Under the pieces are notes generated by a model. The model was given only the letters and a program-made list of their open reading frames with translations, was not told the DNA's origin and did no database searches. A stretch of 64,000 bases of DNA from Candidatus Hodarchaeota archaeon (GTDB lineage Archaea; Asgardarchaeota; Heimdallarchaeia; Hodarchaeales; Hodarchaeaceae), in NCBI GenBank assembly GCA_016840285.1, contig JAEOSR010000134.1, positions 1 to 64,000 on the forward strand. The letters are read 5' to 3'. Shown here piece after piece: positions 1 through 64,000 of the stretch (positions are counted from its first letter, which is position 1; each line of letters begins with the position of its first letter). The position numbers and the translations under genes are program-made.

Positions 1-42
1 AAAGAGCTCGTACGCAAACTCAGCATTGAGATTACGGTTTAA
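1..42 (+). CDS. tfb: C-terminal end of transcription initiation factor B (partial)
   Basis: The first 14 codons of the window read KELVRKLSIEITV and then TAA. Archaeal TFB proteins end in a strongly conserved segment of the form TEVTVRNRYKELV followed by a short hydrophobic tail, and this is its last part. TFB recruits RNA polymerase to TATA promoters. The rest of the gene lies left of the window, so it cannot be said whether the copy is intact. Two more copies of this tail, without the rest of the gene, lie at 13666-13746 and 14581-14673. Confidence 0.7.
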   Translation, partial: KELVRKLSIEITV

Positions 43-218
43 TTCATATTTTATAGCAGTACACCAGAATTGGGTGAGGTGGAGTATTTTTCTCTTTAAA
101 ATAAGAATATTAATGTCTAATCTTAGATATTTTTACAAGGTGATTTCACTGCAGGATCTTGACTAAGAGATATTATTTTACAAAGAAAAAGAAGGAGAAA
201 AAAAATGGGGAGTTTATC

Positions 219-1772
219 TCAATCTAATTCGTCTTTGTCATCCTCAAACAACGCTCGCAAGTCAGGTCGTCGATAGAAGACTTGTCTTGAACAACCGATT
301 TCACGGGCAGTGTTTTTAGGAGTAGGCCTGATCCCTTTCTCCTTTAGACGATCCCTAGCTACTTTAGTCATCTTTACAGTGATGGATTTTCGTTCATAGG
401 AATGCTTATGAGAGCGATCACCATACTTTGCATGAAAAACTTTAAGGAGGGTTCTAAGATCACGCCCAGTAGGGATAACCCATCTTTTAGGACGATAAGA
501 GATTTGACTGGATTTTTTGACTTCTCGTAAGATATTCATCGAAGTTATTGTTCTTAAGCGATCCAAAAATATTTTATCAGAGTATCCATTAACTAGAGGA
601 TTAATTTTTGGATGTTGATGTATCTCTGGGGTTTTACGAACCACGTTATCACTCATAATAGTGATAATACACTCGCAAACGGCAATGGCTCTTTGATTAT
701 CATCCAATCGCTTATCAGAGATATTTTGGACGATTCTTTGGTGTAAATGAGATTTATGCCAAAGACCTAATGTCGAATCATTAGAATATCTGGTTTGAAT
801 CTCGATTAAATCATTGTAAAGACATCGAATACCCCGTAATTGTAATCTGAAACTCCAAACTTTAACATTCTCACGTTTGTCGAAATATGGTTCTGAGTAT
901 TCATAATTCATTTGATCACATAGTTTCATTACCAATCTGAGTTTAGGCAATGAAGATTGATTAAAATTGATTGTTTGATCAATTCCTCCATCATCAATAG
1001 CAAATGCGGCTAAAAATTGAACTTTATAGTCGTGATATGATGTGGGGAGATCTAGAACGAATTGTATAAACTTTGGTGTACGAAGATCACTGAGTTTTAA
1101 CAGAGGAATGGTACCAATGATACAATATGTTAGCGCTTTAGGATAATTCACCTCGTTTCCTGAACCACCTGGAAGACGACTCAGACGTTCTAGCAGGGTA
1201 CGCATGTGTCGTTGAGTTTTAGGTGGGATATCTTTGAACTTTTTTTCACCTTTTCTAGAGTGTTGAGTCCAGCGAAGATAAGGATAAGGTCGGTCGTCTC
1301 TATCATGAACATTCCCATCACCAACAATGTGACAGAGGACTCGCCATGCATAGATATTCATCGTGAATGGGAATGAGATATATTCAGGTTCCCCACGTTG
1401 TCCGAACTTTATCGATCGAATTGAGGATTCAATCTCATTGAGGTCTAGATTGACTGCATCGAATAATTTGTACAAATTGTGTATATGAATCGATTGATTC
1501 GAATTATTGCGGATGTTAGAAAGAATTGTAACACTTATGTCTAAATGCTTTGTTAAAGTTGATAGGGGAAGTTTTCTTAAAAAACTTGAAATTGTTTTCC
1601 AAACTTCCTGCTTCAGAAGAACATACAGATTTTCGAACTCCCAGAGACGAACCGTGTGAAATGGTTCCCCTGTGGGAGAAACCCAAGGGGTTTCAAGGCC
1701 CTTGAGCGCCCGATCTGGGAGCAGAGGGAGCTCCTGACCGATAGAATTTGGTTGTTTCTCGTATTTAGTCAT
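219..1772 (-). CDS. LAGLIDADG-like protein with HTH segments (putative homing endonuclease or DNA-binding protein)
   Basis: Predicted 517 residues. The start at 1772 is chosen because GAGGTG lies six bases upstream of that ATG; the frame stays open to 2258, but that part runs through a hairpin array and looks non-coding. Visible parts: an N-terminal helix-turn-helix-like stretch (about 70-92), LCHIVGDGN near residue 150 and FLAAFAIDDGGID near 251-263, which look like the two LAGLIDADG-type helices with acidic ends, and a C-terminal HTH-like stretch (AREIGCSRQVFYRR, about 489-503). LAGLIDADG proteins cut or bind long DNA sites. The family call is by motif only. It may be an endonuclease of the mobile block or a domesticated regulator. 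Confidence 0.5.
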   Translation of the reverse strand: MTKYEKQPNSIGQELPLLPDRALKGLETPWVSPTGEPFHTVRLWEFENLYVLLKQEVWKTISSFLRKLPLSTLTKHLDISVTILSNIRNNSNQSIHIHNLYKLFDAVNLDLNEIESSIRSIKFGQRGEPEYISFPFTMNIYAWRVLCHIVGDGNVHDRDDRPYPYLRWTQHSRKGEKKFKDIPPKTQRHMRTLLERLSRLPGGSGNEVNYPKALTYCIIGTIPLLKLSDLRTPKFIQFVLDLPTSYHDYKVQFLAAFAIDDGGIDQTINFNQSSLPKLRLVMKLCDQMNYEYSEPYFDKRENVKVWSFRLQLRGIRCLYNDLIEIQTRYSNDSTLGLWHKSHLHQRIVQNISDKRLDDNQRAIAVCECIITIMSDNVVRKTPEIHQHPKINPLVNGYSDKIFLDRLRTITSMNILREVKKSSQISYRPKRWVIPTGRDLRTLLKVFHAKYGDRSHKHSYERKSITVKMTKVARDRLKEKGIRPTPKNTAREIGCSRQVFYRRPDLRALFEDDKDELD

Positions 1773-2296
1773 TTTTTGCACCTCATGACAGCTGAGGTGC
1801 TCAGGAGTCCCTTTTTCGTCTGGTACACCCCTGACTAGCCTTTTGCTAGTCTTTAGTTTTTTCCCTTCGATGGTTTTAACTTCCCTAGAATGGCTTTGCT
1901 CACAATGTGGTTCGATCCGTAGGGAGCCTGTGAGCCCAAACGGGGTGCATCCGTGCGCTTTCCCCATTTGGGTGCGCTCCTCGGTGGGAGTGCAAGAAGC
2001 TCCATAGGAGCTTCTATCGGGAAGTAGGGCAGCTGGGTGCTCAGCACACCCAGCTATTTCCATCTGATAGGTTTTGATGGGTGTATTATGACAGGGTGTC
2101 TGTCTGAGCACTTCAGTTGCCATTTTTTGTTTCACCTTCTCCTTAAGAGAAGCACCCCTACCGCCATTAAGCAGGGGGGTTGGCTTGGAGCGTATCGTTG
2201 GATACGCCTCCTTAATAATCTTCTTTCTGTGCTTCCCTTCCATTTGGAAGGTTTTCACTTAAGATTATTTGCCCTGAATTTCTGGAGGAGAAATTC
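1650..2296. repeat. Array 1 of short hairpin-forming palindromes
   Basis: At least ten perfect or near-perfect stem-loops lie in about 650 bp. Examples: 1778-1800 (8-bp stem), 1833-1851 (7), 1898-1935 (7), 1935-1972 (10 with one mismatch), 1996-2014 (8, loop ATA), 2031-2055 (9), 2136-2152 (6), 2187-2212 (10 with a bulge), 2236-2251 (6), 2276-2296 (8). The stems differ in sequence, so this is not a copied unit like a CRISPR repeat; the common feature is structure. The left part overlaps the N-terminus of the 219-1772 gene and the rest lies upstream of it. It could be a structured RNA, a recombination/replication site, or stacked terminators. A related array lies at 3012-3576. Confidence 0.6.
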
Positions 2297-2317
2297 TATC
2301 TAGAATTCCTTCCATCC

Positions 2318-2442
2318 CTTTTATACTCTAAATGTTGGTGTTAATCAAATTTTTTAGGGAGGTTAAGAGTGAATGAGACTATGATCAATGAAATCCAATT
2401 TCTTGTTTGATTGACCTCCATAACTTCTTCTTGGGGTTCGAT
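2318..2442 (+). promoter_or_regulatory. Promoter and leader of the NYN RNase gene
   Basis: A TATA-like TTTTATAC lies at about 2318-2325. GGGAGG at about 2358-2363 precedes a 13-codon reading frame (GTG at 2369, stop 2408-2410) that ends just before the RNase gene. This could be a leader peptide, or the ribosome binding site of a longer N-terminal form in another frame. Function is inferred from position only. Confidence 0.3.
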
Positions 2443-2910
2443 ATGCATTTTGTGATTGACGGCAATAATGTAGCATTTTATTTGAGGCCAAAAAAAGCCG
2501 AACTCGGCTCTTTATTAGTTCTAATCCAACGACTTCAACAGGTAGGTACAGTTTTTACCGTGGTTTCATCGGAGCTGAAGTATCGCGTGGATGATCCCCA
2601 GACTTTGCAGAGTCACGTCTCTCAACAGAAAATTCTTGAAACTCCTCCTCACACAGACTGTGATCGTTTCATTTTAGAGTTGGCTACGCAGCTCGATGCA
2701 TATCTTGTTTCAAATGATCAGTATAAGGAGTATAAATCATTATACCCGACTATAATTGCACGTCGTCTTCCTTTTATGTTAGTGAAAATGCCTACGGGTG
2801 AAGTTATGACAATTATCCCTTGGATTCACCAAATTACAGAAGGAGCAGAGGTAAATAGCGTTGATTTATCAATAAAGACAGGAAAGGGTACAATTGAAGA
2901 GAGTAGTTAA
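2443..2910 (+). CDS. NYN/PIN-like RNase of the Zc3h12a (Regnase) type
   Basis: 155 residues from ATG 2443; a TTG at 2407 would add 12 residues but the conserved fold starts right at the ATG. Motifs of the Zc3h12a-type NYN domain are all present: VIDGNNVA (Asp6), DCDRFI (Asp72/Asp74) and VSNDQYKEY (Asp92), followed by the typical RRLPFM strand. Family members are metal-dependent endoribonucleases; eukaryotic Regnase-1 cuts mRNA at stem-loops. Here the gene lies between two hairpin arrays (1650-2296 and 3012-3576), which makes structured RNA from those arrays a tempting substrate, but that is inference. No zinc-finger or other RNA-binding domain is attached. Confidence 0.7.
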   Translation: MHFVIDGNNVAFYLRPKKAELGSLLVLIQRLQQVGTVFTVVSSELKYRVDDPQTLQSHVSQQKILETPPHTDCDRFILELATQLDAYLVSNDQYKEYKSLYPTIIARRLPFMLVKMPTGEVMTIIPWIHQITEGAEVNSVDLSIKTGKGTIEESS

Positions 2911-2987
2911 TTCTCTCATTTTCTGATGATTTTTAAGGTGCTTAAAAAGAAAAAAGAAAGGGGAAAGAGTGGAGAAAACCTGGATGC

Positions 2988-3188
2988 TTACAGATTCTCC
3001 AATGTCTCAGCTACCTCTTTGAGGTATCTCTCGATATTACACATAATATCGAGCTCTGCTGCGAAGCAGAGGAGTCTCAAGGTATCACCCTTGAGAAGTT
3101 TGTCGGGATTCTCCCGAATGTAGTTGATTCGGGGGAATACCCATTTCCCTCTTTTGAGGAGGGAAGGATTAGTGGTTGACATTGTCAT
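2988..3188 (-). CDS. Small hypothetical protein overlapping hairpin array 2
   Basis: A 66-residue frame from ATG 3188, with a weak AAGGGT just upstream, that ends in a helix-like segment rich in Leu/Glu (ERYLKEVAETLENL). The frame is open further upstream to 3512, but that part is hairpin-rich and low in protein character. Because the region is full of palindromes, openness alone is weak evidence of coding. No family recognised. Its position next to the NYN RNase on the opposite strand is the only context. Confidence 0.3.
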   Translation of the reverse strand: MTMSTTNPSLLKRGKWVFPRINYIRENPDKLLKGDTLRLLCFAAELDIMCNIERYLKEVAETLENL

Positions 3189-3576
3189 TACCCTTGTTTT
3201 TTGAAGATAGTCCTTATGTAAGCCATTCAGGCTTTCTGGTAAACTTTCCCCTTTAGGAGAGTTTTCTTCCCTGGGGACGACTTGTTCATTTGTGTGCCCG
3301 ATCCGTGGGGGGCTAATGAGGACGATGGCTGCTTTTTTTATCAGATTTTCAGTCACCGTTGGGCTTACCCTCTGGTAAGGGGAGCCATGAACCTTCTCTG
3401 TCATTATCAAAGAGGGTTCTTTTCTGGGAAGTATGGAGGCTGAGTTTCCGAGGGCATTTTTTTGTAATTGCCCCTGTTCATGTTTTTTGTTATGTGTTGT
3501 TGCCTCCAACACGATTTTTTACCTCCTATCGTCGCCTAATAAGAGGATGGGTAGAGAGGGGTTCTATCATCTCTCT
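3012..3576. repeat. Array 2 of short hairpin-forming palindromes
   Basis: Five stem-loops follow each other almost without gaps: 3012-3026 (6-bp stem), 3031-3052 (9), 3054-3071 (7, loop GCGA), 3075-3096 (8) and 3103-3117 (6). More follow at 3220-3234, 3242-3263, 3362-3386, 3389-3419 (9 with a wobble), 3494-3512 and 3553-3576. As in array 1, stems differ in sequence while the layout is shared. A short stretch around 3293-3308 (CGATCCGTGGGGGGC) matches array 1 near 1913-1927 (CGATCCGTAGGGAGC), which suggests common ancestry of the two arrays. Confidence 0.6.
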
Positions 3577-3619
3577 CTGCTCTTACAATTCACTTGTTCG
3601 AGTTCCATGTATAGTAGTT

Positions 3620-3726
3620 GAGGTGTTGTACCTTAGATTCTCTCCATCCGTTAAATATTCGAAAAGTGGTTTTGAGGTGTTGTACCTTAGATTCTCTCCA
3701 TCCGTTAAATATTCGAAAAGTGGTTT
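3620..3726. repeat. 54-bp tandem duplication
   Basis: A 54-bp unit starting GAGGTGTTGTACC and ending GAAAAGTGGTTT is repeated at 3620-3673 and 3674-3726 with no visible mismatch apart from the last base. Each unit contains CCGTTAAATATTCGAAA. A diverged copy of the same core, CAGTTATATATTCGAAA, lies at about 4340-4356 upstream of the helicase operon. The core looks like a TATA-type promoter or operator element. Confidence 0.85.
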
Positions 3727-3734
3727 CACTTATT

Positions 3735-4166
3735 TCACGGAAACTTTTCGTGTAACAATGTGTGTTTTGGAAAACCAGTGATTACTTCAAATATTTCAGG
3801 CGCGGTTAAGGTTGTCGTTCTGACTTCACCCAAGATTCTAGCCAGTGCTTCTCGAAAAACAGCAAATTTATCTGCGATGTGGATAAGGAACTGCTCTGTG
3901 CTTATAGATGTGTTTGGTCTCTCAAGTGCTATGGTAGCAATGTAGAAGCAACCATTTCGATTTTCAATACGACGGACTTTGTATTCCTCGGTTAACCTGC
4001 AGAGTTTTTCAATATCTAATTTCTCTATTTTGTCAAGAATCCTCTCTCCTGCATAAACTTCATATAAAGATTCTTTTCTATCTGCCATCCACAGGACGTT
4101 GGGTAAGACATCTCTGGAAAAGAATTCTATTATCCTGGTACATTCTAACGTTTCATCATGGTTCAA
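3735..4166 (-). CDS. Hypothetical protein of the accessory block
   Basis: 143 residues, start ATG 4166, no recognised family. The sequence is a typical soluble alpha/beta composition with acidic helices (EKLDIEKLCRLTEEY) and no membrane segment or signal peptide. It is divergent from the helicase operon that starts at 4415, so the two may share the control region 4167-4414, and its 3-prime end lies next to the 54-bp tandem repeat. It could be a small regulator of the block. Protein-like composition supports coding; the function is unknown. Confidence 0.5.
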   Translation of the reverse strand: MNHDETLECTRIIEFFSRDVLPNVLWMADRKESLYEVYAGERILDKIEKLDIEKLCRLTEEYKVRRIENRNGCFYIATIALERPNTSISTEQFLIHIADKFAVFREALARILGEVRTTTLTAPEIFEVITGFPKHTLLHEKFP

Positions 4167-4337
4167 GTAAAAATCTCCTTGGATTTGAATGGATCCCTTA
4201 TTTTCGTCATTCTCAGCGCTTCATGGTACTCCAATAATGGCTTTTTCGATTAGGGAGTGATTACAATCATAGTTCTTTCACATTCTAGTTCGAGTTTCAT
4301 CGCATCTGAATGAAGGAATGTACTCAGGATCTCCTCC

Positions 4338-4414
4338 CTCAGTTATATATTCGAAATAAATTCAATTTCGACTATTTATATTTGAGTTATCATCATAAGT
4401 GAGGATTATGGCCT
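4338..4414 (+). promoter_or_regulatory. Promoter/operator of the RecA-XPD-HerA operon
   Basis: The stretch holds a third, diverged copy of the repeat core seen twice at 3620-3726 (GTTATATATTCGAAA), followed by a perfect inverted repeat at 4351-4371 with a 7-bp arm (TCGAAAT / ATTTCGA) and a TATA-like TTTATATT at about 4375-4382. An inverted repeat next to a TATA box is a common place for an archaeal repressor or activator to bind. Confidence 0.4.
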
Positions 4415-5221
4415 ATGACAATAAACAGTCACAAAAAAACTCTGAATAAGGATAGAATAGCTCCTCAAACCTCATCTTTTAGAGACCATATCTTTAACAA
4501 CGTTCTTCCTGAATTAAAACCCTATCTTCCTCCATTCAATACTGATTTGCCTACTCGTCGGGTTGTACCAACCTATTTAAGGGATTTAGATCGTGTTATG
4601 CGTGGGGGTTGGTCGTGGCAATGGCCTTTGGTGATTGCAGGACCGAAGGATGCGGGAAAAAGTCAATTAGTTTATCAATTCTTGGCCTCATCGTTGTTGA
4701 GCTATATTCCTCCATGGCAATGTCTCTTCCTTGATTGTAGGGGTGATTATCGGCTTCATCGCGTTCACAATATCTTGATCAGGCGGATTGGGCGACAAAA
4801 ATGTAAGCAACATGGTAGTCGGATAGATAAGCTAACGATTCTAGATCGGACCATCTTTCTTTGGTCTTATGTCTTAGCTTTAAGGCGGACGAATGTAGCT
4901 CTCTTAATTGTGGATGGTTTCGATAGTCTTTTTTCTGAAATTCCTTTTGTGGATGCATTAGATGTTATGATTGAGATTCACCGTTTGAAACAGATGGGAG
5001 TTATTGTAGCCATTCGTGGCTCCTTGGAGGAGCTCCTCCCCCAGCTTCCTTGGGATAACATTCCGTTCTTTTTCTACATCACTAAACTTCGTCATCGTCA
5101 CCACCGTCTTCGAGTTTGGTTGAATGGGTCGAACTATAAGGTTTATGATAAGTGTTTAACTTTAAAAGGTCTTTTTAATGAGGTTTCTCCCTCAGAATCT
5201 CCAAAACGGAGGAAAAATTAA
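4415..5221 (+). CDS. RecA/RadA-like P-loop ATPase
   Basis: 268 residues. Walker A is GPKDAGKSQ (76-84) after a GGWSWQWPLVIA strand, the layout seen in RadA/RadB/KaiC-like proteins; Walker B is ALLIVDGFDS with Asp at about 167. The N-terminal 50 residues have no clear HhH domain and the C-terminus is short and basic. RecA-fold ATPases bind DNA or act as switches in recombination. It is the first gene of a tight operon: its stop is two bases before the GTG start of the XPD-like helicase. A RadB-like accessory recombinase role for the element is possible but not shown. Confidence 0.65.
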   Translation: MTINSHKKTLNKDRIAPQTSSFRDHIFNNVLPELKPYLPPFNTDLPTRRVVPTYLRDLDRVMRGGWSWQWPLVIAGPKDAGKSQLVYQFLASSLLSYIPPWQCLFLDCRGDYRLHRVHNILIRRIGRQKCKQHGSRIDKLTILDRTIFLWSYVLALRRTNVALLIVDGFDSLFSEIPFVDALDVMIEIHRLKQMGVIVAIRGSLEELLPQLPWDNIPFFFYITKLRHRHHRLRVWLNGSNYKVYDKCLTLKGLFNEVSPSESPKRRKN

Positions 5222-5223
5222 TA

Positions 5224-7020
5224 GTGGGTGTAGAAGTTCCTGATAAGCAATTATGTTGGCTTCCCTCATCTTTCACTAGGTTGAGAAAAGGTCAATCAAA
5301 ATTTTTACGACATATCGAAAGAGATAACCAGCTTACAGTCCACGCCTCCACGGGATTTGGAAAAACTGTCTTAGTTCTTAGTGGGATTGGGTATCGGTTT
5401 CTTCAAAGGGATCGTCAGCTTTACATTTTTGCCAGAACAAAGACACAACTACGATCCGTCTTTCTTCGGAATTTAAAGAAAATCTATAATCGTCCTCCCC
5501 TTAATCACCTGACTGTGGTTCCTCTGATTGCTCAACGTGATCTTTGTAGTCATCGTAATCAATATTCTTGTCACAACTGTTCAGCTAAAAATCGAGCTCT
5601 CCGATTTCCAAATTCAAGTCTTCAGGAAGTTCTGTCTGATTTAACTGTGGCTAGTTGTCCTGAGACTCTCCCTGGTTATCGAAAATTTCTCCAACCGTTT
5701 GGATGTCCTTACCACCTGATCAAACGGTTACTCCCTCAAGCTAACATTATTTTGTTGACCCAAGGATATTTAGAACATCAATATTTACGGGAGAAGATAG
5801 ATCGTTTTCTGTCTAAAGCAGAACAGTATCGCTTTAACTCAAAGCATCGTGAGGTCATTATTGACGAAGCCCATAACTTTGGTTCTACCGTAGAAGCACA
5901 GGTGACTCGTGAACAGCTTCAGTTGGCCTTTGAGGTTGCTCCTTGCTCTGTTATTCGAGCCTTAAATCAATTATTAGAACACCCCCTCGGCTCTGTTCAA
6001 CGGCCCAAGGAAGCGATGTCTGATAGTGTGGAACAGCTGGATATTTTCCTGAAACAAAAGCGTTCAGGTATTCATTTTCCTCCAGAGGAACGAGAGGTTC
6101 TTCGGACGGTACGTTCTTTCATCCAAAGAGAAGGCCAACACTGGATACTTAACAAAGAAGGTTTGATTCAACTTAATCCATATCCCTCATCGATATTCGA
6201 TTTTCTACTACCACGGTTTAATCGTATTGTTCTATTATCAGGCACTTTCTTTAATTACTCCTGGTATAGATGGTATTATGGATTACCTCGAAGTTTTAAA
6301 TTTTTTCAGGTACCCTTTTCCAAAGAACGTCGTCGTCAACTATTTTTTGCTGCCCTGTATAAGCGGGGTATTAGTAGTAGACTCCAAGACCGTTCACGTG
6401 AATTAAACGTGTGGTGCGCACAATTTGTGCATGAAATGGCCTTAATAGCTAAGGAGCATACTTTTGTATATGTTCCTTCGTATAAGGTTCTTGAGGATCT
6501 CTTTCCTCTTCTCACTGAACATTTCAAAGGACATATTCCTCTTTTTAGGGAACCAGCCCAAGGCCGCGTTCAATTCATTAATGATTTGATTTATGGTCCT
6601 CCAAGTGTTGTTCTAGCGGTGTATGGGGGAAAACTTAGTGAGGGGATAGAAATTCGTCATCCGTCCACAGGACGTAGTCGTATCCAGCTCTTAATTTTGA
6701 TAGGAATGCCCTTTCCTGTGTTTACTCCTGAATACAACTTCTTGAAAAAATTATATACGAAGAAATGGAAAAATCTACAGTTTGCTCAATGGACGATTCT
6801 TGAACGCCTGTTAAACAATAAGATTCATCAATGTATGGGGCGCGGTATTCGATCGAAACAAGATCAAGGAGCAGCAGTTCTTCTTGATGATCGTGCGGTC
6901 AAATTTCTGCAATTACGCCTGTCAGGGATGCGAATTTATACCTCACGCCAAGCTTTAGCTGACGCTCTGACTTTAGCTCTACTTCGCACAAAAAAATCAC
7001 CTCCGAACCTCCATTTCTAG
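5224..7020 (+). CDS. XPD/DinG-like superfamily 2 DNA helicase with Fe-S cysteines
   Basis: 598 residues, GTG start. Motifs in order: Q-like LRKGQ, Walker A STGFGKT (42-48), Cys108, Cys116, Cys119, Cys145 and Cys161 in the region where XPD carries its 4Fe-4S cluster, CPYHLIKRLL as in XPD, DEAH box at 214-217, LLSGTF (motif III), GGKLSEGIEI (motif V-like) and QCMGRGIRS (536-544, motif VI). XPD-type enzymes unwind DNA 5-prime to 3-prime in repair; DinG acts on R-loops. The presence of five cysteines means one is not a ligand. It is shorter than typical XPD (about 650-750). The adjoining RecA-like and HerA-like genes suggest one DNA-processing complex. Confidence 0.85.
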   Translation: MGVEVPDKQLCWLPSSFTRLRKGQSKFLRHIERDNQLTVHASTGFGKTVLVLSGIGYRFLQRDRQLYIFARTKTQLRSVFLRNLKKIYNRPPLNHLTVVPLIAQRDLCSHRNQYSCHNCSAKNRALRFPNSSLQEVLSDLTVASCPETLPGYRKFLQPFGCPYHLIKRLLPQANIILLTQGYLEHQYLREKIDRFLSKAEQYRFNSKHREVIIDEAHNFGSTVEAQVTREQLQLAFEVAPCSVIRALNQLLEHPLGSVQRPKEAMSDSVEQLDIFLKQKRSGIHFPPEEREVLRTVRSFIQREGQHWILNKEGLIQLNPYPSSIFDFLLPRFNRIVLLSGTFFNYSWYRWYYGLPRSFKFFQVPFSKERRRQLFFAALYKRGISSRLQDRSRELNVWCAQFVHEMALIAKEHTFVYVPSYKVLEDLFPLLTEHFKGHIPLFREPAQGRVQFINDLIYGPPSVVLAVYGGKLSEGIEIRHPSTGRSRIQLLILIGMPFPVFTPEYNFLKKLYTKKWKNLQFAQWTILERLLNNKIHQCMGRGIRSKQDQGAAVLLDDRAVKFLQLRLSGMRIYTSRQALADALTLALLRTKKSPPNLHF

Positions 7021-7052
7021 TATTTAAGGCAAAGACAATAATCTAGACTAGA

Positions 7053-9704
7053 ATGGTTAGTACTGTACATTCAGGAGTTCGAAGAAAACTTCTCTCTACA
7101 AAGATTTTAGAGGATGATTCGACTCTCCTCCATATTGTATCAGAACCTCCTGACTCGCCTGATGCCTTGCGGATGCCTGTTGTCGAGGTGATGTCGTTTT
7201 TCGCGGTGCAACCATCCACTGATTTAGTCGATGCCGCGAGGACTCTTCATCGTGTCACAAGTGAACAGGGGGTGGAATTAATCCGAGAAATTTTTCCAGT
7301 CCAGCTTGAGAAGGCAAAAAAGGGGAGGAGAACCCCCTCGTATACCGGATTGATGATGCTTGTCCGGGTTTACTTCAGGTTCCACCTTCGACATGAGAAG
7401 CTTCTCCCCGTCTTTCTCAGAGAAGCACGGAAACGCTTCGTTCGTCGTCGGTCATTGGTTCACTCGATGCTTGAGGGGACTGGGTGTAAGGTCACCCTCG
7501 TCACGGGTGATAAAATCATCCGTGTTCATCTCCAGAAAGAGCGAATCCCCGAGGCTATCACTGTCTTGAAGGGTACAAAAGGATTTTTTTCCAAAATTAC
7601 CGAAGTTTTTCTTAGACTTGATCGTGTTCCGTCTCGACAGATTCAAGATTATATAGCTCCTGATCTTCCTGTGGTACATCGTGTTGGTTCTCGTATGGAT
7701 AATTCTACTCTTCCTGTCGGGTTTCCTGCATTAGCTACTGGCACTATTTTAGTATGTGGGTCTAAGAATTCCGAAGTGGTTTCAGTTTTGCAACAACTGG
7801 TCAGCTCGTTGAGTACGACTAGTTTTCCCAAGCAAATCTTTGTGATTGATACTCATAATGAATTCAATCACCTTATTCATCAATTACAAGCAAAACCACC
7901 CAACACGGTACATCTACAGATCTTTCGTTTAGGAGCAAACATCCATCTGAATCTCTGTGATGTGATGACCCCAGGGTCTCCAAGTGATAAAAAGCAGGAT
8001 CTAAGAGCTCTTGCTGCATGGAGAGCGCATTTGATTAGTCAAATTCTGCTGAGTTCGCTTCACACCTCGGAATACCTCACCTCTCGTTATGCGATTCCTT
8101 TAGAGTCCCAGATTCGAAGAACTGCTGAAAAGAACCATAATTTCACCCTTCGTGAGGTTACCCTTAATATTGGGGGTGGTAGTGAAGGAGAAATAGAGGA
8201 GAGTTCCGAAAGTAGCGATCTCATGTTCTCCGACATGATGACCATAGAAGCTATCACTGGGATTCTAGAACAGCTCCAAGCATTCCCAGAGGTTAACTAT
8301 GCATCTTTCGCTGGTCATTACAGTGATACTCTAGTTCGGGAAGGAACAATTACCTTTTTCCAATTTGGAGCGCAACCTCCATTGATTCGTCGAGCTACCG
8401 TGGGTTTCCTTTTTCATAACCTCTCCCAAGCCATGACCGATGGCTGTGTGGTATTGACCCATGCAGCTGAATATCTCAGGCGTCATCCTTCGAATAAATA
8501 TGATCGTGAAAGTACCACCTCTACTGTGATGGATGCTTACAACACCCTCACCGCGCAAAATGTAGTACTTCTTGGAAGTCACCGTTTACAATCGTTAGCT
8601 AAGAATATGGACACCTTTGATGAAATTAAAAATTGCATGTATCTAAAGATGGCTAACGACGAAGATCGTGAGCTCGTGTTTTCTCGCCATGAATTAGATT
8701 TTGAACCACCTATTTTCAAGAAAACATATAGCTACAAGAATCAGCGCTTCTTGGGCATTGCAGAAGGCGAGGGATTATTATTCCGGGGAGATGCGCCTCA
8801 AAATGTCGGTTTTCACTGTAAACTTGATTCCACTTATCCAATTGATCTAAATCCTGTTACGGTCCCTGAAACAAAACCACGAGGCTCTGAAACTCTTGGG
8901 TTAACTCCCACGAAGTATGACATCTTGATGAAACTCTTGAAATTGCTGATGTATCAACCATGTCGAAAGGATGAGGCACTGGTTTTAATCGAGGGGAGAA
9001 AACGGGGAGAGATCTCGTTGAATCAATTCCAAACCCTTGGTTTGTATGAGACACAAGTGGAAGGGGGAGTCACCTATTGTGTGATTACTAAAAAAGGCCT
9101 GGATTACTTCAAAACGCAACATAGTTTTGTGAATTCACTTCCAGGCCCGTTTACTTTTGAAGAAGTCAAACTTGTCCGTCAAGAATTGGATCGGTTTGAG
9201 TCGTTCTACGATATCTCCGCCTCCCTTGCAGATCGAAAAAAGACCAATAAGGATGTCAAACATCTTGTAGGACGATTATTGAGTTATCTCCGTCATCTCC
9301 GAGCCACTTCGATTCCATGGATACGGATTGCGGAATTCCATGATCTTGTGATGATTAACTCATTTGAATGGCAAGATTTTCGTCATTTGTTTGATCTAGC
9401 GCATTCACTAATGAACAATTTATTGCTAGAAATTACTCATCTTCACCAACAGCAGTCAAAAGACGCAGTTCAACAGGCTCTCCAAACATCCACGATCCGT
9501 GCTAGTCAGGAGTCAAAGGATCTTGATGACTTTCTCCCTGATGATAACTTCTCCAAGCTCCAACAACTCTCCCAAGAACTGAGTTTAGATCCTTATCCAA
9601 AAACAGGAATACTGGACATTTATTTCGCTATGCAATCCCAACAACGTTCCCTCTTTGAGGAGCTCAAAAGAGACAAGAAGGAGAAAAAGAATTCCTCTTC
9701 ATAA
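7053..9704 (+). CDS. HerA/VirB4-like ATPase with degenerate P-loop
   Basis: 883 residues. Central features resemble HerA/FtsK-type translocases: a strand followed by CGSKNSEVVSV (about 235-245) where Walker A is expected, FVIDTHNEFNHL, NLCDV (compare NPLD), VVLTHAAEYL at the Walker B position and VVLLGSHRLQSL. The Lys-Ser/Thr of Walker A and the acidic Walker B residues are missing, so it probably does not hydrolyse ATP as drawn. N- and C-terminal regions (1-215, 640-883) are helical and unrecognised; a winged-helix-like segment may lie around 650-720. It is the last gene of the operon, 32 bases after the helicase. A structural partner for the helicase or a DNA clamp is inferred. Confidence 0.5.
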   Translation: MVSTVHSGVRRKLLSTKILEDDSTLLHIVSEPPDSPDALRMPVVEVMSFFAVQPSTDLVDAARTLHRVTSEQGVELIREIFPVQLEKAKKGRRTPSYTGLMMLVRVYFRFHLRHEKLLPVFLREARKRFVRRRSLVHSMLEGTGCKVTLVTGDKIIRVHLQKERIPEAITVLKGTKGFFSKITEVFLRLDRVPSRQIQDYIAPDLPVVHRVGSRMDNSTLPVGFPALATGTILVCGSKNSEVVSVLQQLVSSLSTTSFPKQIFVIDTHNEFNHLIHQLQAKPPNTVHLQIFRLGANIHLNLCDVMTPGSPSDKKQDLRALAAWRAHLISQILLSSLHTSEYLTSRYAIPLESQIRRTAEKNHNFTLREVTLNIGGGSEGEIEESSESSDLMFSDMMTIEAITGILEQLQAFPEVNYASFAGHYSDTLVREGTITFFQFGAQPPLIRRATVGFLFHNLSQAMTDGCVVLTHAAEYLRRHPSNKYDRESTTSTVMDAYNTLTAQNVVLLGSHRLQSLAKNMDTFDEIKNCMYLKMANDEDRELVFSRHELDFEPPIFKKTYSYKNQRFLGIAEGEGLLFRGDAPQNVGFHCKLDSTYPIDLNPVTVPETKPRGSETLGLTPTKYDILMKLLKLLMYQPCRKDEALVLIEGRKRGEISLNQFQTLGLYETQVEGGVTYCVITKKGLDYFKTQHSFVNSLPGPFTFEEVKLVRQELDRFESFYDISASLADRKKTNKDVKHLVGRLLSYLRHLRATSIPWIRIAEFHDLVMINSFEWQDFRHLFDLAHSLMNNLLLEITHLHQQQSKDAVQQALQTSTIRASQESKDLDDFLPDDNFSKLQQLSQELSLDPYPKTGILDIYFAMQSQQRSLFEELKRDKKEKKNSSS

Positions 9705-9736
9705 GACCTTAGGAGCCTATGATCAGTATTTTTCTG

Positions 9737-10399
9737 TTAAAACTTTCCTCGTAATGCGTTGTAAATTGTTTCAGCCCTCTTTCTTCCCATTTTGGGGATC
9801 ACAGCCAAGTCACTCACGCTCGCGTGTAAAAGCTTCGCCATTGTTGGATAAACCTTTAGCACTTGAATCCCGATAGTCGGCCCGATCCCAGGAATACTCT
9901 GGAGCATTTCGAGTGTGATATTCACGCCGAGGCCTGTTTCATATTTCCGACTTCGATTATATGAGATCGGGCGCCGCTGTTTTCCGTCTACTCGGTCCAT
10001 GATCCTATGAATCACATATGCGATCGTGGCCTCCATATTGGGGACGGGGATCACCCCGACTTCATAATCGAATACTAAGCTTAGAACTGCCCCAATCACG
10101 GGTTTCAACCGCCAACGTTCATCCGTGAGGTTCCCTGCAATGATGAGATACCGTTCTTTCCCTGTGGAGTGCATTTTCTTCGCTTGGTTGAATATCTGCT
10201 TGTCCACTATGGAACTGAAAAAATCTTCTCCTCGTTTAATCTCCCCTATGGTGGTAGTACCTTCAAAATCCCCTTTTTGTAGTCGTCTGACCTCCACTTC
10301 GTACCCTAGCTCCGCCAATTCGTCTACTAACTGAGCGGGTTCTCGATCATCTATCGTGACTTGGGGATAACTTGTCGGCTGAACAGTCGTCATCTTCAT
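9737..10399 (-). CDS. XPF/ERCC4-type nuclease with HhH domain
   Basis: 220 residues. The nuclease core shows TIDDREP (15-21), KGDF (42-45) and EIKRGED (53-59), matching the XPF pattern D-x-R-E / GDY / ERKxxxD with Ile in place of Arg. The C-terminal part carries two helix-hairpin-helix motifs (SIPGIGPTIGIQVL and VIPKMGRKRAETI). XPF-family enzymes cut branched or flap DNA as dimers. There is no helicase domain, as in short crenarchaeal-type XPF. It converges on the RecA-XPD-HerA operon, so the helicase and nuclease activities of nucleotide excision repair sit side by side. It may be the host repair gene or element-borne. Confidence 0.85.
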   Translation of the reverse strand: MKMTTVQPTSYPQVTIDDREPAQLVDELAELGYEVEVRRLQKGDFEGTTTIGEIKRGEDFFSSIVDKQIFNQAKKMHSTGKERYLIIAGNLTDERWRLKPVIGAVLSLVFDYEVGVIPVPNMEATIAYVIHRIMDRVDGKQRRPISYNRSRKYETGLGVNITLEMLQSIPGIGPTIGIQVLKVYPTMAKLLHASVSDLAVIPKMGRKRAETIYNALRGKF

Positions 10400-10640
10400 T
10401 CATACATGATTCTGTCGTATTCCTTATATAATCAGAAAAATGACAACTGAAGTTTATTAAACTTAATTGTGTACATAATGAATTTGATGGATTCTAGGGA
10501 ATTTGATAGAGATTTCCAGTCATTTCTCGAGAAAACCTTTTATTACGGGAAGAGCCAAAATAGATTAAGGAGCCTTTTTCCTCTAGTTGAGTTACATTGC
10601 CCGAGTCCGCACAACCTAAGGATGATTTGATTTTAAAGGG

Positions 10641-10847
10641 ATGTTTTCTGATAAGCGAAGAAGAAAAGACTTTCGAGGATTAGAGGGCCTCCCTGCTCCT
10701 TATATTTACTATTTTCCCTACCCCAAGGGCCCACCAGTTGCCAGTGGACATACTCAGGCCAAGAAAGTTATCTGTCCCTATTGTGAGAAAGCGATTGATT
10801 ATTTGAGTAAATCTTGTCCGTTCTGTGGAAGCTCTTTTCATCCTTAG
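10641..10847 (+). CDS. Small zinc-ribbon protein
   Basis: 68 residues. The C-terminus has two CxxC knuckles, CPYC (45-48) and CPFC (59-62), separated by ten residues, which is a zinc ribbon. The N-terminus is basic, then rich in Pro and aromatic residues. AAAGGG lies directly before the ATG. Such small ribbons bind nucleic acid or partner proteins; no specific family can be named. It lies at the right edge of the block with altered base composition, before the peptide-binding protein gene. Confidence 0.6.
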   Translation: MFSDKRRRKDFRGLEGLPAPYIYYFPYPKGPPVASGHTQAKKVICPYCEKAIDYLSKSCPFCGSSFHP

Positions 10848-10909
10848 CTTTACTTAAATAGCTTCCTTCAAGCTATAAATGAAGCAAAAAAGAATGGAAC
10901 CTGTCTCTA

Positions 10910-12862
10910 TTGCGAAAACCAACACTGATTAGTTCAAGCGTTGGTATTCTCCTCCTCCTTTCTTTATCCACCAATACTGCTTTAACCTCCCCAATAACTA
11001 CAAAATCCGCAAATTGGTCATCAACTTTTCGTCCTCACGGGGCTTACGTGGATGAAGTACGGTTCAAGATTTTTACTCTGACTGAAGTTCCCCTAGCAAT
11101 GTTAGCACTTCAAAGAGGCGATATCGATGCATATGACGAAAACATTCTCCAAAAATACCTAGCTGCTTTTGTTAGGGATCCAAACATAACGGTCACCTTC
11201 ACTCCGAGCTTAAGATATCGTACCTTAACTCTGAATTGTGCCCGCTTCCCGACTAACATTACTGCTTTCCGTCGTGCTATGGCTTTCAGTTACGGTAAAT
11301 ACAGATCTAACATTGAAATTATTAACCCCCTTGAACGGCCTCAAGATAGCTACATTCCGCTAATTCTCACAGAATGGCAAGTCGAAGATCAGTTAGATGA
11401 GCATTTCTATGAGGCAGATTATAGTGCAGGTAATGCGTCTCTCGAGGCTGCGGGATTCAAAGATTTGGATAATGATGGCTGGCGTGAGTACGATAAAAAT
11501 GGTAACAATGTATGGGATATTAACATTGATTATGATGATACAGATCCCCTTATGGTTATTGAGCTAAGTCTAGATAACTTAGCTTCTGACCCCGTTTATC
11601 GTGATTGTGAGGAAGCGGTAGCAGGTCTTAGAATGATGGGGATCCGATCAACCATCCGAGATATGGACTACGAACTTCTTTTGGATAGAGTGACACAAAA
11701 ACAGCATTCTGTTATTTGCTGGGCTGAGGAGGTTAACGGTGTCAACCCCGTGAAATTGCTCTATGACCGATTTGCCACTAAGGGATCACTGAACAACCTA
11801 TTTTATCACTTTAGAAACGCCACAATTGACACGGAGCTTGAAGCAATGATCACAGCTCCAGATATTGGTACAGTAAAACAACACGCTCTCGTAGCACACA
11901 AGATGCTAGTTTTTGAGCAGCCACAGATTGTCGTCTATAACGAGATAAACATCGGGGCTCACTGGAGTGATAAATTTGATGGATTTTTTGAGGCGAGAGG
12001 TTTAGGTGTCACACAGGGTGCTAATTGGGCTGTAGCCACTAAAGTGCATTTGAAGGACTTTTTGGGTGGGCCTTACGGTGGGATGTTCAAATATTGCTTG
12101 TCGGGCAATATGGATGCATTGAATCCTTATTTACAAACAACTACTTCCGGGGCCACGGTCTTTCAATACATCTATGAGAAATTATGGAATTTAGATCCCC
12201 TCACTTGGGAGCCAATCCCAGGATTAGCCTATGACTGGCATATTGAACAGACCACTGCAAATGGAGACATCCTTGATGGGCAAAAGTTCACTTTCTACCT
12301 GTACGAGAACCAAACTTGGCATGATGGTCCACCTTTTTCTGCAGCTGATGTGAACCACTCCATTCAACTGTGGAAAACCAGTCCTTATAGATCAGAAATA
12401 TTAGACATCTACAAAGTTGAGGTCCCAGACAACTATACAATCGAATTATATGTGAACCAGACTGGTTATTTTGCGTGGGCGGACACTACGGCTTTTTACA
12501 TTACCCCCGAGCACATCTGGCGCGATAAAACAAATGTTACAGCCTATATACCAACTGAGGGAGATGTGATTGGTACTGGTCCATATGTGATGAACATTCA
12601 AGCATCTGATGAGCATATTAGCCTTCTTCGAAACCCCGACTGGCGCTGGGGTAATCGGGTTATAAGCGATTCCTTTCCTACAACTGGAATTGATCATAGT
12701 ACTATTTTCACAACTTCAGTTACGAGTCATTCTTCAAACTCCTCAACCCTACTTCGAAATCTCCTTGATCTTCTACCGGTCCTCCAGATTGCGGAGATTG
12801 GCGTTTTTTTGTTCTTTGTAGTTACTCTGATAATTGTTGTTCGTCGTAATAAATTACACTAA
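10910..12862 (+). CDS. Peptide ABC transporter substrate-binding protein, apparently circularly permuted
   Basis: 650 residues, TTG start at the signal peptide (basic RK, then a Leu-rich core to about residue 25); a C-terminal helix with VVRRNKLH anchors it outside the membrane. It belongs to the SBP_bac_5 family, which captures oligopeptides or other solutes. The order is unusual: VRFKIFTLTE...LQRGDIDAY, normally in the second half of the family, lies at 45-80, while the usual N-terminal block (ALNPYL, LTWEPIPGLAYDW, WHDGPPFSAADV) lies at about 404-485 and TGPYVM...LLRNPDW ends the protein. No dppB/C genes are adjacent; a permease lies at 19436-20548. Confidence 0.75.
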   Translation: MRKPTLISSSVGILLLLSLSTNTALTSPITTKSANWSSTFRPHGAYVDEVRFKIFTLTEVPLAMLALQRGDIDAYDENILQKYLAAFVRDPNITVTFTPSLRYRTLTLNCARFPTNITAFRRAMAFSYGKYRSNIEIINPLERPQDSYIPLILTEWQVEDQLDEHFYEADYSAGNASLEAAGFKDLDNDGWREYDKNGNNVWDINIDYDDTDPLMVIELSLDNLASDPVYRDCEEAVAGLRMMGIRSTIRDMDYELLLDRVTQKQHSVICWAEEVNGVNPVKLLYDRFATKGSLNNLFYHFRNATIDTELEAMITAPDIGTVKQHALVAHKMLVFEQPQIVVYNEINIGAHWSDKFDGFFEARGLGVTQGANWAVATKVHLKDFLGGPYGGMFKYCLSGNMDALNPYLQTTTSGATVFQYIYEKLWNLDPLTWEPIPGLAYDWHIEQTTANGDILDGQKFTFYLYENQTWHDGPPFSAADVNHSIQLWKTSPYRSEILDIYKVEVPDNYTIELYVNQTGYFAWADTTAFYITPEHIWRDKTNVTAYIPTEGDVIGTGPYVMNIQASDEHISLLRNPDWRWGNRVISDSFPTTGIDHSTIFTTSVTSHSSNSSTLLRNLLDLLPVLQIAEIGVFLFFVVTLIIVVRRNKLH

Positions 12863-12867
12863 GCCAA

Positions 12868-13007
12868 CAACAAACTCATCGCAAGGGAGTACTACCCCAG
12901 CATGAGGATTTGAAATAATTTTAATGTGTGTATTGGGATTGGTAATAGTTTTAGTGTTCACTGTAGTAGGAATTGCCGTTATTCATATTCAGCGTCGAAG
13001 AAAATGA
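12868..13007 (+). pseudogene. Decayed C-terminal tail of a PGFE-anchored surface protein
   Basis: The reading TTNSSQGSTTP is followed by a small insertion with a stop, then GFEIILMCVLGL...IHIQRRRK and TGA. This is the Ser/Thr linker, PGFE box, membrane helix and basic end seen intact at 16900-17033 and 37640-37732, broken by about five extra bases inside the PGFE codons. Nothing of the extracellular part remains. It may be left from a gene that once followed the peptide-binding protein. Confidence 0.5.
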
Positions 13008-13028
13008 CCCACCATCCGCTATTGCCAA

Positions 13029-13185
13029 TTTGGACGAGATCACAGATAGTAAGTTATCATATGGTTACAATCTGGTTTTCCTTATCAAAAGAAAAGATTT
13101 ATCACAAATAAATCCTAAACACCCTGAACTTCAACAATTAAGTGAACTATTGGGACTTCAATTTGATATACTGAAGAATTTATAA
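13029..13185 (+). pseudogene. Fragment of an unrecognised protein
   Basis: An open frame with protein-like composition (YGYNLVFLIKRKDL, then PELQQLSELLGLQFDIL) ends in TAA at 13183-13185. There is no ATG start or ribosome binding site; only TTG codons are available, and the upstream part overlaps the decayed anchor. It is probably a leftover C-terminus. No family recognised. Confidence 0.25.
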
Positions 13186-13217
13186 ATACCTTAATTGATT
13201 GTGTTATTGGGTTGGTT

Positions 13218-13403
13218 ATGGATAGAACTATTCTTAAGAAATTAGATTCAATAGAATCATTATTAATTCTTTTGAATAACAAAATTGATAATTTTTTAGG
13301 CCTAGAAATTATTTCTGATGAGGAAAAAAAAGAGATCGCCGCTATTCGGGCGGAAGTTGAAGCTGGATATTTCGACACATTTGAGAGTGTGTTTGAGGAT
13401 TGA
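13218..13403 (+). CDS. Putative antitoxin of a RelBE-like pair
   Basis: 61 residues from ATG 13218. A helical N-terminus (ILKKLDSIESLLILLNNKI) is followed by an acidic C-terminus (DEEKKEIAAIRAEVEAGYFDTFESVFED). Small size, acidity and overlap with a following RelE-like gene fit an antitoxin that would wrap and inhibit the toxin and repress the operon. No specific antitoxin family can be named from the sequence. The pair lies between two tfb relics. Confidence 0.6.
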   Translation: MDRTILKKLDSIESLLILLNNKIDNFLGLEIISDEEKKEIAAIRAEVEAGYFDTFESVFED

Positions 13404-13662
13404 TGGATTGTATAGGATCATCTTCTCAAGGAAAGCTTCAAAATCAGTTAAGAACCTTCCTCAGGCTAATCAAAACAGGTTAAAAGAAATCATTGTCTCT
13501 CTTAAAGGAAGTCCTTTTGCTTATCCTTATAGAAAAATACAGGGAGAGATCAATGTTTATCGTATCAGGCTTGGACAATACCGTATCTTGTATGAAGTCA
13601 AGATTGATGTTAAAGAGATTGTCATTCTGAAGATCAAATTACGTAAGAAGGTGTATGATTAG
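13393..13662 (+). CDS. RelE/ParE-family toxin
   Basis: About 85-90 residues. The start is not certain: TTG 13393 overlaps the antitoxin stop, and TTG 13408 starts directly at YRIIFSRKASKSV. The fold-defining parts are visible: the first strand YRIIFS, a Lys-rich helix pair (SVKNLPQANQNRLKEIIVSL), the KIQGEINVYRIRLGQYRILYEV strands and the final VILKIKLRKKVYD. RelE-like toxins cut mRNA in the ribosome; ParE-like ones act on gyrase. The conserved R-x-G-x-YR-I pattern favours the RelE branch. It is translationally coupled to the antitoxin. Confidence 0.75.
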   Translation: MRIDGLYRIIFSRKASKSVKNLPQANQNRLKEIIVSLKGSPFAYPYRKIQGEINVYRIRLGQYRILYEVKIDVKEIVILKIKLRKKVYD

Positions 13663-13665
13663 TAG

Positions 13666-13746
13666 TTTAATGCTTACACAGAAGTTACGGTGCGTAATCG
13701 TTACAAAGAGTTAGTACGGAAACTAAGCATTGAGATTCCTATGTAA
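13666..13746 (+). pseudogene. tfb 3-prime relic
   Basis: Directly after the toxin stop, the frame reads FNAYTEVTVRNRYKELVRKL, then SIEIPM and TAA. TEVTVRNRYKELV is the diagnostic C-terminal segment of archaeal TFB. Nothing upstream matches the rest of TFB, so this is a truncated copy. It is about 80 percent identical to window bases 1-42, with many changes at third codon positions, so it derives from a paralogue and not from a fresh duplication. Confidence 0.65.
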
Positions 13747-13755
13747 GATAAGGAC

Positions 13756-14244
13756 TTAGGAACGATCACTCTCGATTAGTTGGATCAAAGTGGATTCATT
13801 TTCTAACTTATAAACTTCAAGATCCAGACCACTTGCAATTTCAGTTACATATTTATCTCCCGAACAAAAAAATTTTGCCTCTAATCTTTTGCTGCTGGAT
13901 ATCTGGATCGCATCAACAACATATAGTCGGTTTTTAAGGACAAATGTCCAAGCATCCATTTGCAATGAACTTAAGGTAGGGAGGATAACTAGTTGACTTA
14001 TTCTCAGTAATCGTAAGGTTTCATCGATAAATTTTGCCATCATCTTGTTAAAAGTCTCTTGATCGACCCATTTTCGTTTCAAGTACTGATCAAACACACC
14101 CAAGACCTCCCCAACATTTAGGAGGTTAAATGCAAGGGTAAGGTATCCCTGGCTAGCTCGATCAAATAAGAAGTCAGCAAAAGAGGTCCCTTTCTCTTGA
14201 ACGTATCTTTTTACAATCATAGAGCTATCCAGATAAATCAACAT
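13756..14244 (-). CDS. vapC: VapC-like PIN-domain toxin
   Basis: 162 residues. The four acidic positions of the PIN nuclease are present: Asp6 (YLDSS), Glu46 (NVGEVLG), Asp111 (YVVDAIQIS) and Asp130 (FCSGDKYV). VapC toxins are metal-dependent RNases that cut tRNA or rRNA. The gene overlaps the upstream 14225-14512 gene by about 20 bases, the usual antitoxin-toxin arrangement. It is flanked by two tfb relics on the opposite strand. Confidence 0.8.
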   Translation of the reverse strand: MLIYLDSSMIVKRYVQEKGTSFADFLFDRASQGYLTLAFNLLNVGEVLGVFDQYLKRKWVDQETFNKMMAKFIDETLRLLRISQLVILPTLSSLQMDAWTFVLKNRLYVVDAIQISSSKRLEAKFFCSGDKYVTEIASGLDLEVYKLENESTLIQLIESDRS

Positions 14245-14512
14245 GGGAATTTCTCATCTCACGAACTATTTTTTCTGCAGGAATGGGTATTGTTGGTCGT
14301 TCCTGTTTGATTTGTTCTAATGAAAATGTTTGGTCATCTGTTGGTTGAAGTAACTTTCTTAGATTATCTTCAAAATCAATTAGGGTATTATCATCAATAA
14401 TTTTGTTCAGTTCACTGCTTAGAGCTCGCATCGTACCACTGGAACGATATACTTGATCTTTAAACTTCTCCCATGACTTTCTCTCAGTATAAAAGCTCAC
14501 TTTTTCTGTCAA
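14225..14512 (-). CDS. Putative VapB-type antitoxin
   Basis: 95 residues, TTG start. The N-terminus (KVSFYTERKSWEKFKDQVYR) looks like a short strand and helix of the ribbon-helix-helix kind, followed by an acidic middle and a C-terminal tail that would bind the toxin. It is co-transcribed with and overlaps vapC. It is longer than the typical VapB (about 70-85). The role is inferred mainly from the pairing. Confidence 0.6.
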   Translation of the reverse strand: MTEKVSFYTERKSWEKFKDQVYRSSGTMRALSSELNKIIDDNTLIDFEDNLRKLLQPTDDQTFSLEQIKQERPTIPIPAEKIVREMRNSHVDLSG

Positions 14513-14580
14513 TTATTTATCACCTGCTTGACTCTTTAGGCCTAAACTAGTAAGGAAGAATAAATAAGTTTCCTTTTTAA

Positions 14581-14673
14581 AAATCTAGCCACTTTATATT
14601 TGACACTAAAGTCACTGTCAGAAACCGCTACAAGAAGCTTGTACGAAAATCAAGTATTGAGATCACCGTATAG
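14581..14673 (+). pseudogene. Second tfb 3-prime relic
   Basis: The frame ends KVTVRNRYKKLVRK, then SSIEITV and TAG, again the conserved end of TFB. Upstream codons (KSSHFIFDT) do not resemble TFB. With the copies at 1-42 and 13666-13746 this is the third TFB tail within 15 kb, each followed by unrelated genes. It is about 70 percent identical to the 13666-13746 copy at base level. Confidence 0.6.
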
Positions 14674-14885
14674 GTTCTATCTACGCGTTTTAAATCCAAT
14701 TTAAAACTGATATAAGTATAAATATCAAAATTCGGGGAAAGCGAGATTTATTTTATTCACTAATTTTGTTATTCGTGAAGAATGTGGGCAAAAAATGGTT
14801 GAAAATATTTATTAGACTGATCACCCCGTAAAAATTAGCTGCAATTCCAACTACTACATCTCCTTCTACAGGTATACCCCCTATA

Positions 14886-15317
14886 ATGACAGAGCCTAGT
14901 CACCCTTTAAATCTACAAGCGATCGCAGGTAACAATCAAGTATACTTATTATGGCTGGAACCCAGTGATGATGGGGGTATCCCAATAAATATGTATTTCG
15001 TCTATCGAAGTTTGAAGAGTGGCGGCCCCTATACCTATATTGATAATACGAATACTTTGAATTTCATTGATACAGAAGTGGACAATGACAAGACTTTCTA
15101 TTATGTTGTCGCCGCAATAATAAATATTGGAACAAGTGAATATTCCAATGAGGCCGTTGCTACTCCCAGTAGTGTTACTACTTCTTTTCCCTCTAGCACT
15201 ACCACCTACTCCCAAACATCTGCTGAGATACCTGCTATCATCTCCAGTTGGAATGTTTTAATCTTGATTATATCTTTGCTTGCCATTTTACCTTTGAGAC
15301 GACTTCAGAGAAAATAA
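14886..15317 (+). CDS. Fibronectin type III surface protein, probably N-terminally truncated
   Basis: 143 residues from ATG 14886. The fold is one fibronectin type III domain (about 4-93: PSHPLNLQAIAGNNQVYLLW, FVYRSLKSGGPYTYI, YYVVAAINIGTSEYSN), then a Ser/Thr-rich linker, one membrane helix and a basic RRLQRK end. There is no signal peptide. The same frame continues upstream as TTTSPSTGIPPI, a typical surface linker, back to a stop at about 14830, so the original N-terminus with signal peptide seems lost. It is a surface adhesin fragment, perhaps no longer exported. Confidence 0.55.
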   Translation: MTEPSHPLNLQAIAGNNQVYLLWLEPSDDGGIPINMYFVYRSLKSGGPYTYIDNTNTLNFIDTEVDNDKTFYYVVAAIINIGTSEYSNEAVATPSSVTTSFPSSTTTYSQTSAEIPAIISSWNVLILIISLLAILPLRRLQRK

Positions 15318-15389
15318 TGTATAAGCTCTACTTTCATAATACTTTTAATGCTTTGATTTTTAGAAAGTCAGGCAGGATTGTGTGAATAA

Positions 15390-17036
15390 ATGAGAGGTTA
15401 CAAGATATTTCTGACATTCTTTATTTTCTTGATTTCTCTACAAGGTGTCTTGTATATCTACACAACTGACATTGTTACTCCCTCAATTAATGGATCTAGT
15501 GAAGACTTATCTAAGCATTGGACGACTAAAACAGGCAGGTCAATTATTGAAGACTATTTTCAAAATACAAGAAAAGAAAAATTCTTTGCTATGGTTGATA
15601 CCTTGGGAGTTTCTCATCAGATCCAGATAAAACCATTTACATGGTTTTTCATGGAAGAATGTGTTACTCCCCAGATAGGAATGAAGATCCAATTATACGA
15701 TCCTTCCAATAATCTCTTTAATGAATCCCTCATTAACTATGGGGAATATTCTACTCTGATTATTGAGTTTATTCCCCGTTTAACTGGAGAATGGACTCTT
15801 ACACTCATTGAGGAGTATGGAGATGCCGATCAGTGGGATAATGAATATGGATGGGAAAGTGGAGAAGTTACTGTCGATTTTCTTGGTTTCCAGTATGTGT
15901 ATACTTTTCATGATGAGATAGATATCGATTTTCGACGTATTAGGTCAGTTGAAGAAACTTACAATATGTATCTTTATGTGGAAGACAGTGTGCAAAATTC
16001 TATTACTTTTCACTATTTGGCATATCCAATTGGTTCAAGAGATGCTGTAGATGATATCTCAATCTTTACTCTCGATAACGAAGAGATTTTCAGATTTTCT
16101 CCTGATTCACATGAAGATTATCAGACTTCAATCTCTTTAAAACCTAATACATTCTATCGCGTACAGACCAGCGAAGCTCTTTCCTCTTATACCATGATTT
16201 ACAGTTTTACCTTCAAAAGAAATGATGGGACACATCTCCCTCTGTATTTACAAAATCTAGAAGGATCTTTTCCCTCCTCTTTCCCCATTATCGAAATCCT
16301 TGAGGATTTTGATAATTTAGTTCCCTATGAGTTTGATGCCCTTACTGTGTCACAGGATATAGCAAATGATACTGTAGTAGAGAGTAAGGGTGCGAATAAA
16401 ATCAATTATGAATTTTCAGAATTAGGTGAAAATTGGGTTGAATTATATGTCATTAATGTTGATAATCCGCTTGATTTTACTTCCCTGAAAGAATTAAGCA
16501 TTTGGATTCATGGAGATGGACAGCGCTTAAAGTTTTATTATTACTTAAATAATGCAGAATGGGGTGATTTAAGCCATACATGGTTGGATTTTTCTGGTGC
16601 AATGCTATGGGAGGTAGAAATATCTCATATTGGATGGGAGAACATTCATACTCCTAAAGACGAATTTTTCATGGTTCAATTCAGCTCTTTTAATTTTTCA
16701 CAAATAGCGCGAATTTCAATAGGAATATCGCCTTTATTGTCGTCTGTTACAAACGGAATAACATATCTTGATGCTTTTTCAGCCAAGTTTGAGCCCGTAA
16801 TAAGCTCCTCCTCCTTTTCTTCTTCCCTGCAGCTTGAGACAAGTTCCTCCTCTTCGTTATCTACACACCTACCTGAAAAAAACATGTCACCCTCAATAAC
16901 TTCGTCTCATCTTGATGAACACGTTCCAAGTATTGAAGTGACCCCAGGATTTGAATCACCACTTATTCTCATAATTTTTATTTCATTTGGTTCTATTGTG
17001 GTTACAATTCGAAGAAACAATATCAGATTGGCGTAA
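15390..17036 (+). CDS. Secreted surface protein with PGFE-type C-terminal anchor
   Basis: 548 residues. An N-terminal signal peptide or anchor helix (IFLTFFIFLISLQGVLYIY) is followed by a beta-rich extracellular part of unknown family, perhaps two or more jelly-roll-like domains (about 60-280 and 300-460), a long Ser-rich linker (about 467-505), then PGFESP, a hydrophobic helix and RRNNIRLA. The tail matches the archaeosortase-like or simple anchor layout common in Asgard and Thermoplasmatota surface proteins. The beta-sandwich suggests carbohydrate or cell-surface binding. No catalytic motif recognised. Confidence 0.65.
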   Translation: MRGYKIFLTFFIFLISLQGVLYIYTTDIVTPSINGSSEDLSKHWTTKTGRSIIEDYFQNTRKEKFFAMVDTLGVSHQIQIKPFTWFFMEECVTPQIGMKIQLYDPSNNLFNESLINYGEYSTLIIEFIPRLTGEWTLTLIEEYGDADQWDNEYGWESGEVTVDFLGFQYVYTFHDEIDIDFRRIRSVEETYNMYLYVEDSVQNSITFHYLAYPIGSRDAVDDISIFTLDNEEIFRFSPDSHEDYQTSISLKPNTFYRVQTSEALSSYTMIYSFTFKRNDGTHLPLYLQNLEGSFPSSFPIIEILEDFDNLVPYEFDALTVSQDIANDTVVESKGANKINYEFSELGENWVELYVINVDNPLDFTSLKELSIWIHGDGQRLKFYYYLNNAEWGDLSHTWLDFSGAMLWEVEISHIGWENIHTPKDEFFMVQFSSFNFSQIARISIGISPLLSSVTNGITYLDAFSAKFEPVISSSSFSSSLQLETSSSSSLSTHLPEKNMSPSITSSHLDEHVPSIEVTPGFESPLILIIFISFGSIVVTIRRNNIRLA

Positions 17037-17128
17037 AGCATTTTATCCAGGTATATGGGAAAAAAATAGAGAAACTTCCCTCATGATGCTGTTCCTTATG
17101 CTCAGACGATCTAGGTAAATCAATCTAA

Positions 17129-17401
17129 TCATTCTGAGATCTGTTTTGGCTCTTCACTTTGCAATTGTGCAACAAACTCCTCAGGATGACACTTCAGCCG
17201 TTCTTTGGTAATTATGTTGTGGAGTTTGACATGTTGGTCTAGATTTTGGGAATCAGCCAAATGTTCAAGTCGATGTTCTAAGCCTTCTAATAAAATATGT
17301 TTGAGCATGTTCTCTGGAGAATTAAAGCCCCAATCGAACAAATTCGACGCAGATTCAAAGAATTCAACTAATTCTGTTGGTAAATCAATTTGTATGTTCA
17401 T
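17129..17401 (-). CDS. Small hypothetical protein
   Basis: About 90 residues from the ATG that gives MNIQIDLPTELVEFF; an earlier ATG at 17416 adds five. It is acidic and helical, with HILLEGLEHRLEHLADSQ in the middle, and no Cys or membrane segment. The N-terminus resembles the strand of small DNA-binding antitoxin-like proteins, but no partner gene follows. It is divergent from the amidohydrolase at 17533 across a region that carries GACAATTGTTAAC. Confidence 0.5.
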   Translation of the reverse strand: MNIQIDLPTELVEFFESASNLFDWGFNSPENMLKHILLEGLEHRLEHLADSQNLDQHVKLHNIITKERLKCHPEEFVAQLQSEEPKQISE

Positions 17402-17435
17402 TATTATCCATTCCATTGTTAATCCTATGTAGTTG

Positions 17436-17448
17436 ACAATTGTTAACT
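17436..17448. promoter_or_regulatory. Putative operator GACAATTGTTAAC (copy 1)
   Basis: A 13-bp motif with palindromic core CAATTG lies between the divergent genes 17129-17401 and 17533-18957. The identical 13 bases occur at 56892-56904 between the divergent gcvT and glyA genes. Identity and equal placement suggest a shared regulator; this is inference. Confidence 0.35.
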
Positions 17449-17532
17449 GGCAATATTAAAATATAATTCTTCGAAGTTGGCTTCCTACTTGGATTGTAGT
17501 TAATGATCAGAAAGTAAAAGGATGAGCATAAA

Positions 17533-18957
17533 ATGGTAGATTTAATGATTCTTCATGGAACATTGCTTACTATGGACACTCAAAGACGAATCTTAAATGA
17601 TAGTGCCATTGCTATTGAAAAAGGTCACATTATTGATATTGGTACTACTAAAGAGCTAAACAGTAAATACAATGCCACAAAAGTGATTGATGCGTCAAAA
17701 AAAGTTGTTATGCCTGGTTTGATAGACACCCATGGACATGCGGGCCATAGTCTGATAAAAACTGTGGCTGAAAATGTAGGTGATGATTGGGTTCCAATCA
17801 TAGAGAGATTTTACAGAGAAGGAACTACTCCTGACTATTGGTACATTGATGGAAAATTAGCTGCTTTAGAGAGATTGAAATTTGGTGTAACATGCGGAGT
17901 TTCATATCTTGGATCTTGTCCACGAACCGATGATCCTATCTATGGGTTGAAACACTGTGAAGGTGTCAGTGAAATCGGAATCCGAGATGTGGTAGCTATT
18001 GGGCCTGGGAGACCTCCTTTTCCGAATAAATATCTCAAATGGGAAGGAAATACCTCTTCAGAGACCTATGCTTCCTTTGAACGTAATCTTGAAGTGACTG
18101 AAGAAATAATTCAGATTTTGAGAAAAAAGCACAATAAAATGGATTTTACTATGTCTCCGTCATCAATCACCATTGGTCCCTTGACGAAAGATGGTCAAGT
18201 CAAAGACCTTCCTGATGTTGAGGAAAAAGTTGAAACCATGAAGCAGATTATTGAAAAATGGAAGTTAAAGTTACATACCCATGCTTATTCCCCTCAGATT
18301 ACTTTTGCTGATGAAAAACTCGACATTTTGGGCCCACATGTGAGTCTAGCTCATTGTACAGGCCTCTCAAAAGAAGAAATCGAGATTTTGGCCAGAACTG
18401 ACACAAAAGTGTGTCACTCTCCAAGTGCGCGAAGTATTATTCCTATTAGATGCCCTGTTGTAGAATTATTGGATGCTGGAGTGACCGTTTCCATTTCAAC
18501 CGATGGATCTTCTCCTGATCGGACATTTGATCTATTCAAAGACTTACGAATGGCAATGACGATTCATCGAACATTTTTCAAAGATGAATCAGTTATGCCA
18601 CCTGGAAAAGTCTTAGAAATGGTTACAATTGATGCTGCCAAGACATTGGGCTATGAAAACGATTTAGGGTCTCTTGAGGTGGGAAAGAAAGCCGATATTA
18701 TCATTATTGATATGATGAAACCTCATCTGGTACCTTTTTTCATGATTCCCCAGAGGGTTGCTTACGAGGTTTCTGGACAGGATGTTGAAACAGTTGTCGT
18801 AGAGGGGGAAATTCTTATGGAAAAATCTGCTGTCAAGGTGAAAGAGTGTTCTATCCTCGAAGCAGCTCAAGTAGAGGCTGAGAAGGCAATAGAACGAGGG
18901 CAGCTCGAAAAATATCTTAAAATTCCGAAGGATTTTTGGGGAAAATCCAGATATTAA
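17533..18957 (+). CDS. Amidohydrolase of the ATZ/TRZ (MtaD/SsnA-like) family
   Basis: 474 residues, ATG preceded by GGATGAG. The metal site is visible: GLIDTHGHAGHSL (about 62-74), LHTHAY (about 248), LAHCTGLS (about 274) and STDGSSPD (about 320), followed by the C-terminal beta segment (GKKADIIIID). Family members deaminate or dechlorinate nucleobase-like compounds; MtaD acts on S-adenosylhomocysteine and methylthioadenosine. The first motif has HGHAGH, slightly different from the usual HxH. The substrate cannot be told from sequence. It is followed 18 bases later by a DUF1937-like gene, a possible nucleotide-salvage pair. Confidence 0.8.
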   Translation: MVDLMILHGTLLTMDTQRRILNDSAIAIEKGHIIDIGTTKELNSKYNATKVIDASKKVVMPGLIDTHGHAGHSLIKTVAENVGDDWVPIIERFYREGTTPDYWYIDGKLAALERLKFGVTCGVSYLGSCPRTDDPIYGLKHCEGVSEIGIRDVVAIGPGRPPFPNKYLKWEGNTSSETYASFERNLEVTEEIIQILRKKHNKMDFTMSPSSITIGPLTKDGQVKDLPDVEEKVETMKQIIEKWKLKLHTHAYSPQITFADEKLDILGPHVSLAHCTGLSKEEIEILARTDTKVCHSPSARSIIPIRCPVVELLDAGVTVSISTDGSSPDRTFDLFKDLRMAMTIHRTFFKDESVMPPGKVLEMVTIDAAKTLGYENDLGSLEVGKKADIIIIDMMKPHLVPFFMIPQRVAYEVSGQDVETVVVEGEILMEKSAVKVKECSILEAAQVEAEKAIERGQLEKYLKIPKDFWGKSRY

Positions 18958-18975
18958 ACCCATAAGGTGACGATC

Positions 18976-19362
18976 ATGAAGGATATCTTTCGTAACAAAC
19001 TATGGTATTTAGCTCATCCATATACTGCTGATTCAGAAGAAGAAATTGAATTAAATGTTAAAAAGGCAAACGTTATCGCAGCTAAGCTTATCTGCAGAGG
19101 TTTATTTGTCTATTCACCCATCAGTATGACCCATTGGATTCACAAGGAAGCAGTCAGAATGGGATTAATTGACAATACTGAATGGGAGCTCTGGATGAAG
19201 TTTGATTTCTTTTTCATTGAGAATTATTGCACTGGTCTCATTTTATCTCCTGGGTGGGAAAATTCCCTAGGGTGCAAGCAAGAATATCGCAGATTTGAAG
19301 AGCTCCAGAAACCGATCTATGTAGTGGAAGAGGTTTTTCAGGAATTAAAGATTAAGGAGTAA
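18976..19362 (+). CDS. DUF1937 / nucleoside deoxyribosyltransferase-like protein
   Basis: About 128 residues; the ATG at 18976 is chosen because AAGGTGA lies just upstream. WYLAHPYTADSEEE near the start, LICRGLFVYSPISMTHWI and a GLILSPGWENSLGCKQEYRRF segment match the DUF1937 family, which shares the fold of nucleoside 2-deoxyribosyltransferases and cleaves or transfers N-glycosidic bonds. The acidic residue in ENSLGCKQE would be the nucleophile by analogy. Close spacing to the amidohydrolase suggests one transcript and a role in nucleoside metabolism. Confidence 0.65.
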   Translation: MKDIFRNKLWYLAHPYTADSEEEIELNVKKANVIAAKLICRGLFVYSPISMTHWIHKEAVRMGLIDNTEWELWMKFDFFFIENYCTGLILSPGWENSLGCKQEYRRFEELQKPIYVVEEVFQELKIKE

Positions 19363-19435
19363 ACCTTTTTCTAATTTTAGGATATGAACGTGTAACAGGG
19401 ACACGGAATTAGTATGAATTATTACCCATCACACT

Positions 19436-20548
19436 CTAGTATCGTATTCTCGGATCAAGAAAAGCATATGTAATATCTGTCGCTAAATTAGCGAGAATTA
19501 CGAATATCGCAATTAGCATATTGATCCCCATCATAAAGTTGTAATCTCTGACATTTACTCGGGAAACAGCTTCCCTCCCCAAACCTGGCCAAGAAAAGAC
19601 CGTTTCAGTTAATGCGGACCCAGCTAATAAAAACCCGATGGCTAAGCCTATAACTGTGACTACAGGTAATAGTGCATTGCTTAAAGCATGTTTATAAATC
19701 ACTAATCGTTCGGAAAGTCCTTTCGATCGGGCAGTTAGGATATAATCCTGGCGTAAGACCTCCAACATGCTTGACCGAGTCAATCGAAGAATCAGTGCTG
19801 TTCCTTGTAACCCTAAGACGAGTGTTGGGAGAAGCATATGAAATATTTCATCCCAAATCAGTTCGAGGAATGTTTCGTTTCCCGTCAGGTCATAACTATA
19901 CGCTCCAATAGTGGGGAATTTTATACCAAAGAACACTTTCCAGTCCGAGAAGAGTAAAATGCACATGATTCCCGTCCAAAATACCGGCATAGAGACCCCA
20001 AATAGGGCAAATGTTGTTGAAATATTGTCCGTTTTCGAGTAAGGGCGTCTCGCAGAAAAGATACCTAAAGGGATTCCAAGCATTAAGCTCAAAATTAATG
20101 AAGCCAGCCCTAATTTCATAGTTTGCCACGTTAATGCTCCAATCAAGGAGTTAATTGAGGAACCTGAATAGGAACGGCCCAGATTGCCAAAAATAAACCC
20201 AGGTGTAAAATCGCTTGGCCTGATCCCTAAGTCCACTTTGAATGTGCTTTGGAGTCCACGGCCCAATCCCAATAGAACATAATCTGAAAACTCTGTCAAA
20301 AAATCGCTTCCATCCGAGTTTTTTCCTAGTAACCAAAAGATGTATTGTTCTTGGGGAGGCCTATCTAGTCCTAGCTGATGCCGCATGTTTTCCATTTCTT
20401 CCTGTGTCAAGGTTGGGTCACCTTGTTTGAGAACATCAACATAGTCCATGGGACTAAGCCACATAAGTGTGAAGAGGAGGATAGATATTCCCAATATTAA
20501 AGGAATACTCAAAAGCATACGTCGAATGATATAATTACGCAGACTCAT
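19436..20548 (-). CDS. DppB-like peptide ABC transporter permease, orphan
   Basis: About 370 residues; the ATG at 20548 follows GGGGTG, so the GTG at 20557 is less likely. Six membrane helices are visible, with the N-terminal RRMLLSIPLILGISILLFTLMWLSP typical of DppB/OppB and the EAA loop ARSKGLSERLVIYKHALSNALLPV that contacts the ATPase. The long 200-residue part between helix 1 and the core is usual for this branch. A DppC permease and ATPases are expected beside it but are absent here; the only related gene in the window is the binding protein at 10910. Confidence 0.85.
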   Translation of the reverse strand: MSLRNYIIRRMLLSIPLILGISILLFTLMWLSPMDYVDVLKQGDPTLTQEEMENMRHQLGLDRPPQEQYIFWLLGKNSDGSDFLTEFSDYVLLGLGRGLQSTFKVDLGIRPSDFTPGFIFGNLGRSYSGSSINSLIGALTWQTMKLGLASLILSLMLGIPLGIFSARRPYSKTDNISTTFALFGVSMPVFWTGIMCILLFSDWKVFFGIKFPTIGAYSYDLTGNETFLELIWDEIFHMLLPTLVLGLQGTALILRLTRSSMLEVLRQDYILTARSKGLSERLVIYKHALSNALLPVVTVIGLAIGFLLAGSALTETVFSWPGLGREAVSRVNVRDYNFMMGINMLIAIFVILANLATDITYAFLDPRIRY

Positions 20549-20639
20549 CTTTTGCACCCCTTAGTAGAATGAATAAATCATTTTTATGGTCTTGGTATCT
20601 GGTATAGAATGATAATTTCGATAATCTTCTTTCTCTCAG

Positions 20640-20733
20640 GTTATAAGTAGTTATTGCTCTGTGCACTCGGAAGAAATCTCGATAAAACAGTGAAACCTCT
20701 TCATTAAGTTATAAATAGTTATTGCTCAGTGCA
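20640..20733 (-). promoter_or_regulatory. Duplicated promoter-like box upstream of the permease gene
   Basis: Two 26-bp near-identical boxes at 20640-20665 and 20708-20733, 68 bases apart, differ at two positions. On the minus strand each reads TGCAC-GAGCAATAACTA followed by TTATAAC, a BRE/TATA-like arrangement pointing at the permease gene (start 20548). Tandem promoters or operator copies are likely. The rest of 20549-20861 holds nothing else recognised. Confidence 0.45.
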
Positions 20734-20861
20734 ATAAGAAAAAATTCTTTCAGAATCCAAAGAAGGTTTCCATGGACTGGTACAAATTTATTAGGGTGGC
20801 AGAGATTATGAAGAGTAGTGATTTTCAAAAGGTATAATTCCAGTATTAAAATAGTGTTATT

Positions 20862-21602
20862 TCATAGTTTGCTTATTTTCCCATGGATTTGATTGATTTC
20901 TTTCATAATAGCGTTTTTATCCTTTTGTCCAGGGGAGTAAAAGAGTACCACACAATGTGTGGGAGTTTTAATTTCGTAAAAATTAATTTTCGCAAATTTG
21001 ATCTCGCTAGTCGTTTGTTCTTGTCTTATGTTCTTTTCGAGATCCGAAATATCACGATATATCCGTGTTATTTGGGGTAAATTTGCATTAATCAGGGGTT
21101 CAACAATTTTAGTGAACACAGGATTGAAATATTTTGTCCCATAAATAATGTAGTTTGCTATCGTTGTATGCCTCATAATCTTAATGAGGCGGTCAAGATT
21201 GGTCACATCAATTGTGATCATGTCAGCATATAGATTTCTGACAATAATTCGAAAGGATTCAAAATCCATACGATTAAGAACAGTTTCTTTATATACTTCA
21301 TCAGTATAAACAATTTCAAATTTTAACACAATTTTTTTGAGGAATTCGTGCAGTTTTGGATCATCTTCCAAAGTAAATAAGATACCATGTGTCAGAACTC
21401 CCTCATATAGCAAAAGCATGTATCCTCTGTATCGGATCGCGGTGACTGTTTCTCCTCGAGTCTCCCTAAGAGCATTTAGCACAGCTGATATAAGACCTGC
21501 TTGAATATCAATGTCTGAATCTATTTCTGTCAAATAATTACCTGCAAAGGAATGAGAAAAGACAAGGATACCTGATTTTGTTATGATATTTATTCCAAAC
21601 AT
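20862..21602 (-). CDS. Longin-like domain protein of Asgard type
   Basis: 246 residues. The N-terminus FGINIITKSGILVFSHSF, a short helix (AGLISAVLNAL), then TAIRYRGYMLLLYEG and a long amphipathic helix is the beta-beta-alpha layout of longin/roadblock-like domains, which in Asgard archaea are found with small GTPases. The C-terminal half is helical with a last strand pair (CVVLFYSPG). Eukaryotic longins act in vesicle trafficking and as GTPase regulators. No GTPase gene lies nearby. The fold is inferred from pattern and not proven. Confidence 0.5.
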   Translation of the reverse strand: MFGINIITKSGILVFSHSFAGNYLTEIDSDIDIQAGLISAVLNALRETRGETVTAIRYRGYMLLLYEGVLTHGILFTLEDDPKLHEFLKKIVLKFEIVYTDEVYKETVLNRMDFESFRIIVRNLYADMITIDVTNLDRLIKIMRHTTIANYIIYGTKYFNPVFTKIVEPLINANLPQITRIYRDISDLEKNIRQEQTTSEIKFAKINFYEIKTPTHCVVLFYSPGQKDKNAIMKEINQIHGKISKL

Positions 21603-21715
21603 TGACTACAACAGAAAAACTTAATCTGAGGATCTAATCATGATAATTTATTCATATTTAAATCCTTTAATGATACTAAAAAAATATGATACCTTGAGTA
21701 GATGATTATCATTAT

Positions 21716-22420
21716 TCAGCCGCCATATTCCCATTCATTTGTCTTAATTGAAAAAAGGAACCTCGAAATCTCTCGTTGGGGATCATCAGCTTGATAAATA
21801 GCTTTTCCAACAATAACGATATCAGCGCCATACTGTCTTACTTCGGGAGCTGTTTTCAAATTTAAATTGCCTGCTGCTGCAGTTAAAAGTTTTGATGTTA
21901 ATTTAGTCTTCTTAATTTGAGTCATAACCATCCACGATACTCTTTGGTGTTCAATGTCCTCTGTAGGATCGCTTCGTATGATTACTCCAGTCGGTGACTC
22001 TTTCAAACGTAATACAGCCCAAAGTTTGTCATGAGGAGTTTCTAAGGCGTCTAGCCAAGCATCTATTTCGTTTTTTCGACATATGTGAAAGAATTCATTG
22101 ATTTCTGTCAAGGGAGCAATAGCAGAAATAACTGCAGCGTCCACACCTGCTTTAACAGCAATTTCTGCCTCAAAACGAGAGGATGTGAGTGTTTTAAAAT
22201 CCGCAACTAGATATGTTTCAGGAGACAATTCTCTAAATAGTTGAACAACCTCAGATAGCTTTTCATTTTTAATTAAAGGAGATCCTATCTCTAATGTAAG
22301 CTGTGGGGATATGGGATAATCAAGCTTGTTGAATAATGAACGAACTGAATTCAAATCAGGAAGATCGACAGCCAGTTGTAAATAAGGGGGTGTGACAGTC
22401 TGTTTTTTAAATATCCTCAT
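21716..22420 (-). CDS. OMP decarboxylase / hexulose-6-phosphate synthase superfamily protein
   Basis: About 234 residues from ATG 22420; TTG 22486 would add 22. The TIM-barrel signatures are LQLAVDLPD (first strand), VADFKT (the D-x-K of the HUMPS group), VKAGVDAAVIS and a C-terminal GADIVIVGKAIYQADDP. In hexulose-6-phosphate synthase the second motif is DLKTMD; here it is DFKTLT, so the second Asp is not conserved. In archaea these enzymes make pentose phosphate from fructose 6-phosphate via formaldehyde release. A different aldolase or decarboxylase activity is possible. Confidence 0.6.
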   Translation of the reverse strand: MRIFKKQTVTPPYLQLAVDLPDLNSVRSLFNKLDYPISPQLTLEIGSPLIKNEKLSEVVQLFRELSPETYLVADFKTLTSSRFEAEIAVKAGVDAAVISAIAPLTEINEFFHICRKNEIDAWLDALETPHDKLWAVLRLKESPTGVIIRSDPTEDIEHQRVSWMVMTQIKKTKLTSKLLTAAAGNLNLKTAPEVRQYGADIVIVGKAIYQADDPQREISRFLFSIKTNEWEYGG

Positions 22421-22542
22421 GATGTTAAAAAAAGCAACATGAATTTCATAAAAACTTATGTAAATTAATGAAGAATTGTTCTGCAATCATATATGTTATA
22501 AAGAGGATTATATGCATCTGATTTGACGAGAACAAGAATAAT

Positions 22543-23847
22543 GTGATTAGAATGGTTAATGGCTCTTCAATTATGATTCCATTTTTTTTCCTCTTCTTTA
22601 TCTTTATCATAATATTGATCTACTATAGTACGGTGAAAGAAAAGGAGTTTGCAGAATCGACAAAACTGATGATCGAAGATCGCTTTCCTCAATTACAGAC
22701 AACTATTATTTCTGAGGGGGGATTTATATCAAATCCTGAAATAAAGGCTTCCCCAATCGACAAAAATTACCCTATTCGTGATCTGGTACTAAAATACAAA
22801 GTCTATGGTAGTGGGAAACATCGAAAACAAGATCTACTCCTTTCATCCTTTATTTTAGCTAAAAAATCCCTAGGTTTCTCAGCTATTGTCAAGAGAGAGG
22901 GATTCTTTAGACGTATTTTTGGTGGTGAGAATGTTCAACTCGGAAACCAGACATTAGATGATCGTTTACTAATACATGGCTCTAATCCAGGTTTAGTCCA
23001 GTCTTATTTAAGTGAGAATAATTTCCAGATTGCGTCAAAAATTGCAAACATTTCTGATTTAAAAGAATGCAAATTAGAATATTCTGGAGAATCAATTAAT
23101 GTTCTTATTCGATCTGATCATACAAATATTCGTTATGTAAGTGCTCTTCTAGGTCTCGTATCTGCTTTAGCAAATGTTGACTCGCTATATCCTAAACCTC
23201 GGGAAGGGAGTGGCTTTAGAACCACAACACGGAAAGCATTTGAAAGAATTCCTCATAGGAAACAACGATTCAAAGAACTTCCAAGGGAATTCTCTTATGA
23301 AAGTTCACAAACATCGATCTCTTCTATGGATAAAATTGACACAACTGAAATATTAGCTCAGGACACCACTCTCTTTGAGAATATCGAAGAAAAGCTCCGT
23401 GATAAAAGCTATCTTGCTTCTGATCTTAAGATCTCTGACAACTCCGCAGAACTGATGTTCAACATAGGGTATTTTCGGACGATTAACTTCAAATGGGATG
23501 ACAACACAATCAGTGTTTCTGGAGTCAAAGAATTATCCTTAATGCCCTTTCGGATATTGATGAAAACCCTTTCAAAGAAAGAAGAAAGGTTAAGTTTCTA
23601 TGACCCATTTGAGGAAATTGAAGTAAAGACGGAACCAAAAGAATTATTAAATTCCCTCAAAGAAAGAGCTGAGATAGCTCGAACTTTTAATAGGTTATCT
23701 GGGGATTTTACAGCAACAATGGAAATTATTTCTAACAAGAACAATATTAGCTTTTCGATTAAAGCACCTAGTCTGCCTGAAAATATCGATCCACTTTATG
23801 ATTTGACACAGAGTATTGGTTGGTTTCTAGAATTTTCCTTCCTCTAA
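22543..23847 (+). CDS. Membrane-anchored hypothetical protein
   Basis: 434 residues from GTG 22543, or 431 from ATG 22552. An N-terminal membrane helix (MIPFFFLFFIFIIILIYYS) is followed by a soluble part with three alpha/beta blocks: about 40-215, a basic polar linker (215-260) and about 275-434. No catalytic motif is visible. The blocks at 40-215 and 275-434 might be related repeats of a roadblock/longin or similar small alpha-beta fold (SALLGLVSALANVDSLY, LYDLTQSIGWFLEF end alike), but this cannot be decided here. No family recognised. Confidence 0.6.
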   Translation: MIRMVNGSSIMIPFFFLFFIFIIILIYYSTVKEKEFAESTKLMIEDRFPQLQTTIISEGGFISNPEIKASPIDKNYPIRDLVLKYKVYGSGKHRKQDLLLSSFILAKKSLGFSAIVKREGFFRRIFGGENVQLGNQTLDDRLLIHGSNPGLVQSYLSENNFQIASKIANISDLKECKLEYSGESINVLIRSDHTNIRYVSALLGLVSALANVDSLYPKPREGSGFRTTTRKAFERIPHRKQRFKELPREFSYESSQTSISSMDKIDTTEILAQDTTLFENIEEKLRDKSYLASDLKISDNSAELMFNIGYFRTINFKWDDNTISVSGVKELSLMPFRILMKTLSKKEERLSFYDPFEEIEVKTEPKELLNSLKERAEIARTFNRLSGDFTATMEIISNKNNISFSIKAPSLPENIDPLYDLTQSIGWFLEFSFL

Positions 23848-24048
23848 ACTTGAATAATCGGATAATTATTGTAAAATAGACTTATCAAAGCCTGCTTCTA
23901 GCACGAAAAATCTTTTTTCTTACGTATTTTCTCTGAAATACTTTCGTGGAAATAGTTCATCGTTTTTTTAGAATAATGTTGAAGAAGTAGGTAATTTTTA
24001 AAACTATTAAAAACATAATAGAAGAACGATTTCCTGAAATGGGATTTC

Positions 24049-25605
24049 TCAAGTAACGGGTACCCCAAGGAATTTCAATCTGCCTGCTGCAAGTTCAATG
24101 ATCGTTGGACCATCACGAAAGAGATAAAAGGCTACAGCTATGTGAATTGTGACAGTATTAGTCGCTATGCTGCCCCCTTCATCCGCAATAATCGCTGTCA
24201 CGTTATGTACACCTGGAGAAAGCTGACTCAAGCTGACTGTTAAGGTTGAGGGAAGCCACCACTTATTAAACATGTGGGAACCGTTTTTAATTAACACTTC
24301 ATCAAGATAGATCTTATAGGAACCTTGAACAGGGTGTTTTGTTCGAAAATTATACCAAGTCTGCCAATTGACTGCCACATTCGGTGTTGTTGTCCATTCA
24401 GTAGAATTTATCGTTGGTGTGAATCGAAATCGTTCCATACGATAAATTCCGTACATGTATTCCTCTGTAGTCGGAAAATTCAATTCCCATACAATGTCTC
24501 CCGTATTATTTACTTCCACCAGTCTAGGACCGATGTCTGTATTGGGATGTGTTTGTGTGCCAAATGTTCCTAAGCGATTTCCATTGGGAAGACGATCAGC
24601 ATCACCCCAAATGTTACTGTAATACTCCTCGGGAGCAGTCCATACCCATGATTCATGTGCCGTCATTGCAGTTTCATTTACTATAATTTCTACGATACGA
24701 GATCGATGATTGTCTCCTTTTGTTTGGTTGTGCATGTCATTGTCAAATAAGATGAATGTATTGCTATCTACCTTTTCTACTGAATGTGCGTGAAAGAAAA
24801 GGTGGTTTCGCGGTTTTCCTTGTAAGTTAAAGAGATCAAAGTCTCCATACGCTCCTAATGCCCAGAGAACTTCCTTAGTTTTATGGTCAATCTTAAAAAA
24901 AGTGTTACAGTTACGGGACATGTAATATAGCACATCCTCCTCAGGGTCATAAAAAACGGTATTCCCATGGGTAAGATCTCTTCTTTCTCCTGCATACATG
25001 TCTTGATATGGGCACCACCATGATGTGTTAATAAAATCTCGCGTGTTGAGAGACCACTTTTGGTTTCCATGCCAACTGTATTCGTGTATTCGATCAAATC
25101 CGTATTTGTGACCATCTGGCATTTCTATTGAATACCAGCTCATGGTAAAAAAGGTATTATTGTTTGTATTATACTCAAGGTCATGATGACCTCTAAAACC
25201 TAAATCAAGTGTGGTATTGGTAACGAAATTCCATAATACTGCTCCATCGTCAGCACCAAGTAAAACTGTTGTTGTATTGAATAATTCTACAGGATAGACA
25301 TCCAGTCCTCGAGGTTCTTTAAGATAATCTTTTGCAATAATTACTTCTCCCTCCATATCAGTAATAAGTAGTGTCAAACTCCTTTTAGACTCATTTTGTA
25401 AACTGTTTTTTTCAAGCACAAATAAGTTATAGCCCTCAAATACGTCACTATCAGAAGTGTGATGATGATTATTATTTTCAGATTTGGTATTCAAATAGTT
25501 CAAAACATAAATGGTACCAGAAAGAACAACAAAAAAAGAAATTATCGATAGAACAGTTATTGCACGATAATGATCTAAAACGATCCTTTTTACAGTACTT
25601 TTCAT
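24049..25605 (-). CDS. Arylsulfotransferase-like (ASST family) beta-propeller protein
   Basis: 518 residues. One N-terminal membrane helix (AITVLSIISFFVVLSGTIYVL) puts the rest outside the cell. The propeller repeats carry typical family motifs: GHHDLEYN, LTHGNTVFYDPEEDVLYYMSR, FKIDHKTKEVLWALG, FFHAHSVEK and LFDNDMHNQ, then RIVEI and GDIVWELNF. Arylsulfotransferases move sulfate between phenols; the histidines in GHHD and HAHS lie where the catalytic His sits. A C-terminal Ig-like domain (about 430-505) ends the protein. In archaea the substrate is unknown and a binding-only role is possible. Confidence 0.75.
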   Translation of the reverse strand: MKSTVKRIVLDHYRAITVLSIISFFVVLSGTIYVLNYLNTKSENNNHHHTSDSDVFEGYNLFVLEKNSLQNESKRSLTLLITDMEGEVIIAKDYLKEPRGLDVYPVELFNTTTVLLGADDGAVLWNFVTNTTLDLGFRGHHDLEYNTNNNTFFTMSWYSIEMPDGHKYGFDRIHEYSWHGNQKWSLNTRDFINTSWWCPYQDMYAGERRDLTHGNTVFYDPEEDVLYYMSRNCNTFFKIDHKTKEVLWALGAYGDFDLFNLQGKPRNHLFFHAHSVEKVDSNTFILFDNDMHNQTKGDNHRSRIVEIIVNETAMTAHESWVWTAPEEYYSNIWGDADRLPNGNRLGTFGTQTHPNTDIGPRLVEVNNTGDIVWELNFPTTEEYMYGIYRMERFRFTPTINSTEWTTTPNVAVNWQTWYNFRTKHPVQGSYKIYLDEVLIKNGSHMFNKWWLPSTLTVSLSQLSPGVHNVTAIIADEGGSIATNTVTIHIAVAFYLFRDGPTIIELAAGRLKFLGVPVT

Positions 25606-25662
25606 TGTGAGGCGCCAGTCAAGTAAGTTATCTTAAAATTGGAGTAGCTAGGAAGAATTGAA

Positions 25663-26292
25663 TTACTCTGAATTCCTTAAATGCGTTGTCTTATTGAGTT
25701 TTACTAAACGAAATGTATTGTCAGGATTATACTCTATTTGAGTAATTGAGCCTGTGTTCACATGGAAATCCCAGAAGTGAGAAGGATCTAATTTGAATAA
25801 GTATAGTAGTATGTGGATAATGACAATTCTATGTGTAATTAAGGCAACGTGGTTTTCAGTTTCTGTCTGATTACGTAAGTGTATAAACAAGCGATGTATT
25901 CTGCTTAATACATCATAGAAAGTTTCACCATTTGGTATTAAAAACGTATTAGGATTAGTGTACCAACGTTTTCTTTCTTTGACTGTTTTGAATACATCCT
26001 TGTGAAACTTTCCTTGCCAATCTCCAAAATTTAATGTAATTAATAGGGATTCTTCAATGAATTGGGCTTTAGGATGAAATTGTTTAGTAATTTCAGCAGT
26101 TTCTTTTGCTCTTTGTAAGCGACTGTAGTAAATGGAATCCAGAGGGATAGATTTTAGGGCTAATGCAATTGCTTCAGCTTGTTGAACACCAATTTTTGAA
26201 AGAGTTATGTCATACTGCCCACGAAATCGTGGCTCACCAATATTAAATTCAGTCTGACCATGTCTAACGATATATATTTGCAAATGAATCAT
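25663..26292 (-). CDS. Histidine phosphatase (phosphoglycerate mutase-like)
   Basis: 209 residues, start right at the first strand. The catalytic signature IYIVRHGQTEFN (6-17) with its phospho-accepting His is followed by RLQRAKETAEI, GDWQGK, PNGETFYDV and ALITHRIVI. This matches cofactor-dependent mutase or alpha-ribazole phosphatase (CobC)-like enzymes, which hydrolyse phosphate esters. Broad-specificity phosphatases have the same motifs. It follows the arylsulfotransferase-like gene by 57 bases on the same strand. Confidence 0.85.
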   Translation of the reverse strand: MIHLQIYIVRHGQTEFNIGEPRFRGQYDITLSKIGVQQAEAIALALKSIPLDSIYYSRLQRAKETAEITKQFHPKAQFIEESLLITLNFGDWQGKFHKDVFKTVKERKRWYTNPNTFLIPNGETFYDVLSRIHRLFIHLRNQTETENHVALITHRIVIIHILLYLFKLDPSHFWDFHVNTGSITQIEYNPDNTFRLVKLNKTTHLRNSE

Positions 26293-26370
26293 CCTAGGTG
26301 TGTAATATGGCTCAAGTTCTCTTTAAGTATTGTTTTCTTAAATGATTTTAAAAAAAAGTCTTAGTTTAAC

Positions 26371-27468
26371 CTATTCCAAATCAATTAGATACTTCCCCCA
26401 AACACGTAGTACTTGATTCATCCGTTCATCTCGTAGTAATTCCAGACTCTCCAATCCTTCCCCAAAAGCAAGCTCTAGATCCTCACTTCCTTCCCCAAAA
26501 TAAGTGTCTAAAAGGACTTCAGCAGACAAATAGTCCAACTTTTTTTGACTGAATTGAAGGATCTCTTCAATAATCAATTCTTTGATACCAACAGACATAT
26601 CTTTTATTATAGAGTAGCTAGTCTCAAAAAAATATTTCTGAAAACGTCTCCTGAGCAATAAATCAATCATGAATGATGCATCAATAGCCATGAAGTAATT
26701 CCCTCCATAAACAAAACGTACTCTTCGAATTTGGGTACTACCAAAGGAAATATATTTAGGTTTCGTACCCCCAAAGAGAGTAGAGATGAATTCAATGATT
26801 GCAGCGAAATACCCACCTATAACCAAGTCATTTTTGATATTGTATGAGAATGGAATACTTCCCCCACCTACTTCAGAGATCAAACACCAGCTGGCTGATG
26901 GTAAATAATCAATCGGTTCAATCTGTTTTCTTAGATAAAAATGAAGCATTAAACACTCTTCAAATTTGAGGGTTGAAAAATTGCTTCCTGACCTTCCCAC
27001 AATCGTATAGATCAAATCATCTTTGAGATACACATCATTAATATCTAGAATGATATCTCTATATTTCTTTTCAATTACTCGCTTTCCTTTTTCATCTAAA
27101 TCAGTTATAGTGTTTGCATAGAGAATTGAAGCTTGGCCCACTAATACAGCAGTCATCATTTCTTTAATATCAACGGGAATTCCTCCTTGAGCTGCGATTA
27201 AAAGGAGTGTTGTAGCGGGATCACTAATTACCAAGAGAAATTGATCCTGTAACGAAACGATAAAGATTTCAGAGGCTTTCAATCCACTGTGTTTTTGTAA
27301 ATCAAATGTTATACTCGCGATGCCTTCACCGAATATTTCTACTCCCAAATTGCCAAGGCCCACTAGAAAATTGAGTACAATCTTTTGAAATTCAGTGCTC
27401 GGATTGCCAAACGTCCATTTGATTTCAGTTCCCTCAACAAAAAGAGCCCAATTCTCTTTCACTTGCAA
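26371..27468 (-). CDS. Two-domain longin/roadblock-like protein
   Basis: 365 residues. Two alpha/beta units are visible: about 1-140 (FLVGLGNLGVEIFGEGI, FIVSLQDQFLLVISDP) and about 195-330 (LISEVGGGSIPFSYN, IGGYFAAIIEFISTLFGG, PKYISFGSTQIRRVRFVYGG, NYFMAID). The second is a good match in pattern to Asgard longin-like proteins that start with a strand, a Leu-rich helix and a five-stranded sheet. Such proteins may regulate small GTPases. The short repeat FGEGSEDLEL / FGEGLESLEL near the C-terminus is unusual. The fold is inferred. Confidence 0.5.
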   Translation of the reverse strand: MQVKENWALFVEGTEIKWTFGNPSTEFQKIVLNFLVGLGNLGVEIFGEGIASITFDLQKHSGLKASEIFIVSLQDQFLLVISDPATTLLLIAAQGGIPVDIKEMMTAVLVGQASILYANTITDLDEKGKRVIEKKYRDIILDINDVYLKDDLIYTIVGRSGSNFSTLKFEECLMLHFYLRKQIEPIDYLPSASWCLISEVGGGSIPFSYNIKNDLVIGGYFAAIIEFISTLFGGTKPKYISFGSTQIRRVRFVYGGNYFMAIDASFMIDLLLRRRFQKYFFETSYSIIKDMSVGIKELIIEEILQFSQKKLDYLSAEVLLDTYFGEGSEDLELAFGEGLESLELLRDERMNQVLRVWGKYLIDLE

Positions 27469-27603
27469 GATAGTACACTTTCATTTATTCTAATTCAACT
27501 TATACCATCTGTTTCCAACAGTTGAATATATATATAAATTAGTCTAATCCAAAATAATGCTATATAGAAATTAACTAGAATAGCCCAAATTGAGCTGAGA
27601 CAA

Positions 27604-28389
27604 TTGAGTGATAAATCATTTCAATATCAAGAATCAATAGATTTTCACACTCATCTTCCCCTTAGCCCTATCGTATCTTTTACTCCAGAAATAACAAAAC
27701 TTCCTGATTTTGATGAATTTCTAAAAGCATTGAATGATGCTCATGTAACTGAGGCAGTTTTATTCTGTGGGCCTAAAAAAGGAGCCATGAGAGAGGAAAA
27801 TGAGAACCTAGCTAAACGAATTCACTCGCTTCAACGTCGTTTTATACTCGTAGCTTGGTTGAATCCAAAATACGATACTGCTGCCGATCTTCAAGATTTA
27901 GTTAAAGAAAATGATTTTCATGGCTTGAAACTTCATCCTGTATTCGATAAATACAAGCTTTCAGACCCAATTGTGAAACCTCTTGTTGAAAAATCTATTG
28001 AACTTGAAGTACCGATTATGATCCATTCTGGATGGGGACCAGAGGGCCGTGTTCAGGATATTGGAAAATTAGCCGAGGAATATCCTGATGGAACATTCGT
28101 ATGTTGTCATATGAAGGAAGAATACGGTCTTAACGAACGTTTTTCTCATATAGAGATGGCAGCTCACCAAACTAATGTTTATCTCGAAAGCTCCTATATT
28201 CCTCATCCCCGCCGCTTAGGAGAAGCAGTGGAAATTCTTGGAGCAGAACGAATATTATTTGGTTCTGATTATCCATGGGGAGCTCAGAATATAGGTTGGG
28301 AGAAATCAAAGGTGACAGCAGCTCCAATATCTTATGATGATAAAAAGAAGATTTTAGCAGAAAATGCTAAGAAACTCCTTAATCTTTAA
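27604..28389 (+). CDS. Metal-dependent amidohydrolase (amidohydrolase 2 family)
   Basis: 261 residues, TTG start. Metal ligands of the TIM-barrel family are visible: DFHTHLPL (12-19), GLKLHPVF (about 109), MIHSGWG (about 140), VCCHM (about 164) and LFGSDYPWG (about 220). Relatives are decarboxylases or hydrolases of aromatic or cyclic acids. Key ligands are complete, so it is probably active; the substrate is unknown. It is divergent from the longin-like gene at 26371-27468 with an AT-rich intergenic region. Confidence 0.8.
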   Translation: MSDKSFQYQESIDFHTHLPLSPIVSFTPEITKLPDFDEFLKALNDAHVTEAVLFCGPKKGAMREENENLAKRIHSLQRRFILVAWLNPKYDTAADLQDLVKENDFHGLKLHPVFDKYKLSDPIVKPLVEKSIELEVPIMIHSGWGPEGRVQDIGKLAEEYPDGTFVCCHMKEEYGLNERFSHIEMAAHQTNVYLESSYIPHPRRLGEAVEILGAERILFGSDYPWGAQNIGWEKSKVTAAPISYDDKKKILAENAKKLLNL

Positions 28390-28406
28390 CCATTCGTTCA
28401 GTTCCT

Positions 28407-28958
28407 TTAAGCTTCACCCAGCTTCTCAGTCGACTGCATCAATTCAGCGATATTGGATGGTGTGAAAAATCCATCAAAATCACCAAACCTTTGAATATAT
28501 TCGATAATATGATTAGTTGTTTCAGTTGGCGTCGTGAAGATTTGTAGTATCCCCTCCTCCTCGCTACCAATGATTTTTTCTGTAGTGAAATCGATTCTTC
28601 TTTGTTTTTGGACATCCACCACCCTTCTAATATCCTTTACAAGAAAAGCTAAATGATGAACTCTAGAGCCAAACTTTTGACAATACTGCTCAACAACAGA
28701 GTCGTCAGTTATCCCCTCGGAGATTACAATAACAGGAAGAGTTTCATGAAGCTGAATACATGTAGTAATGGCATTTGCATTAAGCACTTTGAAGTTTTTG
28801 AATTCTCGATATGGGGGTATAGTATTCATTAGTTCATCAATGAACCTTCTTCTTTCCCCTTTTTTCACTCTATAAGCTATATGATCAAGTTTTATAATCA
28901 AATTATCAATTTCTGAAGCTTCAGGATCTTTTTGTCTTTGAATTAAATCATCTATCAT
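28407..28958 (-). CDS. VOC-family (glyoxalase/HPPD-like) protein
   Basis: 183 residues. Two beta-alpha-beta-beta-beta modules: the first from KLDHIAYRV, the second from RVHHLAFLVKDI. The C-terminal IIEYIQRFGDFDGFFTPSN recalls the end of hydroxyphenylpyruvate dioxygenase (EIIQR, then the GF segment). VOC enzymes bind one metal through His/Glu pairs; His in DHIA, His in HHLA and the final Glu of IEYI would be ligands. At half the length of HPPD, a methylmalonyl-CoA epimerase-like or lyase role is equally possible. Confidence 0.65.
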   Translation of the reverse strand: MIDDLIQRQKDPEASEIDNLIIKLDHIAYRVKKGERRRFIDELMNTIPPYREFKNFKVLNANAITTCIQLHETLPVIVISEGITDDSVVEQYCQKFGSRVHHLAFLVKDIRRVVDVQKQRRIDFTTEKIIGSEEEGILQIFTTPTETTNHIIEYIQRFGDFDGFFTPSNIAELMQSTEKLGEA

Positions 28959-29233
28959 CTTTTCTCTGACCTTAAGAACAGTTCTCTAACCCTCATAACT
29001 ACTTTTGCAAGATTTCTGGAATAGGGTTCGATAAATTGCGTATTTTTTTTTAAAATACAATTTCTTTATGGTGACGTATAAGGAATACAAAACAAAATAC
29101 TACAGAAACGACCAAATATAAAATTATCGAATACTTCAATGGAGGAAATGAATGAGAGTATTTCAAAGAGAAAAAAGCAAAATTATGATTGTATGACTAG
29201 AAAGATGCTTGAATTACCTATATTTTGACTAAA

Positions 29234-30064
29234 TCAATCGAGAAGTTGGTCAAGTTGCCATCGTTTATTCTCTATGACTTTTCGAGCATTAGGAGATAAA
29301 TGAGGAAAAGTAAAACATGGGTAACTGGGCAGAATCTGGTAGAGCGCCTTTGTTGCGATGGCTCGGGCCCAAACTTCGGGTTTCTTCACATACCGTGCTT
29401 TTTCAGTTCTAATAAATTTCCGTGCAATGAATAACGCAGTTTGTTTAACGTGAAAAATCTCTTTTTTCGTACAATTTTCTAGTACTAATTCTTTATTCAT
29501 AATCTGAACAACAGTAGAAATAATCGCTGCTTGATGATTTCTGGCACGAATTTTGATCCATTGGCCTTGTAAACCTGGGATAATCCGAATGAGTTTTAAC
29601 TTCCAGGACCTTACATCATTCTTATTTATGTCAATATGAAGATAGTGATTTATTTCCTCTAATGTTGAATCAAGAAGAGTTAAACCACGAAAAGTTAAGT
29701 ACAATTCAATATATCCTAAGTAAGAACAAACTCGATCTTCATAAGAATTAATCCTTAATTTGACAATATCCCGTTTTCTGAAGACGACAGTAATTTCTAG
29801 AAGCCATTTGAGTGGAAAAAATTCACTTAATTGAGACGCAATTCGCATATTGACCTGAAATCGTTCATCAAAATTAGTTTCTTCATGAGTAATCTGATTA
29901 TGTAAAGTGGATATTCGATTGTAAGCTTTTTTTAAGGTATTGCCTCTCTCACGCATGAGAGAACCAAGAAACCAAGTCTCATGTTGTTCACGTGAAATAT
30001 GAAAGTCATCGGATTGGTTCTTTCTTTCAAACTGTTGTTCAACAAGCTTACTAGGGATTTCCAT
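29234..30064 (-). CDS. Divergent TFB-like protein (cyclin repeats, no zinc ribbon)
   Basis: 276 residues; ATG 30064 is chosen because GGAGGT lies seven bases upstream. No CxxC zinc ribbon is present. The sequence is all-helical with two cyclin-like stretches, RVCSYLGYIELYLTFRGLTLL...EEINHYL (about 120-165) and AAIISTVVQIMNKELV...KKEIFHV (about 190-225), and ends in VIENKRWQLDQLL, reminiscent of TFB's RNRYKELV tail. TFB cores bind TBP and promoter DNA. The similarity is weak, so it may instead be an unrelated helical protein. A palindromic upstream region suggests regulated expression. Confidence 0.4.
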   Translation of the reverse strand: MEIPSKLVEQQFERKNQSDDFHISREQHETWFLGSLMRERGNTLKKAYNRISTLHNQITHEETNFDERFQVNMRIASQLSEFFPLKWLLEITVVFRKRDIVKLRINSYEDRVCSYLGYIELYLTFRGLTLLDSTLEEINHYLHIDINKNDVRSWKLKLIRIIPGLQGQWIKIRARNHQAAIISTVVQIMNKELVLENCTKKEIFHVKQTALFIARKFIRTEKARYVKKPEVWARAIATKALYQILPSYPCFTFPHLSPNARKVIENKRWQLDQLLD

Positions 30065-30124
30065 AACCCAAACCTCCAAATTCATGAGCTTATAAAGATA
30101 ATAAAATTTATCAATATATCTTTT

Positions 30125-30165
30125 ATAAAGATTATTATCTTTATATAGGCTTTTTATAGGCTTTT
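30125..30165 (-). promoter_or_regulatory. Palindrome and direct repeats upstream of the TFB-like gene
   Basis: A perfect inverted repeat at 30125-30144 (8-bp arms ATAAAGAT / ATCTTTAT, loop of four) is followed by two direct copies of TATAGGCTTTT at 30144-30165. Read on the minus strand they give A/T-rich TATA-like boxes just ahead of the 30064 start. They look like operator plus promoter, perhaps for autoregulation. Confidence 0.4.
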
Positions 30166-30353
30166 TAGAAACCAATATTAGAATCAATAATCAATTATAA
30201 AATTTTGTGTAATCTAATCAATCAGAAAAAAAGCCAATTTTTTTGTCAAAAAACGAGAAAACAGATTTATTAATAACAGATTATTATAGAAGATGCCATT
30301 TAGATACTTTGTTGAGGTTCAACAACATGTCTAATTAGCCTTTTTTTTGTTAA

Positions 30354-32111
30354 TCATTCATTCTTCTTTGAGTTTATCAGCCACCATCCCTTACCTTGGA
30401 GCTTCTGATTACCAATTCCTATTATGTCCACATTTACTACTTCAAAAATATCTCCCACATGTCTTCTTAGAATTTTTTCAATATTTTCAGGATTGAAATT
30501 CATCAGTAAATGAGATTTTTTCAGTTCCTCATATAAAATCGGATCTAACGTGTTTTGGATATCCGTATAATGAGTTGGTTCACCTCTCTCCATGATTATC
30601 CCCTTTGTAATGTCAACAATTAGCTTTTCAACTTGATTTGCGTCAATGGATTTATAGGATATGATATCAATTCTCCGTCTCGGCTTTCTAAATCTGAAAA
30701 AGTAATCCCCTCTTTGTGAGCCAAATGGTTGAAGGAAACTCTTTGCAGAGGCTCTGGGAGGGGGTTGATAAACGATTTTTTCAAACTCAAAACCATTCAT
30801 TAATACGGATCTAAATAGTATGTTACGATATTTCAAATTGGGATTATGGAATGTAACAATACAATAACCTTCTGGCTTTAACCACTGAAATATTTTCTTA
30901 AAAGCTATTTGCAACATTCGTTCATATTCTACGTCGGATTTTTTCTGACGAGGATTCGTGATAATTTCTGCTCGGGCAATGTTGTCAAAATTATCCATTA
31001 ATTGAAGCCAACATCCCCACATGTAGAGTAATTCTCCATACTGAATCGAGTAACCATAGGGAGGATCAGTTATTACAAGATCTACACTTTCTTCTGTGAT
31101 CTCTTCAACCTTATTAATCGATGACTCTATTAACAAATAATCGTTTTTTTGTCCTTTTATTAAATCTTTAAAACTTGATGCTTGAGTTTTCTTCTTAAAA
31201 CTTTCACGTAAGTTCTCCTTTGCCTTAACTAAACCTTGGCGACCTACTACTGCTCGTTCAAAAAGATTCCAAACATTTGATTCCATATTATTTGGACAAA
31301 ACCAATAGCTTTGCTGTACCCAGGCGGAACTGTATGGACGCGAGGGTCGTACAGGAGTCATCTTAGAGGCTAAATGGGTCATCGAGGAAAAAGCGAACTT
31401 AAAAACCTCTTGAAGCTCTGAATCGTCAATTTTCTTTATCTGATCGTATAATTTTGCCAGAGAAATAAGATTTCTTCTGCTAAAAATTTCATCAACAGAA
31501 TTAAATCGTTCCTTTTTCAAAAATGGTGTCTCATCACTATAATAGAGTTTATTTACTGGATACCAATATCGACAATCACCATCATCGTCAAAAAATTCGA
31601 TTGTTTCACCATCTTCAATTTTTTTCAATAATTTTAGATCCATTTCATTAACAGGACTAATATTTCTACCGTGTTCAGTACATTCATATCGAACATCTAT
31701 TAGATCTTTGTCTTTCCAAGTGAAACAAATTGCAGATACGCTTTCCCCACAATTACGACAACTAGTTTGATATAATCTAGTAATATCAGTTTTTACTTCA
31801 GCTTCAATTCGATTAAACTCTTTAATAATCCTATCTAAGCTAGAAACATGTTTTAATGTGTTTCTTGTGATGAAAATCGATACTGGATTGATATCAATTC
31901 CGACAGCTTTCCGTCCTAATCTAATCGCCTCCCCAATCATCACACCACTGCCACAAAAAGGATCACAGACAATATCTTCTTTTTCAGAGAAAGTTTGGAT
32001 ATATTCTCGAATGACATCCTCTTGTTTCCGGGCAAAAAACTTATGCATAACGTACATTGGTAAATGACCAGAAGTTGGTAATGCGCCATTTATATCCCTT
32101 TTTTCCGTCAT
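30354..32111 (-). CDS. DNA methyltransferase (N4-cytosine/N6-adenine type)
   Basis: 585 residues. HKFFARK (23-29) and CDPFCGSG (49-56) form the AdoMet site, with GIDINP after it; DPPYGYSIQYGELLY (about 348-362) is the catalytic motif IV. An inserted Cys cluster (CRNCGE, then CTEHG, about 120-150) may bind zinc. The motif order (FxGxG first, DPPY later) and the long spacer with target recognition part match the DUF1156-like group. No restriction endonuclease is adjacent, so it may be an orphan methylase for regulation or defence; an RNA methyltransferase is less likely. Confidence 0.8.
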   Translation of the reverse strand: MTEKRDINGALPTSGHLPMYVMHKFFARKQEDVIREYIQTFSEKEDIVCDPFCGSGVMIGEAIRLGRKAVGIDINPVSIFITRNTLKHVSSLDRIIKEFNRIEAEVKTDITRLYQTSCRNCGESVSAICFTWKDKDLIDVRYECTEHGRNISPVNEMDLKLLKKIEDGETIEFFDDDGDCRYWYPVNKLYYSDETPFLKKERFNSVDEIFSRRNLISLAKLYDQIKKIDDSELQEVFKFAFSSMTHLASKMTPVRPSRPYSSAWVQQSYWFCPNNMESNVWNLFERAVVGRQGLVKAKENLRESFKKKTQASSFKDLIKGQKNDYLLIESSINKVEEITEESVDLVITDPPYGYSIQYGELLYMWGCWLQLMDNFDNIARAEIITNPRQKKSDVEYERMLQIAFKKIFQWLKPEGYCIVTFHNPNLKYRNILFRSVLMNGFEFEKIVYQPPPRASAKSFLQPFGSQRGDYFFRFRKPRRRIDIISYKSIDANQVEKLIVDITKGIIMERGEPTHYTDIQNTLDPILYEELKKSHLLMNFNPENIEKILRRHVGDIFEVVNVDIIGIGNQKLQGKGWWLINSKKNE

Positions 32112-32264
32112 TTTAACGTCTCTTTGGATATCAGGTTGAGAGTCACATCGAAGATAGATCTAATTCAGAAAAAACGTCTTATCCGTACTTATGATAGTGA
32201 GCTATTTAATATTCATCCTCTTAAATTGCAGTCCTATCAGATATGAGCATTGGAGTAGTTAGTG

Positions 32265-32885
32265 ATGAAAAAGATTGACTTCAAAAAGGAATTGAAAGAT
32301 TATTACTCAGATGTGTCTCCCAAAGAATTCACTATTGTGGATGTTCCTCCTCTGAACTTTCTTATGATAAATGGGCTGGGATATCCTGGTACTTCGCAAG
32401 AATATCAAGATGCTATGCAAACACTCTATCCTCTATCTTATACGTTGAAATTTATGATGAAGAAGAAAGGAAAAGACTACGTGGTAATGCCAATAGAGGG
32501 ATTATGGTGGGCTGAGAATATGAACGTGTTTACTGAAGCTTTCATGGAAAAAAAAGATGAGTGGTTATGGACTTCGATGATCATGCAACCTGATTTTATT
32601 ACACAACAACTTTTGGACCAGGCAATTGAAGACGTGAGAAAGAAAAAAGATCCGCCAGCTATTGATAAGCTTCGGTTCGAGAAATACCATGAAGGTCTTT
32701 CCGTTCAGATATTATATTTTGGCTCTTATTCCGATGAGGGTCCAACAATCTCTCGAATGCATCAATATGCCGAAGATCAAGGATATCGATTACGAGGTAA
32801 GCACCACGAAATCTATCTTTCTGATCCTCGGAGAACAAAACCCGAAAGGCTTAAAACTATCATTCGACAACCCATAGAGAAATAA
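32265..32885 (+). CDS. GyrI-like small-molecule binding domain protein
   Basis: 206 residues from ATG 32265. The sequence KEFTIVDVPPLNFLMINGLGYPG, then VVMPIEGLWW, then SVQILYFGSYSDEGPTISRMHQYA and HEIYLSDPRR matches standalone GyrI-like proteins. The fold binds hydrophobic small molecules and some members hydrolyse cyclopropane or organic esters. There is no HTH domain, so it is not a full regulator. It is divergent from the methyltransferase gene across about 150 bases. Confidence 0.75.
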   Translation: MKKIDFKKELKDYYSDVSPKEFTIVDVPPLNFLMINGLGYPGTSQEYQDAMQTLYPLSYTLKFMMKKKGKDYVVMPIEGLWWAENMNVFTEAFMEKKDEWLWTSMIMQPDFITQQLLDQAIEDVRKKKDPPAIDKLRFEKYHEGLSVQILYFGSYSDEGPTISRMHQYAEDQGYRLRGKHHEIYLSDPRRTKPERLKTIIRQPIEK

Positions 32886-33010
32886 TCTATTTTAGTTTCC
32901 TCATTTTTTAAAAATTAAGTTATTAGATTTCTTGATAGAGGAACCTCTTTTAAGAAAAATTCTTAGAGGGGAGAGAAAAAACAGAGACAACTTACAATGG
33001 AGTCAAAATA

Positions 33011-34462
33011 ATGAGCGAAACAACCTCTACTACTTCAAAATTAAATGTTTTCATGTGGTCAACGTATGATATTGCCAATACTGTCTTCAGCATGGGAATC
33101 GTGTCCATGACAGTATTACAGTATGGAACACTGTTAGGAATGTTGAATGGTTTCGATTATAGCTTAAGTTACTTCTTAGCTAGCTTGGCTGTTTCGATTA
33201 GTACTTTGATTGTTGCTATTACAATTCCTGTCATGGGTACCATTGCTGATAATAACGGTAAAGGAAAACCAGGGACAGTTCTCTTTGGATCATTGACTAT
33301 TCTTTTCACAGGGATTGTTTTCCTGTTAAATAACATTTTCATTGCGTTATTCTGCTTTATAGTCGCAAACATCTTTTATCAATGGGGGAATTTGTTCTAC
33401 GATACAATGATCCCCAGGATTTGTCAGGATAAGGATAAAGGATGGGTTTCAGCCGTTGGGGTAGCGTTAGGATATTTTGGCTCTTTTTTCGCGGTTATCT
33501 TCAATTTTGCTGCCATAGCGTTTTTTACTGAAGCCGTTGATCTTCCAGATAACATTGGAACTATTGCACCTGATCAATATGAAACTGTAATTGGGGTGCC
33601 TAAAAGTGAGTGGATTGGTCACCTAAACGAAATGTGGTTACTCTGTGCACTCGGTTTCCTCTTGATTGCCTTACCATTCTTATTGACAAGAGAAAGAGCA
33701 GGAAAAAATCGTTTGGCCGAAGTAGGGCTACGTGGTTTACTTGGATCAGCAATAAGTGAGACTGCTGAAACTGCTAAAGAAGTCTGGAACTATAAAGATA
33801 TGCGTTGGTTTGTACTAGGATGGTTTTTTGCTATCGATGTTGTTCAGACTGTCATCAATATTATGAAGCCCGCTGCCGTGGAAGGATTCGGGATGGATGA
33901 AACGACTGCTACCATCCTACTTCTTGTCGGAGTGGTGTTCGCTGTATTGTTAACTGGCATTGCAGGCCCAATTGCTGATCGGAAAGGGCCTAAATTTCTT
34001 GCCAAAATTGTAGGTGTGGTGTGGCTGATCGCCTTGGTTATTCCTATTTTCGCTGATAGTTTTGATGATACAGCTTCTGCAAATCTTCCAGTCTTTCTAA
34101 AAATTCTTCCAAATTTCACAGTCTTTATAATGGCGATTCTGGTAGGATTCGGAATGGGTTCCATTTGGGTAGTTCAACGAACTATGACTATCGAACTTGC
34201 TCCACCAGAGAAAATTGGCCAATACTTCGGGTTTAGTAAACTCGCTGGAAAGGGTAGCAGTGCTTTTGGAATCCTCCTATTTGGAGGAGTGATTAGTTTT
34301 TTTGCGTCCGCCCAAGGATTTGGTTCTAACGCGCTAGCATATAAAATTGGAATCTTTGTACTGTTAGTGATGTTCTTAATAGGATTCTCGTTCTTCATGT
34401 TAGTTAAAGATAGGCATCAGGAATATGTTGCGGGAAAACGTGCTCCATTTAATCACGAATAA
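33011..34462 (+). CDS. MFS transporter of the UMF1/Atg22-like family
   Basis: 483 residues with about twelve hydrophobic helices. WSTYDIANTVFSMG near the start is the Atg22/UMF1 signature, and GTIADNNGKGKP plus GPIADRKGPK are the two MFS loop motifs between helices 2-3 and 8-9. Yeast Atg22 exports amino acids from vacuoles; in prokaryotes the substrate is unknown. It follows the GyrI-like gene by about 125 bases on the same strand. Confidence 0.8.
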   Translation: MSETTSTTSKLNVFMWSTYDIANTVFSMGIVSMTVLQYGTLLGMLNGFDYSLSYFLASLAVSISTLIVAITIPVMGTIADNNGKGKPGTVLFGSLTILFTGIVFLLNNIFIALFCFIVANIFYQWGNLFYDTMIPRICQDKDKGWVSAVGVALGYFGSFFAVIFNFAAIAFFTEAVDLPDNIGTIAPDQYETVIGVPKSEWIGHLNEMWLLCALGFLLIALPFLLTRERAGKNRLAEVGLRGLLGSAISETAETAKEVWNYKDMRWFVLGWFFAIDVVQTVINIMKPAAVEGFGMDETTATILLLVGVVFAVLLTGIAGPIADRKGPKFLAKIVGVVWLIALVIPIFADSFDDTASANLPVFLKILPNFTVFIMAILVGFGMGSIWVVQRTMTIELAPPEKIGQYFGFSKLAGKGSSAFGILLFGGVISFFASAQGFGSNALAYKIGIFVLLVMFLIGFSFFMLVKDRHQEYVAGKRAPFNHE

Positions 34463-34781
34463 CCCCCTCCATATCCTCTTTTATTTTCTAAATTACTCTA
34501 GAACACATCATATTGCTGCAAAGTACGTATGGAGCTTATGAAAATAGAGATTTCCTTCTTAATATGTATCAAAAATTATGTAATCAAAGAAAAAATATCG
34601 AGAAGAAAACACCACCCAGGTGAATTAATTACTTTCAGCAATGAAAATACTCAAATCTGTATCTAGAGAAGCAGTGAACAAAAAAGCCGTCGCCTCAAGA
34701 TACGAATTTAAATTGGACCCAATTTCAACTTCCCACCTGGGACTTTATTATTGCACAAAGTAAAAAGATTAAAAACGTTAC

Positions 34782-34975
34782 TGAACGTTTCCTAAATGTG
34801 GAATCACCAATGACGAAGTCGCTGTTATCCCACTCAGCAACATTCAAGAGAAATTGACACGGTTTAAAGTCATTACAAAGTCACGAAAGATAGTGCTCAG
34901 TAATATTTACAGGATAAAGCTCAATCCCATCATTTGGGCAAGGAAAGATACTACATTGTCTATAAACGGAAGTAA
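34782..34975 (+). pseudogene. Degenerate remnant upstream of the metallo-beta-lactamase gene
   Basis: The 519-base gap 34463-34981 holds no intact gene. From about 34785 one frame reads FPKCGITNDEVAVIPLSNIQ and on to IYRIKLNPIIW; a one-base shift then gives GKERYYIVYKRK and TAA at 34973-34975. Two joined open frames with protein-like composition suggest a decayed gene. No family recognised. Confidence 0.25.
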
Positions 34976-34981
34976 TCATTC

Positions 34982-36022
34982 ATGGTAAACAAAGTGTCAG
35001 CTTTAGGAATTACAGCAATTGTTATTTCTAATTTAATAGTCGGTGCAGCTTTTGTTTTAATGTCTACTGATAACAATGAACAGACCAGTAATAATATCAT
35101 TGTTGATGGTCAAGAAATTATTAGTGATAAGTTTCTGTACTATCACGGGATTACAATTTCCTGGATCGCAGAAGCTGGTTTCAGAATCAAGTCAGGAGAT
35201 CTCATCGTTTACATTGATCCCTATATCGTATCAAGTGACGCAGAAAAAGCTGATATCATAATCTGTACTCACCAACACGGGGAACATCTTTCCGTGGCAG
35301 ATGTGGTAACTATACGTGATGACAATACAAGCCTCTATACACCAAAACCAGATCCATCTATTGATGGCACCGGTCCTACTCCTGGTTTTTTACTCACGCT
35401 AGGACTTGGAAATGTAAGCTTTATAGAGCCAGGTATAGTGGTTAATCATTCTGGTATCATTCTCGAATTCGTGCCTGCTTACAATATCGACAAATACAAT
35501 CACCAAACGGGTGAGCTATGGCATCCACCATGGGCAAATTGGACAGGTGTCATTGTTGAAATAAATGGAACCAGGATTTATCACGCTGGGGACAGTGGAC
35601 ACATTCCTGAAATGGAACAGATAGATTGTGACATTTTCTTGGTACCCATCGGGGGGGTAGCGGTGATGACACCCCGAGAGGCAGCTGAAGCTGTAGAATC
35701 TCTTAAAATAACATCAAATTTAAAGTATGCAATTCCCATGCACTATACTTATTTTCCTGGGATGGATGATTTTCCAAATTCGCCAGCATCGGAATTTGTA
35801 GCAAAAGCTAACTGCACTGTTGTTATTTTAAAGCCAGAGTGGGCGTGGACGGCCGAAACAAATACTACTAGTTCCTCAATAGTGACAGGTACTACCAAGA
35901 CATCACAAGTCACAGCTAATGGGAGCCAATCTTCTACTCCACTTACGACCCCTGGGTTGGGGATTGCCACTCTCTTAATTGTATTCTCAGTCTATTCAAC
36001 AAGAAGAAAATCTCGTAAGTAA
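34982..36022 (+). CDS. Secreted, membrane-anchored metallo-beta-lactamase-fold protein (UlaG-like)
   Basis: 346 residues. Signal peptide (ALGITAIVISNLIVGAAFVLM), MBL domain (about 50-285) and a Ser/Thr linker with PGLG, helix and RRKSRK end. The metal motif is CTHQHGEHLS, so the usual HxHxDH Asp is replaced by Glu; HAGDSGH and IPMHY supply the further ligands. Domain layout resembles UlaG-like lactonases and metal-dependent hydrolases, which are normally cytoplasmic. Export and anchoring point to an external substrate, possibly a lactone or phosphoester. Activity may be altered by the Asp-to-Glu change. Confidence 0.75.
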   Translation: MVNKVSALGITAIVISNLIVGAAFVLMSTDNNEQTSNNIIVDGQEIISDKFLYYHGITISWIAEAGFRIKSGDLIVYIDPYIVSSDAEKADIIICTHQHGEHLSVADVVTIRDDNTSLYTPKPDPSIDGTGPTPGFLLTLGLGNVSFIEPGIVVNHSGIILEFVPAYNIDKYNHQTGELWHPPWANWTGVIVEINGTRIYHAGDSGHIPEMEQIDCDIFLVPIGGVAVMTPREAAEAVESLKITSNLKYAIPMHYTYFPGMDDFPNSPASEFVAKANCTVVILKPEWAWTAETNTTSSSIVTGTTKTSQVTANGSQSSTPLTTPGLGIATLLIVFSVYSTRRKSRK

Positions 36023-36253
36023 TTTGTTGGGGAGAAAAATCCTGATCAGTGATAAGGATAATGAAGGATCGCACGGGACAGATTATTCTGTATGGTTTAG
36101 AATCCATGATGGTGCATTACTTTGGATGAGTTGTGTAAAAAAACGTAACTTTCTCCTCCCTTCCCTTTTTCTTAACAGCTGGGATTCTTTGATCGCTTCA
36201 GTTAAAGTCAAACTAAAATATGAATAAAAATCATTGAGAACTTAGGGAAAAAA

Positions 36254-37732
36254 ATGTATCGAAAGAGAGTGATGAGAGGATTTTTAATTAATTTTGTTAT
36301 TATTTTGAGTCTACAATTTCCCTGGATGAAAGCTATTGAAAATAAAAATATTTCTTCTCTAGATGGTCATATCACGGATGAGGGGACAAATATTATCCAA
36401 ATTCAACTAAATCAAACCCTTGGTGGGCCAGAAAGAGACTATGCTATTGAAGCAATTCAGACTGCGGATGGTGGGTTCCTCATTGCTGGTTCCACTGAAT
36501 CTTATGGTGAAGGAGATTTAGATATGTGGTTATTAAAAACAAATAGTACTGGATCTGTGGAATGGAATCAGACTTACGATATCTTCGGGAGTGATAGGGT
36601 TCGTGACCTCATCCTGACTACGGATGGGGGATTCCTCTTAGTTGGTACTTCAACATTTGAAAATATGTTACCTGTGATATCCATTGGATCAGTATTGAAA
36701 TTATACGCTAATGGAACGGTAGAATGGCACCAGTCTTATTTTTATGACCGATCACCTGAGTATGGTGATGAACACTCTTTTTTGGATTCAGTAATTCAGA
36801 CGAAAGATGGGGGGTTCCTCCTTGCTGGTGAGACTGCAGATTATTATGTCGGTGACTCTGGGCCTAATAATATGGATATGTGGCTGGTGAAAACTGATGT
36901 CAAAGGCTCTGTGGAATGGAATCATATTTATGGGTCAAGGGATGATAGTGGTTACTCCGTAATTCAGACTACTGATGGTGGGTTCCTCATTGCTGGTGAG
37001 GCGGCAGAGTATCAAACCTCTGAACACATAGTATATCCCCATAATATGGATACGTGGCTTGTGAAGACTTATGTCAATGGTTCTGTTGAATGGGAGCAGA
37101 CTTATGGAGGATCAGTGCTGGAAAGGGCAGTTGAAGTTATTCAGACAACTGATGATGGATTCCTCCTTGCTGGTGTAACAAAATATTGGACTAATGATTC
37201 GGATATGTTACTAATAAAGACCGATGACAATGGAATAGTTAAATGGAATCAGACATATGGTGGGCCAGAAAGAGATTCTGCTTCTTCAGTTATTCAAACG
37301 GCTGATGACGGGTTCCTCATCGTTGGCACTACTGAATCATATGGAGCTGGTGATGATGATATATGGCTTGTCAAGACGTATGCTAATGGAACCATGAATT
37401 GGAATCAGACCTTTGGGGGAGCAGAAATGGATCGTGCAACTGGAATAATTCAAACAACAGATGAAGGATTTCTTATTGTAGGTTACACAGAATCTTATGG
37501 AGCAGGTGATTTGGACATGTGGATGTTGAAATTCTCAGAAACTAGAGATACACCCACAGAATCAATACTCAGAACAAAAACAGAGGATGAAACAAATCCA
37601 ACGAATACTATTTCCGCAAACTTAAGTGAGTCAAAGGATTCGTCAGCTTTCATTCCTGGATTTGAGATTCCTTCAGTTATAGTAATATTCTTATTGGGAG
37701 TCATTTTTTACAAACGAAGGAAAGAAATATAG
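36254..37732 (+). CDS. Surface protein with IQTxDGGFLIAG repeats (beta-propeller-like)
   Basis: 492 residues. Signal peptide, then about seven repeats of roughly 50-60 residues with the consensus WNQTYGG-ERD-A-SVIQT-DGGFLIAG-TESYG-GD-DMWLVKT (residues about 55-430), which should form a propeller, then a linker and PGFEIP, helix and RRKEI tail. These repeats are common in archaeal surface proteins of unknown ligand. Repeats 1, 6 and 7 are the most alike, which points to recent internal duplication. It is likely attached to the outer face of the membrane. Confidence 0.75.
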   Translation: MYRKRVMRGFLINFVIILSLQFPWMKAIENKNISSLDGHITDEGTNIIQIQLNQTLGGPERDYAIEAIQTADGGFLIAGSTESYGEGDLDMWLLKTNSTGSVEWNQTYDIFGSDRVRDLILTTDGGFLLVGTSTFENMLPVISIGSVLKLYANGTVEWHQSYFYDRSPEYGDEHSFLDSVIQTKDGGFLLAGETADYYVGDSGPNNMDMWLVKTDVKGSVEWNHIYGSRDDSGYSVIQTTDGGFLIAGEAAEYQTSEHIVYPHNMDTWLVKTYVNGSVEWEQTYGGSVLERAVEVIQTTDDGFLLAGVTKYWTNDSDMLLIKTDDNGIVKWNQTYGGPERDSASSVIQTADDGFLIVGTTESYGAGDDDIWLVKTYANGTMNWNQTFGGAEMDRATGIIQTTDEGFLIVGYTESYGAGDLDMWMLKFSETRDTPTESILRTKTEDETNPTNTISANLSESKDSSAFIPGFEIPSVIVIFLLGVIFYKRRKEI

Positions 37733-37984
37733 AATCTCTTAAGTTTGTAGATCGAAAGAGTCTCCTTCTTGACTACGTTCACTTGGAATGGAATTAATTT
37801 CACCATGTTGACTTAACCCCAATGCAAGCTTGCACAAATCTTGAGACTATCCGTTTTCAACATGACCCAATAAAAAATTTTCCCGTTTTCAGTTGTACTA
37901 TCGTAATAAAGTATTAATGAATTAATTACATTCTTTGATAAATTTCGAAACATTTAAATATATTACACATTTTGATAATAACTG

Positions 37985-39331
37985 ATGAAAAAAATCCAAG
38001 ATCTTCTCTCTGCAAAGGGGTCACTAGCCATTCTCTCTTACCTTCAAAGTAATCCTGGCATTACTGTAGCGATGATTAACACCTATTTCACGAAATTCAT
38101 TCACTCTCCCCTTACTACTGCGACAATTTACCGTAGGATCGAGAAATTAGAACAAATGAAGTTGATTGCCCGATTACGAACGGATTCTAATCGGCTGATC
38201 CTTACTCTCTACTCAGAGGAGGTCTTAAAAAAAAATAAGAGGTGGAAAAAAGTGAATTTTCAAACGTTAATTCAAGATTTAGGAAGTTATTTTGATATAG
38301 GTAATCCTGTGGCACATGATAAATTTGTTGTTTATCCTCTGATTAAAACAGATGTATCTTCAGTTGTTTCAGGCTTACTTGAGGCGGAGGAACGAGAACT
38401 CGCATGGATCCAAGAATCAGAAGGATCAGAAAGCGTCGAAATCCTTGAAGCTATTAACAAAAGTAAAAATCCAGTGTTAATACCCTATCTTCATCAGGTT
38501 GAAGGCGGAAAACAGGATAGAACCATATTTGAACCTATTCTCATTCCTATTGGCTATGATGAGTCCAATCCGTTAAAAATTCCTGCAAAATGCATTGAAC
38601 AGTCCCGATGGAGATATTCTAGCTCTCGTGGTGAAACGACATCATTAAAATTCAAATCAGCGAAAACTCGTATGGCCTCACAAATGGCAAATGTTTCTGC
38701 GAAAGCTGGGGATCAATCAACAATTTGGGAAACAGTATCCGCTGCGGTAGGTGCGTTACAGCTTGGCGAGGAAGATGCACCTACTCATAGTTATCGTGAG
38801 ATTCAAGAAAAATCATATGAGAAAGATGGTGATCTCAAGAAACTTCAAGAAACGCTGGCTACTGCCATCAATCTTGAGAACCAGGTTGGAATTGTTTGTG
38901 CTTATGGAGATAAGCTGCTGGGCCTCGAAATTTATGGTTCTCCTACTCTTTGGAACCAATTCAACGAACTCGTCCTCAAAGGATTTCTTACTGATAAAGC
39001 ATTCATGGATAAAATAAAAACTGATCAGAAGCTACCCGCTAACTTAGGAGAAATCCTACGCAACGAATTCAAAGATCTCCAAGTTAATAAAGAAAAAGCA
39101 ACAGGTACAGGGGATTTGTTCCGGTTTAATAATAAGAAATGGCAGGGTATTAGTATAAATTACCAAGGAAATCCTGTACATCTCTATGCTACCAAGGAGC
39201 AAGTCGATATTCTCAAGGGGAGAAGACCACGGATGCCCAGAATGCCTCAAATGCAGGTTCAATCAAATCTAGATCCTCAGATACAACAACAAGAAATAGC
39301 ACTTGAACAAATCCTTGATGATTCAGAATAA
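37985..39331 (+). CDS. Winged-helix protein with large C-terminal domain
   Basis: 448 residues. An N-terminal winged helix (about 1-85: SAKGSLAILSYLQSNPGITV, TTATIYRRIEKLEQMKLIAR) is followed by a 350-residue part that lacks a recognised fold and ends in a Gln/Met-rich tail. The same winged helix begins the next gene (39351), with nearly the same TTATIYRR recognition helix, so the two are paralogues in the DNA-binding part. The gene overlaps the upstream part of its neighbour's frame. Together they precede a vWA gene and may regulate it. Confidence 0.6.
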   Translation: MKKIQDLLSAKGSLAILSYLQSNPGITVAMINTYFTKFIHSPLTTATIYRRIEKLEQMKLIARLRTDSNRLILTLYSEEVLKKNKRWKKVNFQTLIQDLGSYFDIGNPVAHDKFVVYPLIKTDVSSVVSGLLEAEERELAWIQESEGSESVEILEAINKSKNPVLIPYLHQVEGGKQDRTIFEPILIPIGYDESNPLKIPAKCIEQSRWRYSSSRGETTSLKFKSAKTRMASQMANVSAKAGDQSTIWETVSAAVGALQLGEEDAPTHSYREIQEKSYEKDGDLKKLQETLATAINLENQVGIVCAYGDKLLGLEIYGSPTLWNQFNELVLKGFLTDKAFMDKIKTDQKLPANLGEILRNEFKDLQVNKEKATGTGDLFRFNNKKWQGISINYQGNPVHLYATKEQVDILKGRRPRMPRMPQMQVQSNLDPQIQQQEIALEQILDDSE

Positions 39332-39350
39332 CCTCTGTGAGATTAGGACA

Positions 39351-39905
39351 ATGTTAGACTTACTGGCTTCAAAAGGTACCAAAGAGATTTTGGAATATAT
39401 CAGAAAGCACCCTAAATCAAGTAGTGTTGATGTAAATGCTTATTTTAGGAGTGATGAAGCCCCTGAATCACTTACAACTGCAACGATTTATCGAAGATTA
39501 AAGGAATTAGAACTGGTTGGTTTTATCATCAGACAACCACCTGATTCTAACACCTTTATTCTTACTCAACAAGCCATCGACATTCTTGATCAACAGATTC
39601 TTCAGCATCCTGAAATTACTGAATTAAAACGATCTCATCGATCTCTTCTCCGACAAATTAAGCAACATAGGGATGCCAATGTGATTGAACTACAAGAAAA
39701 GGCAGTATTGTCTCCTACTACAATTAATATAGGTTTACAGAAATTAAGTAATCTTGGTCTGATAGAACCTGTCAAGGTTGATCCAAAAAAACCAATACGG
39801 TCGTTAAAGCGTCCAGGACGACCCAAAAAACGTCATAAGCTTACAAAAAAAGGGGAAAAGGTGTATAAAGCGCAAAAAAAACTTGAGGAAGAGCAAACAA
39901 AGTAG
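39351..39905 (+). CDS. Winged-helix DNA-binding protein
   Basis: 184 residues from ATG 39351; an upstream in-frame start at 39303 would overlap the preceding gene by 29 bases. A first winged helix (MLDLLASKGTKEILEYIRKH, TTATIYRRLKELELVGFIIR) and a second HTH-like unit (RDANVIELQEKAVLSPTTINIGLQKLSNLGLIEP) are followed by a basic tail with PGRPKKRHKL. It probably binds DNA as a repressor or activator. Twelve bases later the vWA gene starts, so the genes form one operon. Confidence 0.7.
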   Translation: MLDLLASKGTKEILEYIRKHPKSSSVDVNAYFRSDEAPESLTTATIYRRLKELELVGFIIRQPPDSNTFILTQQAIDILDQQILQHPEITELKRSHRSLLRQIKQHRDANVIELQEKAVLSPTTINIGLQKLSNLGLIEPVKVDPKKPIRSLKRPGRPKKRHKLTKKGEKVYKAQKKLEEEQTK

Positions 39906-39916
39906 AAGGAACCATT

Positions 39917-41185
39917 ATGACAATAGAAGAAAAAGAAGATATAAAAATGGAAGTAATCCCGAGCTCACCATATGCTTTAGCCAATGGCGAGACTCATCTT
40001 TACATTCAGCTGAAATTAACGGGAGGGGAGATCGAAGTTGAGGGAACTAGGACAAATATTAACTTGGGAGTAGTTCTTGATCGATCAGGGAGTATGCATG
40101 GTTCGAAGCTCCAAAAAGCTAAAGAAGCTGTTGAATTCGTTGTAAATAACCTCTCGAAAGAGGATGTGTTTGCTTTAACAATATATGATCATAAAGTCGA
40201 CACACTCATCTCATCAGCCAAATTAACTAACCGTACCGCAATCATAAACCAACTCCGTTCTATTCGCAGTCGTGGGCGTACAAACCTTCATGGAGGTGTC
40301 GTTGAGGGAGCACAACAAGTTGAAATAGCAAAGCATCTAGAGTATCGGAATGTGATGTTACTCCTTTCTGATGGTCTTGCCAATGAAGGTATTACTGATC
40401 GAGGCCGAATTCGGGAATCTGTAATGGATATTTATGGAGGGGGTATTGGTATTAGCACATTCGGTGTTGGTGACGATTTTGACGAAGATTTACTCGTTAA
40501 TATTGCTGATGCTGCTGGAGGTTCTTTTTATTTTATTGAAACACCTGATGATATTCCTAAATTCATTGAACAAGAATTTCAAGGGCTTTTAGCGACTGCA
40601 GGTTATAATATAGAGGTTGAATGGCAGAAAGCGGAAGATCTACATATTCGAAGAGCATTGGGAGTTCCTTATGAAGATCGTTCATCCACTAAAACAAAAA
40701 TGGGTGATCTCAGAAGCGGGAATGAATTATTAATTATTCTAGATATGACAATCCCTCCATCAGAGAGTCAGAAAATGGAAGCTGTGACGTTTAAAGTCAG
40801 CTGGGTTCCTCGAAGCGGATCGACAAGACTAATCCAAACCACCATTCCCTGTAACATCACATATACGACAGATGAAAGACTTCTCGCTACCGAAAACGAC
40901 CAAGTCTTAGAGAATGTTCATATTTTAGAAGCCGCATATACACAATATCAAGCAATGGAGATGGCTGATCGTGGAGATTTTTCAGGAGCTCAAAGAACCA
41001 TGCATATGTTTCAAGAAAAGCTTGACCGACAAATTTCTCAGACTGGATCTGCAAATCTTCAAAGGTTACAAGAACAGCAGAGTGAAATGTTAAAAGATGT
41101 GTTGAGCGAGGAGAAATATACTAAAGGAGCTCGGAAAAAACTGCGTTCCAGTATGTATGATCTTCGAAAAAGACGATCTTCATAA
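39917..41185 (+). CDS. von Willebrand A (vWA) domain protein
   Basis: 422 residues, ATG after AGAAGG. The metal ion dependent adhesion site is complete: LDRSGSMHGSK (DxSxS, about 54-64), RGRTNLHGG (Thr) and LLLSDGLANEG (Asp). A C-terminal beta and helical part (about 230-422) with a LxxLxxQQxEML segment follows. There is no signal peptide or membrane helix, so it is cytoplasmic. Cytoplasmic vWA proteins often act with MoxR-type ATPases, but none is in the window. Partner for the winged-helix proteins or the following AIM24 protein is inferred. Confidence 0.8.
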   Translation: MTIEEKEDIKMEVIPSSPYALANGETHLYIQLKLTGGEIEVEGTRTNINLGVVLDRSGSMHGSKLQKAKEAVEFVVNNLSKEDVFALTIYDHKVDTLISSAKLTNRTAIINQLRSIRSRGRTNLHGGVVEGAQQVEIAKHLEYRNVMLLLSDGLANEGITDRGRIRESVMDIYGGGIGISTFGVGDDFDEDLLVNIADAAGGSFYFIETPDDIPKFIEQEFQGLLATAGYNIEVEWQKAEDLHIRRALGVPYEDRSSTKTKMGDLRSGNELLIILDMTIPPSESQKMEAVTFKVSWVPRSGSTRLIQTTIPCNITYTTDERLLATENDQVLENVHILEAAYTQYQAMEMADRGDFSGAQRTMHMFQEKLDRQISQTGSANLQRLQEQQSEMLKDVLSEEKYTKGARKKLRSSMYDLRKRRSS

Positions 41186-41362
41186 GGTGTTGCGATGGCA
41201 CGGGTTTGCAATCATACTAGTCTCCCGTAACTTTCGTAGATCCTTTTTTTTCTACTAAAAGAGTTAAAAAGCAACATTCTCTTTTCGCTTTACTTTTAAT
41301 TAACTTTTATTTCAGCTTTAAACATACCAGCTTAGATACTTAACATGATGTGAGATGAAAAT

Positions 41363-42079
41363 ATGTCAGCTAATAAAGAAAAATCATTCCTGAAATATGA
41401 AATTACGGGTAGTCCTGCTTTCTCAGTGGTGAGAATCTTTCTTGATCAACCTGGTCAACAGGTGCGAGCAGAGGGTGGCGCTATGGTCTATATGGATGGT
41501 CATGTCCACATGGAGACTAAGTCAGCAGGAGGAATTATGCGGGGATTGAAACGTAAATTCTCTGGTGAATCGATGTTCCAGAACTTCTTTTCACTTCCTG
41601 ATGGCGCACCATCTGGTATGGTTGCCTTTGCGCATGGTGCACCAGGTGATATTGTACATCTCCACCTTGAAAAAGGGGAAGAATGGACACTAAGTAGAGA
41701 TGCCTATATCTGTGGAACAACAAGTATAGAGGTAACGTCAAAATTGGGTGGGTTTAAGAGTATGTTAGGAGGAGAAGGCCTCGTTCTCACAAAAATTATG
41801 GCTGAAGGTGAGGGTGATGTGTGGATCGGCGGATACGGATATGTGGAGCGCCATGATCTCGCTCCAGGTCAAGAATTCGTGTGTGACAATGGTGTGATGA
41901 TGGCCTTCCAATCGCATATGCAGCATCGGGTTTCGAAGATAGGTGGAAAAAAAAGTTTCGTCCTTGGTGGTGAAGGGGTTGTGATTCGATACACTGGACC
42001 AGGCATTGTTTACACCCAGAACCGCGAAATCGGCTTACTAGCTTCCCTACTTGTACCATACTTGCCTGTTACCCGATGA
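41363..42079 (+). CDS. AIM24-family (TIGR00266-like) protein
   Basis: 238 residues, ATG after GTGAG. The pattern QQVRAEGGAMVYMDGHVHME, IMRGLKRKFSGESMF, GAPGDIVHLHLEKGEEW, LVLTKIMAEGEGDVWIGGYG and GEGVVIRYTGPGIVYTQNR is diagnostic for the family, named after a yeast mitochondrial biogenesis protein and found widely in prokaryotes. The function is unknown; it forms beta-helical trimers in solved homologues as I recall. It sits 177 bases after the vWA gene, on the same strand. Confidence 0.85.
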   Translation: MSANKEKSFLKYEITGSPAFSVVRIFLDQPGQQVRAEGGAMVYMDGHVHMETKSAGGIMRGLKRKFSGESMFQNFFSLPDGAPSGMVAFAHGAPGDIVHLHLEKGEEWTLSRDAYICGTTSIEVTSKLGGFKSMLGGEGLVLTKIMAEGEGDVWIGGYGYVERHDLAPGQEFVCDNGVMMAFQSHMQHRVSKIGGKKSFVLGGEGVVIRYTGPGIVYTQNREIGLLASLLVPYLPVTR

Positions 42080-42096
42080 TAAAGGGTTATCCCACT

Positions 42097-42111
42097 TCTT
42101 CTTTTTTTTTA
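42097..42111 (+). terminator. T-rich transcription end between convergent genes
   Basis: A CTTCTTC stretch followed by nine or more T lies just after the AIM24-family stop and before the convergent tldE stop. Archaeal RNA polymerase ends transcription at such T-runs. Confidence 0.4.
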
Positions 42112-43515
42112 TTAATAGGGGGTAATATTTACTTTTGATATTTTAACTGGTGGAACCATTGCCATATCTTGCCAATGACCAGCCATGCTGCTAGGGCCAA
42201 CCATTTCGATATTTCTGGCCATATCTAGGATGTTGTCTAAAAGGCGACATTTCTGGATTGGGTGTGTTATTTTCCCATTCTCTACTAAGAAAGTACCTTG
42301 CCTCAAAATACCCGTATAGTCTCCAGTTCCACCGTTTGTGACATATGCATAATGGAGAAAATCTAAGTAGACCCCTTTTCTCGTTTCTGCAATCATTTCT
42401 TCAATTGTACTATCCCCTGCTGTCATGTAAATTGAAGGAAGTAGAGGTAAAGGCTCACTTTGATAAAGTTGGCCAGGATAAATTGTCATCCCTGAAGCTG
42501 CTTGAATTCGATATCCTGTTCCGTTCGATGCAGTCTGAAATTGAGTGGCATAGAACGAATCAAGAGGCATTGCTTTATACACACCATTTTCTATCAGATT
42601 TATATCTTGAGTTGGTACCCCCTCATCATCATAAGCTCCTGACACTGGACTGGCAACTTTTAAAGAATCGTGACCTACAGTCATTAATGGTGAGGTGATT
42701 TCTTCCCCAATTTTATCTTTCAGTAGAGGCATATTCCGTTCTTGGTTTTGAGGATAAGTTAAGTAAGCTAACCAACCTAAGAAAGTTGATACAGACATAG
42801 CACTTAGAATAATTTCGTAAGAATTGGCCTCTATTTTTTGTCCATCAAGACTTCTAACTGCCATGTCTGCTGCATGGCTTGAAAGAGAAGTAGTATCTAT
42901 TTCACTATATTTCCATCCTGCAGAAGAATCTGATCCTTCCCGTCTGTCTTTAACCGATTCAGCGACCGCTAGTAACTCCATATTCCAGTAGGTACCCTTT
43001 TCTGAAATATCCAATCCATTAGTATTCATGATCTGTTTTGAGTATTCCACCAGATGAGTCGGCCCCGCAGCTTCTTTAATTGCCGAATTTAATTCCAATG
43101 TCTCTTGTAACATCTGATTGACTTGTTCATTGATATCATAATACGAGAATATCATTTCAGCAAGTTTTTTATCATATAATTTGTTTTCTCGAGTAGCTTT
43201 CCGGGGTAGCGTAAAAGAATAATCATGTTTGAGTTTTCGGTATCTTGATAAGGCCAGAGCTTCCTCGATAGAGTCTAAAATGGATTTATCAGAAAAATCA
43301 CATGTTGAGGAAAACCCTAATCCATGATCTTTCGATAAGATTCGGATCCCCAGCCCAGCATCCTGAATCACTTTACTTTCTAAGACTTTCCCCACTGCTG
43401 AACGAATAGTTAATAGGTGATTCGCTCCGAGAAATACCTCTGCTTGAGCTGTGTTTTCTTGATTTTTTGCCTGTGTTAAAGCGTATTCCAAACGCTCTGA
43501 ATAATCTAACATCAT
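42112..43515 (-). CDS. tldE: TldE/PmbA-like protease subunit
   Basis: 467 residues, ATG after GGAG. It belongs to the TldD/TldE metalloprotease family: VGKVLESKVIQDAGLGIRIL at the start, VKDRREGSDSSAGWKYSE in the middle, and a C-terminal GDYTGILRQGTFLVENGKI. It lacks the HExxxH site, as is known for TldE, whose partner TldD carries the metal. TldD/E hydrolyses unfolded or modified peptides. It follows tldD by 13 bases on the same strand, so the two are co-expressed. Confidence 0.85.
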   Translation of the reverse strand: MMLDYSERLEYALTQAKNQENTAQAEVFLGANHLLTIRSAVGKVLESKVIQDAGLGIRILSKDHGLGFSSTCDFSDKSILDSIEEALALSRYRKLKHDYSFTLPRKATRENKLYDKKLAEMIFSYYDINEQVNQMLQETLELNSAIKEAAGPTHLVEYSKQIMNTNGLDISEKGTYWNMELLAVAESVKDRREGSDSSAGWKYSEIDTTSLSSHAADMAVRSLDGQKIEANSYEIILSAMSVSTFLGWLAYLTYPQNQERNMPLLKDKIGEEITSPLMTVGHDSLKVASPVSGAYDDEGVPTQDINLIENGVYKAMPLDSFYATQFQTASNGTGYRIQAASGMTIYPGQLYQSEPLPLLPSIYMTAGDSTIEEMIAETRKGVYLDFLHYAYVTNGGTGDYTGILRQGTFLVENGKITHPIQKCRLLDNILDMARNIEMVGPSSMAGHWQDMAMVPPVKISKVNITPY

Positions 43516-43528
43516 TATAATCTCCTTT

Positions 43529-44980
43529 TCAACTACCTGGTCCTTTTAAGGTAGCAATGCCTCGCATCGTTGGCCCACCATTCGAAACAGTTCCCCCTTG
43601 CATAGGGTCTCCTTTTCCACATCCAGACCAAAATAGCAGCTGATCATCCCCAGCTAGAGCATCAATGCTTTGGAGAAAAGCTGGGGTGGTTGCTGTTGCA
43701 GTACATGAATATAATTGATCAGTCAATTCTCCATTTTTAATAAGAAATCCTTCTTGACTTGAAATTGCCCAATTAAATCGCTGATCATCAATAGAGGGGA
43801 TATTTGCTCCTAATAGATAAACTCCCTCTTTTGTATCCTCAATTATTTCATTTGATTTCCAATCTCCAGTTCCCCAGTAAACATTAATTTGACGAATAAT
43901 AGGATGATACTCATAGGTATTGGCTCTCATAGCACCATTGGGTTCTACACCCATAATGAACGCTGTTTCCCTCGAGTGCATACGTTGAGTGAGGATGCCC
44001 TTATTCATCAGAGTTGTCCTCTTACATGGAGTTCCTTCATCATCATATAGCATATAAGCAAAATTATTTGGAATTGTTGGGTCATTATAGACTGTGACAT
44101 ATTCGGATCCAATTTTAGTAGGATTCCCTTCATCTTTACTCTTTCCTTTCCACCACGTACTCCCCGCCCAAGCAGCTTCCCAACCTAGAACACGATCCGC
44201 TTCAGAAGGATGTCCAACAATCTCATGAACCAGTAGTGCCATATATGAGGGATCAAAAACGATCGGGATGTTTCGGAGATTTGGCGCTGATTTAGCGTTT
44301 GCTAGGTTCAATGCCTTTTCTCCTGTCTTTTGGCAAGTTTCAGTGAGATCTCCATTCTTTCCAAGAATTTCGTGGCCCCCAGTTCCCCCCGTATCAGGAG
44401 TGGTTCCTCCCCAAGGTTGATAATAAGCACGTACACCAGATGTTCCCTTTGCTACGGCACCTAGATTGACATTTACTATCGGTCGTATGAACTCGATCTT
44501 CGTTCCTTCACTACTCCAAAAGAATTTTCTTGCAGCAATCGTGGCATAATCAACAATGGTTCTCATAATATTATCTGAAATTTTTAGCTCATTGTGCCAT
44601 CTTAGAATCTCTTTAATTTTTTCTTCTAGTGATATTTCCCGAAAATCAATTTCACAGCTTACTTCGACACGATCTTCTGAGACAGGTATTTCTGCTAATT
44701 GAATTGGTGTTTTTGTTCGGTTTGCTTCGATTTGTGCCATTTTACGAGCTATCTCAACTGTTTTTTTTAGTTCAGTTTTATTCAAATCCTGAGTACTGGC
44801 AAACCCCCAAGCACCATTAGATAAAATCCGAACTCCTAGTCCACTTTTTTGGTAAGTAAATGCCTTTGTTATTTCTTCATTGATAGATTTGACTGCAATA
44901 TTCTGAAAGAATTCCAATCGGATGTCTAGGTATTCATTTCCCTTCACCATATCTAGAACCTGCTGTAATAAATCTTCCAA
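43529..44980 (-). CDS. tldD: TldD-like metalloprotease subunit
   Basis: 483 residues; TTG start supported by GGAG nine bases upstream. The catalytic HExxxH motif is present as LVHEIVGHPSEAD near residue 250, with a Cys ligand expected in the C-terminal part (LYSCTATATTPAF). KSGLGVRILSNGAWGFAST and GTPCKRTTLMNKGILT are family blocks. TldD forms a heterodimer with TldE and degrades peptides threaded into its cavity. The 518-base gap 44981-45498 upstream holds only AT-rich sequence with a probable promoter. Confidence 0.88.
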   Translation of the reverse strand: MEDLLQQVLDMVKGNEYLDIRLEFFQNIAVKSINEEITKAFTYQKSGLGVRILSNGAWGFASTQDLNKTELKKTVEIARKMAQIEANRTKTPIQLAEIPVSEDRVEVSCEIDFREISLEEKIKEILRWHNELKISDNIMRTIVDYATIAARKFFWSSEGTKIEFIRPIVNVNLGAVAKGTSGVRAYYQPWGGTTPDTGGTGGHEILGKNGDLTETCQKTGEKALNLANAKSAPNLRNIPIVFDPSYMALLVHEIVGHPSEADRVLGWEAAWAGSTWWKGKSKDEGNPTKIGSEYVTVYNDPTIPNNFAYMLYDDEGTPCKRTTLMNKGILTQRMHSRETAFIMGVEPNGAMRANTYEYHPIIRQINVYWGTGDWKSNEIIEDTKEGVYLLGANIPSIDDQRFNWAISSQEGFLIKNGELTDQLYSCTATATTPAFLQSIDALAGDDQLLFWSGCGKGDPMQGGTVSNGGPTMRGIATLKGPGS

Positions 44981-45498
44981 TTTTGTCGCTCCTAATAATA
45001 GTTGTAGATAAAATACATATAGAAGATCCTTTCAAGTATTTTCCCCTAAATATTTTCACAATTTTTATGTAATATCAGTAAAGACTCGTTTTTTTTTAAT
45101 ATTATCACAATTGAGACAATTCTATGGAACATCAAAATACCAAAGAAAACAGTGGCAAGTAATAATTCGTGTAAAACCTTCAGTACTTGAATTAACAATG
45201 ACATTGTAATGGTTCACTAATAAGAGAATATAACACATTCTAGGCGCACTCATCTCCTGATCCAGTGTTGTCATCCACTCTTCTTTCAGTTAATAGACAC
45301 TCATTTTCTTTTATTTAGAGAAATACCATGGGTAAAAGACACCTTAATCCTAGATCTGTTTTCCTATTCCTCCTGTCATAGTATTGTTGATGATAAGTCC
45401 TCTTCTTCCTTTTTGTAGGAGAAAATAATGGTTTTTCCCCCTCTCATCTCATCATTCTCCTTTAATTGTTGGTTAACCTCCTTCTACTCCTCATCCAT

Positions 45499-45765
45499 GG
45501 AATTACAGTCATCAAACAAGAGGAAAGTTATTCGAGTAAGTGTTCCTATTTGGATAACGAACCAATCGAACACCATTACAAATATCTCGGCCGAAGAATT
45601 ACTAGAGGGTTATTCAAATCTCAAAAAGGCACTATTATTAATGCGGATGTGAATGCTGCGTATAACATTCTGAAAAAAGCATTCCTGAACGCTGTTAACG
45701 CTGACAGGATAGAGGATGTCGGGTTACATCCCACACGATGGAGACTAGCGGCGGTAACGAGCTAG
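45499..45765 (+). pseudogene. TnpB (IS200/IS605 family) C-terminal remnant
   Basis: The frame reads GITVIKQEESYSSKCSYLDN, then KYLGRRITRGLFKSQKGTI, INADVNAAYNILKKAF and a C-terminal HPTRW segment ending at TAG 45763-45765. These are the last zinc-finger-like knuckle and the RuvC III motif (NADVNAAYNI) of TnpB, an RNA-guided nuclease of IS200/IS605 elements. The first two thirds of the gene are missing and upstream codons are unrelated, so it is a dead fragment. The second CxxC of the ribbon is not visible. Confidence 0.75.
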
Positions 45766-45871
45766 TTGATGACCTCATGTGAATAAAATTGAATTCACTT
45801 ATATCAATTTTAATAACCTCAGTAAAGACTTTAATAAATGCATCTAGCGGGCAAACCCTGTTGGTGTAGTT

Positions 45872-47119
45872 ATGACATCTGAAGTTTTAAACAGATTTCT
45901 TCGATACGTTCGAATTCATACAACAAGTCAGGAAGATATTGACGAAATTCCTAGTACTAAAAGGCAGTTTGACTTAGCACATTTACTGGTCACAGAGTTG
46001 CAGGAAATTGGGTTGAAGGATGCTTCTGTAGACAACCATTGCTATGTAATCGCAACCCTTTCCTCTAATCTCCCACAGGATTTAACTGATAAGGTACCGA
46101 CTCTTTGTCTATTAGCTCATATGGACACATCTCCAGAGGAACCAGGAGAAAATGTAAAACCACAGATAATACGAAATTATGATGGTGGAGATATTATTTT
46201 GCCTAGTAATCCAGATCTTATCATTTCACCTCAAGAGACACCAAGTTTGAAGAAATTTATTGGAAGTGATATTGTTACATCTGATGGTACTACCTTGCTT
46301 GGAGGAGATGACAAAGCAGGGATTGCTGTTATCATGACAACCATAAAGGCTTTAGTTAGTAACCCTTCCATCAAACATGGTACAATTAAAATTGTCTTCA
46401 CTCCCGATGAAGAGGTGGGTCATGGAGTGGATGCATTAGATGTTGAAGCTTTAGGAGCCGATATCGGATATACTATTGATGGTGATGAAATGGGAGTCTT
46501 GGAATCCGAGACTTTTAACGCTGCAGGGGGAACGATTATCATAAAAGGATTTAACTTCCATCCTGGGTATGCTAAGGATAAATTGGTTAATGCTTTACGT
46601 ACAATGGGTGATATTCTTCTGCAATTCCCTGAAAGCCAAGCCCCCGAGACCACAGAAAAGATGGAAGGATATTATCATGTTTATGAAGCTACTGGATCTG
46701 TAAATGAAGCGAAAATACGTTTTATCTTACGTGATTTTGATTCCGATAAACTTGATCAAAAAATGCAAAATGTGAGAGATATTGTAAATCTGATGAAGGA
46801 GCGATATCCTAAGGCCAAGATTGATTTAGATCTGAAGAAGCAATATAAAAACATGAAGTATCAACTCGATAAGGTTCCGCATGTTATTGAGTATGCAGAA
46901 GAAGCTATCAAACGAGCTGGAGTTGATGTGATTCGGAAACCAGTGCGTGGAGGCACTGATGGAGCACGATTAAGTTACATGGGTCTTCCTACACCCAATA
47001 TCTTCGCAGGATCCATAAATTTTCACAGTAAAAAGGAATTTGTTCCTGTTATTGCAATGGAGAAATCAATTGAAACTATTCTGAATCTAATCCAAATCTA
47101 TGTAGAAAAATCCATGTAA
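45872..47119 (+). CDS. pepT: Peptidase T (tripeptide aminopeptidase)
   Basis: 415 residues. Zinc ligands of the M20 family are visible: LLAHMDTSPE (about 86-94), LLGGDDKAG (about 149), FTPDEEVGHG (about 178) and a C-terminal GSINFHSKKEFV. The lid domain contains NFHPGYAKDKLVNA. PepT releases the N-terminal residue from tripeptides in the cytoplasm. The length equals that of bacterial PepT. It could support use of peptides imported by the transporter parts seen elsewhere. Confidence 0.9.
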   Translation: MTSEVLNRFLRYVRIHTTSQEDIDEIPSTKRQFDLAHLLVTELQEIGLKDASVDNHCYVIATLSSNLPQDLTDKVPTLCLLAHMDTSPEEPGENVKPQIIRNYDGGDIILPSNPDLIISPQETPSLKKFIGSDIVTSDGTTLLGGDDKAGIAVIMTTIKALVSNPSIKHGTIKIVFTPDEEVGHGVDALDVEALGADIGYTIDGDEMGVLESETFNAAGGTIIIKGFNFHPGYAKDKLVNALRTMGDILLQFPESQAPETTEKMEGYYHVYEATGSVNEAKIRFILRDFDSDKLDQKMQNVRDIVNLMKERYPKAKIDLDLKKQYKNMKYQLDKVPHVIEYAEEAIKRAGVDVIRKPVRGGTDGARLSYMGLPTPNIFAGSINFHSKKEFVPVIAMEKSIETILNLIQIYVEKSM

Positions 47120-47153
47120 AAAAAAATATTACTAGCTTAAGGATCAATCATCA

Positions 47154-48428
47154 ATGGCTATAAACAGAATGGGCAGATTGAAACCAGTATCTAGTGATTT
47201 TTTCGGACCTTTCAAATTTGATAAATGTGACGAATGTGGCGAATGCCTCACTCATTGCCCCATTATGGATCTGCCTTTGTCCAAAGCAAAAGAAGGAATG
47301 AAGAATTTAATAGCTGGAAATCCATCACAGATATTATCTGATTGCCAAAGCTGTTTTACATGTAATTTCTATTGTGAGAAGGGATGTAATCCAACGAGTT
47401 TGATTCTCCAACGTTTGATGGAGCAGTATGAACGTGAGGGTTTGCGAAATCGTGGCAAATACTTCATGACATTCCATCCTAACTACCCTAATTTTCGATC
47501 CTACACCTTAAAAAGAATGACAAAGAATGAACGAGCCATTCTTGAGAAGTGGAGAAGTTTAAAACCATTAAAAGGAGACACTTTGACCTATCCTGGTTGT
47601 AACGTAATACTGACTCCCACTCTTGTTCAATCAAGTCTGTTTGAAGAGTGTGATATCAGAGGACGATTGGAATATTGTTGTGGAGAGACCCTCTTTAGAA
47701 CAGGGTATATTAGTAAAATAAAACAGATTACTAAAAGATTAGATAAATGGTTTAACATTTTAAAACCTAAACATCTAATGGTACTATGTACAGCTGGAAC
47801 TAATGTTTTTAAAAATGTCTTACCAGACTATGGTCTTAAATACGAATTTGAATCAATAACTCCATATGTTGAATGGTTATGGGACAGATTAGAATCTGGT
47901 AAAATAGAGATTACTAAACCATTCGATATAAAAGTAACTATCCAAGATTCGTGTTATGCAAAGATGTTTGGGGACGAGTATATGGATCTTCCACGGAGGA
48001 TCCTAGAGAAAATTGGCTGTGAGATTGTAGAACTCCCTTATAACCGTGAAAATATGAAATGTTGTGGGATAGGTGGTGGATTCAGCGTGGACTCTGCTTA
48101 TCACCCATTAAAAATGCGTAAAGCCACAGTTCAAAATCTTAATTCTGCTAAAAAAACTGGGGCTGATATTTTATGTGTGTATTGTTCAGGTTGTAATCAA
48201 CAATATCATGTAACCAAAAAGTTGTATCTAAAACGGTTCAAGATGGAAATCTACCATATGATTGAATTACTTCAGCTAGCAATTGGAGAGAAACCAGAAC
48301 GAATGATTGATCATACTGCATCTAAGATGTTTCGTGGTATAATGGTTAAACAATTTCCGAAATTGTGGTCAAGAAGGCGATTTTTTCTTCCTCCAATTCC
48401 TGAGGATCCAGCAGAAGATGCTTACTAG
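47154..48428 (+). CDS. HdrD/GlpC-like Fe-S oxidoreductase subunit
   Basis: 424 residues. Two 4Fe-4S clusters at the N-terminus (CDECGECLTHCP, about 23-34; CQSCFTCNFYCEKGC, about 63-77) are followed by two CCG domains: TYPGCN...EYCCGETLF and DSCYAKM...NMKCCGIGGGF...YCSGCNQ. CCG domains bind a noncubane Fe-S cluster in heterodisulfide reductase HdrB/D and sit in many electron-transfer complexes. No membrane cytochrome or flavoprotein gene is adjacent. The next gene is a paralogue, so the two may form a heteromeric complex. Confidence 0.8.
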   Translation: MAINRMGRLKPVSSDFFGPFKFDKCDECGECLTHCPIMDLPLSKAKEGMKNLIAGNPSQILSDCQSCFTCNFYCEKGCNPTSLILQRLMEQYEREGLRNRGKYFMTFHPNYPNFRSYTLKRMTKNERAILEKWRSLKPLKGDTLTYPGCNVILTPTLVQSSLFEECDIRGRLEYCCGETLFRTGYISKIKQITKRLDKWFNILKPKHLMVLCTAGTNVFKNVLPDYGLKYEFESITPYVEWLWDRLESGKIEITKPFDIKVTIQDSCYAKMFGDEYMDLPRRILEKIGCEIVELPYNRENMKCCGIGGGFSVDSAYHPLKMRKATVQNLNSAKKTGADILCVYCSGCNQQYHVTKKLYLKRFKMEIYHMIELLQLAIGEKPERMIDHTASKMFRGIMVKQFPKLWSRRRFFLPPIPEDPAEDAY

Positions 48429-48457
48429 GTTTTTATCGGCCTTGGAGTGACCTTGGA

Positions 48458-49819
48458 ATGAAAGTAAACCCTCGGAATAAATCAGTGTTTAATGAATCCC
48501 TCTGTACAAGATGTGGTGAGTGTTTCCATTACTGTCCTGAATTAAGATTACCATTAGATGTAGCAAAACAGGAAATAATCAACCTTATCAAAGGAAAAAC
48601 GAGTTCTTACGTCCTATCACATTGCACTACCTGTTTTTCATGCAACCTTTTTTGTCCAAACGATTGTAAACCGTACCAATTAATATTAGAGCGTTGGAAT
48701 GACCTTTACAAGCAAAGAGGAGCTCCTCCCATATATCGATTCGTATGTCCTTCAATAGAACACAATCTTTGGCAGATGATACATGTTTTCATGACAGCTG
48801 AAGAACAAGCTTGGATAAAACGATGGATGACACAGACACCGCAAAAGTCTACCTTATTAATTGGTAATTACCTTCATTTACTGCCATTCATCTTTGGAAA
48901 TAGTAGCTTGCTGAAAAACTTTACAACTGTTGATTTACTGGATCACTGGGAGTGTGGAGGCTATCTATATCAAGGAGGCTATCTAGATGTGGTCAAACAC
49001 ATCGCTAAAAAGTGTAAACAAGATTTTGAAAGGTGGAGAGTAAAAGAAATTGTCCCAGCGCTGGATGCTGTCCACTGGATGTTAACTAATGTGCATCCTG
49101 ACGAAATGGGTGTATCACACAATTGTAATGTAGTGAATTTCCATGAATTACTCCTTAATAAAATCCAAGACGGTGAAATTCTTCTGCAAAACAATCTGAA
49201 GATGAAAGTTACAGTCCATGATAATTGTTTTTCCAAGGCTGGAGGTGGGAAGTACTGGGAGTCTCCTCGGCAAATTCTGCAACATTCGGGCTGTAATATC
49301 ATAGAAATGAAACATAATAGGGATAATTCCCTTTGCTGTGGATTTGGATCTGGAGCGTCGTGGAAAAATCCATTAAGAATTGTTTTTGATATTATGGCTG
49401 TATCCGAGAGAAAATTTCGAGAAGCAGAAGCGACAAAGGCTGATGCTATGATAACATATTGTGGTGGATGTCTTTATTTGTTGTGGGCATCACGAGAGCT
49501 TTTTGGTAACAAGATCGATGTTTTTCACATTGTAGAGATTGTCAGAATGAGCATGGGAGAAACCATTAATTATCCTGAATCTCATATTAGGAGAGCATGG
49601 GATCTCATTACTATTATCAATTATCATTTGCTAATGAGTTTATTTCAAAAGCCCTTTTGGATTGATAAGATATCTCTTGATAAAAAAATCCTTGAGTCTA
49701 AACGTTATCTTGGTTTGAGGATTCTTAGAACGGTCTTTGATGTTCCAATTCTACGTATTCTCTACAGGAACGTTTTTCGTATTGTCTTGCCAAAAATGGT
49801 AACCTCTAGAAAATTTTAA
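48458..49819 (+). CDS. HdrD-like Fe-S protein with degenerate first CCG domain
   Basis: 453 residues; ATG after GGAGTGACC. It has the same layout as the preceding gene: CTRCGECFHYCP (about 13-24), CTTCFSCNLFCPNDC (about 53-67) and an intact second CCG domain (HDNCFSK, SLCCGFGSGASW, YCGGCLYLLW). In the first CCG domain the cysteines are lost: the PGCN position reads IGNY and the CCGE position reads ECGGY. The protein therefore likely carries one noncubane cluster while its neighbour carries two. A C-terminal hydrophobic stretch (about 385-440) could contact the membrane. Confidence 0.75.
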   Translation: MKVNPRNKSVFNESLCTRCGECFHYCPELRLPLDVAKQEIINLIKGKTSSYVLSHCTTCFSCNLFCPNDCKPYQLILERWNDLYKQRGAPPIYRFVCPSIEHNLWQMIHVFMTAEEQAWIKRWMTQTPQKSTLLIGNYLHLLPFIFGNSSLLKNFTTVDLLDHWECGGYLYQGGYLDVVKHIAKKCKQDFERWRVKEIVPALDAVHWMLTNVHPDEMGVSHNCNVVNFHELLLNKIQDGEILLQNNLKMKVTVHDNCFSKAGGGKYWESPRQILQHSGCNIIEMKHNRDNSLCCGFGSGASWKNPLRIVFDIMAVSERKFREAEATKADAMITYCGGCLYLLWASRELFGNKIDVFHIVEIVRMSMGETINYPESHIRRAWDLITIINYHLLMSLFQKPFWIDKISLDKKILESKRYLGLRILRTVFDVPILRILYRNVFRIVLPKMVTSRKF

Positions 49820-50083
49820 TCACATTTACAAGGTTAATCGCCGTAATAATAAGACTATAGCTTCTAAATTACTCCTCAGATTCTTTTAATTGGATTAAAT
49901 GTTGAAAATATTTGATTAAATTCCATTTTTATCGATTTAAGTCCTTTTTAGTTAAATTGGAAAACCTTTAGAACGGAAAAGTTACTAAACAACTGAGTAG
50001 AAAAAGCGTTCATTGAAGCATATTTTTACATTTTTACGTATATTAGTACCTAGAAACCAACTAACATCTACATGGGATTTTAG

Positions 50084-53000
50084 ATGGCAACCCGCGAAGA
50101 AAAACAGATTAGACTGGAGCTACCTTCCACATCGGGCGTTGAATGTGAAATAAGGGAAAGTTTAAGTAGGGAAGAATATATCTTCACTTTCTATCAAAAC
50201 GAGCGTGCAATTAAATCCAGTGCTGTAGCGAATGAAAAGTTGAGTATAGATCAAATGGTTGATTTATTGAGTGATGCGGGAGTAGAATTCTTCAGTTTTT
50301 CAGCTATCTTCGACGTAGCGGAATTACTTATAGATTCAATAAAAAAAGAATTTCAGGAATCAATCCCTGGGGTTGAAGAAATCGTTGATCGTCCTGCAGC
50401 TAAGGTGAGAGACGATATTGAAGAATTAGCAGAGACTACATTAACAGCTGAACCAATAGTTGATAGTCAAGTCTCTGCTGAATCCGAAGCAAAAATTTCT
50501 ATGGATCCCGGCGATAAATTATTAAAGAAATTTGAAATGCCCTACTCTCAAAGCGGGTATGCAGGGGTCTATTATTGTCGAGATGGGAAGTACTCCGTTG
50601 TTTTATTCCAAAATGAGACTCCTATAATTCGGAAAAAGTTCCCTAAAGACGCTATTAATGAAGATAATCTTGTTGCGTTAATAAGTGAATCAGGGATTGA
50701 TTTTCTTTCATTTTCATCTATTTACGATTCAGCAGAACAAATCCAGAATATCATTTTACATCCTGAAGAGCATGTCGAGACCGAAAAAGTTGATGTAAGC
50801 ACACAAATAGAAGTTGAGGAGGATATAGCAGTCCATTCGGAAGTTGTAGTACCTGCAGACGAAATGGTTATGATCGATTTATCCTCGTTGGATGTGTCAG
50901 AGTATACTAGAGCAGAAGATTTCGATAAATTTGTTGCAAAAGTCACGACGTTTGTAAATGAGGGGCAACCCCTTCCTGTTAAAGAAGTTGAGATTGAACA
51001 ATCAGGTGGAGTCGATTGCATTATTTTACGCCAAATGGATTCGTGGTTTCTTCGATTCAGAACTAGAAGTGGGAAAATTTCAGACGCAGCAGAGGTAAAT
51101 ATCGATCAAGATGAAATTGCCAGACTTATCAACCAAGAAATACCCCAAATTTCCTTTAGTTATCTCTATGATGCGTCCGAAAAAGTATTTCTGGCAATAG
51201 AACAATTAACTAAACGGCCAATGGGAGATGTTATTCTGAATGTAGCAGTTGGTCATTTCTTACAAGTAATTGAACAGCATGAAACAGATGGGGATTTTAA
51301 AGCCGCTGCTAAAATAACTGAAGTTCTTCTTAAAAAATTCCGAAATGAGAATAATTCAAAAGGGATTTTACAATTCGGAAAAAAGCTCCTAGATTATTTT
51401 GAAGAACAAAAGATGGATACAAAGGCCATAAAGCTTAGAAACGAATTAATTGAGGAATTATTAGAGATTGACACTGCCATTTCCTTAAAATTTGTGCTAG
51501 ATTCCTTGGATAGCTTGGAAGCTAATAACAATCACTTGAATGCAGCTAATCTTTGTGGATTGCTTTTAGACCATTATTTTACTGAAGAAGGTACTGTTGA
51601 CACTCTCAAGCAAATTCTAATGCTTGGTCGGAAACAAATCGATTTGTATAAGAATGCGAGACTTCCTTCAGTTATGGAGGAGAATGGTGTAAGATATGCC
51701 CATTATGCGATTAGACAATTGAATAAGCTTGATGATCAAATTACTCCAGAAGAAAAAGAAGTTTTTATTGAAGATTTAATGTATCTCTTAGATCAGGCTT
51801 TTGAGTCCCAAGAAGAACGAAAGGCGAATTTCGAATTACTTGAAGCTCTTGAAAATACATTAAATCTACTCAAAGAAGAAACAGGTGATAAAACAACTTA
51901 CAAAAAGTATGTTGAAAAGCTATTAGTATCACTGGAAACCCAGGGAAAGAAAAATAAAGCATTAAATTTCACTGTTGAAGCGTCGAAATATCTATTAGAT
52001 CCAGAGAATTATGTAAAAGCCTGCGATTATGGAAATCGAGCAATAAAATTGTTTTATGAACTAGAAAAAATCCCTGAAGCTATAGAATTTAGTTTGGATG
52101 TTGTTAGGGAGCTTGTTGGGATAAAAGAAACGACTGCAGCCCGAGATTATTTGAAATTTGTGGAATCTCTAGTTAATAAGGCTTATGAGGCGGATGATAA
52201 AAGTCGTCTTGAAAAAAACTTAATCATCGGGGATTTATATGGGAAATTGGGTTTGAAGGACCAAGCAAAAGCATATATTCAAGCTGCTCTTCAAACAATT
52301 GGTGAACCAAAAAAGCGTGAAAAGATCGTTCTGGATTATGTTGGAGAACTCTTAGTGAGTCACGCGACTTTGTCAGCTCAAGAGATGATCAATCAAGAAC
52401 TCTCACGATTATTAAATGCTCAGAAAATTAAAGAAGGAATAAAATTCATCCAAAATTTCATTGCAGAATTACGAAAATACAACCAACATGATATGGTTTT
52501 CGAATATATGAAATATTGTTCAAGTCTAATGATTCAAACTGAACATTCAGATTACAAAGTGTTACAAAATTTCATTAAGGATTTACAAGAAGCTAATGCT
52601 CTAGATCGTGCAGCTTTAATTTTAAACCAATTAATAACTCTTCAATATAACCAAAAAGATTATACTAGAGCTATTGATCGAATTAATCAATTTATTGACC
52701 ATCTAGTAGAAAACACCGAAAGATTTGATTTAATTGAATATTATATCGAAAGAATAGGAGATACTTATCGTGAGATGGGCGATTCAGAGGGAGCCATGGA
52801 TGCATTATTCACTTTTCAAAAGCGTATGCTCAACCTCTCAATAGAGCTAGCTCAAAAGGTAACTGATGCGATTCTCAAAGAATTAGAAGCCAAAGATGAT
52901 TTCAAGAAATCCATCAGTATTGTTTCATCATTGATTGAAAAACAGTTAGAGTCAGGAAAGTACGAAGATGCTTACATCTTCAGTGTTCAAAATGCTAGAT

Positions 53001-55579
53001 ATTATGAGCGATTAGGGGACATTGGTAAAGTAATTCAATACTTAGAAGATGTTCGAGATAAATTTCTCAATTATAAACAATTTGAAGAAGCCAATAGAAT
53101 GACCGATCTCATCCTCAGATTTGGACGGGGCCACAAAAAGTACAAACAGGCAATTACCTCAATGAAAGATTACTCTAAAAGCGCATTAGATCGAGGAGAC
53201 ACAACAACAGCTACAAAATTTGCTTTAGAAATGGCTGAATTACTAGAAGAAGAGGCTCAGGGGGAGAAAGCCCTTGAATTTCTGCAAATGGTATTTAACA
53301 CGATATATGAAAAAGAGGATAGAGAGTCAGCACTACAAGTCTTTCAACGAATTATGGAGATTAGAGCAGAGAAAGATGAATTTAAGAAAATCGCTAAAAA
53401 ATATATAGATCCTCTGATCCACAAGTACCCTGATATTAAACTCATTGAGATTGCCAATCAAGCAATAAAACCATCTTTTGAGGATTTCTTTTCTTTTACA
53501 GAGAAGATCTATGATAATATGCTTGAATCCAATGAAATCTCAGAAGAAATCGCAGAGGCAATTGTTAATTTTGTGAATTCAACGTATAATGAGGGATGGG
53601 GAGACGAAGGAGATAGAATTGCAAATAAATACGCAACTAGGTTTCTAGACATTGAGAGAGTCCCCTTCGCGTCACGTTTAATGGCAACAGTTTTGGAAAG
53701 AACCGAGAAACCTGTATCAGAAGTAATTCCAGCATCTTTCAACTTCATCAAAGGGCTTATTAGTAATTCTTTATTAGAGGATGCGCGAGAATACGCTGAT
53801 CGTGTTATTACTATGGTTACTTCTGAAAAGAAGTTTGGTGGTGAGGGTAGAGTGCTTGCAGCAAAAATTGCAGAAAAGTTTGCTGTTTATGTGGCTTCCG
53901 AAAACCCAGATCTAGCATCAGAATACGCTTATCAGGCATCAACGTTCTATCGGAGTATCAATGATTTTGAAGGTGTTGTTACAGTCTATACAAATCTCGC
54001 TAATAAAATCACCTCTCCAAAGCAAGCTATTAGAACCTTTAAGAGAGGTATCAAGATCTGTAAAAAGTTCAAAGCTGATAAATCTGAAGCAAAATTACTT
54101 TCTCGTCTAACAGAATATCTTATTTCCTCTAATAATGTCGCTGCTATCGCTTCATTCCAGCAAACATTAGAAAAATACGAAGAATTACAAGACCTTGATG
54201 AATTATTTAACATCGCATATAATCTAATTGATACTGCTGTCAAGTCTGATAATCTTAAAATAGCATATACTTATCTTGATTATCTATCTCGATTAAGTAC
54301 AATGATAAATAGGACTGAGGACATTGGGGGAATCATAGTCTTCTTGTTACGTCACGCGAAAGAAGTAAAGGATGACGAACAGATAGAGTTGGTTCAGAAA
54401 TACATCAAAGAACTGGAAATAAAGCCAAAGAAGTACAAAAAAGACTATGCAATCCTGGCGGGGGAGAGGATGACTCATATAGAATCGCAACTCGGAGAGA
54501 TAAAAGCTGTTGAATTAGAGGAAGAACCTGAACCCGTTCCCAAGCTTGTTAAAGCAGATGCGATTATTCCCCCTCCATTAGAAGCCCCTACTGAAGATAT
54601 TTCTAAAGAAATTATCGAAGAAGAGATTGATGAAGAATTTGTGAGCGTAATAAAAGAATTCAGAGAAGAAGACACCCAAGTTGAAACGAGTCGTGAGGTT
54701 CACTTCCCTACTCCAGAGGAGATTCCCCCTCAAAGGATGGTTGAACCAAGTTTTGCGGAACTTCCTGGTACGGATGAGCCTGAAGTCTTGCAACCTGAAC
54801 TTGAAGAGTTAATTGAGCCTCCACTTCATGAGGAACCAGATATACCAAAAATGGGAGCACTTTCCGATGAAGAGATCAGTTCATTATTCTCTGCATCACT
54901 GACTCCGAGTCCAAAGGCTGACATTCCTCAAGAGAGCATACCACAACTAATAAAAGAAATTCCTCCTGAAATTTCGGAGGAGAAAAAATCAGCTTTAACA
55001 GAGGATGAATTAGATTCCCTCTTTATTCCAAGTGTAGAAACTCCATCTATTGTTGCAGAACAACCAGAAGTATTAGAAGAAGAGATACCAGAAGATGATG
55101 AATGGGAGGTTGATGCTTTTGGACGATTGTGGAAAAGAGAAACTTTAACTCCTTCTGAGGGCGCCTTAATGGATTCAAAACTCGAAACCCATGAACCTCC
55201 GAGTGATTTATCCGATGCAACTCCCGACTTAACTCCTCTTGAAAGAATCATTCAAGATGACGAAGATAAAGAGGTTACAGAAGATATAACTACTGATATT
55301 TTTCATGAAGTATTAACAGAACCCAAAGAAATAGTTCCACAGGAACCTCAAATTGAATCGATTGCAAACGTCTTGAAACAAGAAGAAAAAACCGTTTCCA
55401 CCGACATATTTGATGTTCCTCAAGTGGTTTATCAAGAAATCACTCCTCCTGAAGAAACAAAAGAATCTGAAGTGAAAATCCCTGATCTTGCCGATTTATT
55501 CTCAGATGCGCTTTCTGAATTAGGTACAATCAGTGGTGAAGCAGGGAAGCCTGACGAAGAGAAAAAGAAGAAAAAATGA
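50084..55579 (+). CDS. Giant helical-repeat (TPR-like) protein with three N-terminal repeats and acidic tail
   Basis: 1831 residues. Three N-terminal units of about 85 residues (about 5-90, 145-225, 300-380) share a beta-rich start (YIFTFYQNE / YSVVLFQNE), then a helix with FFSFSAIFD / FLSFSSIYD / ISFSYLYD. An alpha-solenoid of TPR-like helix pairs fills about 385-1480 (for example GDTYREMGDSEGAMDALFTF). The last 340 residues are acidic and Pro-rich with short repeated motifs (LSDEEISSLF near 1593, LTEDELDSLF near 1637, ADLFSDALSEL near 1799), ending in Lys. There is no membrane helix. It looks like a scaffold. No known family recognised for the N-terminal units. Confidence 0.75.
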   Translation: MATREEKQIRLELPSTSGVECEIRESLSREEYIFTFYQNERAIKSSAVANEKLSIDQMVDLLSDAGVEFFSFSAIFDVAELLIDSIKKEFQESIPGVEEIVDRPAAKVRDDIEELAETTLTAEPIVDSQVSAESEAKISMDPGDKLLKKFEMPYSQSGYAGVYYCRDGKYSVVLFQNETPIIRKKFPKDAINEDNLVALISESGIDFLSFSSIYDSAEQIQNIILHPEEHVETEKVDVSTQIEVEEDIAVHSEVVVPADEMVMIDLSSLDVSEYTRAEDFDKFVAKVTTFVNEGQPLPVKEVEIEQSGGVDCIILRQMDSWFLRFRTRSGKISDAAEVNIDQDEIARLINQEIPQISFSYLYDASEKVFLAIEQLTKRPMGDVILNVAVGHFLQVIEQHETDGDFKAAAKITEVLLKKFRNENNSKGILQFGKKLLDYFEEQKMDTKAIKLRNELIEELLEIDTAISLKFVLDSLDSLEANNNHLNAANLCGLLLDHYFTEEGTVDTLKQILMLGRKQIDLYKNARLPSVMEENGVRYAHYAIRQLNKLDDQITPEEKEVFIEDLMYLLDQAFESQEERKANFELLEALENTLNLLKEETGDKTTYKKYVEKLLVSLETQGKKNKALNFTVEASKYLLDPENYVKACDYGNRAIKLFYELEKIPEAIEFSLDVVRELVGIKETTAARDYLKFVESLVNKAYEADDKSRLEKNLIIGDLYGKLGLKDQAKAYIQAALQTIGEPKKREKIVLDYVGELLVSHATLSAQEMINQELSRLLNAQKIKEGIKFIQNFIAELRKYNQHDMVFEYMKYCSSLMIQTEHSDYKVLQNFIKDLQEANALDRAALILNQLITLQYNQKDYTRAIDRINQFIDHLVENTERFDLIEYYIERIGDTYREMGDSEGAMDALFTFQKRMLNLSIELAQKVTDAILKELEAKDDFKKSISIVSSLIEKQLESGKYEDAYIFSVQNARYYERLGDIGKVIQYLEDVRDKFLNYKQFEEANRMTDLILRFGRGHKKYKQAITSMKDYSKSALDRGDTTTATKFALEMAELLEEEAQGEKALEFLQMVFNTIYEKEDRESALQVFQRIMEIRAEKDEFKKIAKKYIDPLIHKYPDIKLIEIANQAIKPSFEDFFSFTEKIYDNMLESNEISEEIAEAIVNFVNSTYNEGWGDEGDRIANKYATRFLDIERVPFASRLMATVLERTEKPVSEVIPASFNFIKGLISNSLLEDAREYADRVITMVTSEKKFGGEGRVLAAKIAEKFAVYVASENPDLASEYAYQASTFYRSINDFEGVVTVYTNLANKITSPKQAIRTFKRGIKICKKFKADKSEAKLLSRLTEYLISSNNVAAIASFQQTLEKYEELQDLDELFNIAYNLIDTAVKSDNLKIAYTYLDYLSRLSTMINRTEDIGGIIVFLLRHAKEVKDDEQIELVQKYIKELEIKPKKYKKDYAILAGERMTHIESQLGEIKAVELEEEPEPVPKLVKADAIIPPPLEAPTEDISKEIIEEEIDEEFVSVIKEFREEDTQVETSREVHFPTPEEIPPQRMVEPSFAELPGTDEPEVLQPELEELIEPPLHEEPDIPKMGALSDEEISSLFSASLTPSPKADIPQESIPQLIKEIPPEISEEKKSALTEDELDSLFIPSVETPSIVAEQPEVLEEEIPEDDEWEVDAFGRLWKRETLTPSEGALMDSKLETHEPPSDLSDATPDLTPLERIIQDDEDKEVTEDITTDIFHEVLTEPKEIVPQEPQIESIANVLKQEEKTVSTDIFDVPQVVYQEITPPEETKESEVKIPDLADLFSDALSELGTISGEAGKPDEEKKKKK

Positions 55580-55630
55580 ATTTTCAAGACATCCTCAGTA
55601 TTATATTTATTCGATAAATTCAAGGAAGAA

Positions 55631-56767
55631 TCATATTTTCCTATTTTTCCCATATTTATCAGTATTGTATAAGGGAAATTTAACGATTTCAGCCTCGTGC
55701 GATTTTCCACGAACTTCAAACTGAATTGGAGTACCTTCCTCCTTCATCTCCGTATTTACGTATCCCATTCCGACGCCAAGGTTGATCAGGGGTGAGAATC
55801 CCCCAGATGTTGCCATACCAATTTCATGTCCATCTTTAAACAGGCACATTCCAGCTCTTGGGCTAGGCCCCTTTTTCTGGGCTACAAATCCAACACGGGT
55901 ACGAGACGATCCATGTTCTGAGAAATATTCAAGTTGGGACTTTCCGATGAAATAGTGTTTATCCATGTGAACAAAAGGTGGGAAGAAAAGATCAGCCTCA
56001 ATAGGATTAGTATTTTCATCAATATCATTACCGTACAGAGCTAATCCCGCTTCGAGACGAAGAGAGTCTCTCGCTCCGAGACCACAAGGTTGACTCCCAG
56101 CATCAATAAGAAGGTTCCAAATTTTTTCTGCTTTAGTTGGATTTTCTACGGTCGTGTTTAGGACGATAATCTCACACCCTTTTTCTCCAGTGTACCCAGT
56201 TCCAGATATCAAGAGTTCAACATCATCAAATGTCGCTGTTAGGATACACCAAGGAAGAGGGGGTTCAATTTTCCCCTTGAAAGCTGATAATAACACATCT
56301 TGGAATTTTGGTCCTTGTAATGCGAACATGGCGGAAATCGGGGAGATATCTACTAATGAAATATCAAGATCTGAATATTCGTTGAGAATATTTTTGATAG
56401 TTTCCATCCATAATTTAATCTTTACAAGATTTCCTGCATTCCAAACTACTAACCACTTATTACTCTTGATTCTTGCAAAAACTAAGTCGTCTCGGAAGCC
56501 TCCTTGTTCATTTAACATGAAAGTATAGGAAGCTCTACCGTCTTGGGTCTTTGAGAGATCTCTAGGTACAAATAAATTCAGGAACTTCTCTGTATCGTCT
56601 CCTTTGATCCACATCCGGCCCATATGAGATACATCAAAACAACCTACGCTGTTTCTTACAGCCATATGCTCTTCTTTAATTGAGCTATACATAACAGGCA
56701 TCTGAAATCCAGAGAAATTAATTATATCACCATTTTCAGAGTGCCAATTATAGAGTTGAGTTTTCAT
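55631..56767 (-). CDS. gcvT: Aminomethyltransferase, glycine cleavage T-protein
   Basis: 378 residues. The family blocks are MPVMYSSIKEEHMAVRNSVGCFDVSHMGRMWI at the start (given here as its ends only: MPVMY and DVSHMGR), ALQGPKFQDV, GTGYTGEKGCEI, GLGARDSLRLEAGLALYGND and the C-terminal VGFVAQKKGPSPRAG. GcvT transfers the methylene group of glycine to tetrahydrofolate. No gcvH or gcvP is in the window. It is divergent from glyA, with 237 bases between, which fits shared one-carbon metabolism. Confidence 0.9.
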   Translation of the reverse strand: MKTQLYNWHSENGDIINFSGFQMPVMYSSIKEEHMAVRNSVGCFDVSHMGRMWIKGDDTEKFLNLFVPRDLSKTQDGRASYTFMLNEQGGFRDDLVFARIKSNKWLVVWNAGNLVKIKLWMETIKNILNEYSDLDISLVDISPISAMFALQGPKFQDVLLSAFKGKIEPPLPWCILTATFDDVELLISGTGYTGEKGCEIIVLNTTVENPTKAEKIWNLLIDAGSQPCGLGARDSLRLEAGLALYGNDIDENTNPIEADLFFPPFVHMDKHYFIGKSQLEYFSEHGSSRTRVGFVAQKKGPSPRAGMCLFKDGHEIGMATSGGFSPLINLGVGMGYVNTEMKEEGTPIQFEVRGKSHEAEIVKFPLYNTDKYGKNRKI

Positions 56768-56891
56768 GCTTGATCACTACGCCAATCAGAGTAGATTCTT
56801 TCTTCGTAACAACTGAGTAGGATGTTGAATCTCTTTATAACAAAAAGAGGTTTTAAAAAGTATTATTTTGATCAGATCAAATATATATCTA

Positions 56892-56904
56892 GACAATTGT
56901 TAAC
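56892..56904. promoter_or_regulatory. Putative operator GACAATTGTTAAC (copy 2)
   Basis: The same 13 bases as at 17436-17448, placed between the divergent gcvT and glyA starts. Further TTGTTAAT and GTTAATAC half-sites lie at about 56930-56947. An A/T-rich TATA-like AAATATATAT lies at about 56879. A regulator that controls both genes is inferred. Confidence 0.35.
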
Positions 56905-57004
56905 ATCTTGAGAATTCTTTTAAATTTTAGTTGTTAATGTGTTAATACAATAACTTAACCCAATTTTTGAGAACTACTACTAGAATGTGATTGGTGAGAA
57001 GTAT

Positions 57005-58336
57005 ATGTCTTTAGATCCTGATTTTATGAAAATTAGATCCATTTTGGAAAAACATCATGATTATTGGCGGAATGCAATTCCCCTTATTGCAAGTGAAAAT
57101 GTAACCAGTCCAGCAGTCCGAGAGGCTGCAATCTCTGACCTTGTCCATCGGTATGCAGAGGGTTGGATAGGTGAACGAGTGTATCCAGGAAATCAATACT
57201 TTGATGAAATTGAGGAATTATGTCTAAAGTTGTTGAGAGAGATTTTTGACGCTCCCTTCATTGATGCACGTCCTATTTCTGGTGTGGTAGCCAATCTTAC
57301 GGTGTATACTGCATTTGCACAAGCTAATGATAAGATGTTGGCGATCTCCATCCCTGTTGGAGGCCATATCTCGTCTGGACCATTGAAAGCAAAAACTGGG
57401 GCATTTATAGGAGGAACAGCTGGAGCTGTCTCACGATTGGACGTTGACTATATTCCATTTGATCGTTATGGTTTAAATATTGATGTTGAGGCGGCTATCA
57501 AAGCCATTCGAGAAAAAGAGCCAAAGATCATCCAGTTTGGAGCTAGTGTTTTTCTATTTCCTCATCCTGTCAAAGAGCTTGCACCAATAGCCCATGAAGT
57601 GGGAGCTCATGTGAACTACGACGCTGCGCATGTTGCTGGATTGATTGCAGCAAAACAATTTCAAGATCCTCTCCAGGAGGGAACTGATACAATGACAATG
57701 TCAACTCACAAAACATTTCCTGGTCCTCAAAAAGGGATAGTGATAGCAGCACGAGAAGAGCTTGCAGAGAAGATCAAATCAGCAGCATTCCCTAGTACGA
57801 CCTCAAATCACCATCTTATGCATGTGGCAGGCCTGGCAGTTGCTGCTGCCGAATTTAAGAAATTTGGTGTTCCTTATTCTAAACAAATAATTGCTAATGC
57901 AAAATTTTTAGGTCAAGCGTTATATGAAAGAGGCTTTCAAGTAGTATGTCCTGAAAAGGGCTTCACAGAATCTCATACTCTCCTGGTTGATATTAGTAAT
58001 TTTCAAGACACAATTGGGTTAGGAGCTGATGTCGAACAACGGTTGGAAAAAGCTAGCATTGTGGCCAATCGCAATCTCCTACCGTGGGATATTATCGAAA
58101 AACGTCACTATACAAATCCAGGGGGAATACGTATTGGAACACAGGAAATTACGCGACTAGGAATGAAGGAAAAAGAAATGGAACGAATTGCTGAATTCTT
58201 TAAAGCGGTTCTTGTGGACCAAAAAGATCCTGTTAATGTTTCAAAAGAAGTTGCTGAATTCCGTTCGGATTTTCAAACGATCCAATATGGTTTTGAATCA
58301 GCTAGGAAGGCCTATGATTATATAAAGATTGCTTAA
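57005..58336 (+). CDS. glyA: Serine hydroxymethyltransferase
   Basis: 443 residues; ATG 57005 is chosen because GGTGAG lies upstream, a GTG/ATG further up adds six residues. PLIASENVTSPAVREA, YAEGWIGERVYPGNQYFD, the PLP pocket (NYDAAHVAGL) and the PLP lysine in STHKTFPGPQKG (about 236-246) are all present. It interconverts serine and glycine with a folate carrier. Its position next to gcvT supports that. Its last 35 bases overlap the convergent 58302-58763 gene. Confidence 0.92.
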   Translation: MSLDPDFMKIRSILEKHHDYWRNAIPLIASENVTSPAVREAAISDLVHRYAEGWIGERVYPGNQYFDEIEELCLKLLREIFDAPFIDARPISGVVANLTVYTAFAQANDKMLAISIPVGGHISSGPLKAKTGAFIGGTAGAVSRLDVDYIPFDRYGLNIDVEAAIKAIREKEPKIIQFGASVFLFPHPVKELAPIAHEVGAHVNYDAAHVAGLIAAKQFQDPLQEGTDTMTMSTHKTFPGPQKGIVIAAREELAEKIKSAAFPSTTSNHHLMHVAGLAVAAAEFKKFGVPYSKQIIANAKFLGQALYERGFQVVCPEKGFTESHTLLVDISNFQDTIGLGADVEQRLEKASIVANRNLLPWDIIEKRHYTNPGGIRIGTQEITRLGMKEKEMERIAEFFKAVLVDQKDPVNVSKEVAEFRSDFQTIQYGFESARKAYDYIKIA

Positions 58337-58763
58337 TACGACTCAATAATTTGTTTCCATAAGTAGAACCAATTGATGCAAAAAACATAGAAATAAGACC
58401 AACAGGAAAAATGAAGATGAGATAAAGATAGAGAATTAATAAAATAGACATCCCTCTGGCGAATTCTTCCCATTCACCTGTTGGTGGAGGACCCGTAAAT
58501 TCTATAAGCACTAATACACCTAATATTAAAGATAGTAATAGGATCACTAGAAACCCAGAGAATCCTACAGCAAGAATACCATCAGAATTTCTTTTACTCA
58601 AGCAACTAGTGATGAAAGAACTAGGAATGGCAGGAAGAACAAAAATAATTTCTGTGATTATTAAATTGAAAAGGAATGGGTATAGAATTGAGAAGTGAAA
58701 AGAATTTACCATTCCTATGATAACTAAAAAGACAATGAATAGTGTAAGAAAATAATTAGCCAT
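58302..58763 (-). CDS. Small membrane protein
   Basis: 153 residues with four membrane helices (about 5-25, 28-50, 66-88, 106-130), then a basic C-terminus (RIKQSLYNHRPS). No family recognised. Its 3-prime end overlaps the glyA 3-prime end by 35 bases on the opposite strand. The hydrophobic pattern on the minus strand is the evidence that it is coding. Confidence 0.55.
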   Translation of the reverse strand: MANYFLTLFIVFLVIIGMVNSFHFSILYPFLFNLIITEIIFVLPAIPSSFITSCLSKRNSDGILAVGFSGFLVILLLSLILGVLVLIEFTGPPPTGEWEEFARGMSILLILYLYLIFIFPVGLISMFFASIGSTYGNKLLSRIKQSLYNHRPS

Positions 58764-58985
58764 TCCGACTCCAATTGATTTCTTCTCCTGTTGTAAGTCT
58801 CTTATTATTGATCTTAATAACGATACATTCTTGCACTTTTCCGTTAAAATATCCCCACATTTTCAAACTGTAATGAATGACAGAATTGAAATTAAAAAAA
58901 ATATTGCACACCCGCAATAAAAGCTCGTAGATTTACTCCCCTTTTACTATGGTTTCATGGTCCAATCATTGGGGGAAAGCCAAAT

Positions 58986-59297
58986 TCACTTCCAGTCATT
59001 TGTTGCAAGCCATTCTTCAACAGTTTCTTTGAGTGTTGCCCAGGGTTTACTGGAGTTAAGTGTGAAAGCTTTTGCAGGTGCCCAGTAACTAGAAATCTTT
59101 CCCTCTGCATCAGGATCCGCTCTTCTTCGTTTTTGCCACCGTTGGATGACCACAATTCGTTTATTAGCATCATCAACATTTTGGACGAGAAGGACTGCGG
59201 TCCACCAACGGCCTCTACGCGAAATAGTCTTTCCCTTGATCAAATGGTAGTATTCTGATTTATAGGGGAATTTTTCATCTTCGTTAGATCCACTCAC
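58986..59297 (-). CDS. Hypothetical protein with a small beta-rich domain
   Basis: 103 residues, GTG start. The sequence RRGRWWTAVLLVQNVDDANKRIVVIQRWQKRRR, shown here in parts (RGRWWTAVLLVQNV; IVVIQRWQKRR), then WAPAKAFTL and a Trp-rich end suggest strands and a basic surface. It could bind nucleic acid. There is no signal peptide. It lies between two membrane protein genes. No family recognised. Confidence 0.5.
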   Translation of the reverse strand: MSGSNEDEKFPYKSEYYHLIKGKTISRRGRWWTAVLLVQNVDDANKRIVVIQRWQKRRRADPDAEGKISSYWAPAKAFTLNSSKPWATLKETVEEWLATNDWK

Positions 59298-59441
59298 GAT
59301 GTTTTTCTCCCAGAATAGGAGTAGTTAAAAATCAGTTTTTTAAAAATGGCACCTTGGATTCGTTTTTAAGCGACTCAAGGGGTATGTTTATAAAAAGAGT
59401 TGTGCATCCAACTTAGGTGAACTAGAGGAGTAGAACTTCTA

Positions 59442-60473
59442 TTGAGTGATTACGAAACCTATATTCATTATGGACGGCTGTTGGTGATTCTGCAGTTTAT
59501 ATTAATCCCTGTATATTTCTATTTATTATCTTTTGTTTTTATTGATGGAGTTATTTGGTTTTTAGACGCGGATAATTTACGCATTTTGTCATATATCATG
59601 ATTTATGTAATTGGTCCTCTTATTATGTCTGTTCCTTTCTTCTTTTGGACTTATGGACGGAGATATCGAATTGGTGACGCTTATGAATCTTTTGGTCGGG
59701 AAGTTTGGCGATTACCGACCACAGTTAAAGCATTTTACGGTTTTAACTTTATTGTGGGCATTTTCTTTCTATTCCCCATAATTACCCCCGTTATTTCCCT
59801 GTTTGGTGGATATTTCATTGCACTATACGTGTTAAAATGGCGGGAAGAAGGAAAATTAATTTCAAGACAGCGAAAAACCATATTATTAACTCTATTATAT
59901 TTACCATTACCACTCCTGGTAATTGTGGGATTTTACTTTGGTTATGATTTTCTTGGGGAGCAATCTGGTATTTTTGGTTTCTTTTTAGAACTGTTTAATA
60001 TTTGGAATACTCAATTAGATGTTGTTTATACATCAGCATTGATATTGGCGGACTCTGCAACGATCGGAGGAATTTTATATCTAGTCTATGAAGGAGCTCA
60101 ACAGGTTGATCATACTGTCAGAGTTCCTGGCCCTCTTATAACTCTAATTTCTGCTGCACTCTTTCTATTTTTGGAATTCATCTATTTGGTTATCCCAAAA
60201 GATGTCTTTCCTACAGAGGCCCTTCTTGAATTATTTCATATCGGTGCTATGATAATAGGGGTTTTAATGCTAATCATAAGATATTGGAAGGGACTTACAA
60301 CAAGTAGAGATACTAGTATAATAGGTTGGCTGACACTTGTATTTTTTCAAGGAGTTAACTTCGTGTCTGGGGATTTAGAAGTTATTAGTCGTTCAACAGC
60401 CATCTTTTTAGCCTTTGGAATCTTCTTTTTCCTCTTTTGGTTAGCATATCGACATGCAGGTAGACGCTATTAG
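59442..60473 (+). CDS. Polytopic membrane protein
   Basis: 343 residues, TTG start. About eight membrane helices are visible (for example LLVILQFILIPVYFYLLSF, IMIYVIGPLIMSVPFFFW, FNFIVGIFFLFPIITPVISL, TAIFLAFGIFFFLFWLAY) with short polar loops. Conserved charged residues in helices are few. No transporter or enzyme family recognised. It precedes a soluble protein gene at 60541 by 67 bases, possibly in one transcript. Confidence 0.6.
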   Translation: MSDYETYIHYGRLLVILQFILIPVYFYLLSFVFIDGVIWFLDADNLRILSYIMIYVIGPLIMSVPFFFWTYGRRYRIGDAYESFGREVWRLPTTVKAFYGFNFIVGIFFLFPIITPVISLFGGYFIALYVLKWREEGKLISRQRKTILLTLLYLPLPLLVIVGFYFGYDFLGEQSGIFGFFLELFNIWNTQLDVVYTSALILADSATIGGILYLVYEGAQQVDHTVRVPGPLITLISAALFLFLEFIYLVIPKDVFPTEALLELFHIGAMIIGVLMLIIRYWKGLTTSRDTSIIGWLTLVFFQGVNFVSGDLEVISRSTAIFLAFGIFFFLFWLAYRHAGRRY

Positions 60474-60540
60474 CTAATTGACTTGGCTAATTTTTTTATT
60501 ACTTATTTTTTCATCCTCAAAATAAGGGATAGCTATTCTT

Positions 60541-61569
60541 ATGAGCTCCAATAAAGGTGTTTCGCATAGTCAAATGTTCCAATCTCGTCTAGCCATTGAA
60601 GAGTGGATGACGATGGAATTCGAAAGTATAACTATTCAGTATGAAGAATTACTAGAGTTGACTGACCAAATACGATTCTTTGGGGTTAACGGATTAATCC
60701 AAAGAGAAAACAGAAAGATCAGTCCTTTTTACTTTCAGCTTATACCTCAACATGGAGAGGATTTTCTTTTAATAGCATTTTCTATTCCCATATTTCAATC
60801 ATTAGATTCCCTAGCACTACAAACAGGGATGGAATATTTTGCTTCAGTAACAAAGCAGATTTTGTGTGAAAAAAAGGAAATATTCGAAGCAGAGGTTCAG
60901 GCTTTTGAAGATATAAAACGACTCCATCCAATATATAATCAAAAGCGTGAAATTGTACCGTACAAAGATTTCGCAGAAAAACTTGAGGTTCAATTAAGGA
61001 TGAAAGTGAGAGTAGGCCTCCAAATAATTCCTACTAGCACTATTAGCGAGAAAGTAAAAACTGAAAGGATGAAACATCTTAAAGAATCCCGTAAAGCGAA
61101 GAGTGCATTGGCAAACATACATTCACATCTTAAAGAATATTCTCAGATCGTTAGTAAGTACCGTATTACTGTGAAACCTTATCTTTTTCAAACAAGTCTT
61201 GAAAGTCGGTTTGAACCAATTTATGTCCCTATCTTTACTTTAAACTCTATTAATCAAGTCAAAGATATTTTTTCTGTGCTTGTACTCACAGAAGAGGTCA
61301 TTAATAGGATTGATAAACAACAATTGGAAATTTTATTAGCGCATGAGATAATTTTTAATCAATTAAAAGCAAAATTCTCTCGCGGAGTGCTGGAAAGAGA
61401 AATATTGTTAATCTTATCAGATAACGGTAAAAAAGAACCAGAGTACCTAGTTGAAAAGGAATTAAGCAAGTTTTTCAAATCAGAAGAGGTCACTAATGTA
61501 CAAAATTTTATTCGAACACTAGTAGAAGAATTATTACAAGAGAATTACCCAGTTATGTCACTCGATTGA
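60541..61569 (+). CDS. Hypothetical soluble protein
   Basis: 342 residues. The N-terminal part (about 20-130) is alpha/beta; a coiled or helical middle (SEKVKTERMKHLKESRKAKSAL, given in part, about 160-195) and a C-terminal alpha/beta part (about 205-342) follow. DKQQLEILLAHEIIFNQLK near 265 recalls the DxxELxxxLAHEIGH of M48 peptidases, but the second His and other ligands are missing. No family recognised. It lies between a membrane protein gene and the ATP synthase E subunit. Confidence 0.5.
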   Translation: MSSNKGVSHSQMFQSRLAIEEWMTMEFESITIQYEELLELTDQIRFFGVNGLIQRENRKISPFYFQLIPQHGEDFLLIAFSIPIFQSLDSLALQTGMEYFASVTKQILCEKKEIFEAEVQAFEDIKRLHPIYNQKREIVPYKDFAEKLEVQLRMKVRVGLQIIPTSTISEKVKTERMKHLKESRKAKSALANIHSHLKEYSQIVSKYRITVKPYLFQTSLESRFEPIYVPIFTLNSINQVKDIFSVLVLTEEVINRIDKQQLEILLAHEIIFNQLKAKFSRGVLEREILLILSDNGKKEPEYLVEKELSKFFKSEEVTNVQNFIRTLVEELLQENYPVMSLD

Positions 61570-61793
61570 TTCTACATCGTTAATCGATTCATTTAGGAAG
61601 AAAGGATACTTTCAGGCAGAATAAAAAATAATATATGGAATTTCGATTGAAACTGAACACTTCTCAACACATTCTTTATCCATAGGGAAAATAGAGCAGA
61701 TAAATAATTAACGAACCTTTAGTTCAATCTTATCAATAAAAAAATCAGCTAAAAGACATAAAATACAAATAGAGTGCATAGAAAGGAATGATA

Positions 61794-62411
61794 ATGACCG
61801 AGATTAACCATTTTGAAAACGAAATTCTTCAAGATGCAAAGGAGCAGGCAAAAAATATCCTATTTGAAGCTAAGCAAGAGGTCGCGAAAATTCTTGATCA
61901 AGCTCGAAGTGAACAAGAGCGGATATTTCAAGCGAAACAAATTGAGCTAGAGAAGGAGGAAGAACAAAAAGCACAACGTGAATTGTCTAAATTGCGAATA
62001 AAGAATAAGATTAAAATAAATAATGTTAAAGACCAATTATTAAATGAAATATTCACGAAAAGTCTGAAAAGGATCCAAGAATGGAAAGATAAAAAATCTG
62101 AAGAATATCGGTCTGCTCTAAACCACCAGATAATACAAGGAGGGATTTCTCTAGAAGGGGGAGAGCTTATGGTCAAACTTGCCCCTGAGGATGTGACTTT
62201 AATAGATATTAAGAATTTAGAATCCGAGATTACAAATATATGTGGAATAAACACAACAATTAAAATTTCGGCTCCTGGAAGCGATGCAGTAGACGGTGGA
62301 TCAATAATAAGTAAAGGATTTTTAGCTGTACGTAATACTATTAAAGCAAGGGTAGACCGAAAAGAGAATGTTTTACGAGACGAAGTTCATAGGATACTTT
62401 TTATTAGTTGA
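61794..62411 (+). CDS. atpE: A/V-type ATP synthase subunit E
   Basis: 205 residues; ATG 61794 lies seven bases after GAAAGG, so it is preferred over the ATG at 61788. The N-terminal coiled coil (about 8-95: EILQDAKEQAKNILFEAKQE, then KILDQARSEQERIF) is the peripheral stalk helix; the C-terminal part (SIISKGFLAVRNTIKARVDR, LRDEVHRILF) is the globular domain that holds the catalytic head. The subunit links head and membrane ring. In most archaea it lies in an operon with the other ATPase genes; here none of them is adjacent. Confidence 0.85.
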   Translation: MTEINHFENEILQDAKEQAKNILFEAKQEVAKILDQARSEQERIFQAKQIELEKEEEQKAQRELSKLRIKNKIKINNVKDQLLNEIFTKSLKRIQEWKDKKSEEYRSALNHQIIQGGISLEGGELMVKLAPEDVTLIDIKNLESEITNICGINTTIKISAPGSDAVDGGSIISKGFLAVRNTIKARVDRKENVLRDEVHRILFIS

Positions 62412-62644
62412 TCTTCAAGAGTTGGTTCGTTTAACGTAATTGATATTTTGAGGATTAATTATTAAGCATTGTGAGAGAATTGAAAAACATTAGATTGTAA
62501 CAAAAGGGTTTTAGCTGAAAAATAAGAGGAATAAGGAAGAATCAACAGAGCTTCAACACTTATATCTTAAGATGAAATCAAAGTTCAAATGCCCAATTTA
62601 CAAAACAGGGCAATTTCCCCAAATGTATAGGGGTGAAACCGCAA

Positions 62645-63382
62645 ATGACAAAATTATTTGCCAAATTGAAAACAATTTCACTGATTACTTTGTTATTGGT
62701 TGTCATTTCCAGCGGGATAAACCAATCTATTCCTCCTGTCACGGTTATAGCGTCACCTACAGAACCTAGTTCCAATGGAGATCTACTAGTTATCGATGAG
62801 GTGAATATAGAAGCAAAGGTGAACAATCGATTTGTACCTTTAGAGGAATTAATTTCAGAGGCAGTTAGTCCAGAGTTTCAAGAAGAACCCTTTCCTCTGC
62901 TCCTAAATAATTCTCTACTTCGCATAAATGCAAGTTATTCAACTGTTGTTGGACGTTCAGAGAGTTTAGCCATCCATCAATTTACTCTCGATATCTATTC
63001 TGTCATTTCTGGAGAAGAACATGAGCTCAATCTCACTGAAATATTATCTCTCTATTATGATCAAAATGATCCCAATCTAGATATTGTAGAATTTGTCTTG
63101 GGTCCAAATTCCTCCAAATCGGAAGATGTTGTTCTTCCCTTGAAATTAATGACTTTTGGTACATATAAATTCGTCTTCCGAGTTCAGTATCATATCCATG
63201 ATGGAGATTTGACGGAAAAGAGTAGTTATTATCATCGAAATATTACTTTTGAATTAGTCAAAAGTTATCCAGTCCCACCATATATTATAATTTATGCGTT
63301 TTTTGGTGTTTTAATTATTTTAATAGCCCTTATCATCTTTGGACTATATGGGAATCGTAAATATCAACAACTAGCACAGTAG
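62645..63382 (+). CDS. Secreted membrane-anchored protein
   Basis: 245 residues; ATG 62645 is preferred because GGGGTGA lies about nine bases before it, a GTG at 62633 would add four residues. A signal peptide (LKTISLITLLLVVISSGINQ) is followed by a beta-rich extracellular domain (about 45-205) with several potential N-glycosylation sites (NNS, NAS, NLT, NIT), then one membrane helix (YIIIYAFFGVLIILIALIIFGL) and a short cytoplasmic end. No family recognised. There is no PGFE box. Confidence 0.65.
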   Translation: MTKLFAKLKTISLITLLLVVISSGINQSIPPVTVIASPTEPSSNGDLLVIDEVNIEAKVNNRFVPLEELISEAVSPEFQEEPFPLLLNNSLLRINASYSTVVGRSESLAIHQFTLDIYSVISGEEHELNLTEILSLYYDQNDPNLDIVEFVLGPNSSKSEDVVLPLKLMTFGTYKFVFRVQYHIHDGDLTEKSSYYHRNITFELVKSYPVPPYIIIYAFFGVLIILIALIIFGLYGNRKYQQLAQ

Positions 63383-63393
63383 AAGTTTTATTT

Positions 63394-64000
63394 CTATTCT
63401 CCTTGAATTTGAGTCTCGAAATTCAAATCAGGAATTTTTTGAAAACTCTGTTTATAATCTGTAAGATAAAGATTGTTAATTCGAAACTTGATCGTTCCAA
63501 TCCTGGTCGAACGAAATGTAAAGGCTCCTAGGGTACCTGAAGTGATTGTTTCATGGTAAAAGACCTTATGATAAAATAATTTTCGTGAAAATGGATTATC
63601 TGTTATATTATCTGCTTCTGTTTGATATTCTACGCGAATAAACTGACGAAATGGTAATTTAACCAATATTTTCAATTGGAAAGGTTGATTTACCAAGACT
63701 TCCGTATTTCCACTGATCATAATTCTAATACCTTTCCAAAGAACTTCAGATTTAGAGATAAGAGCTGGAGCTTTTAAAACTGGAGGTACTAGGTATAGTT
63801 CGGAGGTAAGAGTTTCGCGGATCGCGAAAAAATCACACTGTTCATCAAAGGAATAGTCTATGGTTGTGGGGTTAGATCCAAATTCATCAAGACGATAGAT
63901 GTTAAATCCAGAGAATTCTGGAGAAACTCTTGTAGGATCCAAAACAAGAGCAAAAGCTTTCGGGTGCATTTGCTGGTACATCTGTTGTGTGCGTATATCT
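63394..64000 (-). CDS. JAMM/MPN-domain protein, C-terminal part (cut by window end)
   Basis: The start lies beyond the right edge; 202 codons are visible (DIRTQQMYQQMHPKAFALVL, then DPTRVSPEFSGFNIYRL). This is the end of an MPN domain: in Rpn11/CSN5-type proteins the JAMM site H-x-H-P...S-x-x-D is followed by TQ-x-x-Y...P-x-A-x-x-L-V-x-DP and an F-x-I/YRL strand, so the Asp in DIRTQ is probably the last JAMM ligand. MPN+ proteins cleave ubiquitin-like tags. The 130 residues after it are a beta-rich extension (about 75-200) not seen in Rpn11. The nature of the full protein needs the missing N-terminus. Confidence 0.7.
   Translation of the reverse strand, partial: DIRTQQMYQQMHPKAFALVLDPTRVSPEFSGFNIYRLDEFGSNPTTIDYSFDEQCDFFAIRETLTSELYLVPPVLKAPALISKSEVLWKGIRIMISGNTEVLVNQPFQLKILVKLPFRQFIRVEYQTEADNITDNPFSRKLFYHKVFYHETITSGTLGAFTFRSTRIGTIKFRINNLYLTDYKQSFQKIPDLNFETQIQGE

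Follow-up and report, generated by a model that had tools for sequence, protein, structure and literature searches.

The region analysed points, with a probability of about 0.68, to a LAGLIDADG homing element addressed to the 3′ end of the TFB (TFIIB) gene in Hodarchaeal Asgard archaea. Comparison of loci suggests that this homing-endonuclease (HEN) element appears to insert repeatedly at the TFB gene end in Asgard archaea. Two hairpin arrays seem to be part of the selfish DNA-cutting gene, and a ribonuclease gene that lies between them is probably a companion, not the owner of the arrays. Here "the window" is the whole 64,000-nt stretch of DNA, and L001, L043, L044, L045, L046, L052 and L053 are the loci compared with it.

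The two hairpin arrays

Both hairpin arrays are real. We folded 852 windows, each 150 nt long, and compared every one with 20 dinucleotide shuffles, counting z < −3 as strong. Strong folding on at least one strand was found in 8 of 9 150-nt windows starting at 1576–2176 (left array) and in 5 of 9 starting at 2926–3526 (right array); outside both arrays, 26 further windows of the 852, scattered, had z < −3. Perfect hairpins with a stem of at least 6 and a loop of 3–14 number 9 in 1620–2319 and 10 in 2911–3610, whereas 84 other stretches of 700 nt average 2.2 and reach 7 at most; for stems of at least 7, the numbers are 7 (left) and 6 (right), as compared with a mean of 0.6 and a maximum of 4 elsewhere. 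An earlier note on this DNA had described structured arrays whose stems differ in sequence, and both points hold, as does the excess of folding over shuffled sequence that it proposed as a check. Its hairpin numbers, at least ten at 1650–2296 and at least eleven at 3012–3576, come to 9 and 9 for stems of at least 6 (looser stems would add some), and its description "almost without gaps" fits 3009–3096 only and fails for the remainder of the arrays. Both arrays lie in or beside open frames on the opposite strand (219–2258 and 2988–3512), one of them the homing endonuclease, which the earlier note did not mention. The features of the arrays are:

1650..2298, minus strand: left array of hairpins, comprising a putative leader of the HEN mRNA and an N-terminal extension of the coding sequence (folding, hairpin counts, comparison with relatives)
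1898..1935, minus strand: conserved two-stem hairpin motif, core CGGATCG
2318..2325, minus strand: TATA-box-like TATAAAAG of the left unit (GAGTATAAAAGGGA identical in L001)
2944..2972, minus strand: T-rich stretch, possible right-unit terminator (sequence reading; L001 is likewise T-rich here)
2970..3335, minus strand: the stretch of the right hairpin array that L001 shares (73% identity over 392 columns; helices with compensating changes)
2988..3512, minus strand: ORF2 (4 relatives besides itself)
2988–3182, minus strand: ORF2 core, 64 aa, resembling part of the HEN HTH domain
3285..3320, minus strand: the conserved two-stem motif again, as a second copy
3336..3576, minus strand: right array, upstream part, found in the window only, with no alignment to L001 (hairpins 3364–3379, 3494–3512, 3553–3576)
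about 3618..3725, minus strand: promoter-like region of the right unit, made up of two exact tandem copies of 54 bp and related to 2286–2339

We tie the arrays to the strand opposite the ribonuclease gene because the promoter-like sequences, the shared motif and the open frames are there, and we assume a leader start near 2298 because of the position of the TATA box; "TATA box" and "terminator" are used in the archaeal sense. A second check proposed earlier, for compensating base changes, finds many stems kept in a relative by such changes, and 58 of 229 predicted pairs, about a quarter, broken in the other compared sequence. In the two-stem motif, 6 of 10 pairs show both-side changes over five copies (0/500 shuffles as high), a covariation that does not separate RNA hairpins from DNA cruciforms. 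One-sided changes compatible with G-U pairs, 14 on the minus and 20 on the plus strand, are not decisive for strand. At gathering score the window has no match to any Rfam covariance model (group I intron or other RNA family), and at E <= 5 there are weak sub-threshold matches only, in the arrays of the window, L001 and L044, none credible. Among 227 Asgard genomes, left-array DNA matches one genome (G001) and three stretches of 32–42 nt, the three being taken as chance.

At the level of sequence, comparison of the two units shows the right array to be a partial copy of the left unit, comprising promoter, leader and a piece of the HTH domain. All four ORF2 cores score better against the HEN HTH profile than 1000 shuffles (hhalign probability 92.5); the profile tests alone are positive, and BLASTP run directly between ORF2 core and HEN gives a non-significant E of 1.8. 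A match of whole ORF2 to HEN (hhalign probability 96.5) was set aside, as it spans the leader peptide and not the core.

TFB gene ends and the homing endonuclease gene

The homing endonuclease gene lies next to a TFB gene end, and further TFB ends lie downstream:

1..42, plus strand: 3′ end of the TFB gene, ...KELVRKLSIEITV* (13/13 residues identical to the L001 TFB tail; the window starts within the gene)
219..2123, minus strand: HEN gene, 634 aa from ATG 2123, frame open back to 2258
222..1661, minus strand: HEN core, HTH plus two LAGLIDADG-like motifs (WRVLCHIVGDGNV and FLAAFAIDDGGI)
13678..13746, plus strand: displaced TFB 3′ end (scar), first 20 of 22 tail residues identical, beginning at codon T66
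14605..14673, plus strand: another TFB 3′ end (second scar), further diverged, 19/22 residues, beginning at codon T66

The HEN protein has the two motifs per chain of the LAGLIDADG fold, and each motif carries an acidic residue at the place that we take to be catalytic: D115, invariant together with D223 in 24/24 sequences, and D224, nearly so (E in P0033). The core shows a third-codon-position excess of differences from L001. For the window HEN we found no LAGLIDADG match in Pfam and no solved structure related by sequence.

The order TFB end, HEN, scars is observed in L001 (three scars) and in the window (two scars), both contigs starting inside TFB; target gene end, element and displaced gene end thus stand in the arrangement of a tail-replacing mobile ORF. 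Six of 11 scars start at codon T66, and the L001 tails and scars differ by synonymous changes. L043, L044, L052 and L053 carry TFB genes that end in this 22-residue tail. L043 and L044 have a whole TFB and HEN with no clear scar, L043 ending just beyond the HEN start, and an ORF between TFB and HEN (135 aa in L043, 195 aa in L044); in L052, TFB and scars are present and HEN is absent. None of the loci compared has a complete TFB, HEN and scar on one contig. In L045, the HEN relative contains two stops, and the 19 kb of the locus include neither a TFB nor an array. A weak TFB-tail match in L044 (3114–3070; 15 residues, 60%) was left out of the scar count.

Integrases, too, typically give direct repeats of a gene 3′ end, and unrelated genes lie between the TFB-tail repeats. 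The region could accordingly be an integrase-driven or virus-like element, with the TFB 3′ ends as att sites and HEN as a hitch-hiker. We consider this improbable: Pfam finds no integrase among 10 window and 10 L001/L046 proteins (a scan of 20 proteins, not of every ORF), the L001 repeats are only 85–86% identical, it is HEN that recurs at the site, the viral contigs searched contain no relatives of HEN or of the NYN ribonuclease, and the phage records searched contain none of the latter.

The NYN ribonuclease gene

The gene between the arrays is:

2443..2910, plus strand: gene for a 155-aa NYN ribonuclease of the Zc3h12a/KHNYN type (PF11977; KHNYN 8wzc, E 8.7e-4; third-position excess)

Its assignment to the Zc3h12a type, made in the earlier note, is upheld by Pfam RNase_Zc3h12a (E 1e-13; 51.7 bits, cut-off 23). 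Acidic residues D6, D72, D74 and D92, presumably the catalytic ones, are invariant in 6/6 sequences. By profile, the protein shares the NYN domain with Regnase-1 (ZC3H12A) and KHNYN; unlike them, it is a stand-alone 155-aa protein with no further domain in Pfam.

The earlier note put forward, as a testable idea, one system in which the neighbouring enzyme processes transcribed arrays, perhaps as a small RNA source, an addiction module or a defence device. In such a unit the NYN protein would cut the arrays into small RNAs, or the arrays would serve as its decoy or antitoxin, in the manner of a type III toxin-antitoxin system. The gene does lie exactly between two structured regions, Regnase-1 is described as cutting RNA stem-loops (PMC5943514), and NYN and arrays occur together in 2/2 loci with DNA, perhaps 3, all within the close NYN subfamily. 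Comparison does not support a single unit, however. L044 (genome G047) has a related HEN and a folded leader, with no NYN match anywhere in the genome, and 0/29 loci around distant Asgard NYN genes have an array. As perfect-hairpin counting proved blunt as a control for NYN loci (3 in the L001 left array, not above the best control; at most 4 in L044, outside the leader), a folding-z control was added, in which strongly folded 150-nt windows per 9 number 6 in the window, 3 in L001, 7 in L044 and at most 2 at the 29 distant loci. Promoter-like sequences and open frames are on the opposite strand, the only tandem repeat unit beside the RNase is the 2 × 54 bp duplication, and PADLOC gives no match for NYN, HEN or ORF2. 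We therefore regard the one-unit system as quite doubtful; the NYN protein may cut the leaders. The possible third locus with NYN and array is drawn from two proteins that are both listed with a contig of length 2128.

Leader structure, proposed mechanism and meaning

Two further features concern HEN translation:

1772–1770, minus strand: ATG, alternative internal HEN start
1778..1800, minus strand: 8-bp hairpin burying GAGGTG ahead of that start (predicted folding)

The mean unpaired probability of GAGGTG in the window is 0.00 (1/200 flank shuffles as low); in L001, 0/200 shuffles are as low, and in L044, where it is not buried, 178/200. Burial of ribosome-binding sites (RBS) as a general explanation was rejected, since 2/8 starts are distinct from shuffled flanks and 6/8 are not (17–178/200).

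The left array may also be translated in part: 16 HEN proteins, including those of the window, L001 and L044, carry the extension motif in frame, both indels that separate window and L001 in the extension have lengths divisible by 3, an SD-like sequence precedes ATG 2123, and the proximal extension (73% conserved) has a third-position excess. Other portions of the arrays are less well conserved (65% for the leader, 71% for the ORF2 upstream part). That the arrays are coding sequence alone, self-complementary by chance and kept by selection on the N-terminal extension, is nonetheless the least probable reading, as neither the distal extension (0.244/0.200/0.220) nor the ORF2 core (0.222/0.222/0.156) has such an excess, and pairing in the motif stays intact despite radical amino-acid changes (the accompanying Fisher test used 20/21 sequences, P0015 being left out).

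According to the homing-element reading, the endonuclease would cut an uninvaded TFB about 22 codons ahead of the stop. Repair would bring the element in with its own TFB tail, so that TFB remains whole and the old tail is displaced downstream as a scar; repeated insertions could build an island of passenger genes. HEN would be expressed from its own promoter through the hairpin-packed leader, one hairpin of which, by burying the RBS, might keep HEN synthesis low or conditional. The partial copy on the right may be a repressor or an RNA decoy. More speculatively, the NYN RNase between the leaders may trim or destroy leader RNA as an extra control, or may equally be a passenger. A full control circuit, in which leader RNAs, the mini HTH protein ORF2 and the NYN RNase together restrain HEN while serial TFB-tail replacement grows the island, is tentative and, in our estimate, rather unlikely; HEN-derived ORF2 would there act on two related promoters and NYN would cut leader hairpins.

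Besides Regnase-1 and KHNYN for the RNase, the closest known systems are of three kinds. C-terminal-carrying LAGLIDADG mobile ORFs of fungal mitochondria (Glomus atp6, cox2 and nad3; Allomyces atp6) likewise place an endonuclease at a gene 3′ end and bring in a foreign C-terminus, the native one staying behind downstream as a duplicate (PMC3630166); here, in contrast, the target is a chromosomal archaeal TFB, HEN is convergent with it, loci have several scars with passenger genes between them, and the units have hairpin-rich leaders. For phage T4 homing endonuclease genes and their kin (I-TevI, segB, mobE of Aeh1), an RBS-sequestering hairpin is reported to limit translation (PMC2988022), as folding predicts here for 2/3 loci; there it is one structure, whereas here it is an array of ~650 nt reaching into the coding region, and the unit is present a second time in partial form. 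HeimM2 of Heimdallarchaeum, like the window element, is a mobile element that carries a HEN and occupies a fixed site in an Asgard genome; its site lies between 16S rRNA and tRNA-Arg genes, its HEN is of rRNA-intron type, and tail duplication is not described in the part of the account available (PMC8813620).

If the homing-element reading is true, tail-replacing homing elements extend from fungal mitochondria to an Asgard archaeal chromosome, with a basal transcription factor gene as address, and a way comes into view in which a genomic island could start from an element of this kind. In the leaders, a structured RNA would at the same time be translated, base pairing being visible as paired amino-acid changes, and an archaeal Regnase-type enzyme beside possible hairpin targets would offer a testable case.

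Folded arrays and the RNase gene

The features analyzed are as follows.
1..42 (+), 3' end of the TFIIB gene (TFB)
219..2123 (−), putative homing endonuclease gene (HEN), with its core at 222..1661
1650..2298 (−), left array: putative HEN mRNA leader plus N-terminal coding extension
2443..2910 (+), NYN RNase gene
2970..3576 (−), right array
2988..3512 (−), ORF2
13678..13746 and 14605..14673, displaced TFB 3' ends (scars)

Gene 2443-2910 encodes a Zc3h12a-type NYN protein, as the earlier note had it; its nearest solved sequences are KHNYN (E = 8.7e-4) and ZC3H12A (E = 0.036). The two hairpin regions described there are also real: in a folding scan of 852 segments of 150 nt, each compared with 20 dinucleotide shuffles, z was below −3 on at least one strand in 8 of 9 segments starting at 1576-2176 (left) and 5 of 9 starting at 2926-3526 (right), with 26 more scattered across the remainder of the window. 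Perfect hairpins with stems of at least 6 numbered 9 (left) and 10 (right) per 700 nt, whereas 84 other stretches averaged 2.2 and had at most 7. Isolated strong folding occurs outside the element at 21151-21300 and 63001-63150 (z of −5.8 and −4.7).

The further proposal, that RNase and arrays form one processing system, is not supported beyond co-conservation in the close NYN subfamily. The only locus in the genome collection retrieved with an NYN alignment, L001 (from a Hodarchaeota MAG), has the same order, HEN, left array, NYN, right array, with 70% identity across 1.8 kb, so that both loci with DNA of the close NYN subfamily have arrays, and in both NYN and right unit occur together, as perhaps also on a 2128-nt contig. 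Against this, a folded leader is present in L044, whose genome has no NYN match, and among 29 loci surrounding the top distant NYN matches (1217 control segments), no stretch of 9 segments has more than two with mean z < −3, whereas L044 reaches 7, the window 6, and L001 3. Perfect hairpins alone separate these less clearly (distant loci, at most 3; window, 7 and 5; L001, 3 and 5). Some kind of NYN match occurs in 101 of 227 Asgard genomes, and the close subfamily in one, that of L001 (E = 8e-85; next best, 4.7e-20); the 5050-nt contig of the protein P0035 has no NYN among the matches listed. NYN may be a regulator or a passenger.

Arrays as putative leaders of the HEN unit

Both arrays resemble HEN-unit leaders. 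On the minus strand, a TATA-like box at 2325-2318, identical in L001, lies 22-29 nt upstream of the left array; upstream of the right array, 3618-3725 is an exact, apparently recent, head-to-tail 54-bp duplication related to the left promoter-like region, to which the stretch before HEN in L044 is also related (25/31 identical). The same two-stem hairpin occurs in both arrays (75% identity between the two L001 copies, E = 2e-11), and in L044 it belongs to a HEN of only 43% identity. Across five copies, from which the tested structure was itself drawn, 90% of cells pair; changes on both sides in 6 of 10 pairs were reached by 0 of 500 shuffles, and shifting the partner by 1-3 columns reduced pairing to 22-38%, while the count of further pair types was unexceptional (105/500 shuffles). 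In 21 motif-bearing proteins (16 HEN, 5 ORF2; positions picked by eye), complementary codons were possible for the stem residues in 18, with one pair missed in P0015, P0036, and P0037, a pairability matched by 21 of 10000 shuffles. At the inner pair, the second bases change together from C-G to T-A (10 proteins of each kind among 20 usable; Fisher 1e-5, kinship uncorrected). A covariance model of the motif recovers its own five copies, weakly matches L043 (E = 0.013), and, under stricter filters, yields a marginal match in one other of 227 genomes (G173, E = 2.5e-4).

The expectation that hairpins would show compensating changes in relatives held between window and L001, more strongly on the left (14 versus 6.4 in shuffles; 13-15 under all four folding ways, at or near the top of 1000 shuffles; 58 of 229 pairs broken) than on the right (5-6 versus 1.5-2.8). 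Between these loci the distal extension (78% identical) and ORF2 core (80%) exceed HEN core (59%) and NYN (71%) in conservation and lack third-position excess; the proximal extension (73%) has such an excess, and identity is 65% for the leader proper and 71% for the upstream part of ORF2.

The C-terminal 64 aa of ORF2 resemble HEN core residues 47-84, part of the HTH: all four real sequences outscore all 1000 shuffles (E = 0.0017-0.024), and hhalign probability is 92.5, direct BLASTP against HEN being not significant. The right unit therefore appears to be an incomplete, retained copy of the HEN unit.

A conserved 8-bp hairpin at 1778-1800 pairs GAGGTG ahead of an internal start, ATG 1772 (GTG in L001), near the beginning of several extension-less HEN relatives. 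Compared with shuffled flanks, burial of GAGGTG stands out in the window (1/200) and L001 (0/200); it is no better than shuffled in L044 (178/200) and unexceptional at the other five starts tested (17-166 of 200). Because of this burial and the likeness to RBS hairpins that phage T4 homing genes employ (PMC2988022), restraint of HEN synthesis would be the best-supported role for this hairpin; extending it to all other hairpins is a guess.

The TFB site, its passengers, and its scars

Of 227 Asgard genomes, seven have HEN matches. The match spans most of the gene's length in G001, G044, G047, and, with two stops, G043; in G045, G036, and G219 it is weak or fragmentary. TFB is followed by a convergent HEN in four loci: after 141-177 nt in the window and L001, and after about 0.65-0.8 kb, with an ORF in between, in L043 (G044) and L044 (G047). 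The HEN relative at L045:9050-10309 is a decayed or relocated copy: its frame contains two internal stops, it has no hairpin array, and TFB is absent within 19 kb. No report of such a TFB-site system appears in the retrieved portions of literature on Asgard or Heimdallarchae homing endonucleases and LAGLIDADG, nor among matches listed for archaeal HEN with TFB and free-standing archaeal LAGLIDADG, and a search for Asgard elements with TFIIB found nothing; the nearest Asgard case in the excerpts seen is HeimM2 (PMC8813620).

The same passenger genes recur at different TFB islands. A PIN-domain gene (window 13756-14244; L046:3445-3933) is 82% identical between two islands; in L046 a 95-aa ORF, perhaps an antitoxin, overlaps its start. 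A solute-binding protein has a 44% identical counterpart in L052. A gene pair for a weakly KaiC/AAA-like ATPase and, after it, a DinG/XPD-type helicase (4415-7020; PADLOC typeIV_DinG, E = 1.9e-43) recurs in L044, adjoining HEN and TFB; no such pair was found in L001. The 97-aa protein encoded at L001:7752-8045, the sole ORF of at least 80 aa between two scars there, looks by eye nearly identical to one encoded at L046:685-978; it has a weak DUF3303 match below cut-off. Proteins of no assigned function, related by eye (FDGxPSI..FVQEVIVQ), are encoded at L044:9252-9839, between TFB and HEN, and L052:3874-4428, between scars. No integrase was found among 20 proteins scanned, a subset of ORFs.

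The last 22 TFB codons are copied downstream in 4 of 12 loci examined, in 11 copies: two in the window, three in L001, three in L046 (beside HEN C-terminal pieces), and three in L052 (G046), which has no HEN. Copies start exactly at codon T66 in 6 of 11 and at about 67-71 in the remainder, and the 36 nt upstream are 14-33% identical to L001 TFB, versus 72-86% for four TFB genes. The L001 scars retain every one of the 22 residues of the TFB tail, with 85-86% identity at the nucleotide level, and the differences are therefore synonymous. Because the window and L001 both start inside TFB, L043 and L044 have no clear scar, and L052 lacks HEN, no contig has TFB, HEN, and scar all complete. We read the scars as the probable result of successive tail replacements by the HEN element. 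A parallel is offered by mobile ORFs of mitochondria, which supply a foreign C-terminus to their target gene, whose native C-terminus is left downstream (PMC3630166).
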